NCBI GenBank assembly: GCA_030156575.1
Contig: JASGMG010000003.1
Span: forward strand, 1-36,589
Origin: Patescibacteria group bacterium
GTDB lineage: Bacteria; Patescibacteriota; Saccharimonadia; Saccharimonadales; Saccharimonadaceae
Length of the DNA: 36,589 nt
Direction: 5' to 3'
A program made the position numbers and the translations under genes. The notes below the pieces were generated by a model that was not told the DNA's origin, did no database searches, and was given only the letters and a program-made list of their open reading frames with translations. Shown piece by piece: positions 1 through 36,589 of the stretch (position 1 is the stretch's first letter; each line of letters starts with the position of its first letter).

Positions 1-1
1 T

Positions 2-733
2 GTTACTTATACACTACAAGTTCAACAAAGATGTTCAACTACACAAACTAATAGTACATGGGGTAGTATTGGCTCTGCTAGCTATACTAGACCTGTAACT
101 TTACTAAATGGTACCGTTAACTATGGGCTTTCTTTCTCCTCATCTAGTGGATCATATTCTGTAAATATACCAGGGTTAGTGTCCATAACAAGTGTTACTA
201 CTAATAATGGTGGTGTAAGTGCGTATAATAGTGGAACTACCGCAGTCTTTAATGTTTATAGTGGAAGTGCTACAACTGGTTCTACGACTAGTACCTCCAA
301 TGTGTCGAAAGTTGTAAATAGTACTGTAGGTCCACAATCATCATCATACCTCCCCCCTACAAAATCATATAATGACGGTGTATACTCAGGCACTCTCAAC
401 CGTACTAATATAAGTAGTAGCTTAGTGTCATCTTCGTCAAAGGTAGTAACTTATGTAAATTATTCTCAAGGCAGTCTATATCATTATGAAGGGCAATATT
501 ATAATTATAATGTTAATGGATATGTTGGGTCCATACCTTATGTCGGATTCTCTGGATCTGGTCTTGACGGAGCTGGAAATCCTATACAATACGCTACTTA
601 TAGAGGTACTGTTTATAAAAATGTATATAATTATACAGGTACATATTCAGGAACTGTATATGGTCAAATTACTACAACCAATTATTATCACTATTATTAC
701 TACTATTTAACAGTTAATTATAAATATAGATAG
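2..733 (+). CDS. Secreted/surface adhesin-like protein, 5'-truncated by window edge
   Basis: Frame of ORF 179..733 stays open to base 2 (VTYTLQVQQRCSTTQ...); Ser/Thr/Tyr/Asn/Gly-rich, Tyr-rich C-terminus; the listed GTG start at 179 is probably internal. Confidence 0.6.
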   Translation, partial: VTYTLQVQQRCSTTQTNSTWGSIGSASYTRPVTLLNGTVNYGLSFSSSSGSYSVNIPGLVSITSVTTNNGGVSAYNSGTTAVFNVYSGSATTGSTTSTSNVSKVVNSTVGPQSSSYLPPTKSYNDGVYSGTLNRTNISSSLVSSSSKVVTYVNYSQGSLYHYEGQYYNYNVNGYVGSIPYVGFSGSGLDGAGNPIQYATYRGTVYKNVYNYTGTYSGTVYGQITTTNYYHYYYYYLTVNYKYR

Positions 734-747
734 GCGATAGGTTATAT

Positions 748-1659
748 ATGTATAAACATAAAAAGATATATATCATAATTGCAATAATATTAGTAGCTAT
801 TGCTTTTGTGGTAACATTGTCTGTATTAAGTTTGGTTGATAGAAATACTGAAGCTAATGGAACCTGTCCTTCCGGCTTTATTGCAGTGCCAGGTAATGAT
901 CAATATAGTACTAAAGACTTTTGTGTTATGAAGTATGAAGCGAAGAATGTTAATGGTGCTGCTAAAAGCCAGTATGAATTAGAACCATGGACATCCATTA
1001 CTCAAACTGAGGCTTCGACTGTAGCTAATAAGCTATGTGATGGTTGTCATTTAATAACAGAAGATGAATGGTTAACTATAGCTCAGAATGTTTTAAGCGT
1101 TCCAGAAAATTGGGCTTTGAATACAGTTGGTGGTGATTATATATATAGTGGGCATAACGATAATAATCCGTCGAAAGCTTTAGCTGCTTCTAATGATGAT
1201 GAAGAAGGATATATAAATACTGGTAATATTGTTGCTCAATCAGAAGTAAAAAATGGTACAATTGGAAAATCTCAGCGTCGTACTCTAAAGTTAACTAATG
1301 GTCAGACTATTTGGGACTTAGCGGGTAATGTTGCAGAATGGACATCTGGACAGACGACAGGTAGTCAACCTGGCACTATAGGAGAGTCTGATTATGTATG
1401 GAAGGATTGGAATGCGGTTAACTTTAATGGTAGCTTATTTCCTAACCCCTTTCCTGGCTATGGTGACCCATTAACTGGTGCATGGGCATCTGATCAAGGT
1501 ATCGGTCAATTGTATAGTTATATGGGAGAATCTAATAATCGTGCTTTTATTAGGGGTGGTTCATATTCTCAGAATAATTACGCTGGTATTTTCTCTCTAT
1601 ATTTAGGAAATGAGCCAAACTACAAAGATGCCTCTATCGGATTTAGAGTTGTAAAATGA
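748..1659 (+). CDS. Membrane-anchored FGE-sulfatase (SUMF1/C-type-lectin fold) domain protein
   Basis: N-terminal TM segment; motifs LITEDEW, WDLAGNVAEWT, RGGSY...GFRVVK typical of the FGE-sulfatase superfamily. Confidence 0.8.
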   Translation: MYKHKKIYIIIAIILVAIAFVVTLSVLSLVDRNTEANGTCPSGFIAVPGNDQYSTKDFCVMKYEAKNVNGAAKSQYELEPWTSITQTEASTVANKLCDGCHLITEDEWLTIAQNVLSVPENWALNTVGGDYIYSGHNDNNPSKALAASNDDEEGYINTGNIVAQSEVKNGTIGKSQRRTLKLTNGQTIWDLAGNVAEWTSGQTTGSQPGTIGESDYVWKDWNAVNFNGSLFPNPFPGYGDPLTGAWASDQGIGQLYSYMGESNNRAFIRGGSYSQNNYAGIFSLYLGNEPNYKDASIGFRVVK

Positions 1660-1684
1660 TTAAGCATAAAAGGAGCTAAATATA

Positions 1685-2014
1685 ATGAATAGCAAAAAAA
1701 AGAGAATAGTAATAATTTGTTCTATTGCAATAATTTTGTTGATTGTTTTGACAATCTTTATCGTATATCGTATACAAGAAGCAAATAATGTTAAGAACCA
1801 AGATTCTAGCAATGTTGTGGACATGAAAGCAAATGCAGATGAATCGAAATCTAAGGCTATGGAAGCAATTTCTAATGGCAACGCAGAAGAGGGTAAAGGA
1901 CTTCTAGAAGAAGCTAGAGACGATTATAAAAAATTAAATGACACTGATAATGTTATCGATACTGAGGCTCAATTGTATTCGATTGATCATCCTGTTGCTC
2001 CTGCTCAAGACTAA
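1685..2014 (+). CDS. Small single-TM hypothetical protein with helical extracytoplasmic region
   Basis: ORF of 109 aa with N-terminal hydrophobic helix; AAAGGAG upstream. Confidence 0.6.
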   Translation: MNSKKKRIVIICSIAIILLIVLTIFIVYRIQEANNVKNQDSSNVVDMKANADESKSKAMEAISNGNAEEGKGLLEEARDDYKKLNDTDNVIDTEAQLYSIDHPVAPAQD

Positions 2015-2034
2015 TTTTATTTATAGCTAGTTAT

Positions 2035-2063
2035 TTGCAAAACGTAGTAAATTTTGCTATAAT
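2035..2063 (+). promoter_or_regulatory. Sigma70-type promoter upstream of ftsK
   Basis: TTGCAA (2035-2040), 17 bp spacer, TATAAT (2058-2063). Confidence 0.7.
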
Positions 2064-2105
2064 ATGCATAAGATTAAGTCAAAGAGCTTATAATAAGAAT
2101 TGATT

Positions 2106-4346
2106 ATGCCAAAAAAGAAAAAAAGATCATCAAGAAAAAAGGCTTCGATAAAATCGACGCCACAACATAATTTGCCAAATGGTTTTTGGTCTCAAGTTGG
2201 TGCAATATTTTTGGTTGCAGTATCTTTCTTGTTCATAGTCGCTTGGTTTGGCGCTGGCGGACCGGTGTTGGATTGGGTGCACCATTCTGCCATAATTAGC
2301 ATTGGTTACGCAGTTTATATATTACCTCTACTATTTTTATATATAGCAATTGAGATATTCAGAACAGAGAATAATCGTTTGCCGTTTGTCGTAAAACTAG
2401 CTTCTACGCTATTTGTTGTCTGGTTCTCGTCATTGTTTGGGCTTCTTAAGAATGAGAATGGACAAACTACAGGTGGATTTATTGGTGACTTAATTAATGA
2501 TGGTATGTTAGCACTTGTCGATAATAATATAGCAGCCTTTATTTATGTATTATTAATTATAACAACATTGTTGTTTATATTAAGAATTTCACCGTTTTCT
2601 GTAATAAAGAAAATAGGACAACTAAGTCGTCAAGAAACTAGTGAACAAGATGCAAATATAAAGGTTATGCGTAATGCGGCTGCTGTCGATAGCTCTAAAC
2701 GGACTACTATTGGCAATTTCAAATTAAATGCTGGAGTACCGACTCTCGATATAGATGAGCAGAATGATACTAAAAAACAATCTAAACTGTCTACACTGAA
2801 GAATAGTATGTCTCATGATAAGGTTGTTGAAGATCAGGCCGCTCTTGTCACTGTTGATGATCCTAATTGGGAAGCGCCTAGTCTTAATTTATTAGAAAAG
2901 AAGCAATCTCCAGCTGATGCTGGCGATGTTCAACAAAATGCATTAATAATAAAAAATACATTAGATGAATTTGATATTAATGTTGAGATGGAGGGTGCTA
3001 ATATAGGACCACGAGTAACTCAATTTATGCTTAGACCTCCAAGTGGCGTTAAATTAACACGCATAACTGCACTTGAAACTAATTTGGCCTTAAACTTAGC
3101 TGCTCAAAGTTTAAGGATGGAAGCTCCGATTCCTGGTCAAAAGGCTGTCGGTATAGAAGTTCCTAATCGTAAGGCGGCTGATGTGCGTTTGTTCTCGATT
3201 TTGTCTAGTCGTCAATGGAATAAAAAAACTGAACCGTTATCTTTTGCTGTTGGTAAAGATATATCAGGAGAAGCAATAGTTGGTGAACTAAATAAGATGC
3301 CTCATCTTTTGATCGCTGGTCAAACTGGTTCTGGTAAATCGGTTATGATTAATACATTACTTACTAGCTTACTTTATAATAATAGTCCTAGCAAAATGAA
3401 GTTAATTTTGGTTGATCCTAAGCAAGTTGAAATGGCGCCATATGAAGATATACCTCACTTGCTAACCCCAGTTATTACAGAGCCGGATAAAACTATTAGC
3501 GCATTAAAATGGGCTGTAAATGAAATGCAAAGACGTTATACGTTATTGGCGGAGCACAAAGTAAAAGATATTAAGACTTATAATCAGAATATAGCTTCTG
3601 CTAGTAAAAAAGTTTCTATAAAAGATGAGGATGGCGTACTTCAAGATCACGAAAATGGAGCTATGCCATACATTGTAATTGTAATTGATGAGTTAGCAGA
3701 TTTGATGATGGTAGCGGCTCGTGACGTAGAAGCCTTGATAGTTCGTTTAGCACAAAAGGCTCGTGCTGTTGGAATTCATTTAGTTTTAGCAACTCAGAGT
3801 CCCCGTGTGGACGTTATTACTGGTTTAATTAAAGCTAATATTCCGGCTAGAATTGCGTTTACGGTTGCTTCGCAAATTGAAAGTCGTATAATTCTTGATC
3901 AAATTGGCGCTGAAAAATTATTAGGTGCTGGTGATATGTTATTGCTTACTACTAGCATGAGCAAACCAAAACGTGTTCAGGGATCATGGGTAACTGACGT
4001 AGAAGTTCATAAAATAGCTGATCATTTACGCATGCAATCGCCTCCACAATATAATGATGAAGTTGTTAGCCAGCCTGTTCAATTAAATGGCAAGGGTGGT
4101 GTGGTTATGGATTTTGATAATAGTAACGACGATGATTTATACAAAGATGCAATTAAAGTTGTGATTGATAGTGGTAAAGCAAGCGCTAGCTTATTGCAAC
4201 GACGCTTACGAGTTGGTTATGCTAGAGCCGCTAGATTGATTGAGAATATGGAGGATCAGGGTCTAATAGGTCCGGCTGACGGTGCTAGACCACGTGAGGT
4301 GTTAATATCGAGTCTTGATGAACTTAACTCAGGCGATAATCTATAG
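2106..4346 (+). CDS. ftsK: DNA translocase FtsK/SpoIIIE
   Basis: N-terminal TM segments, Walker A GQTGSGKS, IVIDELADLMM, C-terminal winged-helix gamma domain (LLQRRLRVGYARAARLIENME); ATG at 2106 preferred over TTG at 2100. Confidence 0.93.
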   Translation: MPKKKKRSSRKKASIKSTPQHNLPNGFWSQVGAIFLVAVSFLFIVAWFGAGGPVLDWVHHSAIISIGYAVYILPLLFLYIAIEIFRTENNRLPFVVKLASTLFVVWFSSLFGLLKNENGQTTGGFIGDLINDGMLALVDNNIAAFIYVLLIITTLLFILRISPFSVIKKIGQLSRQETSEQDANIKVMRNAAAVDSSKRTTIGNFKLNAGVPTLDIDEQNDTKKQSKLSTLKNSMSHDKVVEDQAALVTVDDPNWEAPSLNLLEKKQSPADAGDVQQNALIIKNTLDEFDINVEMEGANIGPRVTQFMLRPPSGVKLTRITALETNLALNLAAQSLRMEAPIPGQKAVGIEVPNRKAADVRLFSILSSRQWNKKTEPLSFAVGKDISGEAIVGELNKMPHLLIAGQTGSGKSVMINTLLTSLLYNNSPSKMKLILVDPKQVEMAPYEDIPHLLTPVITEPDKTISALKWAVNEMQRRYTLLAEHKVKDIKTYNQNIASASKKVSIKDEDGVLQDHENGAMPYIVIVIDELADLMMVAARDVEALIVRLAQKARAVGIHLVLATQSPRVDVITGLIKANIPARIAFTVASQIESRIILDQIGAEKLLGAGDMLLLTTSMSKPKRVQGSWVTDVEVHKIADHLRMQSPPQYNDEVVSQPVQLNGKGGVVMDFDNSNDDDLYKDAIKVVIDSGKASASLLQRRLRVGYARAARLIENMEDQGLIGPADGARPREVLISSLDELNSGDNL

Positions 4347-4440
4347 ACTTATCCACATATATTTGTTATAGTTAAAGTGTTATTAACTCGATTTACATAA
4401 AGTGTAAATATCCATAAGGATTCCAGAGGAGGAAATCTAT

Positions 4441-4791
4441 ATGAAAGAATATGAATTAACAGTTCTGATTAAACCAGATTTAGAGGTTGATATTGAAGCG
4501 CCACTCGCAAAGTTGCGTACAATTATTACATCTAATGGTGGTAGTATCTCTAAAGAAGATAATTGGGGTAAAAAGAAGTTAGCTTATCGTATTAAGAATG
4601 AGGATTTCGCGATGTATGTTTATTTTGATTTATCATTACCTGCTGATGCATTATTGAAAATTAGTAACACCCTTAATATCACTGACGAAGTGTTACGTTA
4701 TTTACTTGTCACCGTTGATAAAAAAGGTAGGATGGCCCTAGAAGAAGCAAAAGCTAGTGCATCTGAAAATGATACAAAAGAAAAGGAGTAG
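4441..4791 (+). CDS. rpsF: 30S ribosomal protein S6
   Basis: MKEYELTVLIKPDL..., GAGGAGG SD, rpsF-ssb-rpsR synteny. Confidence 0.93.
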   Translation: MKEYELTVLIKPDLEVDIEAPLAKLRTIITSNGGSISKEDNWGKKKLAYRIKNEDFAMYVYFDLSLPADALLKISNTLNITDEVLRYLLVTVDKKGRMALEEAKASASENDTKEKE

Positions 4792-4793
4792 AG

Positions 4794-5246
4794 ATGGCAA
4801 AAGGTTTTAACAAAGTTATTCTAATGGGTAATTTGACCCGTGACCCTGAGACTCGAACAACGACGAGTGGTCAAAGCGTAACTAATTTTAGTTTAGCTAT
4901 TAGTCGTAGTTGGAAAAGCGCTGACGGCACCAAACAAGATCAAGTTAGTTATATAAATTGTGTTGCTTGGGCAAAAATTGGTGAAGTAATTTCACAATAT
5001 CTTACAAAAGGTAGCCCAGTTTTAATTAGTGGACGATTAGAACAACGAACTTGGGACGATAAAGATTCAGGACAAAAGAGGTCAGCTGTTGATGTTATTG
5101 TTGAAGATTTTAATTTTGTTGGTGGCGGACGTAATGTCGATGATAATTTTGGACAAAATGCCGACACTCAAACAAAAAAGACTAATGATGTTGTTATAGA
5201 CGACATAGATGACAAACCTATTGATTTAAGTGAGATTCCTTTTTAG
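4794..5246 (+). CDS. ssb: Single-stranded DNA-binding protein
   Basis: [19 protein letters not shown]-fold, acidic C-terminal DLSEIPF tail. Confidence 0.95.
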
Positions 5247-5266
5247 GGATAATTGGAGAATATTGT

Positions 5267-5470
5267 ATGACAATGAAAAGATTTAAAAAAGATACACCAG
5301 TATATTTTGATTATAAAGACGTAAAAACCTTACAGCGGTTTATTGATATTTATGGCCAGATCAAACAGATTGGAAAAACTGGACTTAGTGCAAAGCAACA
5401 ACGTCAGTTAGCTGTTGCTATCAAACGAGCACGACACTTAGCTTTACTACCATTTGTAACCCAAGGTTAA
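5267..5470 (+). CDS. rpsR: 30S ribosomal protein S18
   Basis: [14 protein letters not shown]...[25 protein letters not shown]; start 5267 or 5273. Confidence 0.93.
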
Positions 5471-5474
5471 TAAC

Positions 5475-6041
5475 ATGGCTTATTCACCAACTGATCTTAA
5501 AAAAGGTGTTGTTATTCAAATTGATAACAAACCATTTAAAGTAGTAGAGTATAACCAGAAAGTTGTTGGTCGTGGAGGTAGTATTGTAAATGTTAAGATT
5601 AAGAATTTAATTGATGGTAGTGTAATACCGAAAACTTTCAAAGGCCAAGAAAAGATTGATTCGGCTGAGGTTTCTAGCCGAACTGTGCAATATCTATACA
5701 CAGATGGATCGGACTTTCATTTTATGGACCCTGAAACTTTCGAACAATTTCAGCTATCGGCTGATATAGTTGAGGACACTGCAAGTTATTTGAAAGAGGG
5801 CGACAATTTAACTCTACAATCATTTAATGGCAATATTATTAATGTGGAATTGCCTAAAAATGTCTATTTAGAAGTGACCTATAGTGAAGATGTTGTAAAG
5901 GGCGATACTAGTAGTAGTGTTTTAAAAGACGCAACTCTTGAAACTGGATTAGTCGTTAAAGTACCAGCTTTTATAAAAACAGGTGATGTCATATCAGTTG
6001 ACACCACAACTGGTGATTATCGAGAACGCAAAAAGGTTTGA
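5475..6041 (+). CDS. efp: Elongation factor P
   Basis: Three-domain EF-P; conserved C-terminal GLVVKVPAFIKTGDVISVDTTTGDYRER. Confidence 0.93.
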   Translation: MAYSPTDLKKGVVIQIDNKPFKVVEYNQKVVGRGGSIVNVKIKNLIDGSVIPKTFKGQEKIDSAEVSSRTVQYLYTDGSDFHFMDPETFEQFQLSADIVEDTASYLKEGDNLTLQSFNGNIINVELPKNVYLEVTYSEDVVKGDTSSSVLKDATLETGLVVKVPAFIKTGDVISVDTTTGDYRERKKV

Positions 6042-6047
6042 TTTGTC

Positions 6048-6776
6048 ATGACTAAACAACGGCTAGATGTGGCCATTACGCAACGTAAACTGGCTACAAG
6101 TCGTTCTCAGTCTGAAAGTTGGATCAAACTGGGTAAGGTAACTGTTGACGGTCAAATTGTGACAAAACCTGGGCGTTTTGTTGGTTCAAACGCAAATATT
6201 AAATTAATAGCTGATAATCAGTATGTTAGTCGAGCCGGTCTTAAATTAGAATCGGTGGCTGATATTCTTGAGCTTAATTTTAACGATAAGCTAGTGTTAG
6301 ATGTTGGTAGTAGCACTGGCGGATTTACTGATTATGCTTTACGTAATGGGGCAAGAAAAGTTTATGCAGTTGATGTTGGGACCGATCAGTTGCATCCAAC
6401 TTTGCGCGGTGATAGGAGAATTGAGCTACACGAAAAAACTGATATTCGTGATTTTCGCGTAGTAGAAAAGCCTGACATTATCGTTATTGATGTTTCATTT
6501 ATTAGTTTACGTGATATTTTACCCCATATTTATAATGTTTTATCTAATTTTGATACGCAAATTATAGCAATGCTGAAGCCGCAATTTGAAGCTGGTAAGG
6601 GACAAACTAATAAAGGTATTATCAAAAATGATGCTATGCGTCGACAAATATTAAGAGACTTTGAGGATTGGTCTCGAAATTATTTTGTTATTTTAAATAA
6701 AAGGGATAGTGATGTGTCAGGTGCAAAAGGGAACCAAGAGAGATTTTATCTACTACAACCGCTAAAAGATAAATAA
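6048..6776 (+). CDS. tlyA: TlyA family rRNA (cytidine-2'-O)-methyltransferase / hemolysin A-like
   Basis: N-terminal S4 domain (RLDVAITQRKLATSRSQSESWIKLGKVTVDG), FtsJ-like VLDVGSSTGGFTDYAL. Confidence 0.88.
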   Translation: MTKQRLDVAITQRKLATSRSQSESWIKLGKVTVDGQIVTKPGRFVGSNANIKLIADNQYVSRAGLKLESVADILELNFNDKLVLDVGSSTGGFTDYALRNGARKVYAVDVGTDQLHPTLRGDRRIELHEKTDIRDFRVVEKPDIIVIDVSFISLRDILPHIYNVLSNFDTQIIAMLKPQFEAGKGQTNKGIIKNDAMRRQILRDFEDWSRNYFVILNKRDSDVSGAKGNQERFYLLQPLKDK

Positions 6777-6778
6777 AT

Positions 6779-7849
6779 TTATTTACTTACGTTAAAGCGG
6801 AATTCGACTACATCATCAGGTTGCATTATATAGTTTCTTCCTTCTGTCCGTACTTTACCGGCACTTTTTACGGCTACTTCTGAGCCTAACTCTAGCAAAT
6901 CTTTATAGTTGATTATTTGGGCTGCGATAAAGCCTTTTTCAAAGTCAGTATGTATGACACCTGCCGCTTGTGGAGCAGTGGCTCCTTTTTTTATTGTCCA
7001 AGCCCTAATTTCTTTAGGTCCGGCTGTTAGATAACTTTGAAGCCCTAATGTGCTATAGGCAGCATGGATTAATTGAAGCAATCCGGTTTCCTTAACGCCA
7101 TAGCTTTTCAATAGTTCTGTTGAATCTTCAATCGTGAGCCCCTTGATTTCTGATTCCAGTTTTGCGCATATAAATATTGTTTTAGCTGGAGTCACTAGAT
7201 TGGTCAATTTAGCTTTTGCGCTATCGTCGATTAATGTGTTCTCGTCAACATTAAAGGCATAAATAATTGGTTTAGCTGTCAATAGATGAAGATCGTTTAT
7301 TATTTCCAAATTTAATTCATTAACTGCAGATAAAGGAGTGCCAGACCTTAGATAGTCGAGTAACTTATTTAATTGATTAATCATATCGTTAGCATTAGAT
7401 TGCGATTTTTTAATCTTTGGTAATTTTGACTCTATAGTCTGTATGTCAGCCAATATTAATTCAGTATTTATGGTTTCAATATCATCTGCGGGGCTTATTC
7501 GGTTAGATACATGTATAACATCGTCGTCATGAAATGCTCTAACGACATGAACTATAGCATCGCATTGACGAATATTAGCTAGAAACTTATTACCCAGACC
7601 TTCTCCTTTGCTAGCTCCAGCTACTAATCCTGCGATGTCTACAAATGTGACAGTGGCTGGTAATATTTTTGTCGATCCATATATTCTTGCAAGCTTTTTC
7701 AATCGTTCATCCGGAACGGGGACTATGCCAGTGTTAGGCTCGATGGTGGCGAAAGGATAATTAGCGGCTAATATATCATTATTGGTTAGAGCGTTAAATA
7801 GAGTAGACTTGCCAACATTAGGCAATCCGATTATTCCGATGCTTAACAT
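6779..7849 (-). CDS. ychF: Redox-regulated/ribosome-binding ATPase YchF
   Basis: GIIGLPNVGKSTLFNALT, NVDE in place of NKxD, C-terminal TGS domain. Confidence 0.93.
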   Translation of the reverse strand: MLSIGIIGLPNVGKSTLFNALTNNDILAANYPFATIEPNTGIVPVPDERLKKLARIYGSTKILPATVTFVDIAGLVAGASKGEGLGNKFLANIRQCDAIVHVVRAFHDDDVIHVSNRISPADDIETINTELILADIQTIESKLPKIKKSQSNANDMINQLNKLLDYLRSGTPLSAVNELNLEIINDLHLLTAKPIIYAFNVDENTLIDDSAKAKLTNLVTPAKTIFICAKLESEIKGLTIEDSTELLKSYGVKETGLLQLIHAAYSTLGLQSYLTAGPKEIRAWTIKKGATAPQAAGVIHTDFEKGFIAAQIINYKDLLELGSEVAVKSAGKVRTEGRNYIMQPDDVVEFRFNVSK

Positions 7850-8018
7850 AATTGTTTTATCCTATTTAGATTTATTATTTGATTGATTCATATACTTCTT
7901 GTACTATTTATCATTATTACTATTCTATCAATATTGTCCTAAACAACAAAAGGTTTGTAATAATAATTTAATTTATTATTCTTAGCTTTTAATCATTAAG
8001 AGCTGTATTATATAAAGA

Positions 8019-9290
8019 ATGAAAATAAGGATTTTTATGAAGTTAAAGGGTGTTTGGGGATTTTTGCCATTTTGGGTCTTTTTAATGTTATTCAAATCTG
8101 GGGCTGATTTACATTTTAATTCTTTGTCACCTCTTGGAGAAAGAGTATTTCCTGTATGGGTTGTTGGTATTATAATTGGGTTATTTTCACTATTACAGAT
8201 GGTGTTGGACGTGCCTGCGGGATTATTGCTGGATAAATTTGGATATAGGAGATTATTAAAATTTACAACCGTTGTCTTTATAGTTGCAACACTTCTTCTT
8301 TTCTTATTTGGTTTAAATATGTATACATATATATTTACTTCATTTTTAAGTACTATAGGATGGCTCTTTTTAGGCCCAGGAGTTAACGCTTATGTAATAT
8401 CTCAAGCTTCTAAAAAGGAATCAAACAAATTTATATCATTTCGTGATATTTCTGGCTCTATTGGATCGGTCGTTGCGGGTATTCTTTTTGCTGTAACTAT
8501 AAGCTGTCCAGTGCAGGTTATGGCATTCATTGCTACTCTTTTTTTGGTAGTCTCATATGTTTTTATATTTTTATCACCAGATGACACTGAGAATGTTTGT
8601 ATTGAGAAAAAAATTCCAACTCAGGATTTTTATATAAAAAGGCGTTTTTTACATAAAGTAGTTAAGGCGATTTTTAAACTAAATCCTGTTAGTTCGTTTT
8701 TATTAATTTCTAGCTTAAGTTCTTCTATATTTTATTCAATAATATGTTTTGTAATACCATTAGTTATTGCACACACTGAGTCTCTGGGGATTATGAGTTG
8801 GAGTTTAGGAGTGTTTGACATAGCAATTATATTTGCTGGATTTGGTCTTGGAAAATTAGCAAAATTAATAAATAGGATTTTTTTAATTTTTCTGGGTCTA
8901 TTAGTATTTGGAGTTATGGGTACACTCTTGGGGTTTAATTTTGGAGTATGGTTTATTGTAATAGGGTTTATTGCTACGGTGGGTGATGAGATTGCAAGTT
9001 TATCTTTATGGTCATGGTTGTATGATTTAGATAAAGATCATGCAGAGGATGGGTTGATTTCTGGTGTGCTAAACTTGTCGCACGATTTAGGCTGGGCAAT
9101 CGGGCCTATATTAGGGGGTTTTCTTTATTATGGACTTGGTCCATCTTGGACGATTATGATTGGAGCGCTATTTCTTTTATTGGCTTGGTTTATATACACT
9201 ATTAAATTAGGTGCACTAAATATGACCATCAATTCAAATTCTAATATAGCCCCTAAAAAACCACATAAATTTCGTAATGGTAGATATTAA
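8019..9290 (+). CDS. MFS transporter
   Basis: About 12 hydrophobic helices; MFS loop GLLLDKFGYRRLLK; alternative SD-led start at 8037. Confidence 0.8.
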   Translation: MKIRIFMKLKGVWGFLPFWVFLMLFKSGADLHFNSLSPLGERVFPVWVVGIIIGLFSLLQMVLDVPAGLLLDKFGYRRLLKFTTVVFIVATLLLFLFGLNMYTYIFTSFLSTIGWLFLGPGVNAYVISQASKKESNKFISFRDISGSIGSVVAGILFAVTISCPVQVMAFIATLFLVVSYVFIFLSPDDTENVCIEKKIPTQDFYIKRRFLHKVVKAIFKLNPVSSFLLISSLSSSIFYSIICFVIPLVIAHTESLGIMSWSLGVFDIAIIFAGFGLGKLAKLINRIFLIFLGLLVFGVMGTLLGFNFGVWFIVIGFIATVGDEIASLSLWSWLYDLDKDHAEDGLISGVLNLSHDLGWAIGPILGGFLYYGLGPSWTIMIGALFLLLAWFIYTIKLGALNMTINSNSNIAPKKPHKFRNGRY

Positions 9291-10483
9291 TGACAAGAAA
9301 CTATAAAGCGCTAGCTGTTCTTAAACTTTTAAAGAGCTCTATTGATATATTTATTAATAGTTTTTTTGTTCTTTATTTTTTATCTATCTCTAATAGCAAT
9401 ATTGTAGCTCTTGGAATTTATTATTTAATAATGTATTCAATATTATTTTTCACTATATTTTTATTAAGAAATAGGTGTAAATCTAAAAAAAGAATTAATT
9501 TATTGAGAATTGGTATTTTATTAAATCTATTGTTCTTTATATTATTATTTTTTATGCAAAATAATATAGTTACTTATTCTTGGTTTATAGCTATCGTATA
9601 TGGTCTAGAAGAAGGATTTTATTATTCTGTTTACAACAATTTTGAGTCTAGTGGAGTAGAAAACCATAAAAGAGCTAATTTTATCGGGGTCTATACAGCA
9701 ATTAAGTCGATATTAAAAATTATTATCCCAGTTATATTTGGTTCTGTTATAAGCTGGGGTGGCTTTGATAAATGTTTTGTGATTATCTTATTTCTTGCTG
9801 GGTTTCAACTAATTGTATCTGTAATATTTAAAGATAAATTTTATAAAGAAAGTGATATATTTGAATTTAGTGACTTTTTAAAATTAGTTAAAGCAAATAG
9901 TTTAGTTAGGAGATTGTACAGAGTATCTTTCTTCCAAGGCATGATATATAGTGGCGCATTTCAAAGCATAACTATGATATATATAGTGCGTACTTTTATG
10001 AGTGGTTTTAGCTTAGGGATATTTACCTCGATCTTTGCTATAGTTACGGGTGTTGTAGGCATGTATTTTGCTAAGTTGATTACTCCTAATTACTATAAAC
10101 CTAATTTAAAAGCTTCTTGTATTATGACCTTGTTGGCACTTGGTTTAATAATAATTCAATGTAATGTTATAACAGTAATTGTATTTAATCTTGTGCAGTC
10201 TTTTTCGAAAACTATAGTAGAGCTTATAAGCGAAAATTATAAGATTAGCATTTCGAATTTAAATGAAATAAAAGAAAAATATAAAGCAGAATATTTTATA
10301 GGGATGGAATTTTCTATGTGGGGAGGAAGGCTCACTGGTTATATGCTATTTATATTGCTCGCATTGTCAACTTCTCAGATATGGAGTGGTGGAATACTAA
10401 TTATATTTGGAATATTTATAATTTTATTTACAAATAATTTGATAAGATTACAGCGTCTAATTTCAAAGAAGCATCTTTTATAA
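9290..10483 (+). CDS. MFS-like polytopic membrane protein (second of a coupled pair)
   Basis: About 12 hydrophobic helices; starts in the TAATG stop/start overlap with the preceding MFS gene. Confidence 0.65.
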   Translation: MTRNYKALAVLKLLKSSIDIFINSFFVLYFLSISNSNIVALGIYYLIMYSILFFTIFLLRNRCKSKKRINLLRIGILLNLLFFILLFFMQNNIVTYSWFIAIVYGLEEGFYYSVYNNFESSGVENHKRANFIGVYTAIKSILKIIIPVIFGSVISWGGFDKCFVIILFLAGFQLIVSVIFKDKFYKESDIFEFSDFLKLVKANSLVRRLYRVSFFQGMIYSGAFQSITMIYIVRTFMSGFSLGIFTSIFAIVTGVVGMYFAKLITPNYYKPNLKASCIMTLLALGLIIIQCNVITVIVFNLVQSFSKTIVELISENYKISISNLNEIKEKYKAEYFIGMEFSMWGGRLTGYMLFILLALSTSQIWSGGILIIFGIFIILFTNNLIRLQRLISKKHLL

Positions 10484-10581
10484 GAACTCATTCTTTAGAT
10501 GTTCTAGCCTAGAAAGGTAACAAATAATACAAGTCTTTTGACGTAATTGAATTTATAGCCTAGTTGAGATAAATCACTTAT

Positions 10582-10589
10582 GTTATAAT
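10582..10589 (+). promoter_or_regulatory. -10 element immediately upstream of ORF 10596 (leaderless promoter)
   Basis: TGTTATAAT, 6 nt before ATG. Confidence 0.65.
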
Positions 10590-10595
10590 TCGACT

Positions 10596-11144
10596 ATGAA
10601 TAAAGTTAAAAGCTTTTTTAATCTAGTGTTTAGTCATTTTACGAAATTCATTAAAAAAAGAAGAATGATCTCTATTATATTGTTGATAACTATTCTTATT
10701 GTTTCTTGTGTGGTAGTTTATTTTGTCTTTATAAAAACAAAAGCTGATAGAGATATATTAGAACCGTCCGCTGAAGACGTCTCAACTATAGCGGTTGAAA
10801 CTAGTAGATTGGATATTAAAGAATGGGGAATAAGTTTACCTGTTAATAATAACATCTTAGGAGACGTGTCTTATAAAGTAGATGATTATGTATCAATAAC
10901 CTTTTCTTTTTCAAATTTAAATAGTTTTGATTTTGCTAAAGAAGGTTGTACTAATTTAAACAAAGACTCGTGGGGGCTATTTAGGGTAACTGATATTCCT
11001 AGTGAATCATCAGAAGATACTTCTTATTATAGAGTTATAGATGAATATACTTTTGTACCTAATCATCCTGGCATAGTTTGCGACAGTTTAGCCGAATTAA
11101 ATTCGGCTTATAGTTTTATGGTTAGTGGTATAAAGAAAGATTAA
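10596..11144 (+). CDS. Single-TM membrane-anchored hypothetical protein, upstream of T4P cluster
   Basis: N-terminal TM helix then soluble domain; next gene starts 3 nt later. Confidence 0.7.
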   Translation: MNKVKSFFNLVFSHFTKFIKKRRMISIILLITILIVSCVVVYFVFIKTKADRDILEPSAEDVSTIAVETSRLDIKEWGISLPVNNNILGDVSYKVDDYVSITFSFSNLNSFDFAKEGCTNLNKDSWGLFRVTDIPSESSEDTSYYRVIDEYTFVPNHPGIVCDSLAELNSAYSFMVSGIKKD

Positions 11145-11146
11145 TT

Positions 11147-13816
11147 ATGTTGTTTAATATACACTTTGAGAATAAATCTAAATACATATATTTAGTTATA
11201 CCCTTATTTATTCTTATATTCTTTAGTTCCTTGGTTGTTGCCAATCCAGCTCACGCTGAGGACTTAAGGAACGGAACTGATTATAGTGGTCTGTATAAAA
11301 CAGGTGTTAATAGCAGTGGTAATAAATTAGGCTATAATGAGCCCGATCCACATTGGACATTATCAAAAATATACAACGTAGCAGGTTTACCAACTTGTCA
11401 AGATAATCCTACTACAAATAAAACTGTTTACTATCCTAATAGCCCAGCTACTACTGTTGTTGAAAGAGGCGATGGTGGGGTTAATGTTATCAATGATAAT
11501 GGCTTAATGATTGGAGTTGGCTATTCTGCTGCTTTATTTACTTACGATGATCATAGTTGGGTATGGTGGACTCAAGTTAATCCAAGTGCCAGATGGATTA
11601 GTCAAAATATGAAAGGTCGGCATTTTCATACAGTTAGTTGCCCAGATCCATCATATAACGGTGGAAATATAACTGCTGAAAAAGCGAATGTTTTTGTTTT
11701 TACTCTTAAGAACATAGCTATAAATAATAATAAAATTGATCTTAACTCTATTGGTCTTTTTATGAACATAGACGCTGATAACTGGGTATCTGTGTCAGTT
11801 AATGGTAATTTAATGACACCTACTAGCCCGACAATCAATAATACTATTGATGGTAAGAAGTGGGTTTCTCCAGACTTTACTACAAATGAGACTAGTAGAT
11901 TTGAATGGGCAGCTTCTCCTGGCGTCTTTAAACAGTCAGGTAATACCATTGAAGTGCATGTTTTGAGCACATTAACGAATGTTGGAATGATTGTTACTAA
12001 TATTGGTTTGACTGGATCTGCTACTGAGCCACCTCCATCTGTAGCTAGCGAATGTTGGCCAAGAAAATATTCAGTAAGTGTGTCTTCTGATTATTATGGC
12101 GTGGTCCCTGTTGTTGTTACAGCTAATTATATTGATGAGAACGGCGCTTATCATAGTGATGTAGTAGGTGTTCACAGTAGCTCGGTATCAAATGTACCTA
12201 TAGACAAAAAATATTCAACTTCTCATAATCTAACGTTTTCTTTTAGGGATGCAAGAACTAGGTATAAACAAATTGTAGTAGTATACGCTGGTTGTAGTTC
12301 GTATTCTACTGGAACAGGTGAAGACACTGTAACTCATACTTTTTGTTGGCCTACTAAGTATGCAATAGTTACTGATGCAGCTCGTAGCTATTCTCCGATG
12401 ACTGTAGGCCCTTGTTATAACTATCGCCTTAAGACTGACATTAATCTTACTAGCGCTACCAATGCGGTGGAAGTGGGTACTGGTATAATGACATCAACAA
12501 CGCTTACTGATAGACCAAATCATCTTACTGAGCTACCTCATATAGGATATCCACACACACGAACAAAAGTTGGAGTAGAATCTATTGTAACAAAGCTAAT
12601 ATATTCATCTCAAGCTCTTTCTACGGTTGCAAAGAGTTTAGGCAATCAACACTCGGATAATTCACCGTGTAGCCAATTTAGTCCAGATCTTAGATGTACT
12701 AGTGTTTCGTCAAAAACTTATTCGTCGCCAATTGCGGTGGATGCGACTATGTCTGGAAATGCAAACAGCGAAGTAGATGATGTCCCTGCCGGTAGTGATA
12801 TATGCTTTGTGCATTCTACACGATATTTTTCAAGTGAGAGTACTGGAAATGGTGGTGAAGTTAATAATGAAGATGTATATTATCATTCAAAGGTTGTTTG
12901 TCATACTGTTTACAAAAAACCCAGGGTTCAGATTTGGGGCGGTGATTTAATAACGGGTCGTTCTTTTGGGTCTACTATGGCCAGTGCTAATGAGGTTAGT
13001 ACTAGTACCTCTATAAAGTCGGGTAGGATGTATGGTAGTTGGGTAGAATATGGTATATTTGCATCTGGTACGGTGTCTGGTATGGGTTCTGGTTCGGCTT
13101 TTGTTAATTCACTAGGGTTAAATGTTAGTAATCAATGTGATTATAGTAAATTAACCTTTGCGAATACTAAAATAGGATCAACTAGTTGCACTAATACTAC
13201 GGCGTTGGGCAATTATTCATCAGGTAGTACTATCCCAGATGTATCTGCAACTTTTCCAACTTCTATTGCAAATAGTTTGAATACGTCTGATGGAGTTGAT
13301 TTGTCTAATGTTGCTACTGGTGTGTATACAACGAATAGTGATTTTACAATAAAAGGTAGTTCGATAACTCTTGGTAAATGGATTGTTATTAATGCTCCTA
13401 ACTCCACTGTGACAATTACTGGTGATATTAACTATAGTAATGAGTTTATTGATCATGTTAATAAAATTCCTCAAGTTGTTATTATCGCAAAGAATATAAA
13501 TATAATTGATAATGTTGGTAATATTGATTCCTGGTTAATAGCTAAGAATGGTTACGTGAATACATGTTCTTCCGTACCAAATATTAGTAGTTTAACTACT
13601 GTAACATGTAGTAAACAATTAATTGTTCATGGCCCAGTTATGGCTAAAAAGTTATATTTAAGACGCACGTATGGCTCTGGTGTAGGCACTAATAGTGGAG
13701 AGCCTGCTGAGATATTTGATTTACGAACTGATGCCTATCTTTGGGCTGCGAATAGGGCAAAAGATGCCGGTAGCATTCAGACAGTTTATACTTTTGAGCT
13801 CCCACCTAGATTCTAG
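11147..13816 (+). CDS. Large secreted protein, candidate pilus-associated adhesin/tip protein
   Basis: Signal peptide ...SSLVVANPAHAED; paired Cys motifs; C-terminus ...AEIFDLRTDAYLWAANRAKDAGSIQTVYTFELPPRF; directly upstream of pilM. Confidence 0.7.
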   Translation: MLFNIHFENKSKYIYLVIPLFILIFFSSLVVANPAHAEDLRNGTDYSGLYKTGVNSSGNKLGYNEPDPHWTLSKIYNVAGLPTCQDNPTTNKTVYYPNSPATTVVERGDGGVNVINDNGLMIGVGYSAALFTYDDHSWVWWTQVNPSARWISQNMKGRHFHTVSCPDPSYNGGNITAEKANVFVFTLKNIAINNNKIDLNSIGLFMNIDADNWVSVSVNGNLMTPTSPTINNTIDGKKWVSPDFTTNETSRFEWAASPGVFKQSGNTIEVHVLSTLTNVGMIVTNIGLTGSATEPPPSVASECWPRKYSVSVSSDYYGVVPVVVTANYIDENGAYHSDVVGVHSSSVSNVPIDKKYSTSHNLTFSFRDARTRYKQIVVVYAGCSSYSTGTGEDTVTHTFCWPTKYAIVTDAARSYSPMTVGPCYNYRLKTDINLTSATNAVEVGTGIMTSTTLTDRPNHLTELPHIGYPHTRTKVGVESIVTKLIYSSQALSTVAKSLGNQHSDNSPCSQFSPDLRCTSVSSKTYSSPIAVDATMSGNANSEVDDVPAGSDICFVHSTRYFSSESTGNGGEVNNEDVYYHSKVVCHTVYKKPRVQIWGGDLITGRSFGSTMASANEVSTSTSIKSGRMYGSWVEYGIFASGTVSGMGSGSAFVNSLGLNVSNQCDYSKLTFANTKIGSTSCTNTTALGNYSSGSTIPDVSATFPTSIANSLNTSDGVDLSNVATGVYTTNSDFTIKGSSITLGKWIVINAPNSTVTITGDINYSNEFIDHVNKIPQVVIIAKNINIIDNVGNIDSWLIAKNGYVNTCSSVPNISSLTTVTCSKQLIVHGPVMAKKLYLRRTYGSGVGTNSGEPAEIFDLRTDAYLWAANRAKDAGSIQTVYTFELPPRF

Positions 13817-13836
13817 ATTATTATAAAAATGATCCA

Positions 13837-13866
13837 TTGCTTTTAATGCTTATGTTTGTGTATAAT
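13837..13866 (+). promoter_or_regulatory. Promoter of the pilM operon
   Basis: TTGCTT (13837-13842), 18 bp, TATAAT (13861-13866), followed by GGAGG SD and ATG at 13877. Confidence 0.6.
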
Positions 13867-13876
13867 GGAGGTTAAT

Positions 13877-14926
13877 ATGATATCAATAAAGGGAATGGGC
13901 GACTTCTTTGCACTGGACATAGGAACTAATGCTGTTCGAGTAGTTCAGCTTTCTACTGCTGGACCTGATAATTGGAATTTATTACATTATGGGTATGTTC
14001 CAGTAGATGAAAAAATGTCTAGCAGCGATTCGACTGAATCTATGCGTAAGCTTGGGGAGTCTATAATGACTGCGGTTGGTCAAAGTGGAATAAAAGAAAA
14101 GAATATAGTTATTGGAATGCCGTCAAGCAAGACTTTTACCACAGTTGTTGATATACCAAATATGAGTGAACCCGAACTTAAAAATACTATAAAATATCAA
14201 ATAGACCAATATATTCCTATGTCAATTGATGATGCGAAAGTAGACTGGGCTTTACTTGGACAGTCGCTTCATGATCCAAAACAACAGGAGGTGTTATTAA
14301 CTAGCACTTCGAATAAATATGCTGAAGAAAGGCTTGAATTTATAGAAGGTCTCGGTTTTAATGTTATCGCAGCTGAACCAGACTCTGTAGCTATGGTCCG
14401 ATCGCTTTTACCAAAGGGGTTGCAGGATGCTCGATTAATCATTGATATGGGAGAGAGATCTACCGATTTAGCTGTTACTTTTAATGATAGCCCAAGATTA
14501 GTTCGCAATATACCAACTGGGCTTAATTCAATAGTTAAGGCTGCGTCACAAAATTTAAATATTCAAAATGATCAAGCTAGACAATTTATTCTTAAATTTG
14601 GACTTTCTACAGATAGATTAGAAGGACAGGTTTATAGGTCTATAGAAGGAACGCTTGATAACTTTGCGGCTGAATTGATAAAGTCTATAAAGTTTTTCCA
14701 AACTCGCTATCCTAATACAGCTGTTGGTGGCATCTTGTTATCGGGATTCTCTGCTGTTGTTCCAAAGTTAGGAGATTATATAGCTTCAAAAACCGGAATT
14801 TCTTGTAGTGTTGCAAATCCATGGCAAAAGGTTAGGGTTAGCCAGGCTGATCAGCAACAGCTTGGCTCTATTGCTTCTGAATTTGCTACAGTCATAGGTC
14901 TAGCTGAGCGGAGAAACCTAAAATGA
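13877..14926 (+). CDS. pilM: Type IV pilus assembly protein PilM
   Basis: FALDIGTNAVRVVQL actin-like/PilM fold, DMGERSTDLAV; ATG at 13877 follows GGAGG, while the listed start 13856 overlaps the -10 box. Confidence 0.88.
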   Translation: MISIKGMGDFFALDIGTNAVRVVQLSTAGPDNWNLLHYGYVPVDEKMSSSDSTESMRKLGESIMTAVGQSGIKEKNIVIGMPSSKTFTTVVDIPNMSEPELKNTIKYQIDQYIPMSIDDAKVDWALLGQSLHDPKQQEVLLTSTSNKYAEERLEFIEGLGFNVIAAEPDSVAMVRSLLPKGLQDARLIIDMGERSTDLAVTFNDSPRLVRNIPTGLNSIVKAASQNLNIQNDQARQFILKFGLSTDRLEGQVYRSIEGTLDNFAAELIKSIKFFQTRYPNTAVGGILLSGFSAVVPKLGDYIASKTGISCSVANPWQKVRVSQADQQQLGSIASEFATVIGLAERRNLK

Positions 14927-15651
14927 TTGAAGTAAATCTTATACCTGATGTCAAACAGGAATTGATACGTACTAGACGAATACAATCTGCGGTTATCACT
15001 ACGACTATATTAGTAGGGTTGGCTTCAATTGCAATTGTAGCATTGTTAGCCTTTTGGGTTTTTGCAGTTCAGGCTGTAAGAAGTAATCTTGCTGATACTC
15101 AAATAAAAGAGGGCAGTAAACAACTAGAAAGCATTGAAGATTTATCTAAAGTGCTCACTATTCAAAATCAGCTAACTAAGATAACTGATTTAAATACAGG
15201 TAAACATATCGATTCAAGAACATTTGGTGTCTTATCTGTTATTATTCCGACTGCACCAAATGACATTCAAGTATCTAAATTCACCGTAGATTCAAATGAA
15301 AGTACCATAACGCTTGAAGCCCAAGCATACAATGGTTATTCCGCAGTAGAAATATTTAAAAAGACTGTAGAAGGTGCAGCTATAAAATATACAGATAGCA
15401 ATGGTGATCAACAGCAGGTTCCGTTAGCTTCAGATATAGTAGTGAGTGATGCAAGTTATGGCAAGGACTCGTCCGGTGTTAGGGTGCTTCGATTTAATTT
15501 TAGTTTTAATTATACGGAAGAGTTATTATCCCCATCTGCAAAAAACGTTACGACTATTATAACCAATAACGGTAATGTTACTGATTCTTATCTAGGTGTG
15601 CCTAACAGTATATTTGTTAATAGGGCTGCAGACCTAAAGGAGAATAACTAA
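14923..15651 (+). CDS. pilN: Type IV pilus assembly protein PilN-like
   Basis: N-terminal MIEVNLIPDVKQELIRTRR then TM helix; overlaps pilM end. Confidence 0.8.
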   Translation: MIEVNLIPDVKQELIRTRRIQSAVITTTILVGLASIAIVALLAFWVFAVQAVRSNLADTQIKEGSKQLESIEDLSKVLTIQNQLTKITDLNTGKHIDSRTFGVLSVIIPTAPNDIQVSKFTVDSNESTITLEAQAYNGYSAVEIFKKTVEGAAIKYTDSNGDQQQVPLASDIVVSDASYGKDSSGVRVLRFNFSFNYTEELLSPSAKNVTTIITNNGNVTDSYLGVPNSIFVNRAADLKENN

Positions 15652-15653
15652 AC

Positions 15654-16310
15654 ATGCAAGCTAAAATGACAGCAATTCGTAAGCGTACTCAAATCGAAAA
15701 TTCGAATCGCACTATGTTTGTATGGATTGCCGGTGTATCTGTTGTTTTTGGATTTGCTTTAGTTGCTTCTATATTCTTAGTGCAAATGATTACTTTTAAT
15801 GAAAGAGTTTTACAAGAAAAAAACAATACAGTGAATACTTTGGCTTTAAATAATAACAATATATCCGAACTAGAATCTCAGATTAGAGTTCTAGATACTA
15901 ATCAATCTTTGATTGGCATTAAATCAAATCCTGATGATCAAGCTATACAAGTAATTCTAGATGCATTACCTTCAGATAGAAATGAACTTGCTTTAGGAGC
16001 TTCTCTTCAGAATGTGCTTTTGGCAAATATAGATGGGCTTACTCTAGAGTCGTTACAAGTAAACTCAAAAGAAGACACTCTTGCATCTGAATCTAATTCT
16101 GGTAATGAAATAGCTTTTAGTTTTACTGTTATCGGTAACCAAGAAGTTTTGAAAAAAGTGTTAACTAATTTGGAGAAGTCGATAAGAACTATAGACGTTA
16201 TATATATGAATGTCGAGGGTAGTGGTGATCAACTTACTATGACGATTCAGGCTAAAGCTTTTTATGAACCAACTAGAGTAGTTAAGTTAGAGGATAAAAC
16301 GGTAAAATAA
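15654..16310 (+). CDS. pilO: Type IV pilus assembly protein PilO-like
   Basis: Single TM, coiled coil, ferredoxin-like C-terminal; position after pilN. Confidence 0.7.
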   Translation: MQAKMTAIRKRTQIENSNRTMFVWIAGVSVVFGFALVASIFLVQMITFNERVLQEKNNTVNTLALNNNNISELESQIRVLDTNQSLIGIKSNPDDQAIQVILDALPSDRNELALGASLQNVLLANIDGLTLESLQVNSKEDTLASESNSGNEIAFSFTVIGNQEVLKKVLTNLEKSIRTIDVIYMNVEGSGDQLTMTIQAKAFYEPTRVVKLEDKTVK

Positions 16311-16531
16311 TGAAAAAAACAGATATAACAATGATAATATTAATAGCATCGTTTAGTGTATTGATTGCTTTTTTTGTAGCAAAAAGTTTATTTGGTAGCG
16401 TGTATAATGGCACTGCTATAGTTAAAACTATCGATAAAATAGATTCATCTATAACCGAGCCTAGTCCAGAAATATTCAATAAAAATGCTATAAACCCAGC
16501 TGTCCAGGTTCAAATTGACGGAAATAATTAG
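16310..16531 (+). CDS. Small single-TM T4P-operon protein
   Basis: 73 aa, one TM helix; stop/start overlap with pilO. Confidence 0.65.
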   Translation: MKKTDITMIILIASFSVLIAFFVAKSLFGSVYNGTAIVKTIDKIDSSITEPSPEIFNKNAINPAVQVQIDGNN

Positions 16532-16543
16532 AGGTTGTAATCT

Positions 16544-18307
16544 ATGGCTCTTCTTACTAGTGATACTCAAGAGAAGCTAACTAGTCTTCTTATTGGAGAA
16601 GGCTTAGTTAGCGAGACTGTTCTAAAAGATTTAGAAGCATCTTCGGCAAAAGATAATAAACCACTTCTTAGATTGTTAGTTGAACAAGGTGTAGTTGATA
16701 ATGAATTGATAACTCATGCTATTGCTCAGGTATCTGGTGTCCCTTATGTAAACTTAAATAATAGTTTTATAGACCAAAATGTTTTGAGCTTATTATCAGA
16801 GGATATCGCTGAGAGGTTTATGGCTGTTCCTTTGGCTGAGGTCCAAAATCGACTTGCAGTAGCTATGCTTGATGCAAATAATGTTCAAGCAGTTGATTAT
16901 TTAGCTAATTATATTGAGCGACCGCTTAAAGTATTTATGGCTTCAGAAGAGAGTGTTCGACATGTTTTAGGCCAGTACAAAACGGATCTTTCTAGTGTCG
17001 ATGCAGCGGCTGAAGCTAGTCAAGTAGAATCTGTTAAAGAATCTGCCAAAGAGATAAAGATGATAGTTCAAGACTCTCCAATAAGTAAGGCGTTGGTTAC
17101 TATATTGGAATATGCCTTAAAGTCACGTGCTAGTGATGTCCATATTGAGCCTTTAGAGGGCTCACTGAAAATAAGATGTAGAGTTGATGGTATGCTACGA
17201 GAAATTATGCAATTACCAAAGAGCATAGAGCCTGCACTGGTTAGTCGAATAAAGATTTTATCTAATCTTAAGATTGATGAACATCGTACGCCACAAGACG
17301 GACAATTTACTGTCAAGATTGCTGGTAAGGAAGTTGACCTTCGTATCGCCATCAGCCCTGTTATATGGGGTGAACAGGTAGTTATTCGTATACTTGATAA
17401 ATCAGGTAATGACTTTGATATTGAAGCGATGGGCTATGCAGGAAGAGCACTTAGGGCGATTAGAAAAGGCATACGTCGACCAAATGGTATGGTTCTAACA
17501 TCTGGCCCAACTGGTAGTGGTAAGACAACTAGTCTTTATGCACTAATTAAAGAAATTAAAGATGATAGTGTTAATATAGTTACATTAGAAGATCCTGTTG
17601 AATACAAGATGAGTGGTGTTAATCAAATTCAAGTGAATGCTGATGTAGGTTTAACATTCGCTAGTGGCTTGCGTTCTATTCTTCGTCAAGATCCTGATGT
17701 TGTGATGGTGGGAGAAATTCGTGATAGTGAGACTGCTAATTTAGCTGTTCAGGCGGCGTTAACAGGACATTTAGTATTCAGTACTTTACATACTAATAGT
17801 GCGGCTGGTGTTCTACCTAGACTACTTGATATGGGTATTGAGCCCTTCCTTATAGCTAGTACAGTCAATACCATTATTGGACAAAGGTTAGTACGTCGTG
17901 TTGCTAAAAAACGTGAGATTTATCAATCTAACCCGATTGAAACTCAAAATATAACAACAACAATTGGGCATCTTTTGCCTAAAACGTCAGCAGACATAGC
18001 AAGAGTTTCTCAAGATTTAGGCTATAAAGACTTGCCCTTAGCTAGCCAAAGCGCTTATACTCTAGTTAAGGGTGTTGATAGCCCTCAATCTCCAAGAGGA
18101 TATAGTGGTCGAGCGGGGCTATATGAAGTTATGGATGTTGACGAATCAATTCAAAGTTTGATTGTTGCTAGAGCTACGAGCTCTGAGATACAAAGAGCGG
18201 CTCAACAGCATGGTATGGTTACAATGAGGCAAGATGGGTATATGAAAGTTTTACAAGGTATTACAACTATTGAAGAAGTAAATCGTGTTACGTCGGATAC
18301 GGCATAG
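16544..18307 (+). CDS. pilB: Type IV pilus extension ATPase PilB/GspE family
   Basis: N-terminal MshEN-like domain, Walker A GPTGSGKTTS, Walker B DPDVVMVGEIRD, TGHLVFSTLHTNSA. Confidence 0.93.
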   Translation: MALLTSDTQEKLTSLLIGEGLVSETVLKDLEASSAKDNKPLLRLLVEQGVVDNELITHAIAQVSGVPYVNLNNSFIDQNVLSLLSEDIAERFMAVPLAEVQNRLAVAMLDANNVQAVDYLANYIERPLKVFMASEESVRHVLGQYKTDLSSVDAAAEASQVESVKESAKEIKMIVQDSPISKALVTILEYALKSRASDVHIEPLEGSLKIRCRVDGMLREIMQLPKSIEPALVSRIKILSNLKIDEHRTPQDGQFTVKIAGKEVDLRIAISPVIWGEQVVIRILDKSGNDFDIEAMGYAGRALRAIRKGIRRPNGMVLTSGPTGSGKTTSLYALIKEIKDDSVNIVTLEDPVEYKMSGVNQIQVNADVGLTFASGLRSILRQDPDVVMVGEIRDSETANLAVQAALTGHLVFSTLHTNSAAGVLPRLLDMGIEPFLIASTVNTIIGQRLVRRVAKKREIYQSNPIETQNITTTIGHLLPKTSADIARVSQDLGYKDLPLASQSAYTLVKGVDSPQSPRGYSGRAGLYEVMDVDESIQSLIVARATSSEIQRAAQQHGMVTMRQDGYMKVLQGITTIEEVNRVTSDTA

Positions 18308-18325
18308 AAGAAGGGTGGATATAAA

Positions 18326-19396
18326 ATGAATAATCAAGAATTAAAAATAGAGGTTTTACTAGAAGAGGTTGTTCGCAAGAAAGCTTCGGATTTACACCTT
18401 CAAGTTGGATTACCTCCAATGATACGTGTTGATGGAGCTCTTTTGCCTATTATGGGTTTTAACCCTATGGACGAGTCAGTAGTTGAAACTTTGATATTTG
18501 CGATATTAGACCAAGATCAAAAGCAGATACTTCTAAAAGATAAAGAATTTGATTTTAGTTTTGCTTTTGGAACTTTAGGGCGTTTTCGTGTAAATGCATA
18601 TCATGAGCGTGGTAACCTTGCGGCTGCTTTGCGTTTAATTCCTAATGAAATAAAAACAGCTACTGAACTTGGGTTGCCTAGCGTTGCCATGAGTTTTGCT
18701 GATTATCCTAGAGGTTTAGTGTTGATTACTGGGCCGACTGGTAGCGGTAAATCAACAACTTTAGCAGCTCTTGTAGATAAAATTAATAGTGAGCGTGCTC
18801 AACATATTATTACTATTGAAGACCCTATTGAATTTACTCATAAATCTAAGAAATCAGTAGTTGTTCAGCGTGAAGTTCATTATGATACCTATAGTTTTAG
18901 TGCTGCGCTTCGTTCAAGTCTACGTCAAGATCCTGACGTTGTCTTAATTGGTGAAATGCGTGATCTAGAGACTATAAGTGCAGCTATTACTATTGCTGAA
19001 ACTGGACACTTGGTTTTTGCTACCTTACATACTAACAGTGCTTCTCAATCAATTGATCGTATGATTGATGTTTTTCCACCACATCAGCAACCTCAAATCA
19101 GAGCGCAGTTATCTAATATATTAATGGCAATTTGTTCACAACGTTTAATTCCAGCAATTGGTGGTGGCAGGGTTGTAGCAGCTGAAATACTAGTTACTAA
19201 TCCAGCTGTGCGAAATATAATTCGTGAAGGTAAGTCTCATCAACTTGATGCTGTAATTCAAACTAGTGCTGATCAGGGTATGCAAACAATGGATCGCACT
19301 CTAGTGAATATGGTTCAAAGTGGTACAATTACATACGATAATGCTTACGAAGTTGCTGTTGATTTAGTTGAATTTGAAAGATTAATGCGAGGTTAA
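18326..19396 (+). CDS. pilT: Type IV pilus retraction ATPase PilT
   Basis: GPTGSGKSTTLAAL, AVRNIIREGKSHQ, TGHLVFATLHTNSA. Confidence 0.93.
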   Translation: MNNQELKIEVLLEEVVRKKASDLHLQVGLPPMIRVDGALLPIMGFNPMDESVVETLIFAILDQDQKQILLKDKEFDFSFAFGTLGRFRVNAYHERGNLAAALRLIPNEIKTATELGLPSVAMSFADYPRGLVLITGPTGSGKSTTLAALVDKINSERAQHIITIEDPIEFTHKSKKSVVVQREVHYDTYSFSAALRSSLRQDPDVVLIGEMRDLETISAAITIAETGHLVFATLHTNSASQSIDRMIDVFPPHQQPQIRAQLSNILMAICSQRLIPAIGGGRVVAAEILVTNPAVRNIIREGKSHQLDAVIQTSADQGMQTMDRTLVNMVQSGTITYDNAYEVAVDLVEFERLMRG

Positions 19397-19398
19397 TA

Positions 19399-20604
19399 AT
19401 GAAAAAGTTTACGTACGAAGCTCGTGATCGGTCTACTAATAAGATTACTAAATCTATTGTTCAGGCTGACTCTGAAAGTTCGGCGGCAAAATTATTAATA
19501 AGTCAAGGATTCACACCACTCAGTATAAAAGAGCACAATGATAACGATAATATATTTGTTCGTTTAACAGGTAGGATAACAACAAAAGACAGGATAGTTT
19601 TTACTCGTCAGCTAGCTACTCTAATTGGAGCAGGCCTTCCACTAGCACAAAGTTTAAATACTGTAGCAGAACAAACTGAAAATAAGAAGTTGCAATCTAT
19701 AGTTCAGGAAATTACAGTGTCAGTTGAAGGTGGAAATACACTGTCATCTTCTTTTGCTAAATATCCTAACGTGTTTGATAAAGTTTTTCTAGCTTTAGTG
19801 GGGGCGGGTGAAATATCGGGTACTCTAGACGACTCATTAAGGCGAATAGCAGATCAGCAAGAAAAAGATGAAGCTTTGATGAGTAAAATTAGGGGGGCTT
19901 TAACGTACCCTATTATTGTTTTAGTTGTAATATCTATGGTTTTGATATTTATGCTAGTATTTATTGTTCCTCAAGTTGAAAATTTATATCACGATTTAAA
20001 AAAAGATTTACCATTTATCACTCAAATTATGGTCAGTATAGCAAATTTCTTAACTAGTTATTGGTGGATTGCTTTGATTATTATTGCTATTGCTGTGTAT
20101 TTCTTAATACAATATTTAAAGACAGAATCTGGTATAAAAGTTGTTGACACTATTAAATTAAACGTGCCTATTTTTGGTAAAATGTTTAGGAAATTATATA
20201 TGGCACGATTTATGAGAACAGGACAAACATTATTAGGTACCGGTGTTAGCATGCTAGATATGATGAAGATTACCTCTGAGGCTGTAAATAACACTCTTGT
20301 GCAGAATAGTATAGAAAAAGCGTCTAGTAAAGTGAAGGGCGGAAAAACTTTATCAGCATCATTGCAACCAGAAGAGTATATTTTGCCATTAGTTCCTCAG
20401 ATGATAAAAATTGGAGAGCAATCTGGTCGTATAGATGAAATGATGGGCAAAGCTGCTCAGGTTTATGAAGATGAACTTGATGAACAAGTGAGGACAATAT
20501 CCACAGCTATTGAACCCGTGCTAATGGTGTTTTTAGCTATTGTTGCTGGGGGTATGATAGCTGCCATATTGTTACCAATATATGGTCTAGTTAATATTAT
20601 ATAG
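19399..20604 (+). CDS. pilC: Type IV pilus inner membrane platform protein PilC
   Basis: Two GspF domains; FTRQLATLIGAGLPLAQSL, GALTYPIIVLVV. Confidence 0.92.
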   Translation: MKKFTYEARDRSTNKITKSIVQADSESSAAKLLISQGFTPLSIKEHNDNDNIFVRLTGRITTKDRIVFTRQLATLIGAGLPLAQSLNTVAEQTENKKLQSIVQEITVSVEGGNTLSSSFAKYPNVFDKVFLALVGAGEISGTLDDSLRRIADQQEKDEALMSKIRGALTYPIIVLVVISMVLIFMLVFIVPQVENLYHDLKKDLPFITQIMVSIANFLTSYWWIALIIIAIAVYFLIQYLKTESGIKVVDTIKLNVPIFGKMFRKLYMARFMRTGQTLLGTGVSMLDMMKITSEAVNNTLVQNSIEKASSKVKGGKTLSASLQPEEYILPLVPQMIKIGEQSGRIDEMMGKAAQVYEDELDEQVRTISTAIEPVLMVFLAIVAGGMIAAILLPIYGLVNII

Positions 20605-20700
20605 TTTAATATATGGACATCGTTACTTATATAGGGTAATATAAAAAGCATAAGAATAATAGCGATAAAAAGTTATTTGTAAGAAAGGGTTAAGGGATCC

Positions 20701-21216
20701 ATGGATAATCACAAAAGGGTAAAAGGTTTTACTATAATTGAAGTGGTATTGGTACTTGCTATCGCCGGTCTAATATTTTTAATGGTGTTTATTGCGTTGC
20801 CAGCTTTACAACGTAGTCAACGCGACACTCAAAGAAAAAATGATTTAAGTCGTCTTAATACAGCACTTACTAGTTATCAATCTAATAATAAAGGCAGATT
20901 ACCTAGCACTACTGCAGGTACGACAGCTAATGCTGCATGGAAAACTTTTGTTAATAATTATTTAACAATTGTAGATGGAACGACTGGAACGGCAACCGAT
21001 GAATTTGACGATCCTAGTAGTGGTATCGAGTATAAGATAGTTGCTCATACTGGGTCTACGGCCTTTACTCTATCATATAGTTCTACCGAGCCTACTATAC
21101 ATGCTATCATTGGAGCATCTTGCAATGGTGAGAGCCTAACTTATGGTCAGGGTGATCGTAAGGTTGCTTTTCAGATGAAGCTAGAGGGTAATGGTATAAC
21201 TTGCGTAAATAATTAA
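20701..21216 (+). CDS. Type IV pilin, probable major pilin
   Basis: Class III signal KG|FTIIEVVLVLAIAGLIFLMVF; own terminator downstream. Confidence 0.88.
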   Translation: MDNHKRVKGFTIIEVVLVLAIAGLIFLMVFIALPALQRSQRDTQRKNDLSRLNTALTSYQSNNKGRLPSTTAGTTANAAWKTFVNNYLTIVDGTTGTATDEFDDPSSGIEYKIVAHTGSTAFTLSYSSTEPTIHAIIGASCNGESLTYGQGDRKVAFQMKLEGNGITCVNN

Positions 21217-21234
21217 TTAGTTATTTGATATATA

Positions 21235-21266
21235 GCCCCGCTGATTTAAGCGGGGTTTTCTTTTTT
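21235..21266 (+). terminator. Rho-independent terminator after major pilin
   Basis: CCCCGCT-GATTTA-AGCGGGG followed by TTTTCTTTTTT. Confidence 0.92.
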
Positions 21267-21291
21267 AAATCTGTCTGTTATCATTAAGGTT

Positions 21292-22182
21292 ATGAATATC
21301 TCTATTTTTGTATGTGTGGCAGTTGGCTTATTCGGATTATGTCTCGGTAGCTTTGCTGGTGCCTTGGTTTGGAGATTACGCGCCAAACAGTTATTGAAAG
21401 ACAAATCTGATATTGAAATGTCAAGATCTGAAAAGAATGAATATAAACGATTAAAGAAGCTAACGAGGGCTTCGTTGTTAAATGATCGTTCACAGTGTTT
21501 AGATTGCTCATATCAATTAAAATGGTATGATTTAATACCGTTATTTAGTTGGGTCGTATTAAAGGGAAGATGTCGTAAATGTCATGAAAAAATTGGGTAC
21601 CTAGAGCCAATGTTAGAAGTCGGCGTTGCTGTTTTCTTTATTTTATCTTATATATTATGGCCTTATCCTTTAGACAGCACTATTAGCATTTTACGCCTAT
21701 TAGTTTGGATGATATCTGGTGTTGGCTTAGCTATTGTTTTTGTTTATGACTTAAAATGGTTTTTGATTCCAAATAGAGTTAATTTTACTATTATTGGTAT
21801 CGGATTGATTAATATTTTACTTATTTTATTTAGTTCAACTAATAAAATAGATGTTTTGTTAAATATTGTTGGGGCTAGTATTATACTCAGTGGGCTTTAT
21901 TATGTTATTTATCTAATATCTAATGGTAAATGGATTGGTTTTGGTGATATAAAGCTAGGGTTGGGCTTGTCTTTTCTATTAGCAGATTGGAAGTTAGCTT
22001 TTATAGCTTTGTTTGCTGCTAACTTTATAGGTTGTTTGGTTGTGATTCCTTCTATGATTACTGGTAAGCTAAAACGTGATTCTCGTATACCATTTGGACC
22101 ATTATTAATTATTGGATTTGTAATTGCTGGTTTGGTTGGCACATATTTGATAGATGTTTATATGTCTATACTATTAATATAA
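21292..22182 (+). CDS. pilD: Prepilin peptidase
   Basis: GLCLGSFAGALVWRL, two CxxC pairs (CLDC, CRKC), catalytic YDLKWFLIPN and GFGDIKLG. Confidence 0.93.
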   Translation: MNISIFVCVAVGLFGLCLGSFAGALVWRLRAKQLLKDKSDIEMSRSEKNEYKRLKKLTRASLLNDRSQCLDCSYQLKWYDLIPLFSWVVLKGRCRKCHEKIGYLEPMLEVGVAVFFILSYILWPYPLDSTISILRLLVWMISGVGLAIVFVYDLKWFLIPNRVNFTIIGIGLINILLILFSSTNKIDVLLNIVGASIILSGLYYVIYLISNGKWIGFGDIKLGLGLSFLLADWKLAFIALFAANFIGCLVVIPSMITGKLKRDSRIPFGPLLIIGFVIAGLVGTYLIDVYMSILLI

Positions 22183-22224
22183 TAACCAACATTAACAATA
22201 TGCTTATGATATAATCATATACAA

Positions 22225-22983
22225 ATGGGTTGTAAATATAAGATATCCGGTTTTACTATTATTGAAACGATGCTTTTTCTTGCCATCACAGGTTTATTAG
22301 CTGCTGGTTTGTTGGTTGGTATTGGTACGTCTATAAATACTCAGAGATATAAAGATAGTGTGATATCTCTTCAGGCTATAATACAACAGCAGTTTTCTAA
22401 TGTCTCTAATGTTTCTAACAATCGGGACGGCAGTTGGAAGTGTAATAGTTCTACTTTGAATGCAAAGTCAGTAACTAATGGTGGCGATTCAATCGGACAG
22501 TCTAATTGTGTAATAATTGGTAAACTTATTACTGTAGATAAAATTGATAAAAGTGTCTTATTAATAAAGACTGTTCTTGGATCTCCGAAGTCGTCAAATG
22601 GAGAATCTGTTTCAAATAAGAATAGCCTAACGTCACTCAGTGATCAATATAATTTGAGTTTTTCACCCGTAGATACTCATACTGAGAAATACGATATAGA
22701 ATGGGGGAATCATCTAACCAATCTTAATGGAGATCCATCTAGTTTTTCTATATTTATATTTCGTTCTCCGAGTAATGGAAGTATTAAGACACTCGTAGAT
22801 CCAAATAATATTGTTAATGATATAAATAGCATTGTTAATGAATCGGCTTTATCAAAGGAAGTGAAGATGTGCTTAACTCCTGAAGGTATTGTTACTGGTA
22901 ATAAAATGTCTATTATAGTTAAATCAGGAGCTACTAATGGCAATGATGTCGAGACTGGTGGATCGGACAGTGGTTGTAAATAA
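22225..22983 (+). CDS. Minor pilin-like protein
   Basis: Prepilin signal SG|FTIIETMLFLAITGLLAAGL. Confidence 0.8.
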   Translation: MGCKYKISGFTIIETMLFLAITGLLAAGLLVGIGTSINTQRYKDSVISLQAIIQQQFSNVSNVSNNRDGSWKCNSSTLNAKSVTNGGDSIGQSNCVIIGKLITVDKIDKSVLLIKTVLGSPKSSNGESVSNKNSLTSLSDQYNLSFSPVDTHTEKYDIEWGNHLTNLNGDPSSFSIFIFRSPSNGSIKTLVDPNNIVNDINSIVNESALSKEVKMCLTPEGIVTGNKMSIIVKSGATNGNDVETGGSDSGCK

Positions 22984-23612
22984 TGAAAAGATATAGAGAT
23001 CGTGGCGATACTCTTGTGGAAGTCTTATTTGCTATTACTGTGTTTAGTTTAGTCGCCGTAAGTAGCATATCAATAATGAATCAAGGATCTGCAACCGAGC
23101 AAAGAGCTCTTGAAATAACACTTGTTAGACAAGAAATAGATGCACAAGCAGAGGCTCTTCGGTTTTTGAATTCATCTTATATTTCTGCCTACAGGTTGGG
23201 TACTAGTAATGACGCCGGTACTTATAATGAGAATACACCATCTGGGCAGTGGTTTAAGTTAAAAGATTATGTAAAATCACCAGATGCGATATCACCAGTT
23301 AATAATGATAGTGCTAGCTGTTCTAATAAAAAAGGTAGCTTTCCTCAGAAAAGTTTTATCTTGAATGCAAAAAAAGCTGTTATTGTTTCTAACGCATTTG
23401 ATCGGGCTCAAACATATGCTCAAGTTCGTTATAATAATGGTGATGTGTATTCATCAGAAGGCATATGGATAGAGGCTATAAGCCCGAACGTTACAAGTTC
23501 TAGTAATAATACTTATATAGATTTTTATATACGCGCATGTTGGGATAGCCCTGGTCAGTCTGTTCCAGTGAGATTAGGCACTATTGTGAGGTTATATGAA
23601 CCACGTGGTTAA
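22983..23612 (+). CDS. Minor pilin, PilV-like
   Basis: Prepilin-like RG|DTLVEVLFAITVFSLVAVSS; shares one nt with the previous gene. Confidence 0.78.
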   Translation: MKRYRDRGDTLVEVLFAITVFSLVAVSSISIMNQGSATEQRALEITLVRQEIDAQAEALRFLNSSYISAYRLGTSNDAGTYNENTPSGQWFKLKDYVKSPDAISPVNNDSASCSNKKGSFPQKSFILNAKKAVIVSNAFDRAQTYAQVRYNNGDVYSSEGIWIEAISPNVTSSSNNTYIDFYIRACWDSPGQSVPVRLGTIVRLYEPRG

Positions 23613-24294
23613 AAAAAATGGGTTTACTATAGTTGAGTTAATGTTGGCAATGACTTTTGTAGCAACTTTGCTTGTGTCTATATCTATGACAATCATTCAA
23701 ATTAGTAATATATATAATCGTGGCTTGACTTTAAAAGATGTAAATCAGGCTGGATCTTCGATTGCTAGCGAGCTAGAACGTAGTATTAAGGAGACTTCTT
23801 CTTTTAGTTTGGATGAAGGTTCTGGGCATTATATTATTCAAGCAGATCAGGGTGGTCGTTTATGCTTAGGGAACTATAGTTATTTATGGAATTATGGGTC
23901 TAAGTTAAAATCTCCAAATACCTTATATAATCAATATAGTGATACTATTTATAATAGAAGTAATCCAATACGTTTTGTCAAAGTTCCAGACACAGATAAT
24001 AGTTACTGCATAGACTTGGCAAAAAAGGTTGATTATACAAATTCTACTGAATTGCTTGGTTCAGGACAACACGATTTAGCGCTTCATAATTTTTCTATTT
24101 CTAAAGGTGCTAGTGATGTAAAAACTGGACAAAGTCTGTATAGTATTAGCTACATAATCGGTACTAATGACGAAGACTCTTTTGTTGATAATAATATTGT
24201 TTGTTTACCCCCAACTGCGGCGAACTCTGACCCGTCTTATTGTTATATAAATGATTTCAGTATAATTGTACGTTCGGGAAATATGATGGATTGA
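23596..24294 (+). CDS. Minor pilin, PilW/PilJ-like
   Basis: Prepilin signal NG|FTIVELMLAMTFVATLLVS; 17 nt overlap with upstream gene. Confidence 0.78.
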   Translation: MNHVVKKNGFTIVELMLAMTFVATLLVSISMTIIQISNIYNRGLTLKDVNQAGSSIASELERSIKETSSFSLDEGSGHYIIQADQGGRLCLGNYSYLWNYGSKLKSPNTLYNQYSDTIYNRSNPIRFVKVPDTDNSYCIDLAKKVDYTNSTELLGSGQHDLALHNFSISKGASDVKTGQSLYSISYIIGTNDEDSFVDNNIVCLPPTAANSDPSYCYINDFSIIVRSGNMMD

Positions 24295-24310
24295 TTCAAA
24301 AAAGGAGAGT

Positions 24311-25510
24311 ATGGATATGTTTTTAAAAGATAATAAGCAAAGTGGTGTAGTGTCATTAATTCTTGTGGTATTTTCTATGTTGTTAATTACTATCGTGACG
24401 GTTGGGTTTACTCGTGTCATGGTTAAGGACCAACAGCAGGCGAATGCAACCGATCTCTCTCAAAGTGCCTATGATTCAGCACAAGCTGGAATTGAAGACG
24501 CTAAAAGGGCTTTATTGTATTATCAAAATGTTTGTCAGGGTTATATAGTAGGAAATTGTGTTTCTGTTGCAAATATAATAGGTTCACCATCCTGTAATGA
24601 AGCTGTAATCAAAACATTAGGCGATGTTTCTGGTAAAATCGGGTCAGATGGTGAAATAAAGATACAGACTAATAGTAGTGACAATGATCTTGAACAAGCT
24701 TATACGTGCCTGAAGATTATATTAAATACTAACGATTATCTTGGAGAGCTGTCAAAAGATACATCGGACATTATACCATTAAGCAGTGTTAGTCCGTTCG
24801 ATACAGTTAAAATTGAATGGTTTAGCTCTAAAGACTTAAGTTCTAGTGACAATAAAAAAGCCACGTTATCTAATATAATTACAACTCCATTGTTAGCGAC
24901 TGCAGATTGGGCAACTACAACTCCGCCTGCTATGAGAGCGCAATTAATTCAATTTAGCAAAAAAGGCGCTACTCTGAGTGAATTAGATCAAGAGATTAAA
25001 AATGGGAATGGATCTAATACGTTGTTCTTATATCCTTTATCTGTTGGTTCAAATAATCTTAGTTTTTTGAGTGATAGCCCTCGTAGAAGTAATAATCAAT
25101 CATCTGCTAATTCACCTTTGCCCGTAAAATGTGTAAAGGACCTTAGTGCTACGGATTACTCTTGTTCAGTAAGTATAAAGACCCCAGAGGTTGTTGATGG
25201 ACTTGAAGGCACTGTGTACCTTAGGTTAACTGCTTTATATAATCAGGCTAGATATAGAGTATCATTAACTAATAGTAGTAGCTCTAACGTAGTTAAGTTT
25301 AATGGAGTTCAGCCAGAGGTTGATTCAACTGGAAGAGCTAATGACTTGTATAGACGTGTAGTGTCTAGGGTGGAATTAACAGATATTTATTTTCCATATC
25401 CAGAAGCTGAAGTTGATACTACCGATGGCCTCTGTAAAGACTTTGTTGTTACGGATAGACCTAATGACTATAATGAGTATTTGCAAAATAGAGCAAGTTG
25501 TAAGAACTGA
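24311..25510 (+). CDS. PilX-like pilus assembly protein
   Basis: QSGVVSLILVVFSMLLITIVTVGF N-terminus; AYDSAQAGIEDAKRAL. Confidence 0.75.
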   Translation: MDMFLKDNKQSGVVSLILVVFSMLLITIVTVGFTRVMVKDQQQANATDLSQSAYDSAQAGIEDAKRALLYYQNVCQGYIVGNCVSVANIIGSPSCNEAVIKTLGDVSGKIGSDGEIKIQTNSSDNDLEQAYTCLKIILNTNDYLGELSKDTSDIIPLSSVSPFDTVKIEWFSSKDLSSSDNKKATLSNIITTPLLATADWATTTPPAMRAQLIQFSKKGATLSELDQEIKNGNGSNTLFLYPLSVGSNNLSFLSDSPRRSNNQSSANSPLPVKCVKDLSATDYSCSVSIKTPEVVDGLEGTVYLRLTALYNQARYRVSLTNSSSSNVVKFNGVQPEVDSTGRANDLYRRVVSRVELTDIYFPYPEAEVDTTDGLCKDFVVTDRPNDYNEYLQNRASCKN

Positions 25511-25529
25511 ATAAGATATTTATTCAGTT
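25505..25529. terminator. Convergent-gene hairpin, candidate bidirectional terminator
   Basis: AACTGAATAA / TTATTCAGTT perfect 10-bp stem, 5-nt loop, between pilX-like and xer stop codons. Confidence 0.6.
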
Positions 25530-26431
25530 GTATTACTGTGAAATCTTTCGTGAATTTCGCGTAGATGTTCATCTGTAACGTGTGTATAAATTTGAGTGGT
25601 GCTAATACTACTGTGCCCTAGCATGACTTGAACACTACGAATATCAGCACCGTTTATTAATAGATCTGTTGCAAAGCTGTGGCGCATAGTGTGCGGAGTT
25701 ACGTGCTTTGTTATACCTGCTAGGCGAGTATATTTATTTATGATTCGTTGTATACTTCGTGCACTAAGACGACGATAGTTTCCGTCTGTTGAAGCTTTCA
25801 TGTTACGACTATAGCTTAAAAAAAGAGGTGAAATATTATCATTTCTTGATTTTAAATAATTTTCTATATGCATACTGGCATTTTCACTAATAAAAACTGG
25901 ACGATCTTTTTTACCTTTGCCTCTAACCATAAATTCACGTCTAGTTGTGTTTATATGGTCACGATTCAAGTTAACTAGTTCTGATACACGTAATCCGCTA
26001 GAAAAGAGTAATTCAACAATTGCTCGATCCCGCAATCCTTGCTCGGTATTTAAATTTATTTTTTCAAGTAATCTTTCTATCTCATCATAATGTAAAAAAG
26101 TTACTTGTCTGCGAGAGATCTTTGGTAGCTCGATTTTTTCTGGTGATAGGCTAGTGATATTCCTTTTAGATAAATACCCTAAGAATCCACGAAGGGCTAT
26201 TAGGTGATAGCTTTGTGTTATCGTTGCTAATTCATCATCGTTGCTATTCTTATAACGATTTAGCCACAGTCTATATTTTCGAATTATTTCGGTTGTTATT
26301 TTATCAACCGTTATATCATTAGTAAATTCTATAAAGCGTTCTAGATAAAGGGCATAGTTCTCGGCAGTATGAGCCGAACGTCCACCTTCAACTTCTAGGT
26401 GCTCAACATAATCTAATATAAGTTCTGACAT
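25520..26431 (-). CDS. Tyrosine recombinase XerC/XerD
   Basis: N-terminal SAM-like domain; SSGLRVSELVNL, GKGKKDR, HTMRHSFATDLL, LGHSSISTTQIYTHV. Start MSEL (26431) or MYMSEL (26437); the listed TTG at 26494 is less likely. Confidence 0.9.
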   Translation of the reverse strand: MSELILDYVEHLEVEGGRSAHTAENYALYLERFIEFTNDITVDKITTEIIRKYRLWLNRYKNSNDDELATITQSYHLIALRGFLGYLSKRNITSLSPEKIELPKISRRQVTFLHYDEIERLLEKINLNTEQGLRDRAIVELLFSSGLRVSELVNLNRDHINTTRREFMVRGKGKKDRPVFISENASMHIENYLKSRNDNISPLFLSYSRNMKASTDGNYRRLSARSIQRIINKYTRLAGITKHVTPHTMRHSFATDLLINGADIRSVQVMLGHSSISTTQIYTHVTDEHLREIHERFHSNTTE

Positions 26432-26523
26432 ATACATGTTATTAGCATAACTTAAAAGACTAGGTTTATCACATATTATTATTTTTTGATACAATAGTAA
26501 TTAATAATGTAAGGAGTTATAAA

Positions 26524-27036
26524 ATGACATCGAAAGAATATATCGAAAAAACATTGGTAATTTTTAAACCAGATGCGGTTCAAAGAGGTGTCGTAGGTGA
26601 GATATTAGCTAGGTTTGAACGGGTAGGTTTGAAGATTGTCGCTATGCGGATGGAAATGCCAACTCGCGATCAATATTATGAGCATTATGAAGATATAGGG
26701 AAAATGATATCTCGTAGAGGTGAGGCTGTTTTTAATTCAGTGCTTGAATTTATGCTTGATGGGCCAGTTATAGTTATGGTACTTGAAGGTGTTGATGCTA
26801 TTGATGTAGTTCGAAAGATGGTAGGTTCTACTGAACCAAAAGCAGCTGCAATCGGCACTATCCGTGGTGATTATAGTCATATAAGTTATGGACGGGCTGA
26901 TTCTGAACATAAAAGCACTCCAAATATTATTCATGCTAGTGCTGATGCGTCTGATGCTAAGAAAGAAATTAGACACTGGTTCTCTGAGAGTGACATATAT
27001 GACTATGAAATTCCTAATGAAAAATTTACGCGATAA
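26524..27036 (+). CDS. ndk: Nucleoside diphosphate kinase
   Basis: EKTLVIFKPDAVQRGVVGEIL, GTIRGDYSH, HASADASDAKKEI; AAGGAG SD. Confidence 0.93.
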   Translation: MTSKEYIEKTLVIFKPDAVQRGVVGEILARFERVGLKIVAMRMEMPTRDQYYEHYEDIGKMISRRGEAVFNSVLEFMLDGPVIVMVLEGVDAIDVVRKMVGSTEPKAAAIGTIRGDYSHISYGRADSEHKSTPNIIHASADASDAKKEIRHWFSESDIYDYEIPNEKFTR

Positions 27037-27072
27037 AACCGAATTGTTTTTCTGTTACAATAAATGTGGTAT

Positions 27073-27149
27073 GCCTCGGTAGCTCAATTGGATAGAGCAG
27101 ATCCGTCCTAAGGATAAGGTTGTAGGTTCGATTCCTGTCCGGGGTACCA
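27073..27149 (+). tRNA. tRNA-Arg(CCU)
   Basis: Acceptor GCCTCGG/CCGGGGT, D-stem GCTC/GAGC, loop GTCCTAA (anticodon CCT), T-loop TTCGATT, encoded CCA. Confidence 0.92.
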
Positions 27150-27182
27150 CTGATACTTTAGGAGTAATTTGCGTTGAATAAT

Positions 27183-27690
27183 ATGTCTAAGAGTAAAATG
27201 CAGTTTGATTTTGACGGCCAATGGGATGGAGAGACTGTGCTGTTCGTATTTCGTCGTCATGCTATAGCTATGCGCAAGGGATTTTATGCATTATTGATTC
27301 CATTAGTAATTACATCAATACCTCCACTCATTTGGAGTTATAACCTTGAATTATTCTTATTGCCTGTAGTAGGACTTATAACTGGTATTGTCTTATTCTT
27401 ATATCATTATATTCTTTGGTATTTTACGATTTATATAGTTACTGATCAAAGAATTAGGCAAGTTACACAGCGCAGTTTATTTGGCAAAAACGTAGTAGAT
27501 CTAAGACTTTCAAAGATCCAGAACATAAGCTATAATGTACCAGGACTTAGTGGTGAGATATTCAAGTTTGGAACTATTGTTATTCAAACGTTTGTAGGTG
27601 ATTTAATAATTAAGAATGTTGAACACCCTGATGAAATTTATAATAAGTTGCAAAATGCAACAAACAATATTTTAGATAAGCAAGGAGAAT

Positions 27691-27710
<20 letters not shown>
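27183..27710 (+). CDS. PH-domain (bPH2-like) membrane protein
   Basis: Two TM helices then IYIVTDQRIRQVTQRSLFGKNVVDLRLSKIQNISYNVPG; ATG at 27183 (TTG at 27174 alternative). Confidence 0.78.
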
Positions 27711-29968
<2,258 letters not shown>

Positions 29969-29989
29969 TTAATTTATATTTACTATAAA

Positions 29990-30023
29990 AATAAAACAGT
30001 CACTATATGGTGGCTGTTTTATT
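29990..30023. terminator. Bidirectional terminator between tgt and tRNA-Asp
   Basis: AATAAAACAGTCAC/GTGGCTGTTTTATT 14-bp stem (one G-U); T-rich tract on both strands. Confidence 0.8.
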
Positions 30024-30098
30024 GGCGGGCTCGGCCGGATTTGAACCGGTGATCTCCTCCGTGACAGGGAGGCGTGATAACCCCTTCACTACGAGCCC
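30023..30098 (-). tRNA. tRNA-Asp(GUC)
   Basis: Minus strand GGGCTCG...CGAGCCC-G-CCA; anticodon arm CCTCC-CTGTCAC-GGAGG. Confidence 0.94.
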
Positions 30099-30183
30099 AT
30101 GCTGTATATGAACTTTAAATATAATAGCAGTTTTTGTATCTTAGTGCAACAGAGTATAAACGTTTTATTTTACATTATTAGGG

Positions 30184-30192
30184 TGCTATAAT
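30184..30192 (+). promoter_or_regulatory. Extended -10 promoter of tRNA-Thr
   Basis: TGCTATAAT, about 18 nt before the mature tRNA 5' end. Confidence 0.6.
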
Positions 30193-30210
30193 AATTATAG
30201 TCAACTGAGT

Positions 30211-30286
30211 GCCGCTGTAGCTCAGCTGGTAGAGTGGCGCTTTCGTAAAGCGTAGGTCTCCGGTTCAAATCCGGACAGCGGCTCCA
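30211..30286 (+). tRNA. tRNA-Thr(CGU)
   Basis: GCCGCTG/CAGCGGC acceptor, anticodon loop TTCGTAA, T-loop TTCAAAT, encoded CCA. Confidence 0.94.
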
Positions 30287-30320
30287 ATTAAATAAGATAA
30301 ACGAGATTTGTTTTTCAGAT

Positions 30321-30704
30321 ATGAATATAAAAGAGACTATCATAAAATCACTAAAGCAACTTGTCACTGATAGGTATTTATTAATTTTGCTATCGTTTTT
30401 ATTGTTATTTTCTATTGTTTCTGCTGTTATTATCGGGTTCTCTGTGCACCCGAGTGAATTGCAATTAGTATCTCGTTATTCGGAATTTGGGATATCACAT
30501 TTATATCGTAACCAGTGGTTTTATCTATTAACATTTATATTATTTGAAATTATCGTATCAATCTTACATATTGTGATCTCTATAAAATTATTAATTATAA
30601 AAAATCATTTTTCGGCAACCGTATTTGCTTGGCTTGGTATAGTTGTTATATTCTTAGGTTTATCTACATCTATGGCAGTATTGAATGTGTGGACGCCACT
30701 CTAG
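30321..30704 (+). CDS. Small polytopic membrane protein
   Basis: 127 aa, three hydrophobic helices; overlaps the start of the next ORF. Confidence 0.65.
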   Translation: MNIKETIIKSLKQLVTDRYLLILLSFLLLFSIVSAVIIGFSVHPSELQLVSRYSEFGISHLYRNQWFYLLTFILFEIIVSILHIVISIKLLIIKNHFSATVFAWLGIVVIFLGLSTSMAVLNVWTPL

Positions 30705-30708
30705 TAGT

Positions 30709-32370
30709 ATGATTGATTTGGAAATACCCCTAGGTAGGCGGACTTTGAAATATCGTTTATTTGAAATGCTTCCAGCTATCTTAAGTTATGGCTCATTTGT
30801 TCTAATGGTGATATTATCGTTAATTAGTCCAGCTTTAGCGGCAATTTATTTGCTATTAATAGTAGTTACGATTCTAGTAAAAGCTGTTGGTATTGCTATA
30901 CATACAATTCAGGGGCGTAATAGACTAGAAACTGCTCAAAAAATTGATTGGCACTCAAGATTGTCAGATCTAGAGAATCCAGAACGTTCATATAAAGCTA
31001 TAATTAATAACAAGCTAGTTTCATCTGATTCGTTTAATCATATCGAGAACTTACGCCTTATATCTGCTGATACAAATTTATTTCCTCGACCATCTCAAAT
31101 TTATAATGCAGTTATCATAGCAACATATAATGAATCATACGAAGTGTTAGAGCCGACTATAGAGTCTTTATTAAAGGGAACTTATGATAGTAAAAAAATT
31201 ATATTGGCTATTGCATATGAAGAGAGAGGTGGAAAAGCTATAAAGAGTACCGTTCATAGGTTGAAGGCAAAATTTAGTAATGATTTTTATGCGTTTCATT
31301 TAATAGAACACCCAAAGGATCTACCTAATGAAGTAGTTGGTAAGGGCGGTAATATAACATACGCTGGTTATTTTCTAAAAAGATGGTTAAAAGGTCAAAA
31401 GATCGCATCAAAGAATGTAATAGTAACTACATTAGATAGTGATAATAAGCCCCATGCTGTATATTTTGACTATCTCACTTATGAATACATAGTTAATGAA
31501 GATCGTAAGCATTTATCCTATCAGCCAGTGGCTTTATTTTTAAGTAATATTTGGGATGCTCCAGCGCCAATGAGAGTTATAGCAACTGGTAATTCATTTT
31601 GGAATATTATTAGTTCAATGAGACCACATACGCTTCGTAATTTTGCGGCGCATTCTCAACCAATGGATGCTCTTGAAGAAATGAATTTTTGGAGTACGCG
31701 TACGATTGTAGAAGACGGGCATCAGTATTGGCGTAGTTACTTTTATTTTGGAGGTAATTATTCGGTAATGCCATTATATGTGCCTATTTATCAGGATGCC
31801 GTATTATCAGATACCTATACAAAGACCTTAAAGGCTCAATTCATTCAACTTAGACGGTGGGCTTATGGTGCTTCTGATATTCCTTATGTTGCTACTAGGC
31901 TTTTTACAAATAAACGTAATGTGTCGTTACTTGGTGGTATCGCACGTCTTTTAAGACTGATTGATGGCCATGTTACCCTTGCTAGTGTGTCAATATTAAT
32001 TGCCGTTGGTGGTTGGATACCTCTTTTGATTAATAGTGAAGCGGCGCGAAGTATTCCGGCACATCAGTTACCAGAGGTAGTAAGTGCCCTTCAGCAGGTG
32101 GCATTGGTGGGCTTATTTATTACGGTTTTCTTGTCATTTAAGATGTTACCCCCTCGCCCTGAGCGTTATAAACGACGTCGAACTTTATCAATGATCTTAC
32201 AATGGGCTTTAATGCCGTTCACGGCGATACTTTACAGTGCTATATCAGCCCTAGACTCTCAAGGGCGTTTATTTATGGGCAAATATTTAGATAAGTTTGA
32301 TGTAACCGATAAAGCTACTCATCAGTCGGTCGCTCAAACTAAACTTTTAGCTAAAACAAAGAAAAATTAG
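30709..32370 (+). CDS. Processive family-2 glycosyltransferase (cellulose-synthase-like)
   Basis: TTLDSDNKPH, VEDGHQYWRSYF, QLRRWAYGASD (QxxRW-type) plus C-terminal TM helices; start 30709 or 30685. Confidence 0.8.
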   Translation: MIDLEIPLGRRTLKYRLFEMLPAILSYGSFVLMVILSLISPALAAIYLLLIVVTILVKAVGIAIHTIQGRNRLETAQKIDWHSRLSDLENPERSYKAIINNKLVSSDSFNHIENLRLISADTNLFPRPSQIYNAVIIATYNESYEVLEPTIESLLKGTYDSKKIILAIAYEERGGKAIKSTVHRLKAKFSNDFYAFHLIEHPKDLPNEVVGKGGNITYAGYFLKRWLKGQKIASKNVIVTTLDSDNKPHAVYFDYLTYEYIVNEDRKHLSYQPVALFLSNIWDAPAPMRVIATGNSFWNIISSMRPHTLRNFAAHSQPMDALEEMNFWSTRTIVEDGHQYWRSYFYFGGNYSVMPLYVPIYQDAVLSDTYTKTLKAQFIQLRRWAYGASDIPYVATRLFTNKRNVSLLGGIARLLRLIDGHVTLASVSILIAVGGWIPLLINSEAARSIPAHQLPEVVSALQQVALVGLFITVFLSFKMLPPRPERYKRRRTLSMILQWALMPFTAILYSAISALDSQGRLFMGKYLDKFDVTDKATHQSVAQTKLLAKTKKN

Positions 32371-32447
32371 TTGTGCCTTATATACCAAATAATAAATTAA
32401 TAACGTATTAACTATATGTTGAATGACAACAGTATAGTATTTAATAT

Positions 32448-32576
32448 TTAGCTAGAGATACGAGAGGATACCTCGTGCTTTAATTGCTTTAAGGTTTTGT
32501 CATACTCAAACCCTAGGTTAAAACGTTCTAATTGAGACTCTTTGGGTATATCCTTAACTTGTTTCTTATGATTCAT
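32448..32576 (-). CDS. Leaderless small ORF, 42 aa (MNHKKQVKDIPKESQLERFNLGFEYDKTLKQLKHEVSSRISS)
   Basis: Not in the supplied ORF track; TGCTAATAT -10 element 6 nt before ATG; amphipathic, charged composition. Confidence 0.5.
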   Translation of the reverse strand: MNHKKQVKDIPKESQLERFNLGFEYDKTLKQLKHEVSSRISS

Positions 32577-32703
32577 ATTCTTATATTAGCATAAACATAA
32601 TATTATGTCAATGAAACATATAACAGTGCGCTATATCGATTATGATATATTATAGATTTGATTAGTGTAATAGATTAGGTGGAAAACTATATGAAAGAGT
32701 GGA

Positions 32704-32734
32704 TATAAAAAATTCACCACTATAGGTGGTGAAT
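32704..32734 (-). terminator. Rho-independent terminator for the minus-strand accessory operon
   Basis: Minus: ATTCACCAC-CTATA-GTGGTGAAT followed by TTTTTAT. Confidence 0.85.
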
Positions 32735-32923
32735 GATTATTATCTATGGTGGACCTTGTACGTAATAATTTACACCTTTTGAAACTAGAGGCTAGTAGAT
32801 GGAGAATATTACTCGGACCAGATTACCAGATATACAAACTACAGACGAGAACTTAATAAAAGTATAATCCCATGAGGAAAGTACACCCAATACTATCACT
32901 AAATTTATAATAAATAGGTTATG

Positions 32924-33649
32924 TTACCAGCCTTGATAGCTTTTAACTTCTTGTATCTTTTGAGCGAATTGGTTGCTTAAGTCTTTTGCATTATTAAAAG
33001 GCGTGTTTAAGTCGGCTGTATAGCCTTCGTTGATGCTTTCCGCAGCGTACAAAGCAATATCGCATTGATTCTGGGCTTTTATTGCAAGTTGAGAGGCATC
33101 TTTTTTTAATTGGGTCTCGGTACTATCTGGTAAACCAGCAAGAATACCTATCCCAATGGCTTCGGTTGTGACATTTTGTTGCATTGACCTGGCTTTTTTA
33201 AGAGATGCCGCATCGCCTAACCCAGTTAGATAGTTTATGTTAGATATTTCAGCCGAAAGTTTCAATGCATCTCCGACCCACTGCCTACGTAGCTGTTTAT
33301 TCTCTTCGTCCATCTTCTGTTTATATTCTGAGTCCATTTGTGCCTGAGATGTTGTGCTAGTTGTTTGTGCTGAGGTACTTTCTGGGGTAGTGGATGATTC
33401 GTTGTTTGTCGATTCGATAGCTGATGATTTAGTGTTTGTTTCTGGCTCGGTGGTCTTGGACATGCTGTTTGTGGCTTCTTGAGCCGAGGAATTCGTTTTT
33501 TGATGATTATTCTGATTAGTTGCGAAACTTACCGACCCGATAACAACGCCCATTACTAAAACGCTAATCACGGAATACTTAACAATCCGATTGCGTGTAT
33601 CATACTTGTTAGCTGCTTCGAATTCTTCTTTCCATCCTAAATTATTCAT
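32924..33649 (-). CDS. Membrane-anchored protein with Ser/Thr-rich linker and helical extracytoplasmic domain
   Basis: TM helix VISVLVMGVVIGSVSFA, roughly 65-aa S/T/E/N-rich linker, helical C-terminal domain. Confidence 0.7.
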   Translation of the reverse strand: MNNLGWKEEFEAANKYDTRNRIVKYSVISVLVMGVVIGSVSFATNQNNHQKTNSSAQEATNSMSKTTEPETNTKSSAIESTNNESSTTPESTSAQTTSTTSQAQMDSEYKQKMDEENKQLRRQWVGDALKLSAEISNINYLTGLGDAASLKKARSMQQNVTTEAIGIGILAGLPDSTETQLKKDASQLAIKAQNQCDIALYAAESINEGYTADLNTPFNNAKDLSNQFAQKIQEVKSYQGW

Positions 33650-33679
33650 AATAATAACCCCTTGTTAATTAACAAATAG

Positions 33680-34213
33680 CTAATCATTCCAATATTCAGA
33701 CGTTGGTTTATTAGCGGCATCGCCGACACAGGGGACTGCGGCTGTCCCCATGATAAGTGCTATTCTATTTTTATCAATGCAATTGAATTCATCCTGACTA
33801 AGCCCACCTGGTAGAAGGTTTAATTTGCTAGATACAGTACTGCCATAGACGAGTAATGCAATTATTGTAAGTGTTGTAGCGATAAACCAAGAACTAAAGG
33901 TGATAATCTTTGTCCGTTTGTCATTCTTTGTTAATAAGATTGTCGTTATTGCGAATATTGCAATAATAATGGGAATGATAGCGATATTGAATATATTTTC
34001 TGGGTTAAAACTAATGTCATTGGCTTTTTGCTTTACGTATCCAGATTGGCAAAGACCTTGTGCGAAGAAACTAGTACAGTCCACTGTGGTTTCTGTTGTT
34101 TTGAAACTACTGACATAAAAAGTTAAACATATAAGAAAAAAAGTGATTATGCCAACAATGAAAACGATAGACTTATTTGTTTGATTTTGTGTTTGAGGCT
34201 TTTCTGATAGCAT
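33680..34213 (-). CDS. Polytopic membrane protein, first gene of accessory operon
   Basis: Three hydrophobic helices; AAAGGAG SD upstream; downstream of structured leader. Confidence 0.7.
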   Translation of the reverse strand: MLSEKPQTQNQTNKSIVFIVGIITFFLICLTFYVSSFKTTETTVDCTSFFAQGLCQSGYVKQKANDISFNPENIFNIAIIPIIIAIFAITTILLTKNDKRTKIITFSSWFIATTLTIIALLVYGSTVSSKLNLLPGGLSQDEFNCIDKNRIALIMGTAAVPCVGDAANKPTSEYWND

Positions 34214-34244
34214 GATTTCTCCTTTGGTTAAAGGATGTCATATA

Positions 34245-34378
34245 AAACAAACAGACACCCATACTAGGGTGTCTAAATCCAGTAGAAGAACTATGTCCAA
34301 CTACGTTCGCATGAGTGTCTGTCTTATAGACATAGTTCACGCACTTTTTAGGCACGGTTTCTTATACTGGATTTAGAC
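34245..34378 (-). ncRNA. Structured leader RNA / candidate riboswitch-attenuator
   Basis: P1 34271-34290/34359-34378 (19 of 20 pairs), P2 34289-34297/34329-34337 (9 bp), terminator-like hairpin 34253-34274, antiterminator pairing 34251-34258/34315-34322. Confidence 0.6.
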
Positions 34379-34384
34379 TCTTTT

Positions 34385-34390
34385 ATTATA
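34385..34390 (-). promoter_or_regulatory. -10 box of the leader RNA
   Basis: Minus-strand TATAAT, 6 nt before the first base of P1. Confidence 0.6.
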
Positions 34391-34792
34391 AACCATTTGA
34401 AGTAATACCCCTATAGCACCCGAATTCGTATCAAATTCGACCTATTGGGTGTTAATTAGTTAAGAGTCTCTCTTGTCCACAAAAAAATTATTTCCAAGTA
34501 AATCAGGTATCGTTTAGGTTACAGATTACACGCTTGGCATACACAAGAGTTAATCTTTTAATGGGGTAGGGTTCACTTAGTGGCTAATGATTGGTGTATG
34601 TATATAACTATATGCTATTACATAGTAGCGATTGGCTTGTGCTATCATTTTGACTGAGTATCTTTATTCGCATTCTGTGCTACAGCTAAGGTGTGAAATT
34701 AAGATATTTTGCATTCTAAATCAAAAGATGGGTTGTAGGTCGTTTTGGATTTCAAATTATAATTTGGGATATTTACTCTCTGGTAAAAATAT

Positions 34793-35221
34793 CTAGTCTG
34801 AAAGGCAATCTATCGGCATAGGAAACGATTCAATGAACTTACCCAGCATATCTGGGTCTTTTTTCAAATCAACACCAATCCAGTTATCAAGAGAGTTTTG
34901 TTCTATAAGTTCCTCTTTTTCTACATTGAATAGGTTATCGTCAAACCAAATGAAGGGTCTTGAAAAATTTATACTACTTGTTTTAGGAGATAGAATCCTA
35001 GTTGTTGGCTTTATTTTGTTCAGCAATTCCGCCACATCTGGCTCAAATAGATGGGCTATCTGCCTAACCGTGACATTAGCATCGCCGTTACAGCGAGTGG
35101 TTAGCCAATATGTCGTATCTGGATATTTATTTAGAACATACCTAAGAAATTCGTTTACGTAATTTGCAGGTTCGAGACTTTTAGTAAGCAGTACACCATC
35201 AACATCTAAATATATATCCAT
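34793..35221 (-). CDS. HAD-like protein
   Basis: MDIYLDVDGVLL (DxDGV motif), WLTTRC, PFIWFDDNL. Confidence 0.72.
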   Translation of the reverse strand: MDIYLDVDGVLLTKSLEPANYVNEFLRYVLNKYPDTTYWLTTRCNGDANVTVRQIAHLFEPDVAELLNKIKPTTRILSPKTSSINFSRPFIWFDDNLFNVEKEELIEQNSLDNWIGVDLKKDPDMLGKFIESFPMPIDCLSD

Positions 35222-35228
35222 ACCTGTA

Positions 35229-35270
35229 ATTATATAACGGATTAGTTCTGAGAGCTAAAACAGCTATAAT
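35229..35270. promoter_or_regulatory. Divergent leaderless promoter pair
   Basis: Minus TATAAT at 35229-35234, 7 nt from ATG 35221; plus TATAAT at 35265-35270, 6 nt from ATG 35277. Confidence 0.6.
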
Positions 35271-35276
35271 TGAAAC

Positions 35277-36011
35277 ATGTCGAAAGAATCAGAATGGCAA
35301 AAGCGTTATCGCAAACTATTTGAACATTACGTGGATAGCTCCACTGGTGAAATTTTCGATTCTGAGTTTAATAAGAAGATAATTGAACTACGCAAGATGG
35401 GGGATAAAATAACCGAAAGGGTTTCGTCTGAACTTTTTGGCAACCCACCTATACACTGGCTAATGTTGGAATATAAATTTCCAAAAGCTATGTATGATTT
35501 TATCGTTAAATACATAATAGATGATGTTATTGATTATTCATTATTACGCTCTGGTTTATATCTTGTTTGCCCCCTGGATGAGTCGGCTATTTCCGCCGAC
35601 TATCGTAGCGAGCAAGAAGGATGGTTCGATTATACAGGCGGATGGATACCCGACTTAGAAAAGGGAAGAGAATTTTATGATGAGCTGTTTGAGCTTAAAC
35701 TAGTCATCAGTAACGATGCAACCAACGAACAGATTGTCGATTTTATAAGGCGTAATGCAAAATATATTAAAGATAAGCAAAAAGTCTATCGCATAAATGG
35801 CGAATTAGAAGGGCGTGTTCGTGAACCACTAAACAGAAAAAGAGATTTACGTATCAAAGAGCTAGTCAATGACGGTATTACCCACAAAGAAGCTGCTACA
35901 ATCATCAATAAAGAGTTGCCTAACTCGTGTATTACTTATGTAGATGTAGCCAAAATTATCCAACGGTTAAAGTCTGACGGATATAAATTCACGCCATACA
36001 ATGACATCTAA
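35277..36011 (+). CDS. Hypothetical protein with C-terminal HTH-like segment
   Basis: 244 aa; KRDLRIKELVNDGITHKEAATIINKEL... resembles a recombinase/regulator HTH. Confidence 0.65.
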   Translation: MSKESEWQKRYRKLFEHYVDSSTGEIFDSEFNKKIIELRKMGDKITERVSSELFGNPPIHWLMLEYKFPKAMYDFIVKYIIDDVIDYSLLRSGLYLVCPLDESAISADYRSEQEGWFDYTGGWIPDLEKGREFYDELFELKLVISNDATNEQIVDFIRRNAKYIKDKQKVYRINGELEGRVREPLNRKRDLRIKELVNDGITHKEAATIINKELPNSCITYVDVAKIIQRLKSDGYKFTPYNDI

Positions 36012-36084
36012 AACTAGTTTTTAGTGACATGTAAAATAGGGTCATTTTCTACTAGACTTAGTTTCAGAAAGGAAAATAGAATAT

Positions 36085-36113
36085 TAGCACATAGATTGTG
36101 CGTTAATTTTTAT
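36085..36113 (+). terminator. Possible terminator
   Basis: GCACA-TAGAT-TGTGC followed by GTTAATTTTTA. Confidence 0.45.
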
Positions 36114-36130
36114 ACCCAAAAATAGGCAAA

Positions 36131-36355
36131 ATGAATTATCAAACTTCAACAAAATGCTCTCAGCAGCCTAGCCAGTGTGATGGTGTGTCTGATAATTTGT
36201 CGCAAGTTGATAAAGGGTTATTAAAAAAACGATGCTATAAGGCTACAAGTCCAAGCCAATCCGCTATAGAACAGGCACGCTTTTACTTGTCTTTGTATAA
36301 GGGCATTGTTGCACAATTCCCCAACAAAAAGAGTAGTGCTACAATTTTATTATGA
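36131..36355 (+). pseudogene. Hypothetical ORF whose 3' end appears replaced by the IS left end
   Basis: ORF crosses the putative IS terminus at about 36301; its last 18 codons are IS-derived. Confidence 0.45.
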
Positions 36356-36589
36356 ACAAAAACATAAACACTACTCATAAAAATAATAACATTAATACTA
36401 TTAAAATTACTACTAATGATAATATCACTAATAAAGCTAAATCTACCAATAGCCTAAAAAAGATTAATACTAAAAAGATTATCAATTGGAGTCAATACAA
36501 TAAATCATTAGTAAATCGTGGTAATCTCTCAATCTATGTATCAGAAGCTATTGTAAGTAAAGCCTTCTTAAAACCTAAAAAGAACCATA
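36301..36589 (+). mobile_element. IS5-family (IS903-like) insertion sequence, left end, truncated by window
   Basis: GGGCATTGTTGCACAATTCC terminus-like sequence about 50 nt upstream of the transposase start. Confidence 0.65.
36352..36589 (+). CDS. IS5-family transposase, N-terminal part, truncated by window edge
   Basis: INWSQYNKSLVNRGNLSIYVSEAI resembles the NWxxYNxxLxxRGxLTxWxxE motif of IS903/IS5 transposases; Asn/Thr/Lys-rich N-terminal extension; absent from the ORF track because it is open at the edge. Confidence 0.75.
   Translation, partial: MNKNINTTHKNNNINTIKITTNDNITNKAKSTNSLKKINTKKIINWSQYNKSLVNRGNLSIYVSEAIVSKAFLKPKKNH

Follow-up and report, generated by a model that had tools for sequence, protein, structure and literature searches.

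We describe a leader RNA from a Patescibacteria genome (Saccharimonadaceae) that we interpret as a cis-acting transcription attenuator, in which an apical loop would be claimed either by a pseudoknot or by the terminator of the same leader, and as a member of a new RNA family. Judged from sequence comparisons, the probability of this reading is about 0.85. The leader lies on the minus strand of the window, by which we mean the whole stretch of 36,589 nt that was analyzed (GenBank assembly GCA_030156575.1, contig JASGMG010000003.1). A promoter, a structured leader, an intrinsic terminator, and a gene are found on one strand, and the terminator and antiterminator pairings are mutually exclusive and both kept by covariation, as expected of the attenuator class. 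Comparison among members supports helices P1 and P2, the terminator, the pairing of the loop with the terminator, the pseudoknot, the overlap of the last two pairings, and a fixed order of promoter and gene.

Elements of the leader and its promoter

The predicted -10 element, TATAAT (34385..34390; this and the following features are on the minus strand), lies 6 nt upstream of P1, and transcription probably starts at or near the first P1 base (34378). The window promoter was missed by a promoter scan because it has no -35 element; support for its -10 element comes from comparison across members. TANNNT occurs within 22 nt upstream in 82 of 86 nonredundant members, where 39.8 would be expected, and at exactly 6 nt in 54 of them. 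An extended TG at -15/-14 is found in 63%/71% of members, and no conserved -35 was detected across the 86.

P1 is formed by GTCTAAATCCAGTATAAGAA (34359..34378) and TTCTTCTACTGGATTTAGAC (34271..34290), which pair at 19 of 20 positions, and P2 by AACTATGTC (34329..34337) and GACATAGTT (34289..34297), with an internal segment of 21 nt and an apical loop of 31 nt. The terminator, also recovered by a terminator scan, has an 8-bp stem of AGACACCC (34267..34274) and GGGTGTCT (34253..34260), directly followed by the U-rich tract GTTTGTTTTATA (34241..34252). Its 5' arm includes the last AGAC of the P1 3' strand, and the GUC/GAC foot of P1 competes with the GAC/GUC of the terminator. All of these elements had been described in the original prediction, from the spacing of the -10 element to the single mismatch in P1, and each was confirmed in the sequence.

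The apical loop carries a putative antiterminator segment, ACAGACACTC (34313..34322), which is complementary to the 3' half of the terminator; the terminator 3' arm therefore has rival partners in its own 5' arm and in the loop. The original prediction had noted an 8-bp match here. ACAGACAC (34322-34315) does pair with GTGTCTGT, but the length of the antiterminator was understated about twofold: the pairing runs for 10 bp continuously with one G-U, or for 16 bp with the terminator loop and tail counted in (L067). Overlapping the antiterminator by at least 2 nt is TCATGCG (34308..34314), whose TCATGC is the partner of GCGTGA (34337..34342). This pairing, first noted as an alternative one, is present and corresponds to a conserved pseudoknot strand. 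A Shine-Dalgarno sequence, AAAGGAG, follows at 34219..34225.

The window leader folds at -47.7 kcal/mol (z = -5.3 against 200 shuffles). The opposite strand gives a similar folding z-score, so the strand is fixed instead by the promoter, the terminator, the covariance model, and the gene order. In the single-sequence minimum free energy structure, the loop pairs as GCGUGA/UCAUGC in place of P2; since comparative data support both helices as real, we read them as a pseudoknot. We also observed a short inverted repeat, CGAATTtgatacgAATTCG, at 34420-34441 (minus strand), upstream of the promoter, which is a possible operator.

A family of leaders in Patescibacteria

A plain DNA search with the leader against 199 relatives returned no match at E ≤ 0.001 beyond the window itself. 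A weak match from another family of the order (E = 0.02, 123 nt aligned at 71% identity) turned out to be genuinely homologous; it keeps the promoter, P1, P2, the pseudoknot, the terminator, and the gene start, shows compensatory differences in P2 and in the loop-terminator pairing, and stands before an unrelated gene. Further members were recovered by searching around the genome of this homologue. Alignment of two sequences with MAFFT misaligned the stems. Covariance model R1 was built from six sequences and R2 from 70, and the window leader is matched as a whole (34248..34381) by both, with E = 1e-21 and E = 1.6e-19, respectively.

Within the order, at least 85 of 393 sampled genomes have the family (R1, E ≤ 0.1); it also occurs sporadically in other classes of Patescibacteria and on one phage contig. 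The R1 matches that were inspected by eye share this architecture, although a few divergent members parse less cleanly. A phylum-wide sample of 380 genomes gave matches in 28, of which 12 are outside the order. Credible R2 copies numbered 0 to 4 per genome (31 genomes); the window's own genome has three, the window copy on C19 and two others at C35:20031-20156 and C10:7699-7840. We count at least 121 distinct members, 86 of them below 80% identity with 60 nt upstream. A consensus DNA pattern run against all GTDB contigs returned mostly chance matches, which were sorted with R1, and pattern searches of viral contigs yielded one true member (L204). The patchy distribution of members across genomes suggests horizontal spread.

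Several individual loci deserve mention. A clear member (L116:91-212) that lacks TATAAT lies in a 2.6-Mb termite-gut Oscillospiraceae bin; it is the sole strong match labeled as another phylum and may reflect transfer out of the phylum or contamination. Two loci (L040 and L041; G051:C11 and G204:C30) are 100% identical over 1,850 bp in genomes assigned to separate families within the order, which indicates either recent transfer or a misbinned contig. In L006, two RNA copies lie near each other on the same strand (1397-1525 and 1876-1981), the second of which contains N bases.

Any long hairpin with a terminator might be expected to match such models, and the weakness of the first homologue (E = 0.02) and the weak matches of some antisense strands could be taken to mean that the family is an artifact. 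However, 48 genomes of other phyla gave only chance-level matches, none better than E = 0.0165 or 22 bits, whereas most members score at least 37 bits, and features outside the model recur in the matches, namely, the loop-terminator match, the pseudoknot, and a -10 element at 6 nt. We consider the chance of an artifact negligible. Antisense model matches represent the palindrome read from the other strand and were excluded.

With Rfam 15, only tRNAs reached the cutoff, whether the window was searched at the gathering threshold, the window and L014 at a permissive E-value, or the loci of 18 diverse members. The original prediction, which had set the leader apart from T-box and 6S RNAs and would have lost its claim to novelty to an Rfam match, was upheld on these points, as neither model nor any other Rfam family matches. 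A literature search found no earlier description of the leader family, with thin coverage of subscription papers.

Covariation of the helices

In an alignment of 70 sequences, which was fitted to the structure and is hence somewhat favorable to it, 95.8% of cells are paired, compared with 67.4% after shuffling. Two-sided changes occur in 28 of 30 pairs, with 570 compensatory two-sided cells observed against 157 expected, and pairing falls to about 40% when one strand is slid by one base. P2 (helix 4 of the alignment) is paired in 96.2% of cells and shows two-sided changes in 8 of 8 pairs.

Swap tests, which are independent of column-by-column alignment, compared cognate with exchanged strands among 67 members below 80% identity; in these tests and the shuffles, relatedness was handled by this identity filter only. 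Cognate strands were more stable for P1 (z = -31.5), P2 (z = -28.7), the terminator (z = -10.7), and the loop with the terminator (z = -18), while a control pairing of the loop with P1 gave z = +3.6. A weaker signal between the upstream strand and the terminator (z = -3.4) may come from the relatedness of the sequences and gauges the size of such an effect. The original prediction had been staked on homologous leaders in other genomes and on covariation in P1, P2, and the loop-terminator pairing; homology and covariance-model searches found the former, and all three pairings covary. We regard it as nearly certain that the leader represents a real structured RNA family.

Loop-terminator pairing and the pseudoknot

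Across the 70 sequences, the loop-terminator pairs are paired in 94.5% of cells, with 58 two-sided cells against 20.5 expected, and pairing collapses to 41 to 62% when the strands are slid. The base that directly follows the terminator stem pairs with the loop as GC in 44, CG in 19, UA in 2, and AU in 1 of 70. Swapping the terminator loop alone costs a mean of 4.5 kcal/mol (z = -17.9), and swapping the three bases after the terminator stem gives z = -11.4. Because this covariation and these costs lie outside the stem, the loop-terminator pairing cannot be explained as a side effect of the stem. The partners of the apical loop are the terminator loop, the 3' arm, and often the U-tract, over a mean of 14.6 bp. 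The mean energy of the antiterminator is -22.6 kcal/mol, compared with -9.8 kcal/mol for the terminator. These are duplex values, which leave out what it costs topologically for a hairpin loop to pair with a strand outside it, and they therefore do not reveal the ON/OFF balance or polarity.

The pseudoknot between the upstream strand and the loop has a swap z of -12.8; calls in single members are noisy, and the pseudoknot is weak in some members (L137, L243, and L108). Its footprint overlaps that of the antiterminator in 65 of 67 members (97%), by at least 3 bases in 63, which indicates that the two folds compete. At one loop-terminator position, 61 of 70 sequences have G-U, though A-U should do at least as well, and the loop G may therefore be needed in the other fold. 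Invariant unpaired bases are few, namely, four loop adenines (A111, A113, A133, and A134 in alignment A5). In a longer member (L036:1404-1560), GGTGTCTAAACC at the 5' end complements GGTTTAGACACC over its full length, and P1 could thus also mask the terminator 5' arm. Attenuation through an upstream open reading frame was rejected, as members differ at the loop AUG, many having AUGGGC and others ACGGCA.

The long inverted repeat with GACANCC/GGNTGTC motifs, the patchy distribution, and an outline that by eye recalls attC (R boxes GTCTAAA / TTTAGAC) could equally belong to a DNA element, such as a set of operator repeats, a recombination site (attC-like or Xer), or the end of a mobile element. 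We find this very improbable, since the arms covary with RNA pairing preserved, G-U included (GU at one position in 61 of 70), members keep a fixed orientation and fixed distances to promoter and gene, the C of the integron core AAC/GTT is absent by eye, and copies are single and stand before unrelated genes. Integron attC itself was rejected as a candidate: by eye, GTCTAAA / TTTAGAC in the window departs from the R boxes RYYYAAC / GTTRRRY, and the P1 sequence varies among members.

Downstream genes

In the window, the leader precedes a gene for a 177-aa protein with predicted membrane segments (33680..34213, minus strand), followed by one for a protein of 241 aa that has a single N-terminal membrane segment and a Ser/Thr-rich linker (32924..33649, minus strand). 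With 30 nt between them, the two are probably cotranscribed, and a terminator-like hairpin 3' of the second gene (32712..32734, minus strand) is a possible end of the transcription unit. Both genes are orphans. The first has no relatives in 199 genomes or in viral contigs, which left the family out of reach of a search by gene homology. The neighboring genes at 34793-35221 (minus) and 35277-36011 (plus) have no significant family matches, the former being weakly HAD-domain-like, and this part of the window gives the impression of an accessory-gene island.

Across the family, 95 of 100 members have a gene start downstream, at a median of 34 nt past the RNA. These 95 genes represent 57 unrelated families, including 42 singletons, and no common pathway, which is usual though not obligatory for riboswitches, was found among them. 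Their products have a median length of 156 aa, and 70 of the 95 have a predicted membrane segment. The Shine-Dalgarno sequence and the two genes of the original prediction are present in the window, where both genes encode membrane or secreted proteins, and a Shine-Dalgarno sequence between terminator and gene is shared by the family. The expectation of one membrane-protein gene downstream does not extend to the family with its unrelated cargo. Recognizable cargo includes DUF4352, DUF805, bacterial PH domain, and pilin-like proteins and a DNA methylase. Some cargo matches PHROGs superinfection-exclusion or moron families; part of this similarity is confined to the N-terminal membrane segment, while L072 and L209 match phrog_806 (unknown function) over their full length. 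The viral-collection contig L204 encodes a terminase small-subunit-like protein and an HNH endonuclease, and its one member stands before a gene for a 90-aa membrane protein, on the strand opposite to the adjacent genes on both sides.

Two small proteins recur as cargo. The first, of 75 to 76 aa (MKDRKTYKILT...NRxYLG...DLxYMDxxFDEAM), was found in L223, L246, L250, L254, L261, L279, and L290, with one copy in the window's own genome; by eye it resembles TM2-type membrane proteins, and the L246 protein has no Pfam match. The second, a membrane protein of 51 to 57 aa ending in NHYWHA/T, was found in Saccharibacteria (L087, L089, L145, L206, and L213), and L087 matches the PHROGs moron family phrog_14499.

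The fixed position of the genes bears on whether the RNA acts in cis. A promoter, a compact hairpin of about 130 nt, a strong terminator, and few unpaired invariant bases would also fit a stable small RNA, 6S-like or trans-acting, that lies before genes by accident. Such an RNA would have no need of a loop matched to its terminator locus by locus, terminator loop included, and the gene starts at a median distance of 34 nt in 95 of 100 members, the several different copies per genome, and the lack of an Rfam match to 6S or other RNAs also speak against it. We therefore think a small RNA of this kind unlikely.

Proposed switch

In the attenuator that we propose, transcription would start at P1, and P1 and P2, whose folds are evidenced by covariation, would form first. 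The strand upstream of P2 could then form the pseudoknot with the 3' portion of the apical loop, a pairing that has covariation support. When free, the apical loop would act as the antiterminator, capturing the terminator loop, the 3' arm, and usually part of the U-tract through a pairing that covaries; this capture would block the terminator hairpin and let RNA polymerase reach the gene. When the pseudoknot holds the loop segment, the shorter terminator would form and transcription would stop, as the overlap of the two pairings suggests. A signal that stabilizes or melts the pseudoknot, be it a metabolite, a protein, or a physical condition, would set the outcome.

What is sensed is a separate matter. 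The original prediction proposed a riboswitch or attenuator; the attenuator reading is supported, and the word riboswitch goes beyond the evidence, as it implies direct binding of a small ligand or ion and the leaders have few invariant unpaired bases. Their number is below that of most metabolite aptamers, which makes small-molecule sensing uncertain, and we hold a small-molecule riboswitch to be a tentative reading, plausible at somewhat short of even odds. There is close to an even chance that the attenuator instead responds to a general transcription factor or another protein, or to a physical cue, for example temperature, as the diverse cargo without a pathway in common and the scarcity of invariant unpaired bases would suggest, although the retained pseudoknot and the conserved loop adenines would equally suit a small-ligand pocket.

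The occurrence of a promoter-switch-terminator cassette before many unrelated, patchily distributed genes, mostly for small membrane proteins, makes it resemble a portable module for controlling accessory cargo. More speculatively, and with appreciable doubt, the leaders may form a new ligand-sensing riboswitch class of Patescibacteria and their phages, spread horizontally as a portable cassette, that holds accessory envelope or antiphage cargo off or on in response to a signal of host contact, infection, or stress.

Discussion

The terminator/antiterminator principle is already known from other leaders; among the families that we considered, none resembles the leader in its loop-capture design or in its portable, gene-independent distribution. 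ZTP/pfl, preQ1, and fluoride riboswitches resemble the leader in being pseudoknotted upstream of an intrinsic terminator, with a leader strand that competes with the terminator. In contrast to them, the leader family has no Rfam match, its cargo has no metabolic theme, and its apical loop itself captures the terminator loop, 3' arm, and often the U-tract over about 14 bp. Cobalamin riboswitches, too, use base pairing between an aptamer-domain loop and the expression platform, but this kissing contact is short, whereas the loop-to-strand helix of the leader family, which is without a model match, spans about 14 bp. T-box leaders share the choice between terminator and antiterminator in a 5' leader; they differ in that the leader family has no T-box model match and its variable complementarity is internal, to its own terminator. 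6S RNA is likewise a long hairpin with its own promoter and terminator, but the leader family does not match Rfam 6S, sits in mRNA leaders, and has a loop matched to the terminator. Finally, phage moron cassettes also combine an autonomous promoter with a small membrane-protein gene, some of the cargo matches PHROGs moron or superinfection-exclusion families, and one leader copy lies on a phage contig, opposite to its neighbors; unlike morons, most copies were found in cellular contigs and carry an attenuator in the leader.

To our knowledge, almost nothing is known about gene regulation in the ultrasmall Patescibacteria (CPR), and the leader family would represent a widespread structured regulatory RNA in this group. 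The switch design is simple, with one loop strand common to the pseudoknot and to a full-length grip on the terminator. If a ligand exists, the family would constitute a new riboswitch class. The leader could also supply an inducible control part for Patescibacteria, for which such parts are still to be developed according to a 2024 perspective (PMC11665869). Its position before small, poorly characterized surface-protein genes, some of them related to superinfection exclusion, points to an accessory regulon that may be phage-related, and the covariance model provides a search handle for accessory cargo of this kind.
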